Below, in pieces: positions 1 to 64,000 of a stretch of DNA of 64,000 bases. The first letter of the stretch is position 1. Each line of letters begins with the position of its first letter. The position numbers and the translations under genes were made by a program. The stretch is from Kiloniella sp. EL199 (GTDB taxonomy: Bacteria > Pseudomonadota > Alphaproteobacteria > Kiloniellales > Kiloniellaceae), in assembly GCF_900313065.1 (NCBI RefSeq), contig NZ_OMPU01000004.1:137474-201473 (forward strand), in the 5' to 3' direction. Under the pieces are notes generated by a model that was given only the letters and a program-made list of their open reading frames with translations, did no database searches and was not told the origin of the DNA.

Positions 1-273
1 GTGGTTCCCATTGTTGCCCCGATCCTGCTGATGAGTGATATCAGCCCGGTGTGGCTTGGCGTGATGATGGCCATGAACCTGCAGACCTCCTTCCTGACAC
101 CACCTTTTGGCTTTGCCCTCTTTTATCTCAGAGGTGTGGCACCAAAGGAAGTCACGACCATGCAGATCTACAAGGGCGTTATTCCCTTTGTGATCATTCA
201 GATTATTGCCCTGCTTATTCTGGCTCTCTTTCCAGAACTGGCAACATGGTTACCGAAAGTCATCTTTGGCTAA
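1..273 (+). CDS. TRAP transporter large permease (DctM type), 3' end only
   Basis: This is the C-terminal 90 residues of a gene that begins before the window. It matches the last part of the DctM/large membrane subunit of tripartite ATP-independent periplasmic (TRAP) transporters. It has the conserved NLQTSFLTPPFG stretch and a final hydrophobic helix ending in LATWLPKVIFG. DctM subunits form the transmembrane pathway in the inner membrane and work with a periplasmic binding protein and a small DctQ subunit, driven by an ion gradient. The substrate cannot be told from this fragment. A strong hairpin terminator follows directly, so this is the last gene of its operon. Confidence 0.85.
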   Translation: MVPIVAPILLMSDISPVWLGVMMAMNLQTSFLTPPFGFALFYLRGVAPKEVTTMQIYKGVIPFVIIQIIALLILALFPELATWLPKVIFG

Positions 274-295
274 CACAACAGCCTAAAGACAAAAC

Positions 296-334
296 AAAAA
301 AAGCCGCTGAGGGTTAATTTCAGCGGCTTTTTTT
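296..334 (+). terminator. Rho-independent terminator after the TRAP permease
   Basis: A perfect inverted repeat AAGCCGCTGA / TCAGCGGCTT with a short AT-rich loop is preceded by an A run and followed by seven T residues. It lies 23 bases after the TRAP permease stop codon and ends that operon. The A run gives it the shape of a bidirectional terminator. Confidence 0.93.
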
Positions 335-454
335 AATTACTGTTCCGAAGAATATTCAAACCTAAAATCATTTTTACCGTCAAGGCTTGATAAGTTTTAG
401 ATTTTTATATAACTATGATAATTAAAGTTATCTATAATATACAAATAAAATGCT

Positions 455-1660
455 ATGTTACGTGATTTATCATTACAAAGTACATTTATGGGGCTGCTAG
501 TCGCCTTTGTGGGGTTTGTCAGCTCTTTTGCTGTTGTTCTTCAAGGTATCAGAGCTGTTGGTGCTTCGGAAGAAGAGGCTGCGACAGCTTTAATGATTTT
601 ATCCATTGCAATGGGATTATGTGCCATTGTTCTCAGTCTGCATAGCAAACTTCCTGTTAGTGTTGCCTGGTCAACGCCTGGGGCGGCACTTTTAGCCAGT
701 ACGAGCACTATTCCCGGTGGTTTTTCTGTTGCGGTTGGTTCATTTGTTCTTTGTGCGGTTTTATTTGTTATTGCAGGCCTTTGGAAATCACTGGGACGAG
801 CGGTTAATAAGATCCCCTCGGCTCTTGCCAATGCAATGCTTGCCGGGATTTTGCTTGGTTTATGTCTGGCACCGATTAAAGCAATTGCAGAAAAGCCATT
901 GTTTGGACTTTGCATTCTTTTGGCCTGGATCATAGCGGGGCGTATAAATAAATTGCTTGCCGTTCCAGCAGCTCTGATTGCTTTAATTCTTATCATGATT
1001 TTTGGTATCGACTTTACGACAGCCAACAAAACTGAACTATTTAGTAATATTGTGCCTTCTTTTACAACGGTTTCCCCTGAATTCAGCCTAGCGGGGTTAA
1101 TTGGAATTACCATTCCTCTTTTCATTGTGACGATGGCTTCGCAAAATGTACCTGGTATTGCGGTTTTAAAACTCCATAACTATGAGCCAAACTCCGGGTC
1201 ACTGATTGCGATTACGGGATTCTTTTCCGGTGTCAGTGCACTTTTTGGTGGGCATGCCGTTAATCTGGCTGCGATTACAGCAGCAATGTGTGCCAGCGAG
1301 GATGCTCATCCTGACCCGACAAAACGCTATTGGTCTGCGGTTATAAGTGGCCTTGGTTATATTGTATTTGGCTTACTTTCCGGGCTTGTGACAACATTTG
1401 CTGTTATTGCTCCCGGTATATTGATTGCCGCAGTTGCCGGTCTTGCTTTGATTGGTGCTTTTTCCAATGCTGCTCTTGCTGCATTTAGTGACTCTGATAA
1501 AAGAGAGGCATCGGCTGTCACCTTTCTTACAACAGCTTCTGGTGTTACTTTTTTTGGAATTTCCGGCGCTTTTTGGGGACTATTGGCAGGCGGTTTAATT
1601 CTTTATATAACGCATCTATTTTCTCTAAAGAAGAAGCAAGTAGCTTTAAGCGAAGAATAG
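455..1660 (+). CDS. benE: BenE-family benzoate/H+ symporter-like transporter
   Basis: A 401-residue, very hydrophobic protein with about 12 membrane segments. The family signature is visible in the first third as PVSVAWSTPGAALLA, with GGHAVNLAAITAAMCA in the second half, both typical of BenE transporters (about 390-400 aa). BenE proteins are inner-membrane proton symporters described for benzoate. Many members stand alone with no known substrate, and no benzoate catabolic genes are visible here. The start gives MLRDLSLQSTF, which fits the family N-terminus, but no clear ribosome binding site precedes it; an internal ATG at 488 is an alternative. The gene stands alone between the upstream terminator and convergent parC. 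Confidence 0.85.
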   Translation: MLRDLSLQSTFMGLLVAFVGFVSSFAVVLQGIRAVGASEEEAATALMILSIAMGLCAIVLSLHSKLPVSVAWSTPGAALLASTSTIPGGFSVAVGSFVLCAVLFVIAGLWKSLGRAVNKIPSALANAMLAGILLGLCLAPIKAIAEKPLFGLCILLAWIIAGRINKLLAVPAALIALILIMIFGIDFTTANKTELFSNIVPSFTTVSPEFSLAGLIGITIPLFIVTMASQNVPGIAVLKLHNYEPNSGSLIAITGFFSGVSALFGGHAVNLAAITAAMCASEDAHPDPTKRYWSAVISGLGYIVFGLLSGLVTTFAVIAPGILIAAVAGLALIGAFSNAALAAFSDSDKREASAVTFLTTASGVTFFGISGAFWGLLAGGLILYITHLFSLKKKQVALSEE

Positions 1661-1677
1661 AATGATAACGTAAAAGA

Positions 1678-1698
1678 CGATATCATATATTGATATCG
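1678..1698 (-). terminator. Possible parC terminator between convergent genes
   Basis: A perfect 8-bp stem, CGATATCA / TGATATCG with a 5-base loop, lies between the ends of benE and parC. On the minus strand it is followed by TCTTTTA, a weak T tract, so it may end the parC transcript. The stem is AT-rich and the T tract short, so the call is tentative. Confidence 0.4.
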
Positions 1699-1707
1699 CC
1701 TTATGAT

Positions 1708-3960
1708 TTAACTGAACTTGTTGGTTCTTGGGAAACCAGTCGGCGGAAGGCGTCCAGCGCTTGCTCTGCGGCCATGCCAATCAATGATTTCATTACGGGT
1801 CCATGTACGTCCTGACGTATCACACCAGGTTAGCCCCTCACCTTTTTCCATACCGTTTTTAAATGTTTTAATATCTGACAGACCACCATCTCGATATTTT
1901 TGGAGAATAACGCCACGTCCTCTGGCCATTTCAGGTAACTCTTCAAGTTTGAGGACCAGTAACTTTCTGTTCTCACCAATAACGGCGACCATGTCATCGT
2001 GTTCGCCAATCTGATAACAGATGAAAGCGCTGGCTCCATCAGCAACATTTAAAACTTGTTTACCCGTGCGTGTCTGGGCAATGACATCATTTTCATTAAT
2101 CTGGAAGCCTCTGCCATCAGTTGATGCCAATAGCAATTGCTGACCAGGACGATAAACAAGAATATCAACGATTTCCTGATCATTAGGTAAATCCAGAATA
2201 AGGCTTAAGGGTTCACCAAAACCACGCCCTCCCGGTAACTTATCAGCACCTAATGTATAGAAGCGTCCATTGCTCGCAAAAACCAAAAGTTTATCAGTTG
2301 TTTGTGCAAGAATAGAGAAACGTCCGGTATCGCCCTCTTTGTACTTGGCGTCACTTGTATCTTCCTGATGACCTTTTAGCGCACGTATCCAACCCTTCTC
2401 TGAACAAAGAATTGTCAAAGGTTCTTTTTCAATCACAGCTTCAAGCGGCACAACAACATCAGTTGGTGCATCTGCTACTTCTGTGCGGCGTTTGCCAAGT
2501 TCTGTTTTTTGTCCGTAGGTTTTGCGCAGATCTTTGATTTGATTGCCAACAATTTCCCATCGGCGCTCTTCTCGCGCCAGAATGTCTTCAAGATCTGCTT
2601 TTTCTGCTGTTAGATCTGCGTGCTCACCTTTGATGGCAATCTCTTCAAGTTTTCTCAAAGCGCGTAAGCGCATATTGAGAATGGCTTCCGCCTGAATTTC
2701 GGAAAGTGAAAAGCGCTTCATCAGAGCCTGTTTCGGCTTATCTTCTTCCCGGATAATCTTGATAACCTCATCCAGATTAAGATAGGCAATCAAATAACCT
2801 TCGAGAATTTCAAGGCGGGTTGCAATCTTATTCAGGCGGAAGTTACTGGCCCGGACAAGAATTACATGACGGTGATCCAGGAATGCCTGTAAAACTTCAC
2901 GCAGATTCATAACGCGCGGAACCTGATCAGCATCCAGGACGTTCATATTCAAGCTTGCCCGACTTTCCAGTTCGGTCAATTTAAATAATGATTCCATCAA
3001 GACGACAGGGTCAACATTACGGCTTTTGGGCTCAAGAACAACACGAATATCTTCAGCAGATTCATCACGGACATCATTAAGAAGGAAGAGCTTTTTATTG
3101 TTAATAAGCTCTGCAATTTTCTCAATCAATTTGGATTTTTGAACCTGAAACGGAATTTCGGTAATAATAATCTGATATTGCCCGGCCTTGAGGTCTTCTG
3201 TTTCCCATTTGGCCCGAACCCGGAAAGATCCTCGGCCAGTGCTATAGGCTTGTAGAACGGCATCACGCCCTTCGACCATGACACCCCCTGTCGGGAAATC
3301 CGGTCCGGGAATAAAATCAACAAGCTTATCAAACCCAACATTCGGGGTTTTGATCATATAAAGAAGTGCATCACATATTTCGCCAACATTATGTGGCGGT
3401 ATTGATGTTGCCATCCCCACGGCAATTCCCTGGGCCCCATTTGCGAGGAGATTGGGAAAGGCAGACGGCAGAATACAGGGTTCATCAGATTCACCATCGT
3501 AAGTCGGACGCATATCAACGGTGTTTTGATCTATATCTCTAAGAAGTTCCCCGGCAATTGCCGTTAGACGGGCTTCTGTGTACCGCATTGCAGCAGCATT
3601 ATCCCCGTCAATATTTCCGAAATTACCCTGACCATCGATCAAAGGAAACCTAAGGGAAAATTCCTGCGCCAACCTGACAAGGGCGTCGTAGATTGATTGA
3701 TCGCCATGAGGGTGGAATTTACCCATGACATCACCGACAACACGAGCAGACTTTTTAAAGCCTGATCCAGGATCAAGTTTTAATTGTCGCATCGCATAAA
3801 GAAGACGTCTATGGACAGGCTTCAAACCATCGCGAACATCCGGCAAAGATCTGGACATAATAGTTGATAATGCATAACTGAGATACCGATCAGAAAGTGC
3901 ATCAACGAAACGAATATCCTGGATTTCCCGGGACGAAACTCTATCTGAAGAACTGCTCAT
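1708..3960 (-). CDS. parC: DNA topoisomerase IV subunit A
   Basis: A 750-residue type IIA topoisomerase A subunit, which with ParE decatenates and relaxes daughter chromosomes in the cytoplasm. The N-terminal breakage-reunion domain runs from about residue 15 to 490. The catalytic tyrosine is Y127 in [11 protein letters not shown], and the DNA-gate helix motif HPHGD is at 83-87. The C-terminal part (about 500-740) has degenerate beta-pinwheel repeats. Length and the shortened C-terminal domain fit ParC rather than GyrA (usually 850-900 aa). Residue 88, directly after HPHGD, is Gln where enterobacterial ParC and GyrA have the quinolone-contact Ser. It is the most downstream gene of the minus-strand housekeeping block, separated from recO by a solute-binding protein gene. 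Confidence 0.95.
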
Positions 3961-4065
3961 AAACCCCTCACAAACTCTTGTTTCATTTTACTCAACAGTT
4001 CCGTTGAAGCAACTTGTTTGAATGAATAATGAGACGAATAAAGGACTGTTAAGAAAAAGAAATCA

Positions 4066-4854
4066 TCATTTTGCAATCAAAGGTGATGACGTAATTAGCT
4101 TTTCCCATAAACCTTCATTTTTCATTTCACCGAGGGTTTCGTCAAAATCGGATATAAAAGCCTGACCAAAAGGTGATTTTTTAGACACCAGAAGAGGGAA
4201 CTCTGGGCTGGACTCCATTACGATGGGTAAAATCTTTACCTGTGTGCCCAGTTGTAATTCTTTAATAAAATCCGCTGCTACAGGTTCAGCATGGATAATA
4301 ATATCTGTCTGCCCTTGTACCAGGTGTTTTAAACAAACATCAAGTGTTGGCACGATCAGGTATTTCAAATTTTTTTTACGATAAAATTCCTTTGCCCAAC
4401 CATTTCCCAAAACGTCACAATATCGCTTTGATTTGAGAGTGGTTGTTATATCTATTTCAGATTTAAATCTTGACTCTTCTTCTGAGTTGACCCGAACAAC
4501 TGGCTGAAAGCGTAAGGGAAAAACAACATTTTTTGATGCGCGAGAAAATTCTAATCTTTCATTTGTCGGCGTAGTAATAAAAGCATCTACTTCACCGGAT
4601 TTAACAGCCTGTTGCGCACGAGCCCATGGAAACCCATGATGTTCAACAGGAATACCCATTCGTTCCTGAATAACGCTTTCCATAAGCTCTGGAAGCATGC
4701 CTGTCACAGTCCTGGCCGAGCCAATAGAAATCGGCGCCCAGGATTCTGCGTATGCAATTTTGAATGGCTGTGTCTTCTTCTCATCTGCATGTAGTGAAGA
4801 AGAAAAAACGAAAAGACACCACACAGAAATGGCAAGCACAGTATTACGTGCCAA
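4066..4854 (-). CDS. Periplasmic solute-binding protein, family 3-like
   Basis: A secreted protein of about 262 residues resembling the amino-acid-type solute-binding fold (SBP_bac_3), with IAYAESWAPIS near the N-terminus and GEVDAFITTPTNERLEFS, a typical lobe-I motif. A signal peptide is visible: LARNTVLAISVW, a hydrophobic core, then cleavage after SSSLHA. I chose the TTG at 4854 because GGAGGTG lies about five bases upstream and the signal peptide then starts cleanly. An ATG at 4914 would add 20 residues but has no ribosome binding site. There is no permease or ATPase gene beside it. Such orphan proteins may serve a distant transporter or have a sensory role; the ligand is unknown. Confidence 0.75.
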   Translation of the reverse strand: MARNTVLAISVWCLFVFSSSLHADEKKTQPFKIAYAESWAPISIGSARTVTGMLPELMESVIQERMGIPVEHHGFPWARAQQAVKSGEVDAFITTPTNERLEFSRASKNVVFPLRFQPVVRVNSEEESRFKSEIDITTTLKSKRYCDVLGNGWAKEFYRKKNLKYLIVPTLDVCLKHLVQGQTDIIIHAEPVAADFIKELQLGTQVKILPIVMESSPEFPLLVSKKSPFGQAFISDFDETLGEMKNEGLWEKLITSSPLIAK

Positions 4855-4922
4855 AATCACCTCCGAATCATATATAATTTTATACATACTATAGTATGTT
4901 ATTATTTTTAACAAATAATAAG

Positions 4923-5636
4923 TTATATGAAATTTTCTACAAGGCGATCCCTTACAGATGGTAACGTTTTATCATGGGGATGAAATAAGTGACGTTCCAG
5001 GAAATATCCAGAAATTTTAAGCCCTTGATAAACCTCTACCGCCCCTCCTCCCTCTCGTCCGAGCAAAAACAGAGGAAGGGGGAAGAGTTTGTCTTTGTAG
5101 GGCTCACCGATTGCCAATGATACCGCACGACCTGATTTGGGACTGATGTAAGCCAGTTGATCGTTACTTCCACCGCCTGCGCAAGCACTCAAGTCGATAC
5201 CAAAACCGAGGGCAGATAGTTGAGCCAATTCCCAGCGGACATAAATCTCTCCCCAGAAATCACTCTCCAGATGTTCCAGAAGAACTAAAAAACCTTCGTA
5301 AAAGGATGAATTCTCTTCGCGCTCTGGTACTGACTGTTCACAAATTGCTGCAGCTGATAATAATGCGGCAAGACGTCCTGGCTCATCAAAAAGGCGGCCC
5401 GAAATATTATCCAGCACCTCGGCGTCGTAATGTCCCAGGTGTTCTGCTAAACGTCCGCCCCATCTCACATGGAGATGGTTTCCCGGTTCGTAGGTCGAGC
5501 GTTTTTTAATGCTTTGCCCACCTCTGACCAAGCCGGCATGGCGTCCGTGTTCACGGGTTAATACCTGTACAATAATGTCATTTTCACCAAATGGCCGCGC
5601 AGAAAGGAGTACCCCCTCGTCTTCCCAATGTATCAT
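4923..5636 (-). CDS. recO: DNA repair protein RecO
   Basis: RecO, about 237 residues, mediates loading of RecA on SSB-coated DNA in the RecF pathway. The N-terminal OB-fold is recognisable from MIHWEDEGVLLSARPFGEND and from HAGLVRGGQS. The middle is the helical RecO_C domain, with the zinc-site-like region around SACAGGG degenerate. I chose the ATG at 5636 because alphaproteobacterial RecO proteins begin with a MI-W-DEG pattern; an ATG-like start at 5657 would add seven residues. It follows era in the same direction, the usual alphaproteobacterial order. The 110-base gap to era suggests it may have its own promoter. Confidence 0.92.
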   Translation of the reverse strand: MIHWEDEGVLLSARPFGENDIIVQVLTREHGRHAGLVRGGQSIKKRSTYEPGNHLHVRWGGRLAEHLGHYDAEVLDNISGRLFDEPGRLAALLSAAAICEQSVPEREENSSFYEGFLVLLEHLESDFWGEIYVRWELAQLSALGFGIDLSACAGGGSNDQLAYISPKSGRAVSLAIGEPYKDKLFPLPLFLLGREGGGAVEVYQGLKISGYFLERHLFHPHDKTLPSVRDRLVENFI

Positions 5637-5747
5637 CACCCAACCCAAAAAGAACAACAGGTGAACATATTAGTCATTTCCAGACCAAAGATCTAGAAAA
5701 GAATACCCTAAAATATTTCCCAGATATGGCCGAAAGCATGTCTAGGC

Positions 5748-6704
5748 TTAACTGTTAAAATCCAATCCCATTTCACGATATCTTTCGGGATCGTCTGCCC
5801 ATTTTGCACGTACCTTGACGTGAAGGAAAAGGTGAACTTTACGTTCGACGGTTTCTTGCAAATCGTGCTGGGATTTAGAGCGGATCAACTTGATTGTTCT
5901 TCCACCTTTGCCAAGACACATTGCTTTGTGCTGTTCACGCTGGACATAAATGGTCTGTGATATCTTAACGCTTCCATCGTCAAAATCTTCCCAGCTATCC
6001 GTTTCTACTGTCAAGTTATAAGGAAGTTCGTCATGAAGATTAAGGAAAAGCTTCTCACGAGTGATTTCAGCTGCGATGGACCTCATGGGATGATCTGATA
6101 ATTGATCTTCCGGATATAGCCACATGCCTTCGGGCACAGTGCTTGCCAAATGATCCAGCAAGTCATTTACACCGTCGCCTTCTTGAGCAGAAATCATGAA
6201 AATTTCAGAGAAAACACCCATTGTCATAAATTCTTGTGCCAAGGCCAAGAGCTTTTCCGGCTTTATGGAATCAATCTTGTTCAGCGCCAAGATTGCTTTG
6301 CGATCTTGTGTTTCCAATCCAGCGATAATAGCACGGATATCTTCGCCAATTTTCTTTCTGGAGGCATCGTGCAAAACAACAACAATTTCCGCATCCCCCG
6401 CGCCTTGCCAGGCGGAAGAAACCATGGCACGTTCCAGGCGCTTTTTCGGCGCAAAAATACCCGGTGTATCAACAAATATCAGTTGGGCATTTTTGTGCAT
6501 CGCGATACCGCGAATTTGCGACCGGGTGGTTTGTACCTTATGGGTAACAATTGAAACCTTCCCCCCGACCATCCGGTTCATCAGCGTTGATTTTCCGGCA
6601 TTTGGTGCGCCGATTAACGCGATAAATCCGCATCTCATATCTACGGGTAATTCAGTGCCAAGTTCGTCTTCTATTTTTGAGGGAGTTTCTTCTTTATTGC
6701 TCAT
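5748..6704 (-). CDS. era: GTPase Era
   Basis: A 318-residue ribosome-associated GTPase needed for 30S maturation and 16S rRNA 3'-end processing. The G1 loop GAPNAGKST, the G3 motif DTPG and the G4 motif NKID are all present. A C-terminal KH RNA-binding domain follows, with the GKGGRTIK loop near residue 265. The N-terminal ~20 residues form an acidic extension before the G domain. Its start lies only two bases from the end of rnc, so the two are almost certainly co-transcribed, which is a widely conserved pairing. Confidence 0.97.
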   Translation of the reverse strand: MSNKEETPSKIEDELGTELPVDMRCGFIALIGAPNAGKSTLMNRMVGGKVSIVTHKVQTTRSQIRGIAMHKNAQLIFVDTPGIFAPKKRLERAMVSSAWQGAGDAEIVVVLHDASRKKIGEDIRAIIAGLETQDRKAILALNKIDSIKPEKLLALAQEFMTMGVFSEIFMISAQEGDGVNDLLDHLASTVPEGMWLYPEDQLSDHPMRSIAAEITREKLFLNLHDELPYNLTVETDSWEDFDDGSVKISQTIYVQREQHKAMCLGKGGRTIKLIRSKSQHDLQETVERKVHLFLHVKVRAKWADDPERYREMGLDFNS

Positions 6705-6706
6705 GG

Positions 6707-7420
6707 TTACACACCACTTTCGCTAATAAATCGTAAGAGTTCTTTTGCCGCTTCCTGTTCACCCTTGCGTTTTGAATTTCCTTGCTTAATAACCGGGTCA
6801 AGGCCTTTAACAAAAACTTGGATGTCAAAAAGAGGAGCATGTGGTGGACCGGAACGTGATACTTCTTTGTAGGTTGGTAACGGTAACCCTCTTCCCTGCG
6901 CCCATTCCTGCAGGGTTGATTTGGCATCTTGTGGAGGCGATAAATCCTGATTTAGAAGCGGCTTCCAATTTTTTTGAATAAATCTTTGAACAGCTTCATA
7001 CCCAGCATCCAGATAAAGCGCCCCGATCAATGCCTCGCAAACATCCGCTTGAAGGGCCGGGTTTTCGCGTTCACCACTTTCTTCTTCGCCTTTGGCGAGG
7101 ACAATCAGCTTATCAAAGCCGAGTTTTTGCGCCACAATAGCAAGAGCTTCTCGGCGGACCAAGGCTGTAAAGCGCTTCGCAAGAGAACCTTCACTCTCTT
7201 TGGGGAAAGTCTGTAGAAGCATATCGGCGATAACAAGCCCGAGGACACGATCACCAAGGAATTCAAGTCTTTCATAGCTATCAGATACAATCTGATTCCG
7301 GCCACAGGCACTGGGATGCGTCAGCGCCTGCTTGACTAACTGAGGTCGATCAAACTTGTGTTCGAGAGTTACTGTAGCCACGTCGAGGTTACGGGCGTGG
7401 AATTCATCAATCGATGGCAT
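6707..7420 (-). CDS. rnc: Ribonuclease III
   Basis: A double-strand-specific endoribonuclease of about 237 residues that processes rRNA precursors and structured mRNAs. The RNase III signature YERLEFLGDRVLGLVIAD carries the catalytic acidic residues, with a second acidic site in EALIGALYLDAGY. The C-terminal double-stranded-RNA-binding domain follows from about residue 160. I chose ATG 7420 (MPSIDEFHARN). A TTG at 7435 is an alternative, and either start overlaps the end of lepB by 14 to 29 bases, indicating translational coupling. It sits in the conserved lepB-rnc-era order. Confidence 0.95.
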   Translation of the reverse strand: MPSIDEFHARNLDVATVTLEHKFDRPQLVKQALTHPSACGRNQIVSDSYERLEFLGDRVLGLVIADMLLQTFPKESEGSLAKRFTALVRREALAIVAQKLGFDKLIVLAKGEEESGERENPALQADVCEALIGALYLDAGYEAVQRFIQKNWKPLLNQDLSPPQDAKSTLQEWAQGRGLPLPTYKEVSRSGPPHAPLFDIQVFVKGLDPVIKQGNSKRKGEQEAAKELLRFISESGV

Positions 7421-8186
7421 TAAAAATACGCCCAAACCTGATCATTGATGGCCATTTCCAAACTTCCCACCAGTCACCATAATCTTCACCATTATCGTCT
7501 CCACGGTGCGAGAAGAACAACATATCAGCCCGACCGATGAAGTTTTCATAAGGTACTGGGCCGACAGAACTGAAACGACTATCCTGGCTGTTATCTCTGT
7601 TATCACCCATAAAGAAATAAAAACCTTCAGGAACAACATAAGCAGGGGTATTGTCTGAAAGAGGTTGATTGTCACTACGCTCCCATATCAAATGCTTAAC
7701 ACCATTGGGGAGCGTTTCTTCATATTCTTTTTCACCAAGATTCAAGCCATCACTGCCATCACCGATTCTGACCAGTGTACGAGGAACAACCTGATTGTTT
7801 ATGTAGAGTTGCCCCTGCTTTACTTGTACTGTGTCACCAGGCAGACCAATCAGGCGCTTAATATAATCAATGTTAGGATCGGTAGGTTTTCTGAAAACGA
7901 TGACATCGCCTCGCTCTGGCTCGCTACCAAGAATGCGGCCTTCAAAACTATCACCAAAGATTTTCGCACCAAAAGGGAAAGAGTATTTACTGACACCGTA
8001 GGAGAATTTAGAAACAAAAAGATAGTCACCGATCAAGAGTGTCGGCTTCATCGAGCTTGAAGGAATATTAAAGGGTTCAAACAGAAAAGTTCGTACCGTT
8101 AAGGCGATCAACAGCGCGTAAACAACTGTTTTGACAACACCTTCGTCTTCTTTTGTTTTTTCCACGTTTTCTGACCCAGTCGTCAT
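7407..8186 (-). CDS. lepB: Signal peptidase I
   Basis: A 259-residue inner-membrane serine protease that removes signal peptides from exported proteins. One N-terminal membrane segment (about residues 18-37, VVYALLIALTVRTFLF) is followed by the catalytic serine box NIPSSSMKPTL and the lysine box GDVIVFRKP...YIKRLIGLPGD. The conserved GDNRDNSQDSR motif lies near residue 195. It overlaps the following rnc gene and lies 50 bases after acpS, so it belongs to the acpS-lepB-rnc-era transcription unit. Confidence 0.96.
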   Translation of the reverse strand: MTTGSENVEKTKEDEGVVKTVVYALLIALTVRTFLFEPFNIPSSSMKPTLLIGDYLFVSKFSYGVSKYSFPFGAKIFGDSFEGRILGSEPERGDVIVFRKPTDPNIDYIKRLIGLPGDTVQVKQGQLYINNQVVPRTLVRIGDGSDGLNLGEKEYEETLPNGVKHLIWERSDNQPLSDNTPAYVVPEGFYFFMGDNRDNSQDSRFSSVGPVPYENFIGRADMLFFSHRGDDNGEDYGDWWEVWKWPSMIRFGRIFNAID

Positions 8187-8236
8187 TTTATTGATTCCAT
8201 CATTATATCAATCAGATAAAAATTTTATCTAATATT

Positions 8237-8644
8237 TTAACTATGTTCCGGAACGGCAGAAATAATAACAAAGGCCTGCGCGTGCGGATAATCGTCAGAT
8301 ATAGTCACATGTAGCTGAGCTGTCATCCCCTGAGGGATAATATTATTTAAATGTTCCCGTGCCGCTCCGGTGAGTTTCAGCACAGGTTGACCATTTGAAC
8401 TGTTCGTAACACCTATATCGGTAAAGAGAACTCCCTGTCGCCACAACCCCGTACCAAGGGCTTTGGCGCAGGCTTCTTTTACCGCAAAGCGTTTGGCATA
8501 GGTTGCCACCGGATCAGGGCGAGATGTTGCTCTCTTCTTTTCTTCCTCGGTGAAAACTCGATCAGTAAATCGGTCCCCGTATTTTGTCAGAGATTTCTCA
8601 ATACGTCGGATATCGACGAGATCATTTCCAATCCCCAATATCAT
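8237..8644 (-). CDS. acpS: Holo-[acyl-carrier-protein] synthase
   Basis: A 135-residue enzyme that transfers 4'-phosphopantetheine from CoA to the serine of acyl carrier protein, activating it for fatty-acid synthesis. The N-terminal metal-binding motif GIGNDLVDIRRIE and the second motif KRFAVKEACAKALG are both intact, as in AcpS trimers. Length is normal for the family. It lies between the RSH gene and lepB, as in many alphaproteobacteria. In many of those genomes pdxJ also lies between the RSH gene and acpS, but it is absent here. Confidence 0.95.
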   Translation of the reverse strand: MILGIGNDLVDIRRIEKSLTKYGDRFTDRVFTEEEKKRATSRPDPVATYAKRFAVKEACAKALGTGLWRQGVLFTDIGVTNSSNGQPVLKLTGAAREHLNNIIPQGMTAQLHVTISDDYPHAQAFVIISAVPEHS

Positions 8645-8687
8645 TGAAAACTCTCAATTTGAGTATTATGAAATGATAAAAGGACGA

Positions 8688-10835
8688 TCAATTTCTGGCT
8701 CGTTCAACAGAGTTAACAACAGACATAGCCCGAAGTGCAGCGGTAATATCAGCCAGATGCTTTACATCTGTAACCTCAACATCAATCCTCATTTCAAAAA
8801 AATCCATTGAACGATGTACAATCTTCAAATTACTGATATTTCCCTGATTTTTACCAATAACAACCGACAGGCTACCAAGGCAACCGGGTTCATTGGCCAC
8901 AATCAGCTTGAGACGACCCGTATGTTGCGGGCTTTCGACTTCCATGGAATCCCAGGAAACATCAATCCATCGTTCTGGCGTATCCTGATAGTTTACCAGA
9001 TTATCACAATCTATCGTATGAATTGTAACCCCTTTACCCGTGGTAACAATCCCAACGATACGATCCCCAGGCAATGGGTGGCAGCAACGGGCATAGTGCA
9101 CGGCCATTCCCGGAATAAGACCTTTAATGGGAAGCGCATTGTCTTTTGTACCTGATGCTTTTTGTTTCTTACGTTGTGTGCCTGGGCTTGGGGATTTCGG
9201 TAGAACTCGTGCGCCGGGATAAACCGCGACAAGTACTTCACGGGCCGTATGATGCCCTTGCCCAACGCTGACATAAAGATCTTCGGATTGATCCATATGA
9301 AACTTGCCGAGAATGCCTTCAATACCTTTTTCCGTAAACTCGTAGCCTTCCTGGCGAAAAATTTTCTGAACCATCTGATGACCAAGAGAGCTGTATTGAT
9401 CACGCTCCTGAAGCCTTATATAGCGACGGATACAGGCTTTGGCTTTACCGGAAACAACAAATTTTTCCCAATCGGGTGAAGGGCTTTGGTTCTTTGATGT
9501 TAAAATTTGAACCTGATCACCATTATGCAGAATGGATCTAAAGGGAACCATGCGTCCGTTGACTTTTGCACCGACGCAGGTGTTTCCAACCTCGGTATGG
9601 ACGGCATAGGCAAAATCAATCGGGGTTGAGCCGTTGGGCAGGGAAAGTAATGCTCCTTTAGGGGTAAAGCAGAAAACCTGATCCTGAAACATTTCCATCT
9701 TGGTATGTTCCAGAAACTCTTCCGGGTTTGAAGCATGATCCAGAATATCTAGGAGTTCGCGAAGCCAACGGTATTGACGCCCTTCCATATGCTCACCGCC
9801 TTGCTTGTAAGACCAGTGAGCAGCAACACCCATTTCCGCAATATCATGCATTTCTGCCGTGCGGATTTGTATTTCAATCTTGTGTTTTTCCGGGCCAATC
9901 ACACAGGTATGGATTGATTTATAACCATTGGGCTTTGGTGTGGATATATAATCTTTGAAGCGACCGGGAACCACGGGGTAACTACCGTGTATTACCCCCA
10001 ATGCCTGATAGCAGTTGGCCATATCTTTAACGATAAGCCGGAATGCCATAATATCTGAAAGCTGTTCAAAGGTGACAGCTTTGCGCTGCATTTTTTTCCA
10101 GATTGAATATGGCGCTTTCAGGCGCCCAAAAACTTCCCCTTCAATCCCCTGGGTTTTTATCACCCTGTTAAGTTCATCAATAATCTTTTTGGCAAGATTA
10201 TCTTCATCTTCACCTTTGAGGAATTCCAGACGCTTAACAATAGATTCCCGTGCTTCAGGATTAAGTTCGGCAAAGGAAAGATCTTCCAGTTGATCTTTGA
10301 ATCTATGCATACCGATACGTTCGGCCAAGGGGGCATAGATGTCCATTGTTTCTCGGGCAATCCGGCGACGTTTCTCTTCTTTTTTAATATACTTAAGCGT
10401 TTGCATGTTGTGCAAACGGTCCGCCAGTTTTACCAATAATACCCTGATGTCATCAGACATGGCGAGTACAAGTTTCCGGAAGTTTTCGGCGTATTTACTT
10501 TCTTCTGATTGAAGTTCGAGGCGTGTAAGTTTTGTTACGCCATCAACAAGTCTGGCAATGTGAGTGCCGAATGCTTTTTCAACTGTTTCCAGGCTGGCTT
10601 CTGTGTCTTCAACGACATCATGCAACAAGGCTGTGATAATGGAATTATGATCCAGCTTGAGATCAGTAAGAATACCTGCGACTTCAACAGGATGTGAGAA
10701 ATAAGGATCGCCAGATGCTCGTTTCTGTGATCCATGATATTTGGTCGCAAAAACGTATGCTCTGTTTATAGCATCTTCATCTGCGTCATGATCATACGAT
10801 TTAACGCGCTCAACCAACTCAAACTGACGGATCAT
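8688..10835 (-). CDS. Bifunctional (p)ppGpp synthetase/hydrolase, RelA/SpoT homologue
   Basis: A 715-residue cytoplasmic stringent-response enzyme that makes and degrades (p)ppGpp. The HD hydrolase domain carries ALLHDVVEDTE with H72/D73 and E76/D77. The synthetase domain follows, with RFKDYISTPKPNGYKSIHT around residue 290. A TGS domain (CFTPKGALLSLPNGST, about 390) and a C-terminal ACT domain (last 80 residues) complete the long-RSH layout. The intact HD motif indicates that hydrolase activity is kept, as expected for the single Rsh of alphaproteobacteria. rpoZ, encoding the omega subunit that forms part of a ppGpp site on RNA polymerase, lies just upstream, a widely conserved neighbourhood. 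Often named spoT, relA or rsh. Confidence 0.96.
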   Translation of the reverse strand: MIRQFELVERVKSYDHDADEDAINRAYVFATKYHGSQKRASGDPYFSHPVEVAGILTDLKLDHNSIITALLHDVVEDTEASLETVEKAFGTHIARLVDGVTKLTRLELQSEESKYAENFRKLVLAMSDDIRVLLVKLADRLHNMQTLKYIKKEEKRRRIARETMDIYAPLAERIGMHRFKDQLEDLSFAELNPEARESIVKRLEFLKGEDEDNLAKKIIDELNRVIKTQGIEGEVFGRLKAPYSIWKKMQRKAVTFEQLSDIMAFRLIVKDMANCYQALGVIHGSYPVVPGRFKDYISTPKPNGYKSIHTCVIGPEKHKIEIQIRTAEMHDIAEMGVAAHWSYKQGGEHMEGRQYRWLRELLDILDHASNPEEFLEHTKMEMFQDQVFCFTPKGALLSLPNGSTPIDFAYAVHTEVGNTCVGAKVNGRMVPFRSILHNGDQVQILTSKNQSPSPDWEKFVVSGKAKACIRRYIRLQERDQYSSLGHQMVQKIFRQEGYEFTEKGIEGILGKFHMDQSEDLYVSVGQGHHTAREVLVAVYPGARVLPKSPSPGTQRKKQKASGTKDNALPIKGLIPGMAVHYARCCHPLPGDRIVGIVTTGKGVTIHTIDCDNLVNYQDTPERWIDVSWDSMEVESPQHTGRLKLIVANEPGCLGSLSVVIGKNQGNISNLKIVHRSMDFFEMRIDVEVTDVKHLADITAALRAMSVVNSVERARN

Positions 10836-10861
10836 TGTGGATCAAACAGCCCTTATGCAAA

Positions 10862-10926
10862 AATATAGCCTTCCAGAAAATGATACGCCGGGAAAAGGCG
10901 TAGGCCAAGCTCTGGAAGGCTATATT
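10862..10926 (-). terminator. Nested inverted repeat between rpoZ and the RSH gene
   Basis: Two perfect 16-base arms, AATATAGCCTTCCAGA (10862-10877) and its reverse complement (10911-10926), enclose a second small hairpin ACGCC / GGCGT (10885-10901). On the minus strand the outer arm runs into a short T tract, so it can act as the rpoZ terminator or attenuator ahead of the RSH gene, whose start is 26 bases further on. It is longer and more structured than an ordinary terminator. Confidence 0.7.
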
Positions 10927-10955
10927 CTTAGAATTATTTGCTAAACTGGGTTTAT

Positions 10956-11330
10956 TTACTCAGAATCTTTAGCAAGTTCGGTTGGCGTATCTTCAACAGA
11001 CATACCATCTGCGTTTGCATACTGTTCGCCAGCATCAGCAGAGATAAGCGCTTCTGGGCCAATTGCATCAAACTCTGGCTCATCTTCGTCAACTTCAGAA
11101 AACGCGGCCTGTTTTTGGAGACCTTGCACCAATGAAGACTTCACAGCATCAAGGCTAATTGTTTCTTCTGCGATTTCGCGAAGAGAAACGACCGCATTTT
11201 TATCGTTATCCCGCTCTACAGTAAGAGGAGCGCCAGATACGATTTCCCTTGCGCGTTGGGCTGAAAGCATAACAAGTTCAAAGCGATTAGGAACTTTTTC
11301 TACACAATCTTCGACTGTGACGCGTGCCAT
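10956..11330 (-). CDS. rpoZ: RNA polymerase omega subunit
   Basis: A 124-residue omega subunit, which helps assemble RNA polymerase on the beta-prime subunit and contributes to ppGpp binding in proteobacteria. The start at 11330 gives [20 protein letters not shown], the canonical N-terminus, followed by [10 protein letters not shown] longer reading frame reaches 11414 but has no family support. The C-terminal half is acidic ([13 protein letters not shown]) and probably disordered, as in many alphaproteobacterial omegas. It lies between folK and the RSH gene. Confidence 0.95.
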
Positions 11331-11461
11331 AGATGATAACTCCAGTAGTCGTAGTTCACCCTTCAACAGGGTATTGAATCGATGCAATATATGAAGCGGT
11401 TCATAAGAACGCAAGGATAATCAACATTATCCAGTTAAAAAACTTTATAAGAACAAATTGC

Positions 11462-11974
11462 TTAATTTTCCATAGAACTGTCCGAATATTCAGTTGTTTC
11501 CTGATCGACAGGTATGGACAGGGAGAGCTCTTTTGCTGTTTTGCCTATAACAGGATGAAGCCAGTCTTCATCAATATCCATTAAAGGCAAAAGAACGAAA
11601 GCCCGTTCATGCATGCGTGGATGAGGAACAACAAGATGATCCCCCGGAGAGCTTATAAAATCATTATAGGCAATTATATCCAAATCAAGTATGCGTGGCG
11701 CGTTAATAAAAGGCCTGACACGTCCAAACTCGTTTTCGATACTATGCAGTAACTTCAAGAGTTCATCAGGCTTTAAATCCGTTTTAATTTGCGCAACAGC
11801 ATTCACATACCAAGGAGCATCTGAAACAGGTACTGGCGCTGTTTTTAACCATCTTGATTGCTTTACTATTTCAACCCCAAGCTCTTCTAGTCTGGAAAGA
11901 GCTTTCTGGCATGTTTGCAAAGGCAGACCGTATTTAGGACTTTCGAGATTGGCCCCGATTGCAATAATAATCAC
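11462..11974 (-). CDS. folK: 6-hydroxymethyl-7,8-dihydropterin pyrophosphokinase
   Basis: A 170-residue enzyme that transfers pyrophosphate from ATP to 6-hydroxymethyl-dihydropterin in folate synthesis. The HPPK signature is visible as GRVRPFINAPRILDLDII, and VVPHPRMHERAFVL is the second conserved block. I chose the GTG at 11974 (reading MIIIAIGANLES) because it matches the family N-terminus and AGGAA lies about six bases upstream. An ATG at 12010 would add 12 residues without a clear ribosome binding site. It is in the same direction as rpoZ with a 131-base gap. folP is not nearby. Confidence 0.92.
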   Translation of the reverse strand: MIIIAIGANLESPKYGLPLQTCQKALSRLEELGVEIVKQSRWLKTAPVPVSDAPWYVNAVAQIKTDLKPDELLKLLHSIENEFGRVRPFINAPRILDLDIIAYNDFISSPGDHLVVPHPRMHERAFVLLPLMDIDEDWLHPVIGKTAKELSLSIPVDQETTEYSDSSMEN

Positions 11975-12071
11975 TTTGATTCCTAGCTTAAAATGGTGTT
12001 CAGTATTCACAGTCTGAAAAGTTAATTATCATACCTTGGCAAAACTTAAAGTCGAATGATTGAGAAACAAT

Positions 12072-13109
12072 TTAAGGATACAGTGACTTCCTATAGGCAG
12101 AAGGGCTCATCCCCATACTTGCTTTGAAATCTCGGCTAAAATGGGCGCTGTCAGAAAAACCCAGGCAAAATGCGATTGAGGTTAGAGAGTTTTTTTTCTG
12201 AGAAAGCATTTTACATGCAAACTGAATTCGAATGAGTCTGATTAATTTCGAAAAGCTTAGATCGGACATGGTTAAAAGGCGTTGTAGAGAGCGAATGGAA
12301 TACCCCATTTCCCATGCGACATCTTCAATTTTCCACACTCTACTAATATCATTGGCAACATGTTGAGTTATCTTTTTCACCTTATCCTGATTTTGCAACA
12401 AGGTGATCGGCGGGAGTTCAAAATCAAATTCTTTTTGAATATTATCATTATCAATTTTCCGAGGCATAATTTTGTGCCAGGAAATCAACCAACGACTTGT
12501 ATCGAGATTGTATATAGAAACAGGATTATCTGTGTGTAAAGTGAACTGATGCTTCTCTCTGACCTTATGCCATTCCCCATTTTTATCCGGCATATAACAT
12601 TCTAAACTTTGACAACCTATTGCTTCAAGCAAGGCAATCATCACGCCACAAATTAGCAAATTTTCTGGTATACTTGGTTGATATCCCTCAATGCCATAAC
12701 GTGTAAAGCTCGCCGAGCAATCAGACTGTTTTTCTATTCTTACCCTGTTCGTTGAATGCGCATATCTCTCAAATCGGTTCCACTTATCAAACAGAACCTT
12801 AGGTGTTCGAGACCTTAGGGCATAATACCAAACAGGATCATACTCGATTGTATCAATTGCTTGCCCAAGAGACAGCAAAGCAATGGCGCCTGCTTTTTCC
12901 AACAGTGTTTTTAGAAGCTCTCTTTTCATATCTGCGGAAACATAAGCATTACGAACAGGGTCTGGTGTTGGCTCTGCTGCAGCTAATAATTCAGGGTAGT
13001 CAGATTTTATTTGCCCTTGAATAAGCGCACTCAAACTGGCTTTTGCAAAATTCTTAATATTCCCCTCCCCTTCAAATCTAAAATTTGTCTTTTCAGAACA
13101 AATCATCAT
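12072..13109 (-). CDS. AraC-family transcriptional regulator
   Basis: About 345 residues. The C-terminal ~100 residues are a double helix-turn-helix of the AraC/XylS type: VAWEMGYSIRSLQRLLT for the first and SIAFCLGFSDSAHFSRDFKASMGMSPSAYR for the second, the classical signature. The N-terminal ~240 residues resemble the ligand-binding half of the AraC arabinose-binding-like group, but I cannot name the ligand. The likely ATG (13109, or the adjacent 13106) lies inside the end of the molybdenum hydroxylase gene, overlapping it by 17 bases, so the two are probably translationally coupled. A strong GGGGAGGGG lies about 20 codons further in without a usual start codon after it, so the start is uncertain. 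It probably responds to the hydroxylase's substrate or product. Confidence 0.85.
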   Translation of the reverse strand: MMICSEKTNFRFEGEGNIKNFAKASLSALIQGQIKSDYPELLAAAEPTPDPVRNAYVSADMKRELLKTLLEKAGAIALLSLGQAIDTIEYDPVWYYALRSRTPKVLFDKWNRFERYAHSTNRVRIEKQSDCSASFTRYGIEGYQPSIPENLLICGVMIALLEAIGCQSLECYMPDKNGEWHKVREKHQFTLHTDNPVSIYNLDTSRWLISWHKIMPRKIDNDNIQKEFDFELPPITLLQNQDKVKKITQHVANDISRVWKIEDVAWEMGYSIRSLQRLLTMSDLSFSKLIRLIRIQFACKMLSQKKNSLTSIAFCLGFSDSAHFSRDFKASMGMSPSAYRKSLYP

Positions 13110-15309
13110 ATGTAATTGGCAAATCCCGAATTCGTACACTTGTCGCATTAAAAACAGCATTAGCAATGGCGGCTGCCACAGGCCCCAAAGCGGCTTCACC
13201 GGCACCTGTGGCCGGTTTATCGGATTTCACTAATTCAATGTTTATTTCTGGGCATTCGTCATGTCGTAAAATCTGATAACCATCAAAGTTGTTTTCAACA
13301 ACGTGCCCCTCATCAAACGTTACCCTTTCTTTTATCGCCATACTGCATCCCCAAACAAGATTTCCCATTATCTGGTTTTTAACCTGTTGCGGATTGATAA
13401 TTGCCCCGCAATCTTGGACACAGTTAATTTTACGGATGAAAATATTTCCTTCAGAATGATCTATATCGACCTGAACAGCAACGGCAACAGGCGTTTGATT
13501 TTTATAGACAGCGCAAGCTATGCCATACCCATAATCCCGCTCTATAGAGTTTACAGATTGCTGTGAGCGCTCTTGAAGGCCAGATTTCATTTTTTCCAAG
13601 GTTATCAGGGTGTTTTTTAAACGCTCATGATTTGGTGATAGATTGTAAAGGCGAAAATCTAATGGATCAATTCCAGCTTCATATGCAAGCTCATCCATCA
13701 TACTTTCGATTGCAAAACAATTAGGAGCAGAACCCAGCCCGCGCCAAGCGCCAATTGGTACCTCAGTTCTTATATCAGAATATCGGATACGTTGATTAAC
13801 TATGCCATAGGGATGAAGGCTCCCTCTGGCAGTTCCTTCATCTGCTTTAAAGCTATCAACAACCCATGCTATCGAGTTTGGGATGGGACCTGTTATAATC
13901 GGGGCAGATGCAAAATCATGCTGCCAATAAGCTATACTACCGTTTGCAGTAACTCCGGCTTCGATGGAATGAGAATAAGGCGGTTGGAAATAGTTGTTTT
14001 GAAACTCGTCTTCTCTTGACCACTCCACCTTCACGGGCTTGCCGACAAGCCTGGATAATAGAGCGGCTTCCTCGGCAGGTTGACACAAAACGCGTCCACC
14101 AAATCCCCCGCCAACGCGCAATGAGTGAACAATGACATCATTAAGATCACTGCCAAGTAGTTTTGCAACTCTGCTTTTTACAAAAAAGGGATCCTGGCTC
14201 CCACACCAGATTTCAACTTTATCCTGCTGGACCCACGCTGTGGCAGCACGAACCTCCATTGATGCATGTGCCATACAGGGGGTTGAATAATTTGATTTTA
14301 TGATCTTTGCGTTTGGGGGTAATGTTTCACTATCACCTTTTTCAACAAGAATGTGCTCTAAGTCTTTATTATTTTTTATTTTCGCTACATTTATCTTACT
14401 GAGTAATTCAGTCGTATTAATGCTAGATGATCGCCAAATTACATCTATTTCTTCAACGGCCAAACGCAGCGAAATGGGATCTGTCGCGACAACGGCAACC
14501 AGATTTTCCTCTATTTGTTTCTTAACTCTAATAACACCATTTATATCCTGCACATTATTCAGGTGAGCACTTTCGATTTTCACTCCTAATGCAGGGGGTC
14601 GAAAAAAATGCCCAAACACTGTATCCGGTATTTTAAAATCACGGGCATAGATCTCTGTCCCTGTAACAATGTTTTTCATTGTTGTAGAAACTCTATCATG
14701 TCCAATATGAAGTTTGCTTCTGGAACTTTGCAGGGAATATAGTTTTACGTTTTTAACTTCTATCGGATCCGGAACATTGAGAAGAATAGGTTCATCAGAA
14801 ACCAAATCATGATAAAGAATTATACGATCATCCTCTATCTTGAAGCCATTATAAGCATCACTTATTTTGTCAACTTCAATTCCGGCAAGACTAGCGGCTC
14901 TCCCTCTCAATGCTTCGCGCATATGCGCTGCGCCATAGGCGACAGGTTGCCAAAATTTGGCAATCCCCTCTGATCCGACAGTCATTTTAAAAGGGGGCAC
15001 TTGCTCTGTGGAAGCGGTCAAACATTCTATGTCTGCAAAATCAACATTCAACTCTTCGGCAACAACTTGGCTGAGACCTGTTGTTGTGCCCTGCCCCATC
15101 TCTATTCTGGGACAGAAAAATTTTACCTTGCCTGATGGCAAGAGTTGGAACCAATAAAAAGCATCCTCAGAAACAGGATCAGATGTTGAAGGTAAAGCAG
15201 GTAAAATTGAGCTACAGGAACTCAGAAGGGTCATGCCAACCGCTGACCATCCTGTCGCCTTTAAAAGTTGTCGTCTAGACAGAGAAATATCTTTAATCGA
15301 ATTAACCAT
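13093..15309 (-). CDS. Molybdopterin-binding subunit, IorB-like aldehyde/isoquinoline oxidoreductase
   Basis: A 738-residue large subunit of the xanthine dehydrogenase superfamily, closest in layout to isoquinoline 1-oxidoreductase IorB-type enzymes, which hydroxylate N-heterocycles or oxidise aldehydes with water as oxygen donor. The N-terminus has a Tat signal (SRRQLLKATGWSAVGMTLLSSC), so the enzyme is exported folded to the periplasm; the following Cys could be lipidated. Cofactor motifs include EMGQGTTTGLSQV, RVGGGFGGR and the active-site glutamate loop GAGEAALGPVAAAIANAV near the end. There is no FAD subunit gene, so electrons probably leave through the FeS subunit to a cytochrome or quinone. 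The small subunit gene starts 4 bases upstream and an AraC regulator overlaps the end. Confidence 0.9.
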   Translation of the reverse strand: MVNSIKDISLSRRQLLKATGWSAVGMTLLSSCSSILPALPSTSDPVSEDAFYWFQLLPSGKVKFFCPRIEMGQGTTTGLSQVVAEELNVDFADIECLTASTEQVPPFKMTVGSEGIAKFWQPVAYGAAHMREALRGRAASLAGIEVDKISDAYNGFKIEDDRIILYHDLVSDEPILLNVPDPIEVKNVKLYSLQSSRSKLHIGHDRVSTTMKNIVTGTEIYARDFKIPDTVFGHFFRPPALGVKIESAHLNNVQDINGVIRVKKQIEENLVAVVATDPISLRLAVEEIDVIWRSSSINTTELLSKINVAKIKNNKDLEHILVEKGDSETLPPNAKIIKSNYSTPCMAHASMEVRAATAWVQQDKVEIWCGSQDPFFVKSRVAKLLGSDLNDVIVHSLRVGGGFGGRVLCQPAEEAALLSRLVGKPVKVEWSREDEFQNNYFQPPYSHSIEAGVTANGSIAYWQHDFASAPIITGPIPNSIAWVVDSFKADEGTARGSLHPYGIVNQRIRYSDIRTEVPIGAWRGLGSAPNCFAIESMMDELAYEAGIDPLDFRLYNLSPNHERLKNTLITLEKMKSGLQERSQQSVNSIERDYGYGIACAVYKNQTPVAVAVQVDIDHSEGNIFIRKINCVQDCGAIINPQQVKNQIMGNLVWGCSMAIKERVTFDEGHVVENNFDGYQILRHDECPEINIELVKSDKPATGAGEAALGPVAAAIANAVFNATSVRIRDLPITYDDLF

Positions 15310-15312
15310 TAT

Positions 15313-15765
15313 TTAGCCCCCGCGAACAACTTCATTAATTGCAGCTTCAATTTTAGGGTAAGTGCCACAACGACACAGGTTCCCTGACATAGCGTTTCTA
15401 ATTTCAGCTGTAGATGGCTGGCTGTTTTCTTTTAACAATGCTGAAGCTGACATAAGTTGACCTGCCTGACAGTAACCGCATTGTGGAACAGCATTTTTAA
15501 TCCATATTTTTTGCAAAGGATGTAAACCGTTTACGGAAAGCCCTTCTATGGTTGTCACGGCTTGTCCATCAATTTCTTCTATTGAAGTTTGGCAGGCACG
15601 AACTGCCTGTCCATCAAGATGTACCGTACAGGCACCACAAAGCCCCTGCCCACATCCATACTTGGTTCCCGTCAAACCCAACACATCCCGCAAATAATTT
15701 AATAGAGATAAACTCTTGTGCTGTTCGGGGATCGTTAAATCGATTTTATTCACTGTGATCTTCAT
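15313..15765 (-). CDS. [2Fe-2S] subunit, IorA-like
   Basis: A 150-residue iron-sulfur subunit of a molybdenum hydroxylase. The plant-type cluster ligands are C38, C43, C46 and C58 ([18 protein letters not shown]). The second cluster ligands are C96, C99, C131 and C133 (QCGYCQAGQ and [10 protein letters not shown]). It has no export signal and probably travels to the periplasm with the Tat-targeted large subunit. It relays electrons from the molybdenum centre. It is the first gene of the iorA-iorB-araC unit, with a good ribosome binding site GGAGGT shortly upstream of the ATG. Confidence 0.92.
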
Positions 15766-16131
15766 TCCTGACCTCCTGTTTCAAGTAGGTTAGGTGAAGT
15801 AGACGAGAGTTAATTTGATAATCACGCCAATATTTTGGAAACTGTATGCCAATCTTCCACAGGTAAAAAGTGTAGATTCAGAGATAATTCCTGTTACGTT
15901 AGAACGTCGTATTTATAACTCTCAAAAATCGCTAAATTTATAATTTAAATTACCTTTTATGTGTTTTTGCTTTAATTTGATTGTTGATAGGTGGTCAAAA
16001 AAGAGTAAGCTTAGGGCACGAAGGAAAGAATATAATTTCGCGGGATCCGTTATTTTTAAGAATATCTCGGTATAATCATCGTTAATTTATGTTCTGAATG
16101 TTATTTAAATATATTTTTTAAGGGTTTAAGA
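15766..16131. other. Divergent intergenic region, IorAB-like operon / NYN gene
   Basis: 366 AT-rich bases without a gene I can support. It must hold the promoters of the iorA-like operon (left, minus) and the NYN-domain gene (right, plus). Runs such as AAATTTATAATTTAAATT (about 15938-15955) are AT-rich and partly palindromic, but I could not assign an operator or terminator. Confidence 0.5.
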
Positions 16132-16779
16132 ATGAAATTTTATCCTCAGGAACGCGTTGCCCTTTTTATTGACGGATCTAACTTATATGCGACGGCGCGC
16201 GCGCTGGGATTTGATATTGATTACAAAAGGCTTTTATCGTTATTTGCGGAACAGTGCAGTCTTGTCCGTGCTTTTTATTACACAGCACTAATCGAAGATC
16301 AGGAATATTCTCCAATACGTCCACTCGTTGATTGGCTGGATTATAACGGTTACACAATGGTAACCAAGCCAGCCAAAGAGTTTACCGATGCGGCTGGACG
16401 CAAGAAAATCAAAGGTAATATGGATATTGAATTGGCAATTGATGTCATGGAAATGTCCGAACATATCGAACATATTGTTTTATTCTCTGGCGATGGTGAT
16501 TTCCGTCGCCTTATAGAAGCTGTTCAACGCAAAGGTGTTAAGGTAACGGTTGTCTCAACAGTCCGCAGCCAACCTTCTATGATTGCCGATGAACTTAGGC
16601 GTCAGGCAGATATCTTTCTGGATTTGATTGAACTCAAAGACGAAGTTGGTCGTAAGGTATCAGATAATCGTCCTGTTACTCCTAACCCTATTCAGGCCCT
16701 TGATGACCAGCCTGTTGATGAAGACTACGATGATGAATACTATGATGACGAAGACGATTACGATGAAGAACAGGATTAA
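16132..16779 (+). CDS. NYN-domain (LabA/DUF88) putative RNase
   Basis: A 215-residue protein of the LabA/DUF88 NYN group, a PIN-like nuclease fold. The acidic metal-site motifs are visible: ALFIDGSNLY (D14, N17), KGNMDIELAIDVM and LFSGDGDFRRLIEA. Family members are thought to cut RNA, but few have a defined role. The last ~30 residues are extremely acidic (DEDYDDEYYDDEDDYDEEQD), probably disordered. It lies convergent to smpB with a shared hairpin. NYN genes near smpB and rpoZ are common in alphaproteobacteria, which suggests a role in RNA quality control, though that is an inference. Confidence 0.88.
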   Translation: MKFYPQERVALFIDGSNLYATARALGFDIDYKRLLSLFAEQCSLVRAFYYTALIEDQEYSPIRPLVDWLDYNGYTMVTKPAKEFTDAAGRKKIKGNMDIELAIDVMEMSEHIEHIVLFSGDGDFRRLIEAVQRKGVKVTVVSTVRSQPSMIADELRRQADIFLDLIELKDEVGRKVSDNRPVTPNPIQALDDQPVDEDYDDEYYDDEDDYDEEQD

Positions 16780-16808
16780 TATCTTCGGTGTATTCAATCT
16801 GGAAATTA

Positions 16809-16838
16809 AAGGCTATCTGGTATAAATTAGATAGCCTT
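16809..16838. terminator. Bidirectional terminator between the NYN gene and smpB
   Basis: A perfect 10-bp stem AAGGCTATCT / AGATAGCCTT with a 10-base loop. It is followed by GTTTCTT on the plus strand and by TTAATTTCC on the minus strand. It lies between convergent genes and can end both transcripts. Confidence 0.8.
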
Positions 16839-16872
16839 GTTTCTTGGTATTGCCGACTGAAGCCTGCAAAAC

Positions 16873-17361
16873 TTATCCACGATCTCGTAAAATTCGAGAT
16901 TGCTGGCGTTTCCAATCTCTTTCTTTTTCCGTATGGCGCTTATCAACAGCCTTTTTACCACGAGCAAAGCCCAGGTTGATTTTGGCAATACCTCTGTCAT
17001 TGAAATAGAGAGACATGGGAACAATCGTGTACCCATCCCTGCGGCAGAGACTAATCATCTTTGCGAGTTCTTTACGGTGAACAAGTAATTTTCTATGACG
17101 TTTCGGTTCGTGATTAAAGCGATTTGCAGCTTCGTAAACGGGTATATTAGCATTAATCAAAAAGAATTCACCCTCTTCTTCACTGGCATAGGCTTCTTGT
17201 ATCGAAGCCTTGCCGGTGCGAAGAGATTTGACCTCTGTCCCTGTTAGAACAAGGCCAGCTTCCAGCGTATCTTCAATATTATAGTCGTATCGGGCGCGGC
17301 GGTTAACCGCGACCGTATTTCCTTTGCCAGAAGAAGTACTTTTCTTTTTTGACTTAGCCAT
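16873..17361 (-). CDS. smpB: SsrA-binding protein SmpB
   Basis: A 162-residue tmRNA-binding protein required for rescuing stalled ribosomes by trans-translation. The family motifs [34 protein letters not shown] and the basic C-terminal tail beginning [16 protein letters not shown] are all present. A Lys/Ser-rich N-terminal stretch of about 15 residues precedes the OB-fold. It follows dapA by four bases in the same direction, so they form one operon, a usual alphaproteobacterial pairing. The tmRNA gene is not in this window. Confidence 0.97.
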
Positions 17362-17365
17362 AAAC

Positions 17366-18259
17366 TTAACCGTCGATCAGGCCTGCATGTGCCATGGCTG
17401 CACGAACGCGATTTTCGGTTTCCTCGCTAACGGGAAGCAAAGGCAAGCGAAGTGTGTTTGTCCCCCACCCCAGAAGGTGCATACCGTATTTCACAGGTCC
17501 TGGGCTTGATTCAATAAAGAGAGCCTCATGTAAAGGTGTCAACAGATCATTAATCTTGCTCACCTTTTCAAAATCATTCGCCCACCAGGCTTCATGCAAT
17601 TCAGAGCAAAGTTTAGGTGCTACATTTGCTGTCACCGAAATACATCCGTGTCCGCCCAGAGACAGGAACGGAACGATGGTCGCATCTTCGCCACTTAAAA
17701 GCGTGAAGTCATCACCACATGCCAATCTGGTTCGTACTGGCAAAGCCAGATCAGCCGTTGCGTCTTTTACGCCCTGTATTCTCGGTAAATCTGACAAACG
17801 TTTTAGTGTGTCAACATCGACATTAACAATACTGCGGCCAGGCACGTCATACACAATAACAGGAATATCTGAATTATCGTGGATTGCTTTAAAGTGCTGA
17901 TACAAGCCTTCTTGTGAAGGTTTGTTGTAGTATGGCGTAACAACCAATGCAGCGTCTGCACCAACTTGCTGTGCGTGTTGTGTAAAATCAATTGCTTCGC
18001 GTGTAGAGTTTGAACCGGCACCAGCAATAACGGGTACCTTGCCCTTTGCAACTTCAAGACAGAGTTCTGTTACACGTTTATGTTCGTCGTGACCTAGGGT
18101 TGGCGATTCCCCCGTAGTTCCGACGGGGCATACCGCGTGGCTCCCTTGATCGATCTGCCACTGTACGAAGTCTTGAAACCGTTTCTCGTCAACATCACCA
18201 CTTTCAAGCATGGGCGTTGCGAGAGCAGGAAAAGAGCCTCTAAAAAGCGGGCCGGTCAT
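17366..18259 (-). CDS. dapA: 4-hydroxy-tetrahydrodipicolinate synthase
   Basis: A 297-residue TIM-barrel aldolase that condenses pyruvate with aspartate semialdehyde, the first committed step to lysine and meso-diaminopimelate. The pyruvate-binding motif GTTGESPTL (about residues 48-56), the tyrosine Y137 and the Schiff-base lysine K165 ([11 protein letters not shown]) are in place. Length is normal for the family. It is the first gene of the dapA-smpB operon and divergent from the lytic transglycosylase gene across about 250 bases. Confidence 0.96.
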
Positions 18260-18511
18260 AGCGATACCTCAAAATATCATCGTTTCGTTGTCAAAAGGGC
18301 CGAATGCCTTAATGAAAGGCGGAGAATAGCGGCAGATTTGCATTGCGAAAAGGCTAAATAAAGAGTTCGGTGTTATTTCTTTAATAGTTAAGGGATATCC
18401 TTGGTAAATATGTGCGGATTTAACGCCAGATTTGCTGATAGAATCGCTCCTGTTTATTTTGTGATCATCCTTTATGTGGTCAGGACTGCGAACGACTGTT
18501 AAGGTTCGAAT

Positions 18512-20581
18512 ATGTTTGAAATTATGCGCCGGCTTCGGAAAACCAATTCATTAAAAGCAATCGGGATCATCGGGATTCTCGGAAGTATTGATTTTACCCA
18601 TACTTCCCCCTCTACGCAGCTTGTATCCTCATTAATAAGACAAGCAGAAGCTAATACAACGACAGAAACAAAGGATTTTATGACCGATAAGGCCAATTTT
18701 AAATCTGTTTCTCAGCATGTATCCCAAAAGCAATATACCCGTGCCCTTGCTCAAGCAAAAAAGATCCAAGCACCTCTTATGCAAGATGTTGCGCTTTGGA
18801 TGATTTATTCTAATGATGGGTCGACAAGTGACTTTGAGGCACTTTCCAAGTTTACAAATGATCCATTAAACTGGCCGAGACAATCAAAGCTCACCAGAAA
18901 CGCAGAAAAAGCTCTTCCCGGCGCTCTGTCTAACCAACAAATTCTGGAATGGTTTCAAGATAAACCCCCCAGAAGCTACAGTGGTTTGGTTAGGTATGTT
19001 GTTGCTCTGAATGCCACAGGCCAACAAGAAAAGTCAGAAACCACAGTTAAAAAATTTTGGATCGAACAGTATTTGGGAAAAACTGACGAGAAAAAATTTA
19101 CGACTAAATATAAATCAATTATCACATCACAAGATCATATTGATCGCCTTGATAATCTGATCTGGAACAAGCACTTTGTTGCTGCACAACGACAATTAAC
19201 AAGAGTATCCAAAGACTATCAGAATTTAGGCAAAGCAAGGATTGCGTTGCTTACAGATAAAGGAAATGTGGACGGTTTAATTAATAAAGTTTCTGCCGAG
19301 TTAAAAAAAGACCCGGCCTTAATCTATGCACGTGCGCGATGGAGATTGCGGGCAAATAAAAACAAAGAAACTATTGAACTTCTTGATCCTCCCATACCTA
19401 CGGCAAGGCAAGCCGATAAATGGTGGGCTATTCGCCATTGGGCAGCCAGAAAAGTTCTTGTACAAAAGGACTATGAAAAGGCCTACCGCATAGCATCGGG
19501 ACATGGCCTGACCCAAGGCGTCGGCTTTGCCGAAGGGGAGTTTCTGGCTGGTTGGATAGCGCTTAGAAAGTTATCTATGCCTCGGCGGGCCTATACACAT
19601 TTCCACCAGCTTTATAATGGTGTCAAATCCCCGATTAGCAAAGCAAGGGCATCTTATTGGGCCGGACGAGCAGCCAAAGATATTGGTCACAATGATTGGG
19701 CGACCCGCTGGTATAATCTTGCGGCTACACATCAAACGACTTTTTATGGGCAGCAGGCAAGTTATGAGCTTGGGCAAGAGCCGACGATAGACATCGCACA
19801 TAAGGAAATTGATACAGCTCAGAAAGTGGTATTTAATAACAAAAAAATTGTCCGCACCATAAAGCTTCTGGATCAACTGGACGAAGACAAGCTGGTGATA
19901 ACCTTTTTGACGCGACTTAGGCTTGATGCTCAAACTGATGAAGATCATATTTTAGCTGCAGAACTTGCCAATGAAGTTTCTCATCCAAATATTGCCTTGA
20001 GAACTGCGAAATCAGCTCGCCAAAAAGGAATTCTATTACCGGACCTTCTTTATCCTGAAATGCAGATAGACGCGATAAAAGATTCCAATGCAGAACCTGC
20101 TCTTGTACTTGCTCTTATCAGACAAGAAAGTGAGTTTAATCACAAAGCCATAAGCCATGCTGGTGCACGTGGTTTGATGCAATTGATGCCCGCGACGGCC
20201 AAGTCAGTCGCAAAAAAAGAAAAATTGTCATACAAAAAACGCCAACTAATAGACGATCCCACGTATAATATACAACTTGGCACGGCTTACCTATCTGATT
20301 TAATAGGTTATTTTAATGGATCATACGTTATGGCTCTAGCGGGTTACAATGCTGGCCCTCACCGTGTTCGGAAGTGGGTTAAAGATTACGGCGACCCCAG
20401 ACATTCCGATGTTAATATTATCGACTGGATGGAACAAATTCCCTTTAACGAAACCAGAAACTACGTCCAGCGTATATTAGAAAGTCATGTCATATATCGC
20501 AGTAAAATAAAACAGACTAAAACAGAGATTACAGGTAATCTTCCCTTTTCATTATGGGGACATACAAATGCAGGAGGATGA
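18512..20581 (+). CDS. Soluble-type lytic murein transglycosylase
   Basis: A 689-residue Slt70-like enzyme that cleaves peptidoglycan glycan strands with formation of 1,6-anhydro-muramic acid ends. The long N-terminal helical U/L region (about 60-500) resembles tetratricopeptide-like repeats. The C-terminal SLT domain begins near 525 with the catalytic glutamate E539 in LIRQESEFN, followed by GARGLMQLMPATA and ALAGYNAGPHRV. The N-terminus is basic with a short hydrophobic stretch (KAIGIIGILGSI), a weak signal or anchor sequence that should place it in the periplasm. AAGG lies seven bases before the ATG. It is divergent from dapA. Confidence 0.92.
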   Translation: MFEIMRRLRKTNSLKAIGIIGILGSIDFTHTSPSTQLVSSLIRQAEANTTTETKDFMTDKANFKSVSQHVSQKQYTRALAQAKKIQAPLMQDVALWMIYSNDGSTSDFEALSKFTNDPLNWPRQSKLTRNAEKALPGALSNQQILEWFQDKPPRSYSGLVRYVVALNATGQQEKSETTVKKFWIEQYLGKTDEKKFTTKYKSIITSQDHIDRLDNLIWNKHFVAAQRQLTRVSKDYQNLGKARIALLTDKGNVDGLINKVSAELKKDPALIYARARWRLRANKNKETIELLDPPIPTARQADKWWAIRHWAARKVLVQKDYEKAYRIASGHGLTQGVGFAEGEFLAGWIALRKLSMPRRAYTHFHQLYNGVKSPISKARASYWAGRAAKDIGHNDWATRWYNLAATHQTTFYGQQASYELGQEPTIDIAHKEIDTAQKVVFNNKKIVRTIKLLDQLDEDKLVITFLTRLRLDAQTDEDHILAAELANEVSHPNIALRTAKSARQKGILLPDLLYPEMQIDAIKDSNAEPALVLALIRQESEFNHKAISHAGARGLMQLMPATAKSVAKKEKLSYKKRQLIDDPTYNIQLGTAYLSDLIGYFNGSYVMALAGYNAGPHRVRKWVKDYGDPRHSDVNIIDWMEQIPFNETRNYVQRILESHVIYRSKIKQTKTEITGNLPFSLWGHTNAGG

Positions 20582-20681
20582 TCACTTTAGCTTTGTTCTC
20601 CAACTCTGAATTGTGACTGTAAGTAATATTTGAGTTAGCCTTTCAAGCATGTTCCTGTGCTAAAGTTTTTTTGGTATTAAC

Positions 20682-21368
20682 ATGACACAACGTGATATCA
20701 GAGCATTTGTATTTGATGCTTATGGCACCCTGTTGGATGTCTATTCAGCTACTCGTTCGCTATCCGAAGAACTTGGACCCAACGCACAGAGTATTTCGGA
20801 TCTTTGGCGTACAAAACAATTGGAATATTCCTGGTTACGCAGCCTGATGGAAGCGCACAGTGATTTTTGGAATGTCACCTCAGATGCTCTTACTTATGCG
20901 TTGAAATATCATGATATAAAAGATCAGGATCTACACGCCAGATTAATGTCTTTGTATCTTGAACTAACAGCTTATGAAGATGCTATAAGCACCTTGAAAA
21001 AAATAAAAAAACACAAACACACTACTCTGGTTTTGAGTAATGGTTCTCAGGAGATGCTTGATAAATCTTTAGAAAGCTCAGGTCTCCAACAATTTCTTGA
21101 TAAAACTATTTCAATTGATGATGTCGGTGTCTACAAACCGAGCCCGCAAGTCTATAAACTGGCAACTGATTACGTCAGGTGCCACCCTGAAGAAATTCTG
21201 TTTGTTTCTGCTAATGCCTGGGATGTCGCCGGAGCAAATCATTTTGGTTTCAGAGTAGCGTGGATTAATCGTTTCAAACGACCACCTGAAATTTTGCCCG
21301 GCGGACCCGAACTCATTATTGATAGCCTCTCAGAGCTTAATCAACTGTATAAATTCAGCAGCAATTAA
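20682..21368 (+). CDS. Haloacid dehalogenase type II-like hydrolase
   Basis: A 228-residue HAD-superfamily enzyme. The nucleophile D12 lies in FVFDAYGTLLDV, motif II in VLSNGSQEML, the lysine in KPSPQVYKLA, and the last motif in FVSANAWDVAGANHFGF. The motif SANAWD and the overall length match L-2-haloacid dehalogenases, which hydrolyse 2-haloalkanoic acids to 2-hydroxy acids. Many such genes in marine bacteria are annotated by similarity only, so true dehalogenase activity is uncertain. It lies 19 bases before the threonine/serine dehydratase gene in the same direction. Confidence 0.88.
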   Translation: MTQRDIRAFVFDAYGTLLDVYSATRSLSEELGPNAQSISDLWRTKQLEYSWLRSLMEAHSDFWNVTSDALTYALKYHDIKDQDLHARLMSLYLELTAYEDAISTLKKIKKHKHTTLVLSNGSQEMLDKSLESSGLQQFLDKTISIDDVGVYKPSPQVYKLATDYVRCHPEEILFVSANAWDVAGANHFGFRVAWINRFKRPPEILPGGPELIIDSLSELNQLYKFSSN

Positions 21369-21387
21369 TTATTTGGAATTATCGACA

Positions 21388-22371
21388 ATGTCACCCATGG
21401 CACCCCCGACTTATGAAGATATTTGTAAAGCCCGAGAGAACCTGTACGAAAAAGCCATCTATACACCGCTTCTCGAAAATGCAGAGTTAAACCGTATTAC
21501 TGGTGGGCGGATTTTTCTTAAGGCAGAAGTTCTTCAACATACCGGTTCTTTCAAATTCAGAGGTGCATTTAGTTTTATTAGCACGCTATCCTCGCAGCAA
21601 AAAGAACAAGGCTTGCTAACATTCTCATCAGGAAATCATGCACAAGGCGTTGCTTATGCATCGAAGTTACTCAACGCCAAAGCCACAATTATAATGCCGA
21701 GCGATGCACCCGAAATCAAAATCGAAAATACACGTTCTCACGGCGCCAAGGTCATTCTCTATGATCGTTTCAATGAAGATCGGGAAGCAATCGGCGCTGA
21801 CATCATAAATTCTACAGATGCATTATTAATCCCCCCTTATGATCATCCACTTATTATTGCAGGACAAGGCACATGTGGGACAGAGATTATAGAACAATTA
21901 TCCGATAAAGACATTTCTCTGGATGCGGTCGTTTCCTGTTTTGGTGGTGGTGGTTTAACCTCTGGTATTGCTCTTGCGTTCAAAGAAAAATCCCGAAATA
22001 CTAAAATTTATTCTGCTGAACCTTTTGGGTTTGACGATATGGCCAAATCGTTAAAAACAGGAAAACGAGTGAGTAATGATCCCTCAGCCAGATCTATTTG
22101 CGATGCTGTTTTAACACCAACCCCGGGCAAGATAACCTTTTCACTTTGCAGTGAACTGATGGAACAAGGTCTGGTTGTTACAGACGAAGAAGTCAAGACT
22201 GCAGTTAAGTTCGCCTTTAAAACACTCAAGTTGATAGTTGAACCTGGTGGTGCTGTTGCCTTAGCCGCAGTACTGCATAATAAATTACCAACAAAGAAAA
22301 GGGTCATCGCCCTTATCCTGTCTGGTGGGAACGTTGACCCTTCAACTTTTAAAATGTGTCTGGAAAGCTAG
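21388..22371 (+). CDS. PLP-dependent threonine/serine dehydratase
   Basis: About 327 residues of fold type II PLP enzyme, the length of catabolic threonine dehydratases or serine racemase-like proteins without a regulatory ACT domain. The PLP lysine K56 is in HTGSFKFRGA, and the glycine-rich phosphate loop is in SCFGGGGLTSG. It would deaminate threonine to 2-oxobutyrate or serine to pyruvate; 3-hydroxyaspartate dehydratases look the same. ATG 21388 is chosen since the longer frame from 21319 runs into the preceding gene. Its stop codon overlaps that of the convergent bactofilin gene by three to four bases. Confidence 0.88.
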   Translation: MSPMAPPTYEDICKARENLYEKAIYTPLLENAELNRITGGRIFLKAEVLQHTGSFKFRGAFSFISTLSSQQKEQGLLTFSSGNHAQGVAYASKLLNAKATIIMPSDAPEIKIENTRSHGAKVILYDRFNEDREAIGADIINSTDALLIPPYDHPLIIAGQGTCGTEIIEQLSDKDISLDAVVSCFGGGGLTSGIALAFKEKSRNTKIYSAEPFGFDDMAKSLKTGKRVSNDPSARSICDAVLTPTPGKITFSLCSELMEQGLVVTDEEVKTAVKFAFKTLKLIVEPGGAVALAAVLHNKLPTKKRVIALILSGGNVDPSTFKMCLES

Positions 22372-23036
22372 TTAGAGCTATTCCACGATGAAGAAGCACC
22401 ATAGATACTGGATTTCTTTTCTTCTGGTTTTTCTTCTGATTTAACTTCGGTCAAAGGTACAGTTGATGCTGAAGAGCCTGCCGCACTACTTTCCTGTGAA
22501 TCAGTTGATTGTGTAGTGGAGGAAGAAGATCCTTCTGAAGCATTCTCTACGGCATTAATTGCTCCACTATTAACTGCGGCTGGTGATGCAATCTTTGCGG
22601 TTTCAGTTTCAGGAAGCGCGCTAACTGTTGAACTAACAGGCTGTTCTGCTTTATCAGAAATACGTCTGAACTGACCTTCTACCTGAGCACCTGCTTCTAT
22701 TGCTATTGATTTGTGTAAAATATCGCCTACAACCTTTGCGGTACTTGCCAAGGTAATTGTATCGGCATTTAGTTGACCACTAACCATTCCACACACGCGT
22801 ACTTCATCGGCTTTTACAGAACCAGTGACAACTGCTTTTTCACCAATAGTAACCGCGTGGCAAATAATGTCACCTTGTACATTACCATCTATCTGCAAAT
22901 CACCCGTAGATGTTAAATCACCAACGAGGCTTAAATCAGGACTCAAAATAGAAGGTATCCCCGAAGGAGCAATTTTTTTTGGAGTATCAGAAGGAGCAGC
23001 AACTTTTGTGTTTGTTTTACTGGACTTTGAAAACAT
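22368..23036 (-). CDS. Bactofilin
   Basis: A 222-residue bactofilin (DUF583). The beta-helical core of about 100 residues has repeating GDLTSTGDLQIDGNVQGDI, VTIGEKAVVTGSVKADEV and ADTITLASTAKVVGDI turns. The N-terminus begins MFSKSSKTNTK. The long C-terminal tail is rich in Ser, Ala and Glu and probably disordered. Bactofilins polymerise without nucleotide into membrane-associated filaments and recruit cell-wall enzymes. The start overlaps the end of the upstream M23 peptidase gene by 20 bases, pointing to translational coupling and a shared complex, as in other bactofilin/M23 pairs that control cell shape. Confidence 0.92.
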   Translation of the reverse strand: MFSKSSKTNTKVAAPSDTPKKIAPSGIPSILSPDLSLVGDLTSTGDLQIDGNVQGDIICHAVTIGEKAVVTGSVKADEVRVCGMVSGQLNADTITLASTAKVVGDILHKSIAIEAGAQVEGQFRRISDKAEQPVSSTVSALPETETAKIASPAAVNSGAINAVENASEGSSSSTTQSTDSQESSAAGSSASTVPLTEVKSEEKPEEKKSSIYGASSSWNSSN

Positions 23037-24612
23037 GTCTACCTGCCAAAATAAATTTACGGGGATCAACGGGCTTATTGTTATAAAGAACTTCATAATG
23101 AACGTGAGGCCCTGTACTCCGTCCAGAATTACCAAGTAGAGCAATCTTTTCTCTGTGAGAGACTTCCTGACCTTGTTTTACGAGTAACTTTCTCAAGTGC
23201 CCGTAGCGTGTCCGAATGCCATTACCATGGTCAATTTCTACCAATCGACCATAACGACCTCTCCAACCGGCATAAACGATTTTACCTGGTGCTGGTGCAT
23301 AAACGGATGATTTCATCGGTGCAGCCATATCAAGGCCATTATGCACAGACGTTTTACCTGTTACTGGGTCGCGACGTTTTCCAAATGAGCTTGTGATACG
23401 ATATTGATCAATCGGTGTCGTTAGCGGTAGCTTGGCAACCACATCCTGTAGTGTTTCCCAGCGAGTCAATTGCATATCAAGCATGTTAACTGAAGCTTCA
23501 AAGTCGGCACTTTCCTGGATTTCATCAACAGGAATGTATGGCCCTCCCTGCCCCGTATCCAGATTTTCTGATCCAAGCAAAGTTTCCAGATTGAGACCAG
23601 TCATCTCTACAGTTTTTTCAATAACCCCTAAACTATATTTTGACCGTTCTGTTAAACGATCTACGAGTTCTCGCTGGATATTGGACACTTCTATTAAAGA
23701 ATTCTGTAACTGATCAACTTCACTTTCAAGACCCACGTTCTTCTCACGGTACATTTCGAGGATAGAAACTTGCTCGATAAATTTATCTTTGGCTTCTTGT
23801 GAAGACTTGTCAGCGACTCTCCTTGCTTCCATCAGAGAAGCCATTTGCGCTTGCTGCTCTTCGAAAAGTTCGTCTTTTTCAGATATCTGCCCTTTAAGAC
23901 TTACAATTTTTGCTTCCAGAGCATCAACATTTGCAAGAATGGTAACCTTGTTAGTTTCCAACTCTTCTTTTGCCAGAGTGACGGCTTCCAATTCTTTTTG
24001 AAGTTTTAAAAGCTTGCTTCCAAGCATTTTCCCTGCTTCGGCAGATTTAAACCTTTCCTCTTCTGATGTTGCCAAGACCCGCCGTAACTGTTTTGCTTGG
24101 GTTTCAAGTGCTTCGCTCTGTCCAGCTATTGTTTCCAGATCATCTTCAAATTGGTCAAGTCTGTCTTCGAGAACCTGTCGTGCCAAAGCGACACGTGCGC
24201 GCTCATTTTCAGAATTCTTTAGATTAACAACCTTAGTACTTTCATCTGTATCAACTTCATTACCATCCAACAGGCTGATAAGCTGGTCCTGATTTTCCTG
24301 AAGGTCTTTTGTAATTTTAGAGAATTGAGTGTGATATTCTCCAACCTGTTGTAACAGATCAAAATAGTTGAGCTTCTGTTCTTCTATAATCGTATCTTTT
24401 TGGGCAAGCCTTTGTTCCGTATAAAACAAAGATCCCGAAGAAAAGGCAATCCAACTTGTTAAAGCCAGAACACTTGTTGTTATGATTTTCTGAAATCGCG
24501 GTGTCAGGCGGATAAACTTTACCTGATCATGAGAACGAATATGGATTTCACGCTGTGCAAATACTTGGTCAATTTTAAGCTTTGCGTTTCGCGCGAACTC
24601 ATGCACGTCCAT
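23017..24612 (-). CDS. M23 (LytM-type) peptidoglycan endopeptidase with long coiled coil
   Basis: About 531 residues. A single membrane segment lies near residues 45-65 (IITTSVLALTSWIAFSSG), so most of the protein is periplasmic. A coiled coil covers about residues 70-310 (heptad-rich LEAKIVSLKGQISEKDE). The C-terminal LytM domain carries the zinc ligands in VHNGLDMAAP and GPHVHYEVLYN. It should cleave peptide cross-links in murein. ATG 24612 is chosen for the G-rich ribosome site just upstream; a frame to 24660 adds 16 residues with no support. The overlap with the bactofilin gene suggests that the filament positions this enzyme. Confidence 0.9.
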   Translation of the reverse strand: MDVHEFARNAKLKIDQVFAQREIHIRSHDQVKFIRLTPRFQKIITTSVLALTSWIAFSSGSLFYTEQRLAQKDTIIEEQKLNYFDLLQQVGEYHTQFSKITKDLQENQDQLISLLDGNEVDTDESTKVVNLKNSENERARVALARQVLEDRLDQFEDDLETIAGQSEALETQAKQLRRVLATSEEERFKSAEAGKMLGSKLLKLQKELEAVTLAKEELETNKVTILANVDALEAKIVSLKGQISEKDELFEEQQAQMASLMEARRVADKSSQEAKDKFIEQVSILEMYREKNVGLESEVDQLQNSLIEVSNIQRELVDRLTERSKYSLGVIEKTVEMTGLNLETLLGSENLDTGQGGPYIPVDEIQESADFEASVNMLDMQLTRWETLQDVVAKLPLTTPIDQYRITSSFGKRRDPVTGKTSVHNGLDMAAPMKSSVYAPAPGKIVYAGWRGRYGRLVEIDHGNGIRTRYGHLRKLLVKQGQEVSHREKIALLGNSGRSTGPHVHYEVLYNNKPVDPRKFILAGRHVFKVQ

Positions 24613-25107
24613 TCTTCCCCCCCTCTTACCTTTTGTCTGTATCTTTACAAAATGACCCATGTTGGAAATTTTGTATGTAGGATGGCAAATAATTCTGGGC
24701 GAATTTATACATCATGATTTCACTTCTTTCAAAGAGAAACCGCGAGCAAATTGCATTTGTTTGTACAACAGGAAGCATTCCAACGTTCCTTAAGGCTATA
24801 AAGGTGGCAAAGCTCCTAACCAAATATGTCAAAAAATATTATGATATTAAAAGGTTAATAGAAAAATAACACTAATGTTTAACCTAAAATAGAGATTTAG
24901 ATTTTAGCAGAATAAATTTCGTCTAAAAATGCAAGAAAGTAATATGTATAAAACATAAAAACCATATCTTTTACCCAATACCATACGAGATAAAGTCGAG
25001 ATTGAATAAAAGTACTTTTATTTACCATATCGCAACACTTGTATGAACAAATTTGCAAAAGAAAAAAATTTAAACAATAGTGTAACAATAAATTAGGAAC
25101 AAAAATC
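24613..25107. other. AT-rich divergent intergenic region
   Basis: 495 very AT-rich bases between the M23 peptidase gene and the chemoreceptor gene, which point away from each other. I see no convincing gene. Short open frames on the minus strand (24626-24832; 24897 into the chemoreceptor gene) lack ribosome sites and known motifs. A weak inverted repeat AGGTTAA / TTAACCT lies near 24851-24889. The region must carry both promoters, but none can be assigned with confidence. Confidence 0.5.
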
Positions 25108-27441
25108 ATGTTTGGGTCGGGGGACCATAAAAAGTCCACTATATGGACTTTGCGTAAGATACTTTTTTTGATTGGCCTATTGGCCTCTATTGCGATTGTT
25201 GCTGCGCAGTTCTGGTCGTTTGAGAAATATAAAAATTTCTCACTTGATACATTGCAAAAAGAAAGCACTACTCAATTTCAGCTAATGGTGCTCGAGCGGG
25301 TTATTCAGGCTTACGAACCCAAGCTCAACACTCTTGGTTCTGATTGGGCCAGATATACCCATCTTGTCAAAGCTATGAAAACCAATGATCCAGAAGAAAT
25401 CGTTGCTTTTGATAAATGGTACCGTGATAATAAAGAAATTCAAACCGGTGAAATTTCCCTTATATCCACGCACTTTTATAATCCAGATATGGACTTGATT
25501 ACCTCTTCACAGGATGGACGCATCACCGATAATGCAACCATACTGGAAGAACTCAAAGCCAGAGACAAAAAAGAAAAACGTAAACCTGTATCTTATATTT
25601 GGTCTGATCCTAATGGACGCCCCGTACATTCAACAATCTTCCCCATCGGGGGGTTTAAAGTGGCTGGTTTTGTCGAACTTGTCACTGATCCCATGCAATA
25701 CCTAGCCGGCATTAGTGAAACATTAGGGGCCGATGTAACAATCTATGATCCATCAAGCGAAACCGGGTATGCTTTTCAAGAAAACAGTCACAAAGAAACC
25801 GAGACAACAGAAGAAACAGCCGAACAGGTAATCGAAGCAGAAACGTCTTCTGCTGAGAGCGAAGAAGTAAAAGAGCCAGAAGTTACAGAAGATGTAAAAA
25901 TAGATAGCAGAGCCCTAGAAGATGGTCTCAAGCTTGACGGATCAACAGCCTATATCACAGCAACAATTATGGGAACGCATGATACTGTCTGGGCAAAAGC
26001 TACCTTGGTGCGTGATGTAAGTGATTTTGCCGAAGGCTCTCAACAATTGACCGAGGACGCAATCAAGGTTCTGGCGGGTGTATTCCTGACAACGTGGCTT
26101 GTTGCCTTCCTCATGCTTCGTTTTGCTGTTTTTGGCAAATTAAAAGCCTTTGCCAAAGCAATGACCTCCATTAGCGAAGGCGAAGTTGACATTACGCCCC
26201 CAACAGTGGGACCCGATGAATTCAAAACCATGGCAACCGCTTTGGATCAACTCAGCAACAGCGTTGCCCAGGTTTTCCAACTGCAAAACATGGTTGAAAC
26301 AAGCCCTATGTCTACGGTTATGATTGACTTGGATGGTGCTCTCTCTTTTGCGAATCTAAGAGCGAGAAACTTTATTAGTCCAGAAAACGCAGATACTGAT
26401 TTAACAGGGACAACAGGTAACTTCTTTCAACTTGAAGAAACTGAATTCAATGAGTTAACTTCACCGGAAAACCTGCCGTCGAAACGTACGGTTACCTTCC
26501 AAGGCCGACAACTGGAAGTATCTGCATCTTCTGTGATAGATAATGCCGGTGAATTCAAGGCCTGTATGCTTACCTGGCTTGATGTGACAGATCGCGAAAG
26601 CAATAAACAGGCGGCAAGTGAATTAATTAGTAGTGTTCAACGTGTTGCCGATCGTGTGAGTGCTTTGTCTAAAAGTGTTGAAGAAACTTCTACATCTTTG
26701 AACACGCAGTCACAAACAGTTACTGAACAAGCAGAGAATACACAACAATTAGCACAAAGCGGTTATGATTCTGCACAAGGTGTTACACAGACAACAGAAA
26801 CCATGTCTTTTGATATCAGAACAATTAATACTGAATCGGATCATGCAAGAAACACATCAACAGAAGCCTTAAGTCATCTGACACAAGCATCTGAAACGGT
26901 TACTCAACTTCGTAGTTCCAGTGACAAAATCAACCAGATTAACGAGTTGATCACGACGATTACCAACCAAACCAAAATCTTGGCTATGAACGCGACAATT
27001 GAAGCAGCAAGAGCTGGAGAAGCCGGACGCGGGTTTGGTGTGGTGGCATCAGAGGTAAAAGCACTTGCAGAACAAACCGCCTCTGCGACAGATCAGGTTG
27101 CCGCAATGATCAGAGAATTACAGGTACACGCCCAGGCCACGACAGATAAAATGGATTCAATAGATACAGTTATGCAGCAAGTGGGGGAAACCCAGAACAA
27201 GATATCTGATTCCATTAATGAGCAGGATCGGGCGGCAGGCGAAATTGCCCAGAACATTGAAAGTATGGCACAGGGATCAAGACAAATTGTCGATCTGGTA
27301 AATGACGTGCACCAACAGTCAATTAACACGGGAAGTTCGGCACAGAGTCTTCTTGGAACATCAAAAGAACTCGCCGAAGAAGCTGAAAAATTAAGCGAAC
27401 GTCTATCCGAATATCAAAGACATTTGGATCAGGCAGGATAA
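25108..27441 (+). CDS. Methyl-accepting chemotaxis protein
   Basis: A 777-residue transmembrane chemoreceptor. TM1 is at about residues 11-30 and TM2 at about 317-337, with a periplasmic sensory domain between. A glutamate-rich stretch lies at about 222-262, before TM2. A HAMP linker follows TM2 (about 340-385), then a PAS-like segment (about 387-500, [20 protein letters not shown]). The signalling domain has the conserved hairpin [20 protein letters not shown] near 624-645, which contacts CheA and CheW. There is no C-terminal CheR-docking pentapeptide. AGGA precedes the ATG by about nine bases. It is monocistronic, with a terminator directly after it; the ligand is unknown. Confidence 0.92.
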
Positions 27442-27471
27442 TAAAAATTACAGATCTTATTTGCTAAAAAG

Positions 27472-27503
27472 AAGGCGGTGGTTCATTGGATCATCGCCTT
27501 TCT
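27472..27503. terminator. Terminator between the chemoreceptor gene and the sulfatase-fold gene
   Basis: A stem AAGGCGGTG / CATCGCCTT (one G-T pair, 11-base loop) lies between convergent genes. It is followed by TCTTAATTT on the plus strand and by CTTTTT on the minus strand, so it probably serves both. Confidence 0.75.
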
Positions 27504-27514
27504 TAATTTACCGA

Positions 27515-29077
27515 TTAAATTCTGCTATACTCGCGTTCTAAAACCCCATCAGGTGTCAGCTGAATATGACTCATGCGACGCGCAACATAATTTTGACGCC
27601 AGCTAAGCATTTTCTGAGTATAAGATAACACGGTAGACGTATAATCAGAGTGTTCAGCAAGATTGACAGATTCTTCATGGTCGTTTTTAAGATCAAATAA
27701 TAAAGGTGGAAGAGTTGTAAAGTGAACATATTTAAAATCATCATCTCGAATGATTGTCATGACACACTGATCGCTTGTTAGACCAAACTTTTCTTCTGCG
27801 CTGAATTTCTTCAAGTCTCTAAAATCGACTTCCCAGTGGACTTCATCTCTCCATTTATCGGGTACCTCACCTTCAATAAAAGATCGAAGAGAATGCCCGT
27901 CACATTGCATCGGTGGTTTTGTTCCAATCAAATCAAGAATGGTCGGCATAATGTCGACAGCTTCTGTAAAGTAGCCCTCAACGACCTTCCCGCGTGACCT
28001 ATTAGCGTCTTCTCTGGGGTCCCTGATAATCAGGGGAATATGACAACTCTCGTCAAAGTAACCTAGTTTTCCCCAAAGCCAGTGATCTCCAAGTTGCTCG
28101 GCATGATCAGAGGTAAACACTATAAGCGTCTTATCGTACTGATCAGAATCTTTCAGTGCTTGGATAACACGCCCTATTTGATCATCAACCTCGGAAATCA
28201 AACCATAATAGGCGGCTCTCATTTGTTTGATTTCATGGTCAGGAAGGTCGCGAACATTTTCCTCATGTCCCATATACGCACTAACTTTGGCCATGTTATC
28301 CAATGCAAATTCCAAATAAGGATGTTGAGTTTTCTCTGCCTCGACATTCCTTGCACGATGCGGCATTTCAATATCGTCAGGATTATACATTGTATTGTAA
28401 GGCTCTGGGGCAAACAAAGGAGGATGAGGCCTCAAAAAAACACCATGAAGGAACCAGGGATCTTTGTGAATCTTTATATAATTGATAAGTTTGTCAGCAA
28501 TAAAAGCTGTATCGCTACTGTCCTTGTCATAGGCAGGAGGTGCGAAGCTCAATCCCCTCTCCTCTACGCCAGGATAATCATCTTTGCCAATTGTTATATC
28601 AAACTGATTTCCCGGTAACTTATATCCTTTGGTTTCCAGTTCTCCGAACCAGTCAACGGCCATTTCTTCGCTAACCAAAGAACCTACTTTAAATCCAGGC
28701 ATAATCCCGCAGTAAGTCTTTAAATCAGGATCATTTTGATCTCGCCCTCTGGGGTCGACGGGTGTATCTGTATAACCATAGAGTGTCGGTTCATAGCCTT
28801 TTTTACGAACTTCCAACGCAATATTTGTAAAATTTGCATCCAATGGCGTTCCATTAGACACATGTCGATGGTTCATCGCATACATTGATGTTAAGAGCGA
28901 TGTTCTCGAAGGGCCACAAGGAACGCACTGTGTATAGTGCTTTCTAAACGCGATGCCATCCGCAGCCAATTTATCAAGATTTGGTGTTTGTACCATATGT
29001 CCTGCGGCAGAAAGACATTCCCCGCGCCATTGATCGACGGAAATAAGCAGGATGTTTCTAATTTGTTTGTCTGTCAT
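27515..29077 (-). CDS. Sulfatase-fold phosphonate monoester hydrolase-like enzyme
   Basis: A 520-residue enzyme of the formylglycine sulfatase group in the alkaline phosphatase superfamily. The modification motif is QCVPCGPSRTSLL, so C54 should become formylglycine. Metal-site motifs ISVDQW and FTSDHAEQLGDH are present. From memory, the length, the RHVSNGTPLDA and YRPHPP-like blocks, and the C-terminal HFTTLPPLLFDL closely resemble the Rhizobium phosphonate monoester hydrolase, which splits phosphonate monoesters and, promiscuously, sulfate and phosphate diesters. There is no signal peptide, so it is likely cytoplasmic. It is monocistronic, with no phosphonate transport gene beside it. Confidence 0.8.
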   Translation of the reverse strand: MTDKQIRNILLISVDQWRGECLSAAGHMVQTPNLDKLAADGIAFRKHYTQCVPCGPSRTSLLTSMYAMNHRHVSNGTPLDANFTNIALEVRKKGYEPTLYGYTDTPVDPRGRDQNDPDLKTYCGIMPGFKVGSLVSEEMAVDWFGELETKGYKLPGNQFDITIGKDDYPGVEERGLSFAPPAYDKDSSDTAFIADKLINYIKIHKDPWFLHGVFLRPHPPLFAPEPYNTMYNPDDIEMPHRARNVEAEKTQHPYLEFALDNMAKVSAYMGHEENVRDLPDHEIKQMRAAYYGLISEVDDQIGRVIQALKDSDQYDKTLIVFTSDHAEQLGDHWLWGKLGYFDESCHIPLIIRDPREDANRSRGKVVEGYFTEAVDIMPTILDLIGTKPPMQCDGHSLRSFIEGEVPDKWRDEVHWEVDFRDLKKFSAEEKFGLTSDQCVMTIIRDDDFKYVHFTTLPPLLFDLKNDHEESVNLAEHSDYTSTVLSYTQKMLSWRQNYVARRMSHIQLTPDGVLEREYSRI

Positions 29078-29228
29078 CTTTACACCGAAGCTAAGCAGAT
29101 TGGCGATTGGTATTGTTTTTCTTATTTAAATGCTTGTTCTGAAGACAAGTATAGATCCACTTTGCCTTTATTGACCAAGCCACAACAATGAAATTTTTAC
29201 AACAGATATAATTGGTCGTTGCAGTCAT

Positions 29229-29258
29229 AAAAAAGCCCCGCATAAGCAGGGCTTTTTT
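29229..29258 (-). terminator. Terminator of the molybdenum hydroxylase-cytochrome operon
   Basis: On the minus strand GCCCTGC / GCGGGGC (one T-G pair) forms a stem flanked by an A run and a run of six T residues. It begins immediately after the stop codon of the cytochrome lipoprotein gene. Its A/T flanks would also allow activity on the plus strand. Confidence 0.9.
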
Positions 29259-29259
29259 A

Positions 29260-30267
29260 TCAGGGTTTACCACCTATTGGATCGAGTATACAGCCTAGCC
29301 TTGCCAACTCTTTTTTGTCGCCTTTTTGATAAGCATCATGACAGCTAAGAATTTCAGATACTGATTTGGCATAAATGACATTCCATTGTGCTTCAGAATG
29401 GAAGTTGCCGACAGGCATAAAATGCGATGCAGGATAGGTTTGTGCCCAAGTATTGGCGTTTGGAATATCTACCATTCCGACAGCCTCTTCTGTTGCTTGA
29501 CCACTGGTGAAGTCAACACCAAGACGGTGGCAACCAACACAAGGGTTATCGCGAGTGCTCAAAGAAATTGGTTTCCATTTTTGGAAATCTCGCCCCAGAT
29601 GTTTATACCACCCTTCGGGATCAGTAGGTACTTTGTCCCAGACTTGCCCAATAAATGGACTGAACATAAAGGGGTCATTATCATGACAATCTCCGCAACC
29701 GTCGTTTGAGACTTCTTTCGGCGTATTCCAGAATTGTTTGGCTTCTTCATACTCGTTAAAGGGAGCCTTCTTCATTGGCGAGGGTACCAAGGATCCATCA
29801 ATTGGAAGTCCGTTTGAACCAGTTGCCTGAAACCAGCAAGTACTGCCATCTTTTGCAGAATGAGCCACAACATCAATTTCATCGTAATAGATACTGCTTG
29901 CTGTTCTGATTTTCTTTTGCCTACACAGAACTGCTACCTGATCATCACCTTCTGACAAATCAAGTACGCGCGAATAAGGAACGCATTGACCATCAGCATC
30001 TTTGCCAAGCGGCAATAGCGAAGGACGATCACAATCCATATTCGGATAATATTTATCCGGGGTCTCTCCGCCATTAATTGTGATTGGTATTATGGTTCCA
30101 GCCTGACAATTAAAGGCGGGTAAATCTCTTATGGCTTCCGCGCACATATTTCCATAGGAAGCAAGATCCTGCCCCTCTTCATGCTGTTTCGGCTGTTCAC
30201 CAGGTGTGCAACTGACTAGAAAAACAAGAGATGCACAGGAAACACTTTTTAGAAAATTTTTCATCAT
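29260..30267 (-). CDS. Dihaem c-type cytochrome lipoprotein
   Basis: A 335-residue exported lipoprotein. The signal peptide ends in the lipobox LVSC, with C20 as the lipidation site. Two haem-binding motifs are visible: CGDCH (residues 191-195) and CVGCH (243-247). At least eight other cysteines in the N-terminal half (such as C42, C54, C79, C95, C115, C144) suggest disulfides. I do not recognise the N-terminal 180 residues. Its gene overlaps the upstream [2Fe-2S] subunit gene by four bases (ATGA). The likely role is to take electrons from the periplasmic molybdenum hydroxylase and pass them to the respiratory chain, in place of the missing FAD subunit. That role is inferred from the operon. 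Confidence 0.82.
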   Translation of the reverse strand: MMKNFLKSVSCASLVFLVSCTPGEQPKQHEEGQDLASYGNMCAEAIRDLPAFNCQAGTIIPITINGGETPDKYYPNMDCDRPSLLPLGKDADGQCVPYSRVLDLSEGDDQVAVLCRQKKIRTASSIYYDEIDVVAHSAKDGSTCWFQATGSNGLPIDGSLVPSPMKKAPFNEYEEAKQFWNTPKEVSNDGCGDCHDNDPFMFSPFIGQVWDKVPTDPEGWYKHLGRDFQKWKPISLSTRDNPCVGCHRLGVDFTSGQATEEAVGMVDIPNANTWAQTYPASHFMPVGNFHSEAQWNVIYAKSVSEILSCHDAYQKGDKKELARLGCILDPIGGKP

Positions 30268-30779
30268 GCCACCATCCCCGGCTGTTTGAGAATAGCAGCC
30301 TTAACTGCCTCATAGTACCTTATATATCCGGTGCAACGACAGATGTGATCCTTCAATGCATCATCAATAACTTTATCCAACGAAGCTTTTGGAATGGGGT
30401 TATCTGTTAATCGATCCCAAAGGGTCATCGCTGCCATAAGAAAGCCAGGCGTGCAATATCCACACTGAAAAGAAAAATGATCCAAAAACTCTTGCTGTAG
30501 CGGGTGTAACTTACCGCCATCAGCAACGCTTTCTACCGTATAAACCTCGACACCAGACAGGGATGATAAAGGCGTAGAGCAAGCAATCATCGGTTCGGAT
30601 GGTGCTCCGGGTTGACGCCGGACAGATACGGTACAGGCACGACAAACACCAATACCACAACAGAATTTAGTGCCGGTTAGATTTAAATCTTCTTGTAGAA
30701 AATCAATGAGCGGCAAATCTGCTTCTTCCTGAGAAGCATGAACAGTTTTACCGTTTACTGAGAAAGAGATATCAGCCAT
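30264..30779 (-). CDS. [2Fe-2S] subunit of molybdenum hydroxylase
   Basis: A 171-residue iron-sulfur subunit. Ligands for the plant-type cluster are C41, C46, C49 and C67 (FCCGIGVCRACTV). Ligands for the second cluster are C106, C109, C147 and C149 (QCGYCTPGF and HICRCTGY). C40 gives an unusual double cysteine at the first ligand. It overlaps the large subunit gene by eight bases and the cytochrome gene by four, so all three are translationally coupled. It moves electrons from the molybdenum site toward the dihaem cytochrome. Confidence 0.93.
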   Translation of the reverse strand: MADISFSVNGKTVHASQEEADLPLIDFLQEDLNLTGTKFCCGIGVCRACTVSVRRQPGAPSEPMIACSTPLSSLSGVEVYTVESVADGGKLHPLQQEFLDHFSFQCGYCTPGFLMAAMTLWDRLTDNPIPKASLDKVIDDALKDHICRCTGYIRYYEAVKAAILKQPGMVA

Positions 30780-33543
30780 TTTTATCCATCCCCTTGCGAA
30801 TTTTTTCTGCTGTTATGGGAAGGTCACGAAACCTTACGCCGGTTGCGTCATAGAGGGCATTGGATATTGCCGGAGCCACTGAACACATAACTGCTTCAGC
30901 GATACCTTTACCGGTCTTGTCATGCTTGAGAGGTTCCAACGTAATCAACTCCTGTCCCTTGAGTGCGACATCACCTGAACGAGGAACGAAATATCTATTA
31001 AGGTTCCAGTCTCCATCCGCAGGACCACCTAACCCTGGCGGCATATCTTCGAGCAAACTATATCCAATGGCCATGGCAACACCACCCTGACTTTGCCCGG
31101 ACACTAGCCCTTCTGTGATAATCTTTCCTGCATTAAGGACAGATAAAGATTTGCGAACAACAGTTTCTCCGGAAACAGGATCAACTGTTAAACCGATGAT
31201 ATTCCCACAAGGTGCAAATGTGGTTCTGGAATAACGAGACGACGCAGGTGATGGGTAAATCCCCGTATTAACTTCCCGTCGAATAATTTCAGGTTTGTTC
31301 TGTCCTGCCGAATAAACCGCCAGGCCATCAATCTCCCAGTTATGGGTGATACCTTGGACATCAAAATCTGCTTTTACCCAAATTTCCTGAAAATAAGCGT
31401 GCACAAGTGCACCTTTGATACGACCTGTACGATGAATAACATCCGCAATAAGATCCATTGGAATTGGGGGAAGGTCCCTGTCTTTTGCGTATAGTCGCTC
31501 ATTATCCCAGATTAGATCATGAGCCGGAATATCAGGTAACCCGAATATTTCCCGTGCAACAGGGGCAATTGCGGTATCAAACAGGACTTTTGAAGCCTGG
31601 TTAATAGCATGTACTTGATGAAATGCGGTAAGACAGGCACTTGATGACCCAACCCCGTTAGCCGTCCAATCAGGTTCTTTCCATGATCCTTTGTTGTCAG
31701 AGTTCATTTTTAGAACTGGATAGAGATCAGGGTTCCCCATATCAATGGACGATGCATTGCGGCCAAGATGATGAGCAGTTGAAACAGCGAGGGTTGTTGC
31801 AGATCCATTCCCCATGTCAACTGCGTTTGTTTTCACAACCAGTTGACCTTTGGGATCAAGCTCAACATAACCGATTAATCCATCACCAGAGGTGCCAAAA
31901 GCCTGCATGGACATTGCAAAACCAACGCCATATAACAAGCCCTCCTTGCGCCATCTCTCTTTTTCTATTTTCTGACTTTTCCAGATATCATGATTTTCTG
32001 ATTTATCGAGAATTTCATGTAAACGAAGTTTCTCTGTTATAGGTCCCCCAACAACCGTATTTTCACCTTCATCAAGGGTGTTTTTTCGTCTGAATTCAAT
32101 AGGGTCCCAACGGTTGTCTTTGGCAATATCGTCAAGAAGCGTTTCAATGGCAAAAAACGCCTGAGGGCCGCCAAAACCGCGTTGAGATCCGCCAGAAATA
32201 TTTTTTGAATACATGGCGTTAGAATTAATAGCGGCACGGGGAATGCTATAAGATCCGCCTGCGCACAATCCTGCGAGTTGAGCAACCCACGGGCTGAGGT
32301 TTTCACGCCCGCCGCCATCAAAGGACATCATAACATCCAATGCCTGGATTTTCCCCTGATCATCAACAGATAAGCTCTCTGTTAACTCACAGGCATGACG
32401 CTTTAATCCTGCTTGAAATTGCTCAAAACGATCATAAGCTAATCGGATAGGTTTTCCACCAGCATAGGCAGCAGCGATAGCAAGGTTCAAGGTAAAGACA
32501 GAACTGTCTCTTCCACCAAACCCACCGCCGGGATAGCAAGAAATGATATTAACCGTTCTAACCTTAACGACTGGGTTATCCCCGGTAAACATTTCCAGAA
32601 CGTCTTTCATGTCACCATCTGGAGATTGCGTACCAACCAGCAAGTTTAATGTTTTATTCGCGGCATCGTACCATCCCAGACCATTTTCTGGCTCCATGAA
32701 CATAGGATCCATTGCCTGCATTGAACAATCGGCACTATAGGTCTTCCACTTTCCAGAGGCCATTTGCTCTTGAATTCGAGTTCGATGTGCAAAGGCTTTT
32801 TCGGAATAGTTTTTATCGTCCCCATTTTTCGCATAGGAGAAGACATCTACCCCTTTTTGTTCAGATGCCACACGGACATAATTTGTCAGAGGGTTAAATG
32901 GAAAGACAGGTTTGTTACTCGGTCTTTTGTCATAAAGCACAAAGTCAGCGTTAAATTGTATTGCTTTTTTTGCTGCTCTATAATCTTTACGGTTTTCAAA
33001 AATCAAAAAAGCTACTGGCTGACCATAAAAGCTTGCCCGTTTACCCTTGGAAACAATAAAAGGCCAAGTTAACGCACTTGGTCGTTTGATTTCTACATCT
33101 TGTATAAGAGGCTTGTTCTCTTGCTTATCTTCGTCCTGTAACTTATTAGGACGAAGAACTTCTTTTATGATTTTTTCGCCATAGAGTATCTCTACAGGTT
33201 GTGCGTTCTTTGGGATTAAAGAAAGATCCAGCCCTGTAAATGGATTATTAACATCGGTTGCCCGAATGATCATTACAGGGCGTTCTTCTTTGGGCCACCC
33301 GGGAAGGTTCCACGCGTGATAGTCACGTGCAAAAACCTTCTGTCCTGTAACTTTCACCAAGCCATCAACACGGTACCGGGCTTTCCCGGGTGATTTTGAC
33401 CAGTCGCCACTATTTAAGGATGTTATCTCGTCCGTTTCATCCGCAAGCAACTCTGTGACAGGTATCATGTTTACGGAAAACGATACCCCTGCTACGGTTT
33501 TAATGAAACTCCGACGCGTCATCGAAAACGCGGTATTTTTCAT
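30772..33543 (-). CDS. Molybdopterin-binding subunit, xanthine dehydrogenase family aldehyde oxidoreductase
   Basis: A 923-residue large subunit, longer than the 738-residue one at 13 kb. A Tat signal (MTRRSFIKTVAGVSF) directs folded export. Cofactor motifs include YPGGGFGGRDSSVF, GSQRGFGGPQAF and the C-terminal loop GIAEAVMCSVAPAISNALYDA, which holds the active-site glutamate. The C-terminal RDLPITAEKI is typical of the family. The substrate is unknown; aldehydes or N-heterocycles are usual for this group. It is the first gene of a three-gene operon with the [2Fe-2S] subunit and a dihaem lipoprotein, and there is no FAD subunit. About 200 bases with the promoter separate it from the terminator of the next unit. 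Confidence 0.92.
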   Translation of the reverse strand: MKNTAFSMTRRSFIKTVAGVSFSVNMIPVTELLADETDEITSLNSGDWSKSPGKARYRVDGLVKVTGQKVFARDYHAWNLPGWPKEERPVMIIRATDVNNPFTGLDLSLIPKNAQPVEILYGEKIIKEVLRPNKLQDEDKQENKPLIQDVEIKRPSALTWPFIVSKGKRASFYGQPVAFLIFENRKDYRAAKKAIQFNADFVLYDKRPSNKPVFPFNPLTNYVRVASEQKGVDVFSYAKNGDDKNYSEKAFAHRTRIQEQMASGKWKTYSADCSMQAMDPMFMEPENGLGWYDAANKTLNLLVGTQSPDGDMKDVLEMFTGDNPVVKVRTVNIISCYPGGGFGGRDSSVFTLNLAIAAAYAGGKPIRLAYDRFEQFQAGLKRHACELTESLSVDDQGKIQALDVMMSFDGGGRENLSPWVAQLAGLCAGGSYSIPRAAINSNAMYSKNISGGSQRGFGGPQAFFAIETLLDDIAKDNRWDPIEFRRKNTLDEGENTVVGGPITEKLRLHEILDKSENHDIWKSQKIEKERWRKEGLLYGVGFAMSMQAFGTSGDGLIGYVELDPKGQLVVKTNAVDMGNGSATTLAVSTAHHLGRNASSIDMGNPDLYPVLKMNSDNKGSWKEPDWTANGVGSSSACLTAFHQVHAINQASKVLFDTAIAPVAREIFGLPDIPAHDLIWDNERLYAKDRDLPPIPMDLIADVIHRTGRIKGALVHAYFQEIWVKADFDVQGITHNWEIDGLAVYSAGQNKPEIIRREVNTGIYPSPASSRYSRTTFAPCGNIIGLTVDPVSGETVVRKSLSVLNAGKIITEGLVSGQSQGGVAMAIGYSLLEDMPPGLGGPADGDWNLNRYFVPRSGDVALKGQELITLEPLKHDKTGKGIAEAVMCSVAPAISNALYDATGVRFRDLPITAEKIRKGMDKNG

Positions 33544-33673
33544 GAACTCTCCCCTGAGAAAAGATTACGGGTAATTAAAATTACCTCTCACTTTCGAATT
33601 CACAGTGAAGCATTCCAATGGTTTATTCTTGGTAAAGTTTTGTAATTATTTTTCTCCTATTAAGAGAATTGAC

Positions 33674-33703
33674 AAAGGCGCCACCAATCATGATAGCGCC
33701 TTT
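33674..33703 (-). terminator. Terminator of the ribokinase-nucleoside hydrolase operon
   Basis: A perfect 8-bp stem AAAGGCGC / GCGCCTTT with a 14-base loop lies about 40 bases after the nucleoside hydrolase stop. On the minus strand the stem's final TTT is followed by GTCAATT. The plus direction is followed by AATTATTT. Confidence 0.72.
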
Positions 33704-33744
33704 AATTATTTAAAAATAATTGCGTGAGAAATTAACTGACAAAT

Positions 33745-34710
33745 TTATTCAGCGAATTTAGCGATCGTTCCCAAAACTTCGTCTTTTGTTTCTGTATCCT
33801 TAACCTGCATTAAGATCTTGTGATTACGACAACCATCCCATTCTGTTGATGGTCCCGGATGTCCCTTTGGTTTAATCAAAGTTTGCCCAAAAGCCGGTCC
33901 TTCACAACTCACCCGTACGGCAGCATCAATTGATCCAAAAAGCTCTGGATTTACATAATACGCTGTCGCACACGGATCATGAAAATAGCATCCGTCTATT
34001 CCAAACGTCCCATTATAAAACTTGAAATACAGATCTGCAGCATCAAGCAAGAAACCACCAATTCTTGGTACTTTTTGTGCCAGTTCTTCAGCTTCTTTTC
34101 TGTGCAAAATAACTTGATGAGTTACATCAAGCCCAGCCATGACCATTGGCCAGTCAGCACCAAAAACGATATCAGCAGCATGAGGATCATTGAATATATT
34201 TGCCTCGGCAACAGCAGAAACATTTCCGTATTCTTTAGCAGCACCGCCCATAATAATGACTTCTTTAACCAACGGGGCAATATCTGGTGCCATACGAAGA
34301 GCCATTGCCAGGTTTGTTAAAGGTCCAACCGCAATAATGGTTACTTCGCCCGGTTGTTTTCGCACAGAATCAATAATGAACTGTGGGGCGTATGTTTTTT
34401 CAATACTGCCTTTAGGATCTGGCAGATTGATATCACCAAAACCATCAGCCCCATGGATAAAATCGGGGAAACCTTTGTGCTGGGCGACAAGTGGCCCTGA
34501 TGCCCCCTGAAACACAGGGATATCCTGACCAGCCATCTCAACAAGAATTTTTGCATTCTTGGCAGCAGTTTCTACCGGAACATTTCCAAAAACAGTCGTT
34601 AGGCCGATCAAATTAATTTCAGGATGGTAAAGGGCATGATGTATGGCAAAAGCATCATCAATCCCCGGATCTGTATCAAAAATTACAGGGTTTTTCATTT
34701 TATAAATCAC
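33745..34710 (-). CDS. Inosine/uridine-preferring nucleoside hydrolase
   Basis: A 321-residue nucleoside N-ribohydrolase that splits nucleosides into base and ribose. The calcium-binding signature FDTDPGIDDAFAI lies at the N-terminus (about residues 10-22). The downstream NIFNDPHAADIVF and FHDPCATAYYVNPELF blocks hold the remaining active-site residues. There is no signal peptide, so it is cytoplasmic. Its start overlaps the end of the ribokinase gene by 11 bases. The pair makes sense as a nucleoside salvage unit: the hydrolase frees ribose and the kinase phosphorylates it. Confidence 0.93.
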   Translation of the reverse strand: MIYKMKNPVIFDTDPGIDDAFAIHHALYHPEINLIGLTTVFGNVPVETAAKNAKILVEMAGQDIPVFQGASGPLVAQHKGFPDFIHGADGFGDINLPDPKGSIEKTYAPQFIIDSVRKQPGEVTIIAVGPLTNLAMALRMAPDIAPLVKEVIIMGGAAKEYGNVSAVAEANIFNDPHAADIVFGADWPMVMAGLDVTHQVILHRKEAEELAQKVPRIGGFLLDAADLYFKFYNGTFGIDGCYFHDPCATAYYVNPELFGSIDAAVRVSCEGPAFGQTLIKPKGHPGPSTEWDGCRNHKILMQVKDTETKDEVLGTIAKFAE

Positions 34711-35599
34711 TCATATTTTCTATAAATTGCGTCACCTCGGCAGAGGCTGGAATTGCAACTGAAGCTCCTGCTTTTGTAACAGCCAGTGCCGAGGCCGCAC
34801 TTGCTCTTTGCATTGCTTCTTTTAACGGTAACTTTTGAGCTATAGAGGATAATACATAGCCAACAAAGGTATCCCCGGCACCAGTAGTATCAACAGCCTC
34901 AACTTTAAATGCCGGAACCTCAATCGTCTCATTTCCAGAATAGCAGATGGCACCTTTTGTGCCTCTGGTCACAATCACAACCGGACAAAGTTCTCCAAGT
35001 TTGCCCAAATCCCCTTGGCACTTTGCTTTAGCCAGCTCTTCCGCTTCCAAATCATTTACAATCAATAAATCCACAAGATCATAATCAATTGCTTGTGCCG
35101 CGCTATCAAAGGGGGCGGGATTAACAGCAACCTTGGCACCCATTTCTTTTACCAAAGAAATCATCTGATTGAGATTTGGCATCTCATTTTGAAAAAGGAC
35201 CCATCCCCCTTTTTCAAATCCAGTTAACTTATTAGATAAATTATCAACATTAAGCTCATGATTAGCGCCAGCAAAAAGCAAAATGCAGTTTTCCGCATTA
35301 TCATCAACCTGAATCAAGGCATGACCGGTTGCAACAGACACAACCTCAATTGATGATGTATCAACTTTTGACGATTTCAGTTCATCAATAATCCAAGTGT
35401 GATCATCGCCGATAACACCAATGTGCTTTACGTTTTCGCCAGCTCTGGAAAGGGCAACAGACTGGTTTGCGCCCTTCCCGCCTAAAACCCGTTGATAGGA
35501 TTTGCTTGGCAGGGTTTCGCCCGGCTTTACGAAATAAGGAACGCGATAGACGTGATCGACATTTATAGAACCAATGTTGATAATTGTATTGTGTTTCAC
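34700..35599 (-). CDS. rbsK: Ribokinase
   Basis: A PfkB-family sugar kinase that phosphorylates ribose to ribose 5-phosphate. It has the N-terminal substrate motif NIGSINVDHVYRV, the GGKGANQSVALSRAG box and the ATP/anion-hole motif DTTGAGDTFVGYV with the catalytic aspartate. I chose the GTG at 35599 because it gives about 299 residues, the usual length, with the fold starting at once. A frame from a GTG at 35695 would add 32 residues that do not look like the family and has no ribosome site. It is co-transcribed with, and overlaps, the nucleoside hydrolase gene. Confidence 0.85.
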   Translation of the reverse strand: MKHNTIINIGSINVDHVYRVPYFVKPGETLPSKSYQRVLGGKGANQSVALSRAGENVKHIGVIGDDHTWIIDELKSSKVDTSSIEVVSVATGHALIQVDDNAENCILLFAGANHELNVDNLSNKLTGFEKGGWVLFQNEMPNLNQMISLVKEMGAKVAVNPAPFDSAAQAIDYDLVDLLIVNDLEAEELAKAKCQGDLGKLGELCPVVIVTRGTKGAICYSGNETIEVPAFKVEAVDTTGAGDTFVGYVLSSIAQKLPLKEAMQRASAASALAVTKAGASVAIPASAEVTQFIENMSDL

Positions 35600-35759
35600 A
35601 AAATTCTTTCTGGCATATAGGTCTGGAATTAGTTGATCATACACAGGTCCATAAAAGCCAGACAATAATTTTCTGAATGGTAAATTTTTTATCACATTAA
35701 TCTAAGAACAACATGATAAATTTTTACGGAAATACTCTCTGAAAACTCTTTAGTTATTC

Positions 35760-35802
35760 TTGACTATCCAACCATTCGTAAATATAATTTCATATGAAAC
35801 TA
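35760..35802 (+). promoter_or_regulatory. hppD promoter with palindromic operator over the -10
   Basis: A near-consensus sigma-70 promoter: TTGACT at 35760-35765, a 17-base spacer and TATAAT at 35783-35788. The palindrome TAATTTCATATGAAACTA (35785-35802; one mismatched pair) covers the -10 and the probable start site, an arrangement that fits repression. A closely related palindrome lies at 49103-49128. The likely binder is the MarR-type protein encoded at 45.5-46.0 kb, which is an inference. Confidence 0.78.
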
Positions 35803-35836
35803 ATATCTTATCCATCTTAACCAAGGGTTACACGCG

Positions 35837-35995
35837 ATGAAAAAATATCACCGTATAAAAACAGCCCTTAGTTATGGTATTGATGCTTTTCGCTTAATGG
35901 TGCTTATACGGGTTCTTGCCCCTTATATTGTTATGACAATTGGGCAGACTCTATTCAATGAAAACAGAGGTCTATCCAGAGGTTCCCCTCGGTAA
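35837..35995 (+). CDS. Possible 52-residue small protein upstream of hppD
   Basis: An open frame of 52 codons with AAGGG nine bases before the ATG, directly downstream of the hppD promoter. The product begins MKKYHRIKTALSYGID, is basic, and has one hydrophobic stretch (LMVLIRVLAPYIVMTIG) that could span a membrane. I do not recognise it. It ends 35 bases before the hppD ATG. It may be a real small membrane protein, a leader peptide, or chance coding in a leader. Confidence 0.4.
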   Translation: MKKYHRIKTALSYGIDAFRLMVLIRVLAPYIVMTIGQTLFNENRGLSRGSPR

Positions 35996-36030
35996 CAAAG
36001 TTAGAACAACCCTAATTTTGATTACATTCT

Positions 36031-37146
36031 ATGGATAAAAAGATGACCACAATGAACAAAATGGCAGAACGTTCCGATTTGTTTGATAACCCTATGGGCC
36101 TGAATGGCTTTGAATTTGTAGAATTCGCAGCCCCAGACCCCCAAGTGCTTATAGATCTCTTTACGACAATTGGATTTTCGCTAGTTGCGAAGCATCGCTC
36201 AAAAAATGTTGATCTCTATCGCCAAGGCAATACGAATTTTATCCTTAATAAAGAAAAAAACAGCCCGGCATATTATTTTGCGGAAGAACATGGCCCTTCC
36301 CCCTGTGGTATGGCGTTCAGAGTGGATAATGCACATCAAGCTTATAACAGGGCGTTGGAACTTGGTGCCCAACCGATGGATATTCCCTGCGGCCCGATGG
36401 AACTCAAGCTGCCTGCAATCAAAGGTATTGGCGGTGCACCGATCTATTTAATTGATCGCTATGAGGACGGGTCCAGTATTTATGATATCGATTTCGAGTA
36501 CCTACCCGATATGGACAGAAATCCGATTGGTTATGGCATGGATATCATCGATCATCTCACACACAACGTCTATCGTGGTCGCATGGCCTATTGGGCTGAT
36601 TTCTATGAGGAATTCTTTAACTTTAAAGAAATTCGTTTCTTTGATATCAAGGGCGAATACACTGGCCTAACGTCGAAAGCAATGACGGCACCTGACGGAA
36701 AAATTCGTATTCCCTTGAACGAAGAATCTTCAGCTGGTAAAGGCCAGATCGAAGAATATCTAATGAAGTTTAATGGCGAAGGCATTCAGCATATCGCATT
36801 AACGACACCAGATATTTATAAGACAATATCAGACATGCGCGCCAATGGCGTTGAGTTTATGGATGCTCCCCCAGCAACCTACTACGAAATGCTGGACGAT
36901 CGCCTCCCCGGTCATGGTGAAAACCCGGAAGAGCTAAAAAAACTCGGTATTCTTTTAGATGGCGCAACAGAAGCAGGTGATCCACGCCTTCTGCTTCAAA
37001 TCTTTACCAAGTGCGTCATCGGCCCTGCCTTTATTGAAATCATTCAGCGTAAAGGTGACGACGGCTTTGGCGAAGGTAACTTCAAAGCCTTGTTTGAATC
37101 AATCGAACGCGATCAAGTTAATCGCGGTGTGTTGAAAACAGATTAG
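36031..37146 (+). CDS. hppD: 4-hydroxyphenylpyruvate dioxygenase
   Basis: A 371-residue non-haem iron dioxygenase that converts 4-hydroxyphenylpyruvate to homogentisate in tyrosine degradation. The iron ligands are visible as His in [10 protein letters not shown] (about residue 174), His in [12 protein letters not shown] (about 253) and Glu in [11 protein letters not shown] (about 335). The C-terminal [18 protein letters not shown] helix is typical. The rest of the pathway (homogentisate dioxygenase, fumarylacetoacetase) is not here, but maiA with a MarR regulator lies 8.5 kb away. Expression is probably controlled by the palindrome at 35785-35802. Confidence 0.95.
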
Positions 37147-37164
37147 GTTTTACGCTGAAATTTT

Positions 37165-37202
37165 AAAAAGAACCCTGGATTTATCAATCCAGGGTTCTTT
37201 TT
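37165..37202. terminator. Bidirectional terminator between hppD and the aldehyde dehydrogenase gene
   Basis: A perfect 17-bp stem AAAAAGAACCCTGGATT with a four-base loop and its complement ending in TTTTT. It lies between two convergent genes and has A/T runs on both sides, so it should work in both directions. Confidence 0.96.
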
Positions 37203-37237
37203 ACTGCCTCTTGATCAATATACAATCTAATTCCTAG

Positions 37238-38725
37238 TTAATTATTGATCCAGATTGTCTTGGTTTGAGTGTATTGCGCCAGCGCTTCGGTACCATTATC
37301 ACGCGCCAAAGAACCAGATTGCTTATAACCGCCAAAGGGCGTTTTAATATCTCCTTCGGAGAAACCATTTACAGACACAGTTCCGCAAGGCAGCGAACGG
37401 GCCATATGAATAACCCGATCAATATCCCGGGAAAAAATTGTCGCATGTAGTCCATAATCTGTATCACAGGCTATCGCCAGAGCATCATCCACTGATTGTA
37501 TTGGCATGATCCCGAGTACTGGACCAAAAATTTCCTCACGTGCTATTTTCATATCCGGGGTAACATTCTGAAAGATCGTCGGTTCTATAAAACAGCCCGG
37601 TAAATTACTGTGTCCTCCCATAATTAGCTGAGCACCTTCATCTTGGCCACTTTGAATATAATTCATGACCATTTCCTTATGATTTTTGGTAATCATAGAG
37701 CCAATATCAGTAGCTGTATCCAGCGGATCTCCAAGACGAAACTTTTTAACACGTTCACTTACTCGAGCTGTAAATTCTTCGATTAGAGGGGCGGCAATAA
37801 GCTGGCGCATATTAGCTGAACAATTTTGCCCTCCATTCCAAAAAGCGGACATAGCAGCATGTTCAATCAAATTATCATTGATCACAGCATCATCAAGCAC
37901 AATAAATGGGCTTTTACCCCCCATCTCAAGACCTACACCTTTAAGGTTGCTATCTCCGGCATAACGCAAAAACATCCGGCCAACCTCAGTTGATCCAGTG
38001 AAGGAGACTGTATCTATATCATTATGTAGGCCAATAGCTTGACCTGCTGTGTGACCATAGCCTGGAAGAATATTAATAACACCAGCAGGCACACCTGCTT
38101 CTTGCATCAACTCTGCCAAACGAATAGTGGTGAGTGGTGTTTGTTCCGCTGGCTTAATCACTGCTGAACAACCAGCGGCAAGTGCGGGGGCAATTTTCCA
38201 GGCGGCCATTACAAGTGGGAAATTCCAAGGTAAAACTGCCCCGGCAATACCTGCAGGTTCTTTTATAATCAATGCTAATGCACTTGGGCCAGTAGGAGCA
38301 ATTTTACCAAACGTTTTATCAGTTAATTCTGCGTACCACTGAAAAAAGTTTGGTACTTCTGTGCCTATTTCATGAAGGCAATCAGTAATTGTTTTACCAG
38401 TATCCAAACTTTCAAGAACAGCCAACTCATTTGCATGTTCTCGTACCAAACTAGCTACTTTTAAAAGAATTTCCTTGCGGTACTCTGGTTCAGTGCGAGA
38501 CCATGTACCATCATTAAAAACGCGTCTTGCGGCAACAACAGCGCGATCGACATCTGCAGATTTGCAATGGGCAACACTCGTTAAAACTTGGCCAGTGGCT
38601 GGATTGATTGTTTCAAATTTATCGCCATCGTCTGCATCACAAAATGCCCCATCAATGAAAGCTTGACCATTGGGAGACAATTTCGCCGCTATAGATTGAA
38701 ATTCTGTATAAGAAAGAGTCATCAA
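37238..38725 (-). CDS. NAD(P)-dependent aldehyde dehydrogenase (PuuC-like)
   Basis: A 495-residue aldehyde dehydrogenase. The coenzyme-binding loop is FTGSTEVGR, the general base glutamate is in LEMGGKSPF, and the catalytic cysteine is in WNGGQNCSAN. Overall it is close to the PuuC/AldA group, which oxidises gamma-glutamyl-aminobutyraldehyde or similar aldehydes, but substrate cannot be read from sequence. Its first codons overlap the end of the epoxide hydrolase gene by four bases (ATGA), so the two are co-translated. A shared route, epoxide to diol to aldehyde to acid, is plausible but inferred. Confidence 0.92.
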   Translation of the reverse strand: MMTLSYTEFQSIAAKLSPNGQAFIDGAFCDADDGDKFETINPATGQVLTSVAHCKSADVDRAVVAARRVFNDGTWSRTEPEYRKEILLKVASLVREHANELAVLESLDTGKTITDCLHEIGTEVPNFFQWYAELTDKTFGKIAPTGPSALALIIKEPAGIAGAVLPWNFPLVMAAWKIAPALAAGCSAVIKPAEQTPLTTIRLAELMQEAGVPAGVINILPGYGHTAGQAIGLHNDIDTVSFTGSTEVGRMFLRYAGDSNLKGVGLEMGGKSPFIVLDDAVINDNLIEHAAMSAFWNGGQNCSANMRQLIAAPLIEEFTARVSERVKKFRLGDPLDTATDIGSMITKNHKEMVMNYIQSGQDEGAQLIMGGHSNLPGCFIEPTIFQNVTPDMKIAREEIFGPVLGIMPIQSVDDALAIACDTDYGLHATIFSRDIDRVIHMARSLPCGTVSVNGFSEGDIKTPFGGYKQSGSLARDNGTEALAQYTQTKTIWINN

Positions 38726-39912
38726 AGACCTCCATTATTTGAAGAACGTAAAGAACGTGCAAATTTACGAATATCAGCGAGGAGCATTTCCGGCTCTTCC
38801 ATTGCTGCAAAATGACCACCATGTGGCATCTCTGTCCATTGCTGTATGTTGTATATCCGGTCTACATAAGAGCGTGGAGGCCAGTTCAACATCTCAGCTG
38901 GGAATACTGCACAGCCTGTGGGCACTTCAACACGGTGCCCTTCTGGTGACAGAATACGACCTCCTTCTTCTCGTCGTCCGTAATAAATCCACGAAGCCGA
39001 ATTGAAGGTTTTCGTTGTAATGTAGATCATAATATTTGTAAGTAGATCATCCTTTGAATGAACTGCTTCAATGTCATTATTTTCAATATCAGACCAAGAA
39101 TGGAACTTTTCCACTAACCAAGCTGCTATACCCACTGGACTATCCATCATTGCATAGCTGAGTGTCTGTGGTCGGGTAGCTTGTTGTGTACGATAGCCAT
39201 TTTGCATAACTTGGTCGTGATCGAACTGTATTTCCCAAGCTTGTTCTTCAGGGGTTTGGGGGCCATCAGGGTGACGCATTGTAAGAACATTAAGGTGAAT
39301 AGCAGCACAAGCAGGTGCATGTTCATAGCCTAACCAAGAACAAATTGCCCCTCCCCAGTCACCTCCTTGTGCCAGATAGCTGTCATACTCCAGAACCTGA
39401 CACATCAAAGAATTGATAACGCCCGCAATTTTTCGAGGTCCATATGGACGTGGAGGTCGGCCAGAAAAAGCAAATCCAGGCAAAGATGGCGCAATGACTG
39501 TAAAGGCATCCTTTACGTCACCACCAAAACGTTCCGGATGTGCTAGTGGCTCTATCAGATTGTAAAATTCTGCGACAGATCCAGGCCAACCATGACTTAT
39601 CATCAATGGTATAGGGTTATCACCACTACCTTCTTCATATATGAAATGCATGTCGATACCTTCGACAATGGCTCTGCAATTCGTGAAGCTATTTATTTTC
39701 GCTTCCTGGGCTCGCCAGTCAAAATCATTAACCCAATAAACACAAAGCTCCTTGAGGTAATTCATATTAGTTCCATAATCCCATCCCCCATCATTGGGCA
39801 TTTCGTGCCAAGGGTAATTCGCAACACGTTCCTTTATTTGTTTGAGAGTTTCATCTGCTACAAAAAACTGGAATGGTGTCACTTGCGGGTTGGAAAAAAT
39901 ACAATCTGTCAA
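38722..39912 (-). CDS. Epoxide hydrolase, alpha/beta-hydrolase fold
   Basis: A 396-residue epoxide hydrolase with the N-terminal EHN domain (about residues 10-115) that microsomal-type enzymes use. The oxyanion-hole motif HGWPGS starts at H107. The nucleophile is D185 in GGDWGG, and the catalytic histidine is H367 in PHGGHFAAME. It opens epoxides to vicinal diols. The coding sequence looks richer in A and T than the housekeeping genes. It is the first gene of a two-gene unit with the aldehyde dehydrogenase, and lies about 245 bases downstream of the end of the MocR regulator gene. Confidence 0.92.
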   Translation of the reverse strand: MTDCIFSNPQVTPFQFFVADETLKQIKERVANYPWHEMPNDGGWDYGTNMNYLKELCVYWVNDFDWRAQEAKINSFTNCRAIVEGIDMHFIYEEGSGDNPIPLMISHGWPGSVAEFYNLIEPLAHPERFGGDVKDAFTVIAPSLPGFAFSGRPPRPYGPRKIAGVINSLMCQVLEYDSYLAQGGDWGGAICSWLGYEHAPACAAIHLNVLTMRHPDGPQTPEEQAWEIQFDHDQVMQNGYRTQQATRPQTLSYAMMDSPVGIAAWLVEKFHSWSDIENNDIEAVHSKDDLLTNIMIYITTKTFNSASWIYYGRREEGGRILSPEGHRVEVPTGCAVFPAEMLNWPPRSYVDRIYNIQQWTEMPHGGHFAAMEEPEMLLADIRKFARSLRSSNNGGL

Positions 39913-40157
39913 CGGACCAAATCCTCAATCTGAAAGGGTGATGCTCTGTCATAATTGTTCAGCATCTTCCATATCAAATAACGAATATTTAGCTCTTTCG
40001 GCGAGAGACAGGTAAAGGCTTTCGAAAGGACAGTTGACGATATTAAAGATATCCCTCAACTTATTAATAGTGAATTACAATATGAATAATTATTACAAAT
40101 CAAATAGATAAAAAGTATTGTTGCAAGATTAAGATTACTCATTTGATTTAATTCAAA

Positions 40158-41615
40158 TTATAACATGGCACGAACTTCATCTGCGATCAGTTGCAATCCC
40201 GCGTCCATTTTGGATACAGGAACATACGCAAATCCAAGACGAAAACTGCGATTATCATTATTATTTAAATAATAGTCTTGGCCTCGATCCACGAGAACAC
40301 CTTTTTCACTCAAACGGTTTGCTAATTCACTTGCATCAAAGTTATCAGGCCCAGTGAGCCAAAATGAAGTTCCACCCTCAGATTGAGTATGTTTGAGCAT
40401 GTTGAGGTGCTTTGTCAATGCAGAGTACATAGCATGCCAACGCTTCTTGTAACGTCGCTCAATATTACGTAAGTGTGCATCGTAAAAACCTAATTGAAAA
40501 AATAAGGCTACAATTTCTTGTACGATTGTTGGTGGATGTCGCATCATAACACCACGGGCAATTCGAGCCTCGCGAATAATGTCTCGATGGGCAACAATGA
40601 AACCTAATCTAATTCCTGGAGAAATGGTTTTTGAGAGACTGCCAATATAAATAACTCGTCCATTTTTATCTAAAGAACGTATTGATGGAGACGATTGAGC
40701 CACATAATTCATTTCTGCCTCATAATCGTCCTCTACAATAAGAAAATCTTTCTTTTCAGCCATCTCGAGTAATTCTTCACGACGATGTTGATTCATAGTC
40801 ACCATGGTTGGGAACTGATGACTGGGCGTCGTAAAAGCCAGCTTACAGCCAGTAGGAATAGCAGAAGGAATCAATCCTTGATCATCAATAGGTACACCAA
40901 TTAACTCATTGCCAGATAATCGAAACGCATTACGAGCTCCAAAAAAACCAGGGTCTTCTAATGCGATCGGACGTCGATTTTGAGCAAAGATGGTACCTAG
41001 AATAAACAAGGCATTTTGTGCGCCAAGGGTAATAAGAATTTCATCTTCATCAGCATAAATACCACGTGTATTTAATAATCTTTGTCGTAATTGCTGCACC
41101 AGATGTGGACTGTCACTTTCAACGGAATCACTTGCCCAAACGGGCATTTTTTTACGTCCTAGGGCTTGTCGGGTACATTCGCGCCAACCATCCACAGGGA
41201 ACAAATCAGGATCAATTTGATTATAAATGAAGGGATAAGGATAACTTTGCCAATCTAAAGGGTTGACCACTGGAACCAATTCATTTGATTGAAATTTAAC
41301 AGGGCACGAGATGTTATTTTCCGTTGTATTTTCTGGTGTTGTCTCTTTAGGGATCACGACATCCGAGTTCACAAAATACCCTGATCTATCACGAGATACC
41401 AAAAAATCCAAATCCACAAGCCGATTATAAGCTGCAAACACAGTATTACGTGACACACCCAGTTGATTTGCCAATTTCCGACATGAAGGTAACGGGCGAT
41501 CAATAGCTAATGCCCCTGAAATAATTGCTGCGCTAACGGATTCGCAGATTTGATCGCGTAAACTTAAGGTCGAATGTTCGGGTAATTTGGTAAACCTGGG
41601 CGTCGTTGAACTCAA
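40158..41615 (-). CDS. MocR-type (GntR/aminotransferase) transcriptional regulator
   Basis: A 485-residue regulator made of an N-terminal GntR winged helix (about residues 15-80, LPSCRKLANQLGVSRNTVFA) fused to a fold type I aminotransferase-like domain. The PLP lysine is in GSLSKTISPGIRLG, so it probably senses PLP or an amino compound. Such proteins (PdxR, GabR) bind direct repeats and often regulate a divergent gene. Here the gene is divergent from a TRAP transporter operon, and three direct repeats lie between them. It lies upstream of, and in the same direction as, the epoxide hydrolase-aldehyde dehydrogenase pair. Confidence 0.93.
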   Translation of the reverse strand: MSSTTPRFTKLPEHSTLSLRDQICESVSAAIISGALAIDRPLPSCRKLANQLGVSRNTVFAAYNRLVDLDFLVSRDRSGYFVNSDVVIPKETTPENTTENNISCPVKFQSNELVPVVNPLDWQSYPYPFIYNQIDPDLFPVDGWRECTRQALGRKKMPVWASDSVESDSPHLVQQLRQRLLNTRGIYADEDEILITLGAQNALFILGTIFAQNRRPIALEDPGFFGARNAFRLSGNELIGVPIDDQGLIPSAIPTGCKLAFTTPSHQFPTMVTMNQHRREELLEMAEKKDFLIVEDDYEAEMNYVAQSSPSIRSLDKNGRVIYIGSLSKTISPGIRLGFIVAHRDIIREARIARGVMMRHPPTIVQEIVALFFQLGFYDAHLRNIERRYKKRWHAMYSALTKHLNMLKHTQSEGGTSFWLTGPDNFDASELANRLSEKGVLVDRGQDYYLNNNDNRSFRLGFAYVPVSKMDAGLQLIADEVRAML

Positions 41616-41653
41616 TTATTTACTCCTAATCAATACATCCCTTATTCCACAAA

Positions 41654-41710
41654 GGCTATGCGATTCTTCTAACGCAAGCTATGTGTTTCTGTTATACAGG
41701 CTATGCGATT
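41654..41710 (+). promoter_or_regulatory. Three direct repeats in the MocR/TRAP divergent promoter
   Basis: Copies are GGCTATGCGATT (41654-41665), AGCTATGTGTTT (41677-41688) and GGCTATGCGATT (41699-41710). Starts are 23 and 22 bases apart, close to two helical turns, so all three face the same side of the DNA. This is the expected layout for a MocR-type binding site and lies between the mocR gene and the TRAP binding protein gene. Confidence 0.78.
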
Positions 41711-41831
41711 TTTACTTTACTCATCAGGTATCTTCTCGTCTGTCCCTTTATTTCGCGCGATCTGTCACTTTCAATGTGCTCTGACCAGCTTAATGCTAAG
41801 CGAAGAAAAAAAATGTCAATGGGAGGTTTCG

Positions 41832-42872
41832 ATGAAGTTAAAATTTATAGGAAAATTGCTGTGTGCAGCTTCAGTTATTACAATATTCACACAAACAGTA
41901 GCTGCAGAAACAGTCTTGAAGCTCGGCACTGTCGGGCGTTTAGGTATGCCTATTGGCGATGCCATTGACCAAGCTTTGATTCCCACCTTAACCAAAGTCT
42001 CAGGAGGACAGATGAGTGTTGAACCGCATTATCGGGGGTCACTATGCGGAGAACAAACTTGTGGGGAGCAAGCTAATCAAGGGCTTTTACAACTTTGGAC
42101 AAGTTCTACTGCCAATTTTGGGAACTTTGGAACTGCTCTCTCTATTTTTGATTTACCATATATTTTTAAAAGCATCGAAGATGCGGATAGAATTTCTTCT
42201 ACATGGTTGGCAAAAAAACAATGCGATATTGCTGCTGAAGAATCAGGACATGTTTGCTTAACAGTTTATTCAAGCGGTGGTTTCCGTCAATTGGGTAATG
42301 CCTCACGCCCAGTACACGTTCCTTCGGATATGGAAGGTATTAAGTGGCGTGTCACCAAAAGTCCAATTGAATATACGCTAATCAAAAATTGGGGAGCGGT
42401 TCCGGTTCCCTATGACTGGACTCAACTTTATCAAGGGCTTCAAACCGGCGTTGTTTCCGGGCAATATGTTGCAACACCGTGGCAACATATTGCCAAACTT
42501 CATGAAGTCGCAAAATATTACACTCAAATCGGAGGTTCTTGGTCAGGAAATCAACTATCAATGGACAAGCGCCAATATGACAAGTTGAGTGATCAGGAAC
42601 GGGAATGGCTTCACATGGCTGCAGAAGCTTTTGGTCAACGTGTTCAAGAACTTGACCGCCAATGGGTCGCAGATGGCGAAGCTGCTATAAAATCTGAAAT
42701 AAAAGAATGGTACGTACCAACAGAAGATGAGTTAGCACTCTGGCGAGCGGGCGCTATTGATGCCTGGATCAATGCCAAAGGTACTTTTGATCCAGAGACA
42801 GCCACGCGTGTTCTCGAAGAACAAGGAATGACTGATTTCATTGACCAGCTTAAAGCAGCTAACGCTCTTTAA
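41832..42872 (+). CDS. TRAP transporter solute-binding protein (DctP type)
   Basis: A 346-residue periplasmic binding protein of a TRAP system. The start at 41832 follows GGGAGG and gives a clean signal peptide MKLKFIGKLLCAASVITIF ending near TVAA. The fold is recognisable from KLGTVGRLG, PVHVPSDMEGIKWRV and YQGLQTGVVSGQ. It has an unusual set of cysteines: a CGEQTCGEQ repeat near residue 75 and two more about 60-70 residues later (KKQCDIA, GHVCLTV), which could form two disulfides. It is the first gene of a P-M-Q operon and is probably controlled by the MocR protein next door. Confidence 0.92.
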   Translation: MKLKFIGKLLCAASVITIFTQTVAAETVLKLGTVGRLGMPIGDAIDQALIPTLTKVSGGQMSVEPHYRGSLCGEQTCGEQANQGLLQLWTSSTANFGNFGTALSIFDLPYIFKSIEDADRISSTWLAKKQCDIAAEESGHVCLTVYSSGGFRQLGNASRPVHVPSDMEGIKWRVTKSPIEYTLIKNWGAVPVPYDWTQLYQGLQTGVVSGQYVATPWQHIAKLHEVAKYYTQIGGSWSGNQLSMDKRQYDKLSDQEREWLHMAAEAFGQRVQELDRQWVADGEAAIKSEIKEWYVPTEDELALWRAGAIDAWINAKGTFDPETATRVLEEQGMTDFIDQLKAANAL

Positions 42873-42898
42873 AAGAAGATTGGCTTTAATTTCCAATC

Positions 42899-42926
42899 GT
42901 TGGCGCGAAGCTTTCTTCGCGCCAAC
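42899..42926 (+). promoter_or_regulatory. Perfect hairpin between dctP and dctM
   Basis: A 12-bp perfect stem GTTGGCGCGAAG / CTTCGCGCCAAC with a four-base loop, 27 bases after the binding protein stop and followed by a short T-rich stretch. It may partly stop transcription or protect the dctP mRNA 3' end, which would give more binding protein than permease. Confidence 0.75.
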
Positions 42927-42973
42927 TCACTTTTAGTTCTTCAAAGTTTTATTGTGTAAAAAGGGATACGTTA

Positions 42974-44263
42974 ATGGAAAGCATCATACTTTTAGTTGTC
43001 CTTGTACTACTGATTATGCTGGGTGCTCCTGTAGGATTTACTTTAATCTTAATTCCAGTGGTTTATATTCTTATTACAGACGTAGCCCCTATGATTCTGA
43101 TCCCGAGCCAAATGTTCAGTGCCATAGACGCAGTTCCTCTTACGGCTATTCCTTTCTTTATGTTGACTGGTGAGTTGATGACCAGCGCAACCATTACTGA
43201 TCGGTTAGTTGAATTAAGCCAACGTTTAATTGGTCGGATGCGTGGCAGCATGGCACAAGCCAATGTACTAGTTAGCATGTTTTTTGCTGGTATGAACGGG
43301 TCTGTGGTCGCTGATACTGCCACTGTGGGATCACTATTGGTGCCCGCAATGAAACGTGCTGGTTATCCAGGCGCCTTTGCCGCAGCAATCACAGCTGTAA
43401 GCTCTACTATTGGTGGAATTATTCCACCGTCGATTATGATGATTGTTCTGGCAAATGCTGGTGGGATTTCTGTCGGCGCTCTGTTCGCTGGTGGTATCAT
43501 ACCTGGAATCATGATTGGTGCCCTCTTGATGGTGATCAATCATATCATCGCAAAACGTAATAATTTTGAACGTAATGAAGAACCTTTCAGCCTCAAGGCC
43601 ATTGCAATTGTCAGTTATAAATCATCCTTTGCTCTACTGATACCTGCAGTATTGGTGGGGTCTGTTGTATTTGGTATAGCTGGCGTTGTTGAAGCTGGTG
43701 CATTAACTGCAAGTATCGCCCTTTTCGTTGGACTTTTTGTTTATCGCACAATTAATTGGGATAATTGCAAAAGTGCTTTTGAGCGAGCTTTCCGTAATTC
43801 AGCTATGGTATTCATCATTATTGCCGCATCTGGACCGTTCAGTTGGCTGTTAACATCGTTGGGTGCCATTAATGAGCTAGAACAATGGCTGCTTAGTTAT
43901 ACTTATAATCCTTTGCTTTTTGCATTGGTTCTCGTGTTGTTTATCTTTCTTTTAGGCATGGTAATGGATTCAGCAGCAAACATTATTGTTGTCGGCCCAG
44001 TCTTGGTCGATGTGATGGTTAAAGCAGGTTATGCTGATGTTCAAGCTGCACTGGTTGTCGTTGTTGGGTTTTTGATCGGCTCAGTAACTCCGCCTGTTGG
44101 TGTTGCATTCTTTACCGCAGGGGCTATTGCCAAAGTGCGGTTAGAAAAGGTTGCCTTGGCCATGTTACCTTATCTGGTTGCCTTATTCATGCTCTTGTTT
44201 TTATTAATAATTGCACCCCAAATTACAATGTTTTTACCTCAGGCTTTTGGGTTTGTGAAATGA
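42974..44263 (+). CDS. TRAP transporter large permease (DctM type)
   Basis: A 429-residue inner-membrane protein with about 12 membrane segments. DctM features include GAPVGFTLI near the N-terminus, the IPFFMLTGELM and ADTATVGSLLVPAM motifs, and SVTPPVGVAFFTAG near the C-terminus. It forms the translocation path of the TRAP system. In this operon it comes before the small DctQ subunit, the reverse of the usual P-Q-M order. About 100 bases with a perfect hairpin lie between it and dctP. Confidence 0.93.
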   Translation: MESIILLVVLVLLIMLGAPVGFTLILIPVVYILITDVAPMILIPSQMFSAIDAVPLTAIPFFMLTGELMTSATITDRLVELSQRLIGRMRGSMAQANVLVSMFFAGMNGSVVADTATVGSLLVPAMKRAGYPGAFAAAITAVSSTIGGIIPPSIMMIVLANAGGISVGALFAGGIIPGIMIGALLMVINHIIAKRNNFERNEEPFSLKAIAIVSYKSSFALLIPAVLVGSVVFGIAGVVEAGALTASIALFVGLFVYRTINWDNCKSAFERAFRNSAMVFIIIAASGPFSWLLTSLGAINELEQWLLSYTYNPLLFALVLVLFIFLLGMVMDSAANIIVVGPVLVDVMVKAGYADVQAALVVVVGFLIGSVTPPVGVAFFTAGAIAKVRLEKVALAMLPYLVALFMLLFLLIIAPQITMFLPQAFGFVK

Positions 44264-44290
44264 TGCGATTATTTTGTGGAGATTTGCCAA

Positions 44291-44848
44291 ATGGCTGAAA
44301 TTATCAAATTGTTTGATGTTGCGGTCAGTAAAATTCTTACAGCCCTTTGTTCTGTTTTGCTTCTTCTGATGGTAATTTTCACCGTTTATTCTATTGTTAT
44401 GAGATATGTTTTTGAAAATCCACCTGTTTGGGGAGATCTTCTGACTGTACTCAGTAATATCTGGCTCGTTTTTTTCGCTTTAACCCTGACGGTTAGAAAT
44501 AAAGATCATATTGCTCTGGATCTTATATATTCTCTCCTCCCCCTTAATGTTGCTTTTGCAATTCAGCAATTTTGGACTTTGGTAATTGGCGGATTGGGCG
44601 TAATAATGATTATTTATGGAATGGAAGCTGTTGAAACAATGGGGGGTAAATATTGGGAAATGTGGTATTTTACCTGGGAAAATGGGACAATAGTATTCAA
44701 AGAAAATTACATGCCCAAGAAATATGCAATTGCTATCGTACCTATTTCGGGATTTCTTATTTGTATTGCAGCATTAATTTCGGTTTTGGAAGATATTTTT
44801 CGATTAAAGGCAGGAACTTACGAAAGAGCACAGGAAGCAGATCTATAA
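44291..44848 (+). CDS. TRAP transporter small permease (DctQ type)
   Basis: A 185-residue protein with four predicted membrane segments, the size and pattern of DctQ subunits. It contains VFENPPVWGDLLTVLSNIWL and NKDHIALDL, which are family-like. I chose the ATG at 44291 because TGGAG lies about nine bases upstream; a GTG at 44276 covers that site. It ends the P-M-Q operon and converges on maiA with only 22 bases between the stops. It stabilises the large permease in the inner membrane. Confidence 0.88.
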   Translation: MAEIIKLFDVAVSKILTALCSVLLLLMVIFTVYSIVMRYVFENPPVWGDLLTVLSNIWLVFFALTLTVRNKDHIALDLIYSLLPLNVAFAIQQFWTLVIGGLGVIMIIYGMEAVETMGGKYWEMWYFTWENGTIVFKENYMPKKYAIAIVPISGFLICIAALISVLEDIFRLKAGTYERAQEADL

Positions 44849-44870
44849 TTCAGTTTTATGAATTAACTCC

Positions 44871-45524
44871 TCAATTTATTTCTGCATCTATCTGATTTTC
44901 TGGTCGCGCTTTTTCAAAAGCTTCCAACTTCAGACAGTTTTCTTCTATTCTTCTTATCTCAGAAAATTTTGCGATAGAGATATCAAAGCGGTGCGCGTTA
45001 TAGAGTTGGGAAACCAGACAACAATCAGCCATTCCCGGCTCTGTTCCAATACAATATGGCCCTTCTGTTTTACGCATTTTCAAACGCTGTTCAAACGCTG
45101 ATAATCCCTCTAGAACCCAATGCGCGTACCATGTGGATTTTTGATCTTGAGAAAGTAACATTTCCCCCGTTAGGTACTTAAGAACTCGTAGATTGTTTAT
45201 CGGGTGAATGTCACAACAGACCAGTTGAGATAGGCTTCTGACAAAGGCTTTATCGGCGGCATTATTTGGTAATAAATTATGCCCAGACAGGACCTCATCC
45301 AGATATTCAATTATTGCCATTGATTGCGTTAGAGTGCCGTGTTCTTTCGTTTCCAAGACTGGCACAAGTTTTTGTGGATTTATTTCTTTATATTTATCCC
45401 CCAGTTGCTCTCCACCATTTTTAACAAGATGCACAGGTACAATATCGTATTCAACTTTTTTGAGATTCAGAGCAATTCGAACACGGTAAGCCGCTGTTGA
45501 TCTCCAATAGCTATAGAGCTTCAT
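44871..45524 (-). CDS. maiA: Maleylacetoacetate isomerase (zeta-class glutathione transferase)
   Basis: A 217-residue zeta-class GST. The active-site block YWRSTAAYRVRIALNLK matches the SSC/SST-type signature of the family, with the glutathione contacts in NPQKLVPVLE and LTQSMAIIEYLDE. It isomerises maleylacetoacetate to fumarylacetoacetate using glutathione, the step after homogentisate cleavage in tyrosine degradation, so it works downstream of hppD in this window. It follows the marR gene by three bases in the same direction, an operon. The substrate could instead be maleylpyruvate, but hppD favours the tyrosine route. Confidence 0.9.
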   Translation of the reverse strand: MKLYSYWRSTAAYRVRIALNLKKVEYDIVPVHLVKNGGEQLGDKYKEINPQKLVPVLETKEHGTLTQSMAIIEYLDEVLSGHNLLPNNAADKAFVRSLSQLVCCDIHPINNLRVLKYLTGEMLLSQDQKSTWYAHWVLEGLSAFEQRLKMRKTEGPYCIGTEPGMADCCLVSQLYNAHRFDISIAKFSEIRRIEENCLKLEAFEKARPENQIDAEIN

Positions 45525-45527
45525 TGA

Positions 45528-46025
45528 TCAAATATCCTCGACCAGTTTATCCGCCCCAAAGCATTTATCTGCATTTTTCAAAACACGAGCCATAAGCTTT
45601 TCCAGCGTTTCCTTTTCAGTTTCACTCAAACCATCAAGAATTTCCTGTTCGCGTTTCAAGACAAGTGGAATAAGCTCTTGAAGTGTATCGTTCCCCTTCT
45701 CTGTCAAAAGCAAATTCACTTTGCGCTTATCAATCTCATCCACATGGCGTTCTATAAACTCTCGCTCTAAAAGACCTTTGATCGCCCTGCTGACCTGTAC
45801 CTTATCCAGACTGGAATAGTCGACCACTTCGCTAGCTGAAAGCGGTTGGCTATTCCCTAAAACAACCATCACACGCCATTGATATACGGTTAGCCCCTTG
45901 GACTTTGTATAGACTTCGGCAATCGACTGGCTTACAGAGCGGTAAAAAACACGAACTTTATAAGGAAAAAAGTCCTTTAAATCTAATATTTCGCTATCTG
46001 GCTTTATTGAATTCTCATCGGTCAT
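45528..46025 (-). CDS. MarR-family transcriptional regulator
   Basis: A 165-residue winged-helix protein. The MarR core is visible as YQWRVMVVLGNSQPLSASEV, the recognition region DKVQVSRAIKGLLEREFIE and the wing DEIDKRKVNLLLTEKG. MarR proteins bind palindromes as dimers and are released by small aromatic acids. It is in one operon with maiA. Palindromes of the right size lie at the hppD promoter (35785-35802) and in the promoter of the TRAP operon (49103-49128), so it is the best candidate for controlling tyrosine/homogentisate genes. None was found at its own promoter. Confidence 0.9.
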   Translation of the reverse strand: MTDENSIKPDSEILDLKDFFPYKVRVFYRSVSQSIAEVYTKSKGLTVYQWRVMVVLGNSQPLSASEVVDYSSLDKVQVSRAIKGLLEREFIERHVDEIDKRKVNLLLTEKGNDTLQELIPLVLKREQEILDGLSETEKETLEKLMARVLKNADKCFGADKLVEDI

Positions 46026-46100
46026 TTTGTCTTATACGCCACGTTTTATGAATAGGTTGATTTACATTTTTGTCTGTTTAACAAATCGACATCATCTCAG

Positions 46101-47405
46101 CTAATCCATTAATAATGCCGGCAACCACATAGATAGTGCCGGGAAAAGGATTAAAAGAGCCAACCGAACAACATCTGCCATTAGAAATGCGACAACGCCT
46201 CGGCTAATCGTTTGCAATTTTAATCCAGGTGTCCCCGCCATAATGATAAACAAATTCATTCCCACAGGTGGGGTAATCAAGCCAACTTCGACAACTGAAA
46301 CCATAATCACACCGAACCAGATTGGATCAAATCCCATGTTGGTAATCAAAGGATAGATAAAGGGTAACGTCAGCAAAATCATTGATAACGCATCCATGAA
46401 ACACCCCAGGATAATATAGAAGACAATAAGCAGTATCAGGATGGTATATTTATTCCAGCCCAGTTCACTGACATAAGCTACCAAAGCTTGCGGAAGTCCC
46501 GTTGTTTCTACAAAATAATTGAACACCGCAGTTCCAATAAGAATCATAAAAATCATTCCGGTTGAACTCGCGGTTTCTTCCAAACATTCGATAAATGTAT
46601 GGCGATCCATTTTCCTCTTGAGCAATGCAAGAACAAAGGCCCCTATAGCCCCTATCGCAGCGGCTTCTGTTGGGGAAAACCATCCAGCGTAAATTCCACC
46701 AATGACAACAGCAAATAACAGGATAACCGGCCAGACATTTAGCATGGAAATTACCCGCCCGGACCAGTCAACAGGTATATCTGCGGGGGCCAAGCCGGGA
46801 TTTTTGGCCGTTTTTATTCTTACGGCCAGCATGTAAAGTATCGTCGCAAGTAAACCGGGTATGAGAGCCGCAGCAAAAAGACGACCGATCGATTGCTCTG
46901 TCAAAATGGCATAGATCACCATAATAACGCTGGGAGGGATCAAAACCCCGAGTGTTCCACCAGCAGCAATTGTTGCGCTCGCCAAGCCATCGTCGTAATT
47001 CCGACGGCGCATTTCGGGCATTGCAACACGACACATGGTCGCTGCCGTTGCCAAAGACGATCCGCAGATGGCACCAAATGCAGCGCAAGCCCCAACCGTT
47101 GCCATAGCCAATCCACCCTTGTAATGCCCGATAAAAGCGTGCGCAGCATCATAGAGTGCCCTGGATAACCCTGCTTTCGAAGAAAAGACACCCATCAAGA
47201 TAAATAGTGGAATGACAGATAATGAATAAGGGAAAATTGATTCGAAGGGAACAGACCCCATAATAAAAGCAACGGAATCAAATCCGTTAATAATTAAACC
47301 GCCAACCATACCAACAATCCCCATCGCAATGGCAATGGGGACTCTGATGGCAATTAAACCAAAAAGAATAGCAAAAGCAACGAGACCAATAGTCGTCGAT
47401 GTCAT
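46101..47405 (-). CDS. TRAP transporter large permease (DctM type)
   Basis: A 434-residue inner-membrane protein with about 12 membrane segments. DctM motifs include RVPIAIAMGIVG, SVIPLFILMGVFSS and the C-terminal GLITPPVGMNLFIIMAGTPG. I chose the ATG at 47405, which overlaps the stop of the small permease gene in ATGA; an upstream frame to 47531 reads through the other gene. It is the last gene of a P-Q-M operon transcribed toward marR-maiA. An aromatic-acid substrate is possible because of the neighbouring genes and shared operator, but this is inferred. Confidence 0.93.
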   Translation of the reverse strand: MTSTTIGLVAFAILFGLIAIRVPIAIAMGIVGMVGGLIINGFDSVAFIMGSVPFESIFPYSLSVIPLFILMGVFSSKAGLSRALYDAAHAFIGHYKGGLAMATVGACAAFGAICGSSLATAATMCRVAMPEMRRRNYDDGLASATIAAGGTLGVLIPPSVIMVIYAILTEQSIGRLFAAALIPGLLATILYMLAVRIKTAKNPGLAPADIPVDWSGRVISMLNVWPVILLFAVVIGGIYAGWFSPTEAAAIGAIGAFVLALLKRKMDRHTFIECLEETASSTGMIFMILIGTAVFNYFVETTGLPQALVAYVSELGWNKYTILILLIVFYIILGCFMDALSMILLTLPFIYPLITNMGFDPIWFGVIMVSVVEVGLITPPVGMNLFIIMAGTPGLKLQTISRGVVAFLMADVVRLALLILFPALSMWLPALLMD

Positions 47406-47932
47406 GACTTCGTAGCCCCCTCTTCTTCTAATGGATTTTGTCTTTTTCCAATCAGATTTAAGAAGCTGGTGATTAACAATCCAACAGAAATTATTCCTGA
47501 TAATGCAGAGCCAACTAAAACAGGTATCCAATAATAAATCATCGGCAAACCAAGGGTGATCGAAATATCGCCATATTGATGCTGTTGCTCAGCCTGCTGA
47601 AAACCAAACCAGGCAATGGCGCTCATAAAGATAACGCAAAGAACCATTCCCAAGGCTTGGCACAACGCGGCCGCCTTTTCCGGCATACGTTCAGATAAAA
47701 TGGATACCGCAACATGGCTTTTTTTCATAAAAGCATAGGGTATTGAGAGATATGCAGCCGACATAACCATCAGCTGCACCAAATCAATGGTGCCATAAAT
47801 CCCTACGTTATCAATCTTTCTCAAAACAACATCCACCGTTGTAATGAGCATTGCGCCCAGTAAAAACAAGATCGCAACCCAAGCAACATATTTAATTAGA
47901 TGATTAAAATATTTAGATATTGTTATAATCAT
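47402..47932 (-). CDS. TRAP transporter small permease (DctQ type)
   Basis: A 176-residue protein with four membrane segments, as in DctQ subunits, containing the family-like block KKSHVAVSILSERMP. The C-terminus is short and acidic (NPLEEEGATKS). It sits between the binding protein and the large permease genes, in the usual P-Q-M order, and overlaps the large permease gene by four bases. It supports the large subunit in the inner membrane. Confidence 0.9.
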   Translation of the reverse strand: MIITISKYFNHLIKYVAWVAILFLLGAMLITTVDVVLRKIDNVGIYGTIDLVQLMVMSAAYLSIPYAFMKKSHVAVSILSERMPEKAAALCQALGMVLCVIFMSAIAWFGFQQAEQQHQYGDISITLGLPMIYYWIPVLVGSALSGIISVGLLITSFLNLIGKRQNPLEEEGATKS

Positions 47933-47958
47933 TCTTCACACGAACAGCTCTACGATGA

Positions 47959-47998
47959 CTTGAAAATGGTCACTTCAAGCGATGGTTAAAGCGACCAT
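47959..47998 (-). promoter_or_regulatory. Overlapping inverted repeats between dctP and dctQ
   Basis: CTTGAA / TTCAAG (47959-47979) overlaps ATGGTC / GACCAT (47966-47998), so the two hairpins cannot form together. On the minus strand the second is followed by TTTTC. It could work as a partial terminator that lowers permease expression relative to the binding protein. Confidence 0.45.
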
Positions 47999-48008
47999 CT
48001 GAAAGGGA

Positions 48009-49034
48009 TTACTGTTCGTATTTTGCGATAGATTTTACCGCAGCACCATAGATTTCCTGTGCATTATCCACGCCCGCCTCTTCCAAATTTTTTAGATAAT
48101 TTTCTGTGGTCGGTTCTAGAGAACGACGCCATTCTTCCCTTTGATTGTCGTCAAGAACAACAATTGGGCTTCCCTTTTTCTTGATATCTTCAAGGCCCGG
48201 TTTATCCCAGTTATCCCACCATGGGCCAAACTTCGCGACCAGGGTTTCACCAGACATGTCATCTATGATCGTTCTGATTTTTTCCGGTAACGCGTTATAC
48301 TTTTTCTCGTTCATGATGAAATAAAAGCTTGTTGTATAAGCTTTTGCATCAAGATGATAATCCAGAACCTCAGCGAGCTTAAAGCCATGAACCCCGTCAT
48401 ACGGAAATATTGTACCGTCGATCACACCCTTTTGAAGGTTTTCATAGACTTGTGTCGGAGGGAGACCAACCGGTGTTGCCCCAAGTTGCTTGAGCATCAT
48501 GGATGTTGCCGCAGAAGGTGCGCGCACACGTAATCCTGCAAGGTCTTCCATGTTTTTAACCTGCTTTCCACGGGTATGAATAAGGCCGGGGTTATGAGCA
48601 TGTAAGGCGAGTACCTTTAGGCCTTTATATTCTTCGGCAAGGTAGGTCGGATACAAATCCCATAATGTACGGGATGCTGCATCAGATGATTTTGTCATGA
48701 ATGGCAAATCCATGATCAAGGTACGTGGCAAACGTCCACGGGGAAATCCGGTAAGGCCATGAGAAATATCAACAACACCTGCCTTTACCTGATCATACTG
48801 CTTCGCGACATGACCAAAGGCAGATCCGGCAGGAAAGATAGTTACCTTGACCTGCCCCTCGCTCCGCTCTTCGAGCTCTTTAGCCCATGGTTCAAGGAAT
48901 TGCGTTTGGGTTGGATGAGACGATGGTAAAAAATGACTTAACTTTAATTCTATTTCTGCCCCGACAGCATTCGAAAAAATCGTCGTCAATGTCGTGGTTG
49001 CAACTGTTGCCAACGCAATGAGTGTACGTTTCAT
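48009..49034 (-). CDS. TRAP transporter solute-binding protein (DctP type)
   Basis: A 341-residue periplasmic binding protein. The signal peptide MKRTLIALATVATTTLTTI ends near AVGA, and the mature part begins EIELKLSHFLPSSHPTQTQ, the usual DctP N-terminus. It has GLRVRAPSAATSMMLKQLGA, including the arginine that binds the ligand carboxylate in many members, and VIDGTIFPYDG. It heads the P-Q-M operon. Its promoter contains the 26-base palindrome at 49103-49128, related to that at hppD, so it may import a substrate of the tyrosine/homogentisate pathway. Confidence 0.92.
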   Translation of the reverse strand: MKRTLIALATVATTTLTTIFSNAVGAEIELKLSHFLPSSHPTQTQFLEPWAKELEERSEGQVKVTIFPAGSAFGHVAKQYDQVKAGVVDISHGLTGFPRGRLPRTLIMDLPFMTKSSDAASRTLWDLYPTYLAEEYKGLKVLALHAHNPGLIHTRGKQVKNMEDLAGLRVRAPSAATSMMLKQLGATPVGLPPTQVYENLQKGVIDGTIFPYDGVHGFKLAEVLDYHLDAKAYTTSFYFIMNEKKYNALPEKIRTIIDDMSGETLVAKFGPWWDNWDKPGLEDIKKKGSPIVVLDDNQREEWRRSLEPTTENYLKNLEEAGVDNAQEIYGAAVKSIAKYEQ

Positions 49035-49102
49035 CCTATAACCTTCCCGCTCTTTTTTTATTTCAGTATGTGCAGATCTTAAAGTTATTTATTTGCAGGA
49101 CG

Positions 49103-49132
49103 AGTATAGTTTCATGTGAAACTATACTGCAA
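49103..49132 (-). promoter_or_regulatory. TRAP operon promoter with a perfect 26-base palindrome
   Basis: Arms AGTATAGTTTCA (49103-49114) and its exact complement (49117-49128) are separated by two bases. On the minus strand TTGCAG (49132-49127) and TATACT (49108-49103), 18 bases apart, could be the -35 and -10, so a bound dimer would block RNA polymerase. The core TAGTTTCATGTGAAACTA differs from the hppD site by two bases. Confidence 0.75.
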
Positions 49133-49172
49133 GCTATTCTTGCAACTCATTGCATAGACAATGTAATTTCCT

Positions 49173-51242
49173 CTACATATGATCTCTGGGAATAGCTTTT
49201 TGATAGTCACGGGCAAAAATCTCTTTATCCCCTTCGTAAGCATTCATTTTACCTGAAATATCAAAATTATCTGCATTTAAAACCATTGAAACGTCAGTTT
49301 CCAGTTTGATTGACCAACCATCGCGAGACATATAACAGCACCATTGTGACGTTGCTTCCGCTCCCAAGGGCGTATCAGGATTTACAGACCATTTGGTAAA
49401 GCTGGTATGCCTGACATGTAAAGCGTGTCCCAGAATTTCAGTTGTCCCTGTATCATCCTCGGTAATGTAATGTGTCCGATTTCCAGCGAGGTCCTTTTCA
49501 ACTCTGCGCTCTGTCTTAGATGGCGTAATATCTTTGTAAGCAGGTAACGGATTTGCATCTTCTGGTTCAGGCATATGAATTTCATCATTGACTATCGTCT
49601 GATTACCCGTAGCTCTTGCCGGCAATGAAAGTGCCGTGTTTTCCCCAAGGGAAATTGAAGCTGTTACATGATAGGGTGACGGCATGATTAATGGCCAATA
49701 GGCTGTGGATATTGAAACTCTAATTCGGTGCCCAGGTAAAAACCGATAACCGATATGATCTAGTATTACCGTGATATCTTCTGCCTGCCCCGGTATCATT
49801 TCCTTTGGCGTTTCGTTGTTATGGCGATGCGCCAAATTCAAAACACCAAAACATACGCGATGAGATACACCGTCAGGATGCACATCGATCAATCGTACGG
49901 CCAGATTTCCAAGCGGCGCATCAATTGCCACGTTTAAAGATAACGTTGGTTGGCCAAGGATCTCAATTGCGTCACTAAGAATATCTGTTTCAAAGACCAA
50001 AGATCCCCCATCATCAATGCGTTGATCGCCCGGTGTTTCCGTATCTGGTTTCAAGGCAAAGACCTCACCACAGGCAATACCTGTATCTTCGGGAGAACAG
50101 ATAGATAATCGGCCTCCACAATCATTTCTACTTGTCTCAGTAAGACTGTGATCTGCATTCAAGTATAATTTTTGCATCGAAATATTATTGGATGGCCAGG
50201 TTTCTTCTTTAACCCATCTTCCCTCTTCATGTTCTCGCCAGCGAGAAGGTTTAACATTCTGCGAGATATAAGCACGATAGGCCGGTAAACTTTCTGCTTC
50301 ATTTTGTTCATCACAAAGCCAACGATCCCACCAACGAAGCGCTTCCTGATGAAAATTTGATCTGGGATGAGGATATGCAAAATGCGGATATTTGTGAACC
50401 CAGGGGCCGTTAATGGCCTTGGTGAGGTTTGGCATATTCTTAGCTGCTTCGGGTGGTGCATTCTTATAGGCGTCAGCCCAACCGGAAATTACCAAACTTG
50501 GAATTTCCACCGCACCATAATCCTGTTCAATCGAACCATGCTTCCAAAAATCATCATACCGTTGATGAGATAACCATTCATCCAGAACAAGGTTTGCGCC
50601 CTCTAAGCGATCAAGCCACATATCCCGCCACTTATCGCCAACCAAATCAGGATCAGGGGGACGATTTGCAAAACATTGCATCACACCAGACCAGGACAGG
50701 TTTGAATTCAGGTGGCAGCCGCTTTTATAATGAATATCAGAATTATATCGATCAACCGTAGAACCAATCGATATAATTGCTTTTAATGGTTCCGGTCGCA
50801 AAGCCGCAATTTGCAAGGCATTAAAGCCCCCCCATGATATGCCCATCATGCCTAGCTTGCCGTTGCACCAGTGCTGTTCCGCTATCCAGTTAATTGCTTC
50901 TACGCCATCAGCAAGTTCGCGAGGGGAATACTCATCATCAAAAACCCCGTCAGATTCACCTGTTCCAGATATATCGACACGGATCCCTGCGTATCCTGCT
51001 TTGGCAAAGACCGGATAGGTGCTTTCATCTCTCTGTGCTGTTCCATCACGCTTACGATAAGGAAGATACTCAAAGATCGCAGGAACGGACTTAATTCCCC
51101 CCTCTTCGACTTCAACCAAATCAGGCATCCAGATACGCGCAGACAGTTGGCGACCATCCTTTAGTGGTATCCAGATGTTTTCCCAGACACAGAAACCGTC
51201 GTGTTGAGTGACATTTGATTGGGGTTGGAAGCTTGTCGCCAT
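49173..51242 (-). CDS. CocE/NonD-family hydrolase (X-Pro dipeptidyl-peptidase S15 fold)
   Basis: About 689 residues. The alpha/beta-hydrolase domain has the serine nucleophile in MMGISWGGFNALQ and FWKHGSIEQDYGAVEIP in the cap region. A C-terminal jelly-roll domain (about 400-580) is typical of CocE and X-Pro peptidases (VAIDAPLGNLAVRLIDVHPDG). Members hydrolyse esters or N-terminal Xaa-Pro bonds. The actual substrate is unknown. ATG 51242 is chosen since GAGGTG lies five bases upstream. There is no signal peptide, so it is cytoplasmic. It lies downstream of the peptide-type ABC operon, separated by a terminator, so a role in processing imported peptides is only a suggestion. Confidence 0.88.
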   Translation of the reverse strand: MATSFQPQSNVTQHDGFCVWENIWIPLKDGRQLSARIWMPDLVEVEEGGIKSVPAIFEYLPYRKRDGTAQRDESTYPVFAKAGYAGIRVDISGTGESDGVFDDEYSPRELADGVEAINWIAEQHWCNGKLGMMGISWGGFNALQIAALRPEPLKAIISIGSTVDRYNSDIHYKSGCHLNSNLSWSGVMQCFANRPPDPDLVGDKWRDMWLDRLEGANLVLDEWLSHQRYDDFWKHGSIEQDYGAVEIPSLVISGWADAYKNAPPEAAKNMPNLTKAINGPWVHKYPHFAYPHPRSNFHQEALRWWDRWLCDEQNEAESLPAYRAYISQNVKPSRWREHEEGRWVKEETWPSNNISMQKLYLNADHSLTETSRNDCGGRLSICSPEDTGIACGEVFALKPDTETPGDQRIDDGGSLVFETDILSDAIEILGQPTLSLNVAIDAPLGNLAVRLIDVHPDGVSHRVCFGVLNLAHRHNNETPKEMIPGQAEDITVILDHIGYRFLPGHRIRVSISTAYWPLIMPSPYHVTASISLGENTALSLPARATGNQTIVNDEIHMPEPEDANPLPAYKDITPSKTERRVEKDLAGNRTHYITEDDTGTTEILGHALHVRHTSFTKWSVNPDTPLGAEATSQWCCYMSRDGWSIKLETDVSMVLNADNFDISGKMNAYEGDKEIFARDYQKAIPRDHM

Positions 51243-51288
51243 ATTACACCTCAAGAACTATATCAGGAAAAATAAACAGCTATAAAAA

Positions 51289-51330
51289 AACTGGATACGA
51301 AGACCTTATCGAAAGTTTTCGCACCCAGTT
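51289..51330 (-). terminator. Terminator of the peptide-type ABC/phosphodiesterase operon
   Basis: On the minus strand AACTGG / CCAGTT, with an inner CGAA / TTCG pairing, is followed by TTTTTTT. It lies 30 to 71 bases after the phosphodiesterase stop codon. Confidence 0.72.
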
Positions 51331-51359
51331 ACAATTAAAACAGACAAAATATAGTCAGT

Positions 51360-52199
51360 TTACTTCAAAAAAGGCTTTGCCTTCATCGTATCTGCAATCG
51401 ATGCACCCATCCTGGAAAGAATTGTCGGAGCAAGCTGCAGTTGATCGAGTAACACATCTTCTTCCGGTCCGTCACCGCCGCCAAACCAATACAGCGCAAC
51501 ATCCTGTTGATCGTCTCCCCGACCACCGTGGTGTCCACGATCTGATTGTCCGTGATCAGCTGTTACGATGACTTCGTAACCATTCTTGATCCAGCGTGGC
51601 AAGAAATGTGCAAGCATCGCATCTATAGCAAAGCAGGCGTGATCCATTTCGCCGCAATCATGCCCAAACCTGTGCCCCATGGAATCAAGGGTACATGTAT
51701 GAAGGATGCCGTAATCGATTTTATGACGTTCCGTCAACATGGTCAGTGTGGCAAATAAATCCGCATCTGACGGGGTCATCTGGTTTTTGTGTCCATAGCC
51801 GGTCATGGTATGAAAACGACCATAATTAATAGGGCTGTCTTCTTCGTCATATTCAATATCACGAACCATATCAAAAGGTGCACGATTAAAGAATTCAGAC
51901 CAGAATGAATGCGTGACAGCACCAGTTTTTCCGCCAGCTGCCCGTACCTGACTAAAGATATCAGCCTGTTTAACACGGAAAATGGACTCATTAGACACAA
52001 CATGATGCTGTTGCGGCGTTACCCCCGTATGAATCGAGGCATAACAGGATGCAGATGTTGATGGCAGTACTGCGCGCATTTTCCAGACACGTGCTTCACC
52101 GGATTGAACCCAGCCTTCCAGGTTGCCCATATAACGCCGCGCATCTCTCCAGGGTTGACCATCCAAAATGATCAACAACACTTTATTTTTAAGAGCCAA
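51360..52199 (-). CDS. Type I phosphodiesterase/nucleotide pyrophosphatase-like protein
   Basis: About 279 residues of the alkaline phosphatase superfamily. It starts at once with LLIILDGQPWRD (metal aspartate). It has a serine-rich nucleophile loop LPSTSASCYASIHTG, then DSMGHRFGHD and TADHGQSDRGHHGG, the remaining metal ligands. It should split phosphodiester or phosphomonoester bonds. I chose the TTG at 52199 because GGGGAGGT lies six bases upstream and the family motif follows directly; a longer frame overlaps the ATPase gene. It is the last gene of the dipeptide-type ABC operon, which suggests that the imported compound carries a phosphate ester, an inference. Confidence 0.85.
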   Translation of the reverse strand: MALKNKVLLIILDGQPWRDARRYMGNLEGWVQSGEARVWKMRAVLPSTSASCYASIHTGVTPQQHHVVSNESIFRVKQADIFSQVRAAGGKTGAVTHSFWSEFFNRAPFDMVRDIEYDEEDSPINYGRFHTMTGYGHKNQMTPSDADLFATLTMLTERHKIDYGILHTCTLDSMGHRFGHDCGEMDHACFAIDAMLAHFLPRWIKNGYEVIVTADHGQSDRGHHGGRGDDQQDVALYWFGGGDGPEEDVLLDQLQLAPTILSRMGASIADTMKAKPFLK

Positions 52200-52267
52200 G
52201 AGATTACCTCCCCAAACAGCACTGATATTAGCCAATGTTCTATATTGGCAGTGGATATAAGTGCCGA

Positions 52268-53902
52268 CTAATTGCCGGCACTTTCCATTTTTCGATGCGC
52301 CAAAACTTCTTCCAACCACCCCAGCTTCATTTCAGGCACAGAGGAAAGTAGTAGGTCAGTGTAATCATCGAAAGGAGGTGAAAGAACCTCGGATTTGGTT
52401 CCATATCTCACCAATTCCCCAAGATACATAACAGCAATGGAATCAGATATTGATTTTACTGTTGCAAGATCGTGGGTAATAAAGAGATAGGCGACATTCT
52501 CAATCTTTTGCAAATCAAGCAAAAGCTTCAAAATACCATCAGCAACCAGTGGATCGAGCGCAGATGTAACCTCATCACAAATAACAAGCTTGGGTTTTGC
52601 CGCCAATGAACGTGCAATACAGACACGCTGCTTCTGACCACCGGAAAGTTCTGCGGGATAACGGTCAATGAACATTTCACCCATTTCAATTTCGTCCAGC
52701 AGTTCAACAACGCGTTTGCGTTTTTCAGCGCCTTTCATGCCGAAATAAAGTTCAAGCGGGCGACCAATAATTTGCCCGACAGTCTGGCGGGGGTTCATTG
52801 CCACATCAGCCATCTGATAGATCATCTGAAGTTCGCGCAGATCATCAAGGCTTCGATCAACCAGAGCCGGAGTTAGCTCTTTACCATCAAAGACAATACG
52901 CCCCTCACTTGGGGGTAAAAGCCCTGTAATCACCCGTGCCAACGTTGATTTTCCTGAGCCAGATTCCCCAACAACAGCCAGTGTTTGACCCGCATGAATA
53001 TCTACAGAGACATCTTTCAGAACTTTAATGGTGCCTTCATAAGATGCCGTAATATTCTCTACACGAAGGATAGGATTGTCTGTCGGCTTTTTTTCTTCAT
53101 GGGTGATCGAATGCGCCTTTACCAGTTCCTGTGTGTATTCTTCTTTCGGGGCTTCAATAATTTGCTGAACAGTTCCATGTTCAACCATATTACCGTGTCG
53201 CAAAACAAGAATTTCATCAGAAACCTGTGCAACCACAGCCAGATCATGAGTAATGTACAATGCAGCAACGCCTGTATCTTTGATGGCTTTTTTAATCGCC
53301 GCCAAAACGTCAATCTGGGTTGTTACATCAAGCGCTGTTGTCGGTTCGTCAAAAACAATCAGATCAGGCTTCGGGCACAGTGCCATAGCCGTCATAACAC
53401 GTTGTAACTGTCCGCCAGATACCTGATGCGGATAACGATTACCGATGTTTTCCGGATCGGGAAGCCCCAAAGATCTGAAGAGCTCAACAGCACGTTCTTC
53501 TGCTTGCGCTTTGCTTGAAAGCCCATGCAACAATGTGGTTTCGATAACCTGGTCCATCAAACGCATGGCCGGGTTAAAAGAAGCCGCCGCAGACTGGGAA
53601 ACATAAGTAACTTCCCTGCCCCGCAATTCCCTTAAACCATGGGCCTGAATTTTCAGTATATCGCGCCCATTGACGAAAACCTCGCCACCGGTAATTTCAA
53701 CACCACCCCGGCCATAGCTCATCGAAGAAAGGCCAATGGTTGATTTCCCCGCACCACTTTCGCCAATCAATCCCATAACCTGACCTTTTTTCAGGATAAG
53801 AGAGACATCATGAACAATGGTAATATCGTGCGGTTTTTCACCCGGAGGATAGACGGTTGCACCAATTTTGAGGTTCTTAATCTCAAGAAGATTATCAGAC
53901 AT
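52268..53902 (-). CDS. Dipeptide/oligopeptide ABC transporter, fused double ATP-binding protein
   Basis: A 544-residue protein with two nucleotide-binding domains, equal to DppD and DppF in one chain. Domain 1 (about 1-260) has Walker A GESGAGKST and signature VSGGQLQRV. Domain 2 (about 280-535) has Walker A GESGSGKST and signature LSGGQKQRV. It powers import through the two permeases. Its ATG overlaps the stop of the preceding permease gene in TAATG. Codon use here is ordinary for the window, unlike in the two permease genes before it. Confidence 0.94.
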   Translation of the reverse strand: MSDNLLEIKNLKIGATVYPPGEKPHDITIVHDVSLILKKGQVMGLIGESGAGKSTIGLSSMSYGRGGVEITGGEVFVNGRDILKIQAHGLRELRGREVTYVSQSAAASFNPAMRLMDQVIETTLLHGLSSKAQAEERAVELFRSLGLPDPENIGNRYPHQVSGGQLQRVMTAMALCPKPDLIVFDEPTTALDVTTQIDVLAAIKKAIKDTGVAALYITHDLAVVAQVSDEILVLRHGNMVEHGTVQQIIEAPKEEYTQELVKAHSITHEEKKPTDNPILRVENITASYEGTIKVLKDVSVDIHAGQTLAVVGESGSGKSTLARVITGLLPPSEGRIVFDGKELTPALVDRSLDDLRELQMIYQMADVAMNPRQTVGQIIGRPLELYFGMKGAEKRKRVVELLDEIEMGEMFIDRYPAELSGGQKQRVCIARSLAAKPKLVICDEVTSALDPLVADGILKLLLDLQKIENVAYLFITHDLATVKSISDSIAVMYLGELVRYGTKSEVLSPPFDDYTDLLLSSVPEMKLGWLEEVLAHRKMESAGN

Positions 53903-54723
53903 TATCCGCGCCCTCCTTTCAGATCACTCGTTCTATTGAGGATCCAATCCGCAACAAGATTTACAGAAATTGTAAGTATTGAAATTACAAAAGCAGGAAT
54001 CAACGCAGCGGGAATATGAAAAATAATACCTTCTTTATTTTCTTTGACCATACCACCAAGGTCGATATCTGGTAACTGTACGCCCAATCCCAAAAACGAT
54101 AACGATGATAAGAATAATATAGCGAAGATAAATCTAAGCCCTAATTCAGCAACTAGTGGAGATAAAGCATTTGGAAGTATCTCTCTAAAAACAATCCAAC
54201 TGGTACCTTCTCCTCTTAAGCGAGCCGCTTCGACATAATCCATGACATTAATATCAACAGCAACAGCCCTAGAAAGCCTATAAACACGCGTACTATCTAA
54301 AATTCCCATTACAAGTATTAGTGTAATAATATTTGCAGGTAAAACAGCAAGTACAACTAATGCAAAAATTAGTGTGGGTATAGACATTAAGAGATCTACT
54401 GCACGAGAAAGTATCATATCAAGCCAACCACCTTTAACTGCGGCAGTAAAACCTAGAATAGATCCCAAACTGAAAGAAATGAATGTTGCAGCTCCGGCTA
54501 TAAAGATAGTGGTTCTTGTTGCATAGATCATTCTTGAAACAAGATCTCTACCAAGATTGTCCGTCCCTAGCGGAAGTTTATCAGAAGCCCCCTCCCATAC
54601 ATCACCAATACTTTGACCCAATTCATAAGGAGCTAACAAAGGAGCAAAAATGGCAACGAATAAAAAACCAAAAGATACTAACATCCCTACAATTGCGCTA
54701 AGGGGTATACGTCTTAAATTCAT
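53902..54723 (-). CDS. Dipeptide-type ABC transporter permease (DppC-like)
   Basis: A 273-residue inner-membrane permease with about six segments and the binding-protein-dependent transport motif EAARLRGEGTSWIVFREILPN (the EAA loop that docks on the ATPase). The N-terminal GTDNLGRDLVSRMIYATR is the DppC/OppC hallmark. It lies nine bases after dppB and overlaps the ATPase gene. Codon use is distinctly AT-rich (AGA for Arg, TTA, GTA, ATA): a 60-base sample at 54301 has only about 28% G+C, against about 50% in the ATPase gene. Confidence 0.92.
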   Translation of the reverse strand: MNLRRIPLSAIVGMLVSFGFLFVAIFAPLLAPYELGQSIGDVWEGASDKLPLGTDNLGRDLVSRMIYATRTTIFIAGAATFISFSLGSILGFTAAVKGGWLDMILSRAVDLLMSIPTLIFALVVLAVLPANIITLILVMGILDSTRVYRLSRAVAVDINVMDYVEAARLRGEGTSWIVFREILPNALSPLVAELGLRFIFAILFLSSLSFLGLGVQLPDIDLGGMVKENKEGIIFHIPAALIPAFVISILTISVNLVADWILNRTSDLKGGRG

Positions 54724-54732
54724 ATTGCTCCC

Positions 54733-55692
54733 CTATTTTGGATGCCTTAAACGTGGATTGGCGATAATAGAAACAAGATCTGCAATAATATTTAGTGTAA
54801 TATAGACACTCGCGAATATTAGAGCACATGCTTGTACAACTGGTACATCTCGTTTTGATACATGATCAACCAAATACTGGCCTAAACCAGGGTATACAAA
54901 AATACTTTCTACAATGATTACACCAACTACAAGATAAGCAAGGTTAATCATAATAACGTTTACAATTGGAGCAATTGCATTTGGGAATGCATGTTTTCGT
55001 ATTACAGTAAACGGAGATAATCCTTTAAGTTCAGCTGTTTCTATATACGCAGACTGCATAACGTTTAAAATTGCAGCTCTGGTCATACGCATCATATGCG
55101 CTAAGACAACAAGAACTAAAACTGTAACGGGTAGTGCAATAGTATCTAATTTCTCCAGTAGAGACATCGATTCATTAGGTATAGAAACGGAAGGAAACCA
55201 CCCCAAAATCACGGCAACATAGAACATCAACAAGTACCCGATAAAAAACTCAGGCAGTGAGATAGATGCTAATGTCACACCAGAAATCAATTTATCAGGC
55301 CAGCGATTTTTATACTGTACGGCAAAAAGTCCGAGAATTACGGCAAGTGGAACAGAAAATAATGCAGCCCAAGATGCTAGAAATATTGTGTTAGAAAATC
55401 GATAACTAACAGCTTCACCAATAGGTTTTCCATTTGACAGTGCTGTTCCAAGATCTCCTTGTAATAAGCCAGCCAACCACTTGAAATAGCGGACATAAGC
55501 CGGGTCATTCAGGCCAAGTTCTTTACGCAGATTAGCAACAGCTTCCGGTGTTGCCGACTGACCTAGAATAGATTGCGCGACATCTCCTGGCAAAATCTGG
55601 GTTCCAATAAAAATCAACCCCGATGCCAGAAAGAGAAGAAGGAGGCCCAACGCTATGCGTTGAGCCACCAGATTCAGAATGGGATGTCCCAT
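54733..55692 (-). CDS. Dipeptide-type ABC transporter permease (DppB-like)
   Basis: A 319-residue inner-membrane permease with six predicted segments. Family features are ILPGDVAQSILGQSATPEAV near the N-terminus, SLPEFFIGYLLM in the middle and the EAA-type loop TAELKGLSPFTVIRKHAFPN. It pairs with the DppC-like protein to form the channel. The first ~90 codons are ordinary for the window, while from roughly 55450 onward the codons turn AT-rich, suggesting that a recombination boundary lies inside this gene. It lies ten bases after the binding protein gene. Confidence 0.93.
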   Translation of the reverse strand: MGHPILNLVAQRIALGLLLLFLASGLIFIGTQILPGDVAQSILGQSATPEAVANLRKELGLNDPAYVRYFKWLAGLLQGDLGTALSNGKPIGEAVSYRFSNTIFLASWAALFSVPLAVILGLFAVQYKNRWPDKLISGVTLASISLPEFFIGYLLMFYVAVILGWFPSVSIPNESMSLLEKLDTIALPVTVLVLVVLAHMMRMTRAAILNVMQSAYIETAELKGLSPFTVIRKHAFPNAIAPIVNVIMINLAYLVVGVIIVESIFVYPGLGQYLVDHVSKRDVPVVQACALIFASVYITLNIIADLVSIIANPRLRHPK

Positions 55693-55702
55693 GGATCGCT
55701 GA

Positions 55703-57289
55703 TTACGCTAACCAGGTTTTTGCGAGGGCGAAACCGTTCATCATTTCGCCACTTGGATCGTCTTCATAACCGCCGACTTTATCGCTAACAGCACCAATAA
55801 AATCATTGAACATTGGAACAATCACACCACCTTCATCACGAACCATCACACCCATTTCACGGTAGAGAGCAATACGTTTGGCCTGATCGAGTTCACCACG
55901 TGCTTCAACCAAGAGTTTGTCAAAATCTGGACGGAAGAAACGTGTATCATTCCAGTCAGCAGATGACTGATAAGCTGTAGAATACATTTGATCCTGCACT
56001 GGACGAGATCCACTCCAGTAAGAAGCAGCAAATGGTTGTTTATTCCATACTTCAGTCCAATAGCCATCATCTGGTTCACGCTTAACATCCAACGTGATAC
56101 CACATTTAGCCGCAGATTGTTGGAATAGCTGTGCCGCATCGACAGCACCAGCAAAAGCAGTCCCGGCAGTCCGAAGTAGTATAGATCCTTCGTGACCTGA
56201 TTTTTTGAAATGGAATTTCGCTTTATCCGGATCAAAAGTCCGTTGTTCAATATCTTCAGAAAATAACGGATATCCACCATTAATTGGCATGTCATTACCA
56301 ACAGAACCATACCCACGCAAAATTTTATCAACCATTTCTTCACGATTAATGGCATATTTCAATGCAAGACGAAGGTCATTGTTATCAAATGGTGCCGTAT
56401 TACAGTGCATCAAGAATACATAGTGACCACGACCTGAAACACTTTTCACCTGAATACCCGGAACGCGTTCCAAAAGGTCAGCAACTTTTGGCTCTACACG
56501 GTTAATCATGTGAACTTGACCACCTTGAAGAGCTGCAGTTCTGGCTGTTGCATCATTTAAGACTACAATCTCAATTTGATCTGCATGACCACGACTGGAA
56601 TCCCAATAATTAGGATTACGTTCTCCGCCCTGTCTAACTCCTGGTTCATTAACAGTTACCTTATAAGGCCCAGATCCAATACCTGCATCAGGAGCATCCA
56701 TTCCACCATCAGGTTGGATAATAAGATGATAATCTGACATCAAATAAGGCAAATCAGCATTAGCAGTTTTCAAAGTCACTGAAAAAACATCACCGTCTGC
56801 TTTCATAGACTCAATATTACGCATAACACCCAAAGCACCTGATTTTGTATCATCGCTTGAATGGCGCTGCATTGTTTTCAGGACGTCTTGGGCTGTTACT
56901 GTTTTCCCGTTATGAAATTCGACACCTTTACGGATGGTAAAGTGCCATGTCTTCGCATCGGCAGAAGGTTCGATACTTTCAGCCAAACGATAATTAATTT
57001 CACCTATACGGGAAACCTCAACGAGTGTTTCTCCCCAACATTTACCAAAATCATGAGAAACCTGGGTCAGGAAAGTTGCCGGATCAAGACTATTCGTACT
57101 TTCACCACCGGCAAGCCCAGCTTTTAGAGTTCCACCTTTTTTGGGACCTTCGGCCATTGCAGCGCTGGATAACAGGCTGCCCGCAGCAGCGGTAGAGACA
57201 CCGACAGCAGCAGCTTTGCCCAGGAACTCACGACGACCCAGTTTTCCCTGAGCGGCAAGCTTTGCCAGATAATTAATATGTTGTGTCAT
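55703..57289 (-). CDS. Dipeptide-type ABC transporter solute-binding protein, Tat-exported
   Basis: About 528 residues of SBP_bac_5 (DppA/OppA) type. The N-terminus has a twin-arginine signal, GRREFLGKAAAVGV, followed by a hydrophobic region and AMA, so it is exported folded. The mature part shows the family block WHFTIRKGVEFHNGKTVTAQD. It catches a peptide-like or glycoside-like ligand in the periplasm. I chose the ATG at 57289; another at 57313 adds eight residues. It is the first gene of the five-gene ABC operon ending in a phosphodiesterase. Confidence 0.92.
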   Translation of the reverse strand: MTQHINYLAKLAAQGKLGRREFLGKAAAVGVSTAAAGSLLSSAAMAEGPKKGGTLKAGLAGGESTNSLDPATFLTQVSHDFGKCWGETLVEVSRIGEINYRLAESIEPSADAKTWHFTIRKGVEFHNGKTVTAQDVLKTMQRHSSDDTKSGALGVMRNIESMKADGDVFSVTLKTANADLPYLMSDYHLIIQPDGGMDAPDAGIGSGPYKVTVNEPGVRQGGERNPNYWDSSRGHADQIEIVVLNDATARTAALQGGQVHMINRVEPKVADLLERVPGIQVKSVSGRGHYVFLMHCNTAPFDNNDLRLALKYAINREEMVDKILRGYGSVGNDMPINGGYPLFSEDIEQRTFDPDKAKFHFKKSGHEGSILLRTAGTAFAGAVDAAQLFQQSAAKCGITLDVKREPDDGYWTEVWNKQPFAASYWSGSRPVQDQMYSTAYQSSADWNDTRFFRPDFDKLLVEARGELDQAKRIALYREMGVMVRDEGGVIVPMFNDFIGAVSDKVGGYEDDPSGEMMNGFALAKTWLA

Positions 57290-57764
57290 TCCTATTCTAC
57301 TCCCTGTTTGCATTTATCTTTTTAGGCGAGAACCATATAAGCGTTTAATCGCTTTTATTTTATCATATGATTCAAATGATTATAAGTTTTAATTATTTTT
57401 CGACCCTCCACTTTACAACCTGATAGCATCAGCTAAATCATAAAGCGGCACAAAACCTCGTTCTTTTTGCATGAAGAAAAATTAACCCTATACACGCCCT
57501 CCAGTTTTGATTCTGTTTTTCAGAATCTTTAATTATGAATAGATTCTACTATTCATAATTTTGTCGCATTAAAGACAACACCACCACCTGCAGCGACTTT
57601 CCATGCAAAAAACGTCACCTTCTTATCAAAAAACCACATCTTGGCGTCGGTTTAGGATAAATTTTAATCAAGTTATTTTTACTCACCAATTGAATACAAC
57701 TTATTTTCGAAAACAAAGATCAAAAACACAATCAAACTATTGAGTATTTTTACCATAAAACGGA
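57290..57764. other. AT-rich intergenic region upstream of the ABC operon
   Basis: 475 bases without a gene I can support. It lies downstream of the aldehyde dehydrogenase gene and upstream of the ABC operon, both on the minus strand. It contains a small inverted repeat AAGCG / CGCTT (57339-57354), a partly palindromic stretch around 57360-57386 and the tandem palindromes listed separately. The ABC operon promoter must be here. Confidence 0.5.
57509..57560. promoter_or_regulatory. Tandem perfect palindromes upstream of the ABC operon
   Basis: GATTCTG / CAGAATC with a five-base loop (57509-57527) is followed three bases later by AATTATGAATAG / CTATTCATAATT with a six-base loop (57531-57560). 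Both are perfect. They could be operators for the ABC operon or a double-hairpin terminator for the aldehyde dehydrogenase transcript that ends about 200 bases before. The lack of a T tract on the minus strand favours the former. Confidence 0.6.
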
Positions 57765-59258
57765 TCAAAACGTCATCGTAATTGCTTTGGTCGTTACGTA
57801 ATTACGAAGCGCCTCAACCCCTTTTTCACGACCTATACCTGATGATCTATTGCCACCAAAAGGAACCTCTATGCCCCCGGCCCAATAATCGTTTACTGTT
57901 ACCTGCCCGGAATCGATTGACTTGGACAGTTTAAGAGCCTGAGAAATGTTTTGAGTATAAACGCCTGCAGCAAGCGCAAAATCTGTGCAGTTAGCTGCTT
58001 TTATAGCCTCATCCACACCATCAACAATCTGAACCGTCAACACAGGACCAAAGATCTCTTCTTGAACCAACTCGTCATCCATTGGGACATCGTCCATAAT
58101 TGTTGGCGCATAAAACCAGCCGTTTTCAGTTTCTTTTGTCTTTATGCGTTCTCCACCGCAAACAACTTTTATGCCCCGTGCTTTGGCGCGTTTTACAAAA
58201 CCATCTATTTTCTCTAATTGCTCTAAAGAATTAATGGCCCCATAGTTTGGATTGGTCAGCGCATGCCCTGCCTTTAACTGTGAAGTTTTCTCAACAATTC
58301 TATCAACCAATTCGCGATGAATTGTTCTTTCTACGACCAACCTAGAACCAGCAGAACAGATTTGCCCGGCATTGTAAAAAATCCCCCAGAGAACTCCCTC
58401 GGCAGTTTTCTCCAAATCACAATCTGCCAATGCTATGATTGGTGATTTCCCGCCGAGTTCCAGTGTCACACTGTTTATATTCTTGGCAGCGGCCTCCATT
58501 ACCAATGTTCCAGTACCGACAGAACCAGTAAAGGTAATATGCTGAACGTTTGGATGGTTGACCAGCGGGCTACCTGCTTCTGTCCCGGTTCCGGTTATTA
58601 CGTTATAAACCCCACCGGGAAGGCCAGCTTCAGCAAAAACATCAGCCAACATTAAAGCAGTTAAAGGCGTTTGTTCAGCAGGTTTCACAACGGCGGTACA
58701 ACCTGCTGCCAAAGCTGGGGCTACTCCCCTTATTGTTGTCGCAAGGGGATAGTTCCATGGAATAATATGCGCCGTGACGCCAACAGGCTCGACAGATGAG
58801 AAAGAAAAAACACCATCGCCCAAGGGGAATGTATCACCCTGGATTTTATCGGCACAGCCAGCATAATAACGCAATGCCCCGACAGAACTTGCGACATCAC
58901 CTTTCGCTTCACCTAATGGTTTACCTGAATCAAGAGCTTCGACAACAGCAAAATAATCGGCTTTTTGCTCCAGTATTTCAGCAGCATTGGAAAGTATCAG
59001 ACCACGTTTACCTGGCTTCATATCACGCCAAACATTGAGAAAAGCATCTCTCGCCGCTTGAACAGCTTTGTCTATATCCTCGGCTTGCCCGGCACTCACA
59101 GACGCAAATATCTTCCCGTTCCCCGGATCTTTACTCTTAATTGTTTCTGTCGTCGAGGCAGATATCCACTCACCATCAATAAACAATTTATTTGGCAGGC
59201 CCTGTAATGTACCTGTTTGAAAATACTCACTGATCAGTGCGTCTGTCGTTTTAGTCAT
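57765..59258 (-). CDS. NAD(P)-dependent aldehyde dehydrogenase
   Basis: About 497 residues of the betaine/general aldehyde dehydrogenase type. The NAD loop is FTGSVGTGT, the base glutamate is in LELGGKSPI and the catalytic cysteine is in NAGQICSAGSRL. The C-terminus carries IEVPFGGNRSSGIGREKG. I chose the ATG at 59258 because AGGTG lies about six bases upstream; a frame to 59294 adds 12 residues. It follows the enolase-superfamily gene by 79 bases, probably in the same operon, so its substrate may be an aldehyde made in that pathway. Confidence 0.92.
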   Translation of the reverse strand: MTKTTDALISEYFQTGTLQGLPNKLFIDGEWISASTTETIKSKDPGNGKIFASVSAGQAEDIDKAVQAARDAFLNVWRDMKPGKRGLILSNAAEILEQKADYFAVVEALDSGKPLGEAKGDVASSVGALRYYAGCADKIQGDTFPLGDGVFSFSSVEPVGVTAHIIPWNYPLATTIRGVAPALAAGCTAVVKPAEQTPLTALMLADVFAEAGLPGGVYNVITGTGTEAGSPLVNHPNVQHITFTGSVGTGTLVMEAAAKNINSVTLELGGKSPIIALADCDLEKTAEGVLWGIFYNAGQICSAGSRLVVERTIHRELVDRIVEKTSQLKAGHALTNPNYGAINSLEQLEKIDGFVKRAKARGIKVVCGGERIKTKETENGWFYAPTIMDDVPMDDELVQEEIFGPVLTVQIVDGVDEAIKAANCTDFALAAGVYTQNISQALKLSKSIDSGQVTVNDYWAGGIEVPFGGNRSSGIGREKGVEALRNYVTTKAITMTF

Positions 59259-59337
59259 AATCACACCTAAAGGTCTTATAGTATCTATCGTCATATGTTT
59301 CTATTTAGCTTCTTACGTTTTCTATTTTGAGGTTTCA

Positions 59338-60447
59338 TTAAAAACGAGAAGCATTGTAACTAACCTGATAATCAGCATTGGCAAGCCACTGGGGATCAAC
59401 TTCAATTCCCCACCCTGGTTTATCTGAAAGTATGAGATCGCCATCCACAATTTCGTATCCAGGCTTAAACAAACCTGCTTGCCATGGATAGTAATCCAGT
59501 CCCTCAATTGAAAATTCCAGATATTTACCCGGATTGTTAATTGCCGCCATAAAGTGCGCAGAAAACAGGGTCACGAGGGACAAATTTGCGCAATGTAACG
59601 TACAGGGAATTCCAGCCTCTTCGGCCAGTTTCGCAACGTCGAGACTGCGTGTAATGCCGCCCATATAACAAATGTCTGGTTGCACTATATCAACAACTCT
59701 GTTTTGAATTATCTGGTTCCAGACAACCATGTTATTGTCTTGCTCTCCACCTGACACATCAAGATCAAGGGCCTCTGTTACCTGTTTGGTCCAGTCCAGT
59801 TCCCAATAAGGACAGGGTTCTTCAAAATGACTAATGCCGTAATCCTGTAAGAGATGTCCGACTTCAATGGCTTTCTGCGGTGTATAAGAGCTATTTGCAT
59901 CAACCAAGAGAGTGACATCATCACCCAGGGTTTCCCTCACCCTTTTCACAATATCTTCCGTTCTACCCGGCCACTGATCAACATCGTGACCACATTCGCG
60001 CCCTACCCTGAATTTGAATGACTTGTACCCAAATTTCTCCTTAAGGGCGACAAACCTTTCTGCTTCTTCTTCCGGGGTAATATCGCGCTGCATACTCGAT
60101 GCATAAACAGGAAATTTACTTCGTGTACTTCCCAACAAGCTTGCTACGCTTTTCCCTGCTCTTTTACCGTGGATATCCCACAGAGCCGTATCTACACCGC
60201 AAAGCGCGCGATAGAGGTAACTTCCCGGAAACTTTTGTTCACGCTCCAACACAGTTTGCGTCAAAGCCTTAAGATCCGAGGCGTCTTGTCCAAGTGTGTG
60301 TGGCGCAATATGTCTGTGTACTATTTGAGACGTGATATCTGCATTATAGGTTGAGACCTGCCCCCAACCTTCATCTCCTTCGACGGTTCGTACCCGAACA
60401 AAGCCGACATATTCATTGGTAAAGGTTTCAATACTCGCTATTTTCAC
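59338..60447 (-). CDS. Enolase-superfamily mandelate racemase/muconate lactonizing enzyme-like protein
   Basis: A 369-residue protein with the capping domain (1-110) and TIM barrel of the superfamily. Metal ligands are D183 (LLVDANSS), E209 or E210 (FEEPCP) and E235 (SGGEQDNN). K145 lies in a K-x-R motif (FKFRVG) in place of the more usual K-x-K, and D258 and H285 form an Asp-His pair as in the mandelate racemase subgroup. Such enzymes dehydrate sugar acids or epimerise hydroxy acids; the substrate is unknown. It is divergent from a LysR regulator and probably operonic with the aldehyde dehydrogenase. Confidence 0.88.
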   Translation of the reverse strand: MKIASIETFTNEYVGFVRVRTVEGDEGWGQVSTYNADITSQIVHRHIAPHTLGQDASDLKALTQTVLEREQKFPGSYLYRALCGVDTALWDIHGKRAGKSVASLLGSTRSKFPVYASSMQRDITPEEEAERFVALKEKFGYKSFKFRVGRECGHDVDQWPGRTEDIVKRVRETLGDDVTLLVDANSSYTPQKAIEVGHLLQDYGISHFEEPCPYWELDWTKQVTEALDLDVSGGEQDNNMVVWNQIIQNRVVDIVQPDICYMGGITRSLDVAKLAEEAGIPCTLHCANLSLVTLFSAHFMAAINNPGKYLEFSIEGLDYYPWQAGLFKPGYEIVDGDLILSDKPGWGIEVDPQWLANADYQVSYNASRF

Positions 60448-60564
60448 GCCGATCTCACTCGATAAAAATTAATTGCGTACTATTGTCCGAGCTTGAAGAT
60501 AAAAGCAAACGAAGTATTATTCACCTAAGACATCATTTTATTTGAAGCTGATAATTGTATTCAC

Positions 60565-61467
60565 ATGGCCTATCAACTCCCGCCTCTTAACTGGTTACGC
60601 GCATTCGAAGCCGCCGCCCGTTATAATAACTTAACTACCGCCGCCAAAGAACTTAACCTCACCCCGGCTGCGGTTAGCCACCAGGTAAGATCGCTTGAAA
60701 AAGAGCTGGATTTCCTGTTATTCGAGAGACTTGCCCGCAGTTTGAAATTAACCGACAAAGGAAGAGCCTACCTGCCAGCAGTGCGGCGCGCATTTGAAGA
60801 TATATCAGTATCAACGACTGGGCTTTTCGGTACAAAAGGCAAACAGACCATCAATATTCTTTGTACTGTTGCCTTTTCTGTTTCCTGGCTGACACCTAGG
60901 TTAAGGGATTTCCTCACGAAATATCCTGATATCAATATCAGATTGCATACCGCAATCTGGACAGAATCTCTCGACCACAACAATATTGATATCGACATTC
61001 GAAGTGGACATGGAAACTGGCCTGGATTTCATAGTCAAAAAATACACACAGAGCCTTCTGTTCTGGTGGCCACACCGGAAAATGTCAGGTTTATTAAACA
61101 ATCAATTGAGACAGGTGATAAATCACTTATCAGTCACCTGAGCTGTGTCCGAATTATGGGGTGTGAAGGTCGTTGGCAAAAAATATTTGACACCCATCTT
61201 AAGGGCGCAGATCTAGAGGTAAATATTACAGTAGATACCTCACTCAATTCTGTACAACTGGCGTCTTCGGGTGCCTGTGTATCCCTTGTCCTCAAGGCTC
61301 ACGCCCAACCAGATCTGGACAGCGGAAAATTAGTGAGAGTTGTCGAACAGGATTTTGATTATGATGATTCTCATTACCTGTTAACACCAATAAAAGAGGA
61401 GAAGTCAAAACCTGAAAGTTTGCTGTTTAAGAATTGGTTATTGGATCAAGTTCAGATAGAGCAGTAA
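60565..61467 (+). CDS. LysR-family transcriptional regulator (GcvA-like)
   Basis: A 300-residue LysR regulator. The N-terminal winged helix reads LNWLRAFEAAARYNNLTTAA and LTPAAVSHQVRSLEKEL, typical of the GcvA-like subgroup. The C-terminal effector domain runs from about residue 95. It is divergent from the enolase-superfamily gene across 117 bases, the usual arrangement for a LysR protein and its target operon. I could not pick a clear T-N11-A site. It probably activates the enolase-aldehyde dehydrogenase operon in response to the substrate. Confidence 0.92.
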   Translation: MAYQLPPLNWLRAFEAAARYNNLTTAAKELNLTPAAVSHQVRSLEKELDFLLFERLARSLKLTDKGRAYLPAVRRAFEDISVSTTGLFGTKGKQTINILCTVAFSVSWLTPRLRDFLTKYPDINIRLHTAIWTESLDHNNIDIDIRSGHGNWPGFHSQKIHTEPSVLVATPENVRFIKQSIETGDKSLISHLSCVRIMGCEGRWQKIFDTHLKGADLEVNITVDTSLNSVQLASSGACVSLVLKAHAQPDLDSGKLVRVVEQDFDYDDSHYLLTPIKEEKSKPESLLFKNWLLDQVQIEQ

Positions 61468-61485
61468 ATAAATTAATAGAGAGCA

Positions 61486-61998
61486 CTATGAAAGAAGCAG
61501 CAAGCTCCCGACTATAAATGCTACATAACTGAAAATACCAAATATAAGCGATAGCCACATTGTAATACCAATCTGCTTATTGTCATATTCAATACATTTA
61601 TTCAACTCAGTTATATTCTTTGTATTCTCTTTTTTATTTTCATCATTCCCATAATAAGAATCAGCCAATTCCCATGAAACCCTTATTCCTTCATTACGAT
61701 AAACTGCGGACATTTTTAAAAAATTCCAGTAAGTAACAACGCAACAAAGAGCAATACAAATAAGTCCTAGAACAAACCACATTGCAGAACATTTTGCAGC
61801 TTCTAATGTTGTTAGTTTTGCTGTAACAGTAGGCAAAGCAACTAAAGCTCCACCGTTTAAAATAAAGGCCCATTTAACTGCTATTTGTGCATAGCTTATA
61901 GCGTGTCCCAAACCAACTTCGAATGAATGAAATGCAGGGTCTCTGTGAAGTTGTAAATCTTCATTAAATAATTTTCGCCTGTCTAAATCATCAATCAC
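61486..61998 (-). CDS. Uncharacterised membrane protein, three to four predicted segments
   Basis: A 170-residue protein I do not recognise. I chose the GTG at 61998 since GGAGG lies five bases upstream; an upstream TTG at 62010 covers that site. Hydrophobic segments lie at about residues 40-60 (FILNGGALVALPTV), 70-92 (AMWFVLGLICIALCCVVTYW) and 145-170 (MWLSLIFGIFSYVAFIVGSL). A polar, Lys/Asn/Glu-rich loop (DENKKENTKNITELNK) sits between the last two. The LNGGA stretch is shared by a broad group of small bacterial membrane proteins. The gene looks AT-rich and isolated, facing the LysR gene. Confidence 0.75.
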   Translation of the reverse strand: MIDDLDRRKLFNEDLQLHRDPAFHSFEVGLGHAISYAQIAVKWAFILNGGALVALPTVTAKLTTLEAAKCSAMWFVLGLICIALCCVVTYWNFLKMSAVYRNEGIRVSWELADSYYGNDENKKENTKNITELNKCIEYDNKQIGITMWLSLIFGIFSYVAFIVGSLLLLS

Positions 61999-62114
61999 TA
62001 TTGCCTCCAAAGCAGCATTGTATTTTTATCACTAATAGATTGTTTAATATTATAATCTAAGCACTTGATAATAAGCTATCAAATTAATGCAATTATATAT
62101 CCTTCAATAAGCAC

Positions 62115-63740
62115 TTAAGCATCATCCAAAACAAGATCAGCCCCTTTTTCGCCGACCATAATGGCGGCTGCATTGGTGTTGCCAGAGGGCACATTCGGAA
62201 AGGTTGACGCATCGATCACACGAAGAGCGTCGATACCGTGAACCCTCAGTTTATGATCAACGACAAATTTTTCTGGATCAGGCCCCATTCGACAGGTTCC
62301 TGAAGGATGAAAACAGGTCCAGGCATAACCCCGAATATCGGCGATTAACTCTTCATCTGTTTTACAGTCTTTTCCGGGGCGAAATTCCTCAATAATAATA
62401 TCTTTAAAGGCTTTTGTTTCTGCCATTTTTCTCAAATATTTCACACCTTCCAATATCTCCGCGACATCTTCGTCTGTAGAAAGGTAATTAGGCTTTATCA
62501 TCGGTGGCTCAAACGGGTCAGTTGATTTAATTTTAATTTCGCCCCGGGATGTTGGACGGCAGTTTGTTAAACCCAACTGAAAAGCAGAAAAAGGATCTGG
62601 ATTGAGCATTGGTCGCGTTCCCGCAGGTGCGCGCGTATAACTGACGGGCGAGAAATACAGTTGTATATTCGGCTGTTCCAGATCCGGCCGGGTTTTAATA
62701 AAGCCTCCACCCTGATTGATGCTCAAACTAAGAGGACCACGGCGGAACAGGACATATTTCAGTCCCGCAACCAGCTTGCCCCACCAAGAGTGTAATTCAT
62801 CATTCAGGCTCGGAACTGTGCAGGAATAAAGATAGTCCATTCCAATATGATCTTGCAGATTTTGTCCAACTGCCGGGCTATTTATAACAATGGGTATATT
62901 GTGTTCATCAAGCAGAGCTTTAGGCCCTACTCCCGATAGCTGTAACAATTGAGGGCTATTAATGGAGCCTCCGCTGAGAATAACTTCTTTTTTAGCCGTA
63001 ACAGTCGAGGTTTTCCCTTTGCGAACATACTGAACACCGATAGCTTTTTTACCATCGAAAAGCACTTTTGAAACGTGGGTATGAGTTGTGAGCTTAAGCT
63101 TTTTGCGCTTTAAGGCTGGATGCAAAAAGGCCTTGGCCGCGGACTCTCGAAAACCATTACGGGTTGTCGTCTGGTAAAGCCCGATGCCCTCCTGTTCTGC
63201 ACCATTAAAATTTTCATTATAGGCAAGACCAAGTTCTTGCCCTGCTCGAATAAAGTTTTGACATAAAGGGTGTAAATCTTCTGAAACATCAGAAACATGC
63301 ATCGGTCCATCTGTTCCCCGATAGCCATCATCCCCCAGTTGGTTAACTTCCGACTTCTTGAAATAGGGCAGAACATCCTGATAGCTCCATCCCGGGTTTC
63401 CAAGTGCAGCCCAATCATCGTAGTCCTTTTTATGTCCACGGATATAAACCATGGCATTAATAGAACTGGACCCCCCAAGAACCTTTCCGCGTGGCCAATA
63501 GCTCTGCCTGTTTGCTGTACCTTCATCTGCTTCGGTCAGATACATCCAGTTCACAGCTTTTTGGTAGTACGTCTTGCCATATCCAATTGGGACCTGAACC
63601 CAAAAGCGTTTATCGCTTCCCCCGGCCTCGAGAAGTAAAACAGAATATTTACCGCTTTCACTCAGACGATTTGCCAAGACACAGCCCGCAGAGCCTGCAC
63701 CAACAATGATATAGTCAAAAGACTGTTTCTGCTTCCCCAT
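62115..63740 (-). CDS. GMC-family FAD-dependent oxidoreductase (choline/alcohol dehydrogenase-like)
   Basis: A 541-residue flavoprotein. The FAD-binding motif IIVGAGSAGCVLANRLSE is at the N-terminus, the GMC signature GGSSSINAMVYIRGHKKDYD near residue 90, and the active-site His in WTCFHPSGTCRMGP near 480. The last block is NTNAAAIMVGEKGADLVL. It oxidises an alcohol to an aldehyde and passes electrons to a quinone or oxygen; choline dehydrogenase (BetA) and alkanol dehydrogenases (AlkJ) look alike. There is no signal peptide. About 170 bases separate it from the crotonase-family gene upstream. No betB neighbour is seen, so a choline role is not supported. Confidence 0.9.
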   Translation of the reverse strand: MGKQKQSFDYIIVGAGSAGCVLANRLSESGKYSVLLLEAGGSDKRFWVQVPIGYGKTYYQKAVNWMYLTEADEGTANRQSYWPRGKVLGGSSSINAMVYIRGHKKDYDDWAALGNPGWSYQDVLPYFKKSEVNQLGDDGYRGTDGPMHVSDVSEDLHPLCQNFIRAGQELGLAYNENFNGAEQEGIGLYQTTTRNGFRESAAKAFLHPALKRKKLKLTTHTHVSKVLFDGKKAIGVQYVRKGKTSTVTAKKEVILSGGSINSPQLLQLSGVGPKALLDEHNIPIVINSPAVGQNLQDHIGMDYLYSCTVPSLNDELHSWWGKLVAGLKYVLFRRGPLSLSINQGGGFIKTRPDLEQPNIQLYFSPVSYTRAPAGTRPMLNPDPFSAFQLGLTNCRPTSRGEIKIKSTDPFEPPMIKPNYLSTDEDVAEILEGVKYLRKMAETKAFKDIIIEEFRPGKDCKTDEELIADIRGYAWTCFHPSGTCRMGPDPEKFVVDHKLRVHGIDALRVIDASTFPNVPSGNTNAAAIMVGEKGADLVLDDA

Positions 63741-63910
63741 GGTCCAAAACCTGAAAAATTACGTACCAAAATGAATTTCTTTTTCATTTATGTGCAAAAT
63801 CCCAAGCATTTCAAACAAAATTTCGCCTCATTAAACCAAGGCATCATTTCATTTGTCATTAGAGGCGTGATGATTTGTTTTAAAACACCTATGCAATTGA
63901 TTTAATTCTA

Positions 63911-64000
63911 TTACTGTCCCTTCCAGACAGGTGATCTTTTTTCAACAAAAGCACGTGATCCTTCTTTAGAGTCTTCGCTACGAAGCATCTTTTCATAATA
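63911..64000 (-). CDS. Enoyl-CoA hydratase/isomerase family protein, 3' end only
   Basis: The last 29 codons of a gene that enters from beyond the window edge. The C-terminal sequence MLRSEDSKEGSRAFVEKRSP followed by VWKGQ is typical of the crotonase family, where it forms the C-terminal helix. It is transcribed in the same direction as the GMC oxidoreductase, which begins 170 bases downstream, so fatty-acid or branched-chain catabolism may be the context. The frame is intact to the window edge. Confidence 0.82.
   Translation of the reverse strand, partial: YYEKMLRSEDSKEGSRAFVEKRSPVWKGQ

Follow-up and report, generated by a model that had tools for sequence, protein, structure and literature searches.

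A MocR-type regulator beside a TRAP transporter operon in Kiloniella sp. EL199: two conserved direct repeats as predicted operators and a separate, genome-specific repeat array

MocR proteins are PLP-dependent regulators that act as head-to-tail dimers. According to a comparative survey (Suvorova and Rodionov 2016, PMC5320631), MocR operators comprise two to four repeated boxes, often in direct orientation and whole helical turns apart. In the same survey, TauMLK belongs to TauR regulons, and TRAP transporters are members of both EutR and TauR2 regulons; in TauR2 regulons these transporters, whose specificity is unknown, are accompanied by an aldehyde dehydrogenase and a hydrolase. Another paper (PMC8739950) describes EnuR as the regulator of UehABC, a TRAP system. 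TRAP transporters under a MocR regulator have been published for EutR/EnuR, TauR and TauR2, and with these precedents we cannot agree with a first-pass annotation of the locus analyzed here, which had called such control unusual.

The locus lies in a 64-kb stretch of Kiloniella sp. EL199 DNA (64,000 nucleotides, hereafter the window, from whose first letter all coordinates are counted). Here, a gene for a MocR/GabR-type regulator of 485 aa (mocR; 40158..41615, minus strand, TTG start), recognized from Pfam, NCBIfam and an alignment with GabR, is divergent from a plus-strand TRAP operon composed of dctP, encoding the substrate-binding protein (41832..42872; Pfam DctP), dctM, encoding the large permease (42974..44263; NCBIfam TIGR00786 above cutoff), and dctQ (44276..44848), which was assigned to the small permease by position, produced no NCBIfam match and has orthologues in 38 of the 45 loci introduced below. 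On the other side of mocR, the minus strand encodes an epoxide-hydrolase-like alpha/beta hydrolase (EH; 38722..39912; Pfam EHN and Abhydrolase_1) and an aldehyde dehydrogenase (ALDH; 37238..38725; Pfam Aldedh). Together with two predicted operators, O1 and O2, these genes form a 7.7-kb cassette with the order ALDH-EH-O2-mocR-O1-dctPMQ, located between hppD and maiA (37147..44870, bounds drawn to the nearest gene end). Searches of solved structures for a clue to the TRAP substrate gave generic DctP proteins as best matches.

Sequence analysis of the regulator bore out its earlier assignment to the MocR type. An N-terminal GntR wHTH domain (PF00392, residues 20–82, 51 bits) is followed by a C-terminal class I aminotransferase-like domain (Aminotran_1_2, PF00155, residues 171–475, 66.8 bits), in which the predicted PLP lysine aligns with that of GabR, given as Lys312 in PMC8739950; the motif was present in all 45 orthologues. 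These orthologues (58–81% identical) were obtained by a scan of a genome collection and come chiefly from Rhodobacterales, and also from Pelagibius, Labrenzia/Roseibium and gammaproteobacterial bins. Several of the loci belong to near relatives (e.g., L049, L050, L051 and L075), so that the per-locus counts given throughout are not independent events. Across the 45 loci, some of which are incomplete, mocR was accompanied by DctP in 43, by EH in 42 and by ALDH in 26, an association that sustains the earlier proposal that the regulator belongs with the TRAP operon. Beyond the cassette, none of the flanking genes was common to more than four of the 45 loci.

Automatic naming would make the regulator a PdxR with vitamin B6 synthesis under its control, since the equivalog model NF052282 of NCBIfam scored 356.9 bits against a cutoff of 320. 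Against this name, no pdxS homologue (PF01680) was detected in the Kiloniella sp. EL199 genome, the controls being positive in 10 of 14 cases, and the conserved neighbours of mocR are TRAP, hydrolase and ALDH genes, with pdxST not among them. PdxR identity was rejected on the lack of pdxS in the genome, a role in vitamin B6 synthesis being extremely improbable, and the name attached to this TRAP-linked regulator is likely an automatic misnaming. That the NCBI PdxR model names the regulator of a genome without pdxS calls for caution in the use of such names.

The comparison of the orthologous loci revealed a conserved motif, the direct repeat CTGTCCC-N15-CTGTC(A/T)C, whose boxes are exactly 22 bp apart. 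The predicted operator O1 (41740..41768, minus strand; GTGACAG-N15-GGGACAG, reading CTGTCCC..CTGTCAC on the plus strand) is located between the mocR and dctP promoters and was kept in 43 of the 45 orthologues with 12–14 of 14 box positions and a step of exactly 22; it was not found in the upstream regions of L069 and L072. The predicted operator O2 (40005..40033, plus strand; GAGACAG-N15-AGGACAG) is located upstream of the EH-ALDH operon. In the gap that follows mocR, taken from mocR to EH or as 250 nt where EH is outside the locus (L057, L065 and L068), the O2 motif was found in 45 of 45 loci, again with 12–14 of 14 positions and a step that was always 22. The match was perfect (14/14) in 33 of the 45 gaps, and a level of 12/14 was reached by 2 of 180 shuffled gaps. 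The orientation toward the target is also alike, O1 facing dctP as O2 faces EH. In L037 and L038, about 0.8 and 3.5 kb of extra DNA, respectively, lie between mocR and EH, and O2 remains beside EH, which supports O2 as the operator of the hydrolase gene. A position weight matrix trained on O1 gave the window's O2 a score of 6.4, near the chance score of 6.1, and was weak for O2 at several loci; direct comparison of the boxes did better, and O2 has its own consensus.

Only two matches to the motif were found in the 64-kb window, against 0.05 expected, and both are in the cassette (O1 and O2). In 20 whole genomes, representing 20 of the 45 loci, 38 of the 47 matches were O1 or O2, and the reversed control gave 4. 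A strict motif search of the Kiloniella sp. EL199 genome returned O1 as its single match. The loose pair GACAG-N17-GACAG, with 14 matches in this genome and 14 in the control, was at chance level, hence specificity rests on the longer boxes; the loose pair was dropped as a genome-wide regulon finder for the same reason. With boxes repeated at a 22-bp step, O1 and O2 have the arrangement expected of MocR operators, namely boxes that recur after one helical turn or more, and judging from these sequence features the CTGTC pair at O1 is most likely the functional MocR operator.

The distribution of the motif outside the cassette was also inspected. No such operator was found in the stretches of about 10 kb around two resident MocR paralogues (45% and 38% identical). 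In the genome that harbors the orthologue L071, a second MocR (49% identical; L100, 4945–6494) has the operator motif at both gene ends, which suggests that the motif belongs to this MocR branch; by eye, this gene adjoins an apparent sulfatase and a class III aminotransferase. A third CTGTC-22-CTGTC site was observed in alpha proteobacterium HTCC2255 (L101, 5441–5469) before a gene for a FAD-dependent oxidoreductase, after which come genes that by eye resemble a putrescine-type ABC transporter.

The promoters were predicted from an alignment of the window with 19 orthologous upstream regions of comparable start, anchored on O1. From this anchor, the regions aligned without gaps to a predicted mocR -35 element at a fixed offset from O1 (CTGATG, 41722..41727, minus strand; CTGACA in most orthologues), and then to a predicted -10 element 18 nt further on (TAGCCT, 41698..41703, minus strand; TAGGAT and similar in the orthologues). 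At the -10 offset, TAnnnT occurred in 22 of 43 orthologues, compared with 0–4 at any other examined offset. For dctP and EH, -10-like hexamers equally distant from the nearer box were recognized by eye. Sigma-70 and terminator scans of 41400–42000 returned no site, so that the predicted promoters derive from the alignment only.

Concerning the origin of the cassette, protein and DNA searches did not find it in any of eight congeners, one of them 77% complete, where the best matches were about 43% identical for MocR and about 30% for DctP. Since hppD and maiA are adjacent without the cassette in five of the eight, with about 80–95 nt between them, the cassette was probably acquired laterally. 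This is the simplest reading of the distribution; loss by the congeners, instead of gain in this lineage, is also conceivable. A functional link to the tyrosine/homogentisate genes (encoding HPPD and maleylacetoacetate isomerase) had been considered and was dropped, as these genes are neighbours without the cassette in those five congeners. No tRNA gene was found in 36000–46000, and no long repeat was found flanking the cassette. The GC content is 0.416 inside and 0.431 and 0.437 outside, a composition that is not distinctive. A perfect terminator-like inverted repeat was seen after the HPPD gene (37164–37203).

The operator proposed in the first-pass annotation was a different one, consisting of three phased direct repeats between mocR and the TRAP operon. 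These repeats are present as it described them: copies R1 (GGCTATGCGATT, 41654..41665) and R2 (AGCTATGTGTTT, 41677..41688) lie in the mocR leader and R3 (GGCTATGCGATT, 41699..41710) overlaps the predicted mocR -10 element, all on the plus strand, with start-to-start distances of 23 and 22 nt. Their position was also given correctly, between the mocR start (41615, TTG, minus strand) and the dctP start (41832, ATG, plus strand), and the hexamer TAGCCT of the predicted -10 is part of the third copy. The array was scored by summing the pairwise identities of three 12-mers that are almost evenly spaced. The 216-nt intergenic region reached 30, a value attained by none of 500 dinucleotide-preserving shuffles (maximum 27); among 296 tiles of 216 nt taken from the window itself, one other scored as high. 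That tile (16633–16848) contains a three-copy repeat with a step of 15 nt. Tandem Repeats Finder, at a minimum score of 30, did not report the array, and a plain tandem duplication whose spacers have stayed well preserved was ruled out on this ground. In pairwise comparisons of the copies, identity was 9–12 of 13 in the cores and 4–6 of 10 in the flanks. A search of 385 genomes of the class for GCTATGYGWTT-N9-14-GCTATGYGWTT retrieved one genome, that of Kiloniella sp. EL199 itself, in which five single copies were present outside the array and no second array was found.

Upstream of the 45 orthologues, GGCTATGCGATT was matched at best in 7–9 of 12 positions, equal to the result in shuffles, with no region above the shuffle level. 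The repeats are thus missing from the orthologous intergenic regions, the very outcome that the annotation had named as speaking against its operator. The annotation was right to expect, in the mocR–dctP region, a direct repeat with a step of two helical turns, whereas the conserved repeat is that at 41740–41768 and not the one that it had named. The 45 orthologues and the 385-genome search ruled out the named repeats as a conserved operator, and the triple repeat is an array confined to this genome, located in the promoter and leader of mocR and separate from the conserved operator.

As to how this array arose and whether it has a role, the length of the mocR leader, from the predicted -10 to the start codon, is informative. 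It measures 82 nt in the window, compared with 31–41 nt in 27 and 60–68 nt in 6 of the 33 comparable orthologues (12 loci were left out of the comparison because the match start was not comparable or O1 was missing), so that the array has the appearance of a local expansion, which probably took place around the mocR -10. The excess over the nearest orthologue, L071, is about 43 nt (82 vs 39 nt), and two extra copies (45 nt) would approximately account for it. This closeness, along with the confinement of the array to one genome of 385, makes it moderately probable that the array is an expansion within the mocR leader that is neutral or has a mild tuning effect, even though the spacers, but not the cores, are too diverged for recent slippage, and L071 has no array core at its own -10 from which the copies would derive. 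The better conservation of cores than of flanks would be more in keeping with an array of binding sites than with neutral decay. Combined with the helical phasing, with a position covering the mocR leader and its predicted -10, which would suit repression, and with the absence of the cassette from the congeners, it points to a lineage-specific site, either the operator of another resident regulator that captured the acquired mocR or an auxiliary MocR site confined to this genome. We deem such a site unlikely, given that the genome has no second array and yielded no candidate regulator.

Slightly more doubtful still is a fuller scenario in which, after transfer, the phased array evolved over the mocR -10 and leader, and a resident regulator or MocR itself captured the control of mocR; if true, the array would be a visible instance of an acquired regulon being rewired at its point of entry. 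It is very unlikely that the three GGCTATGCGATT-type repeats serve as the operator bound by MocR, despite the fact that the repeats are real, share the strand sense of the CTGTC boxes and are two helical turns apart, like the MocR direct repeats described in PMC5320631. None of the 45 orthologues, with their MocR 58–81% identical, has them above the shuffle level; another direct repeat has been conserved here instead, and again at a second target, and the repeats, compared by eye, have little likeness to the CTGTC boxes.

From the sequence evidence as a whole, it is very probable that this is a self-contained MocR cassette, probably of lateral origin, that regulates through O1 and O2, and that the array is a separate element, most likely either neutral or responsible for a slight tuning of mocR expression. 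MocR would bind the CTGTCCC-N15-CTGTC(A/T)C direct repeat through boxes two helical turns apart, controlling the TRAP operon from O1 and the hydrolase-ALDH operon from O2, and O1, with the mocR and dctP promoters diverging from it on either side, may also serve mocR autoregulation. An amine-type effector might form an aldimine with PLP, upon which uptake and catabolism would be switched on. Since the target-proximal box is located just upstream of the predicted target -35, activation, or effector-relieved control, of the target operons is the likely mode of action. In this way, a plausible but wrong operator is replaced by one with wide conservation, defining a predicted two-operator regulon (TRAP uptake, hydrolase and ALDH) whose parts appear to travel together among marine proteobacteria; the predicted operator also offers, through reporter induction, a direct route to the substrate of the cassette.

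A search of a collection of papers (MocR with epoxide hydrolase and TRAP; TauR2) found no further paper on the cassette, and its nearest counterparts are the systems already described. With PdxR it shares a sequence model above cutoff (NF052282), differing in the lack of pdxS in the genome and in the conserved neighbours. The domain architecture and the PLP lysine are those of GabR of Bacillus subtilis, whose direct-repeat operator, as presented in PMC5320631, is shared in kind, while the target genes and the box sequence are not. EutR/EnuR, with TeaABC/UehABC, likewise place a MocR regulator over TRAP and catabolic genes in marine alphaproteobacteria; in PMC5320631 and PMC8739950 these regulators are repressors with a palindromic operator, ATTGTnnnnnnACAAT, in contrast to the direct repeats 22 bp apart and the different enzymes of the cassette. 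The TauR2 regulon, as outlined in PMC5320631, resembles the cassette in its TRAP, ALDH and hydrolase targets, matched here by Pfam family, and Roseovarius, Roseibium and Labrenzia are among the cassette's orthologues. The TauR2 motif is said in that outline to resemble the TauR consensus CTGGACYTAA, with which the cassette motif, CTGTCCC-N15-CTGTCWC, shares only GGAC when compared by eye.
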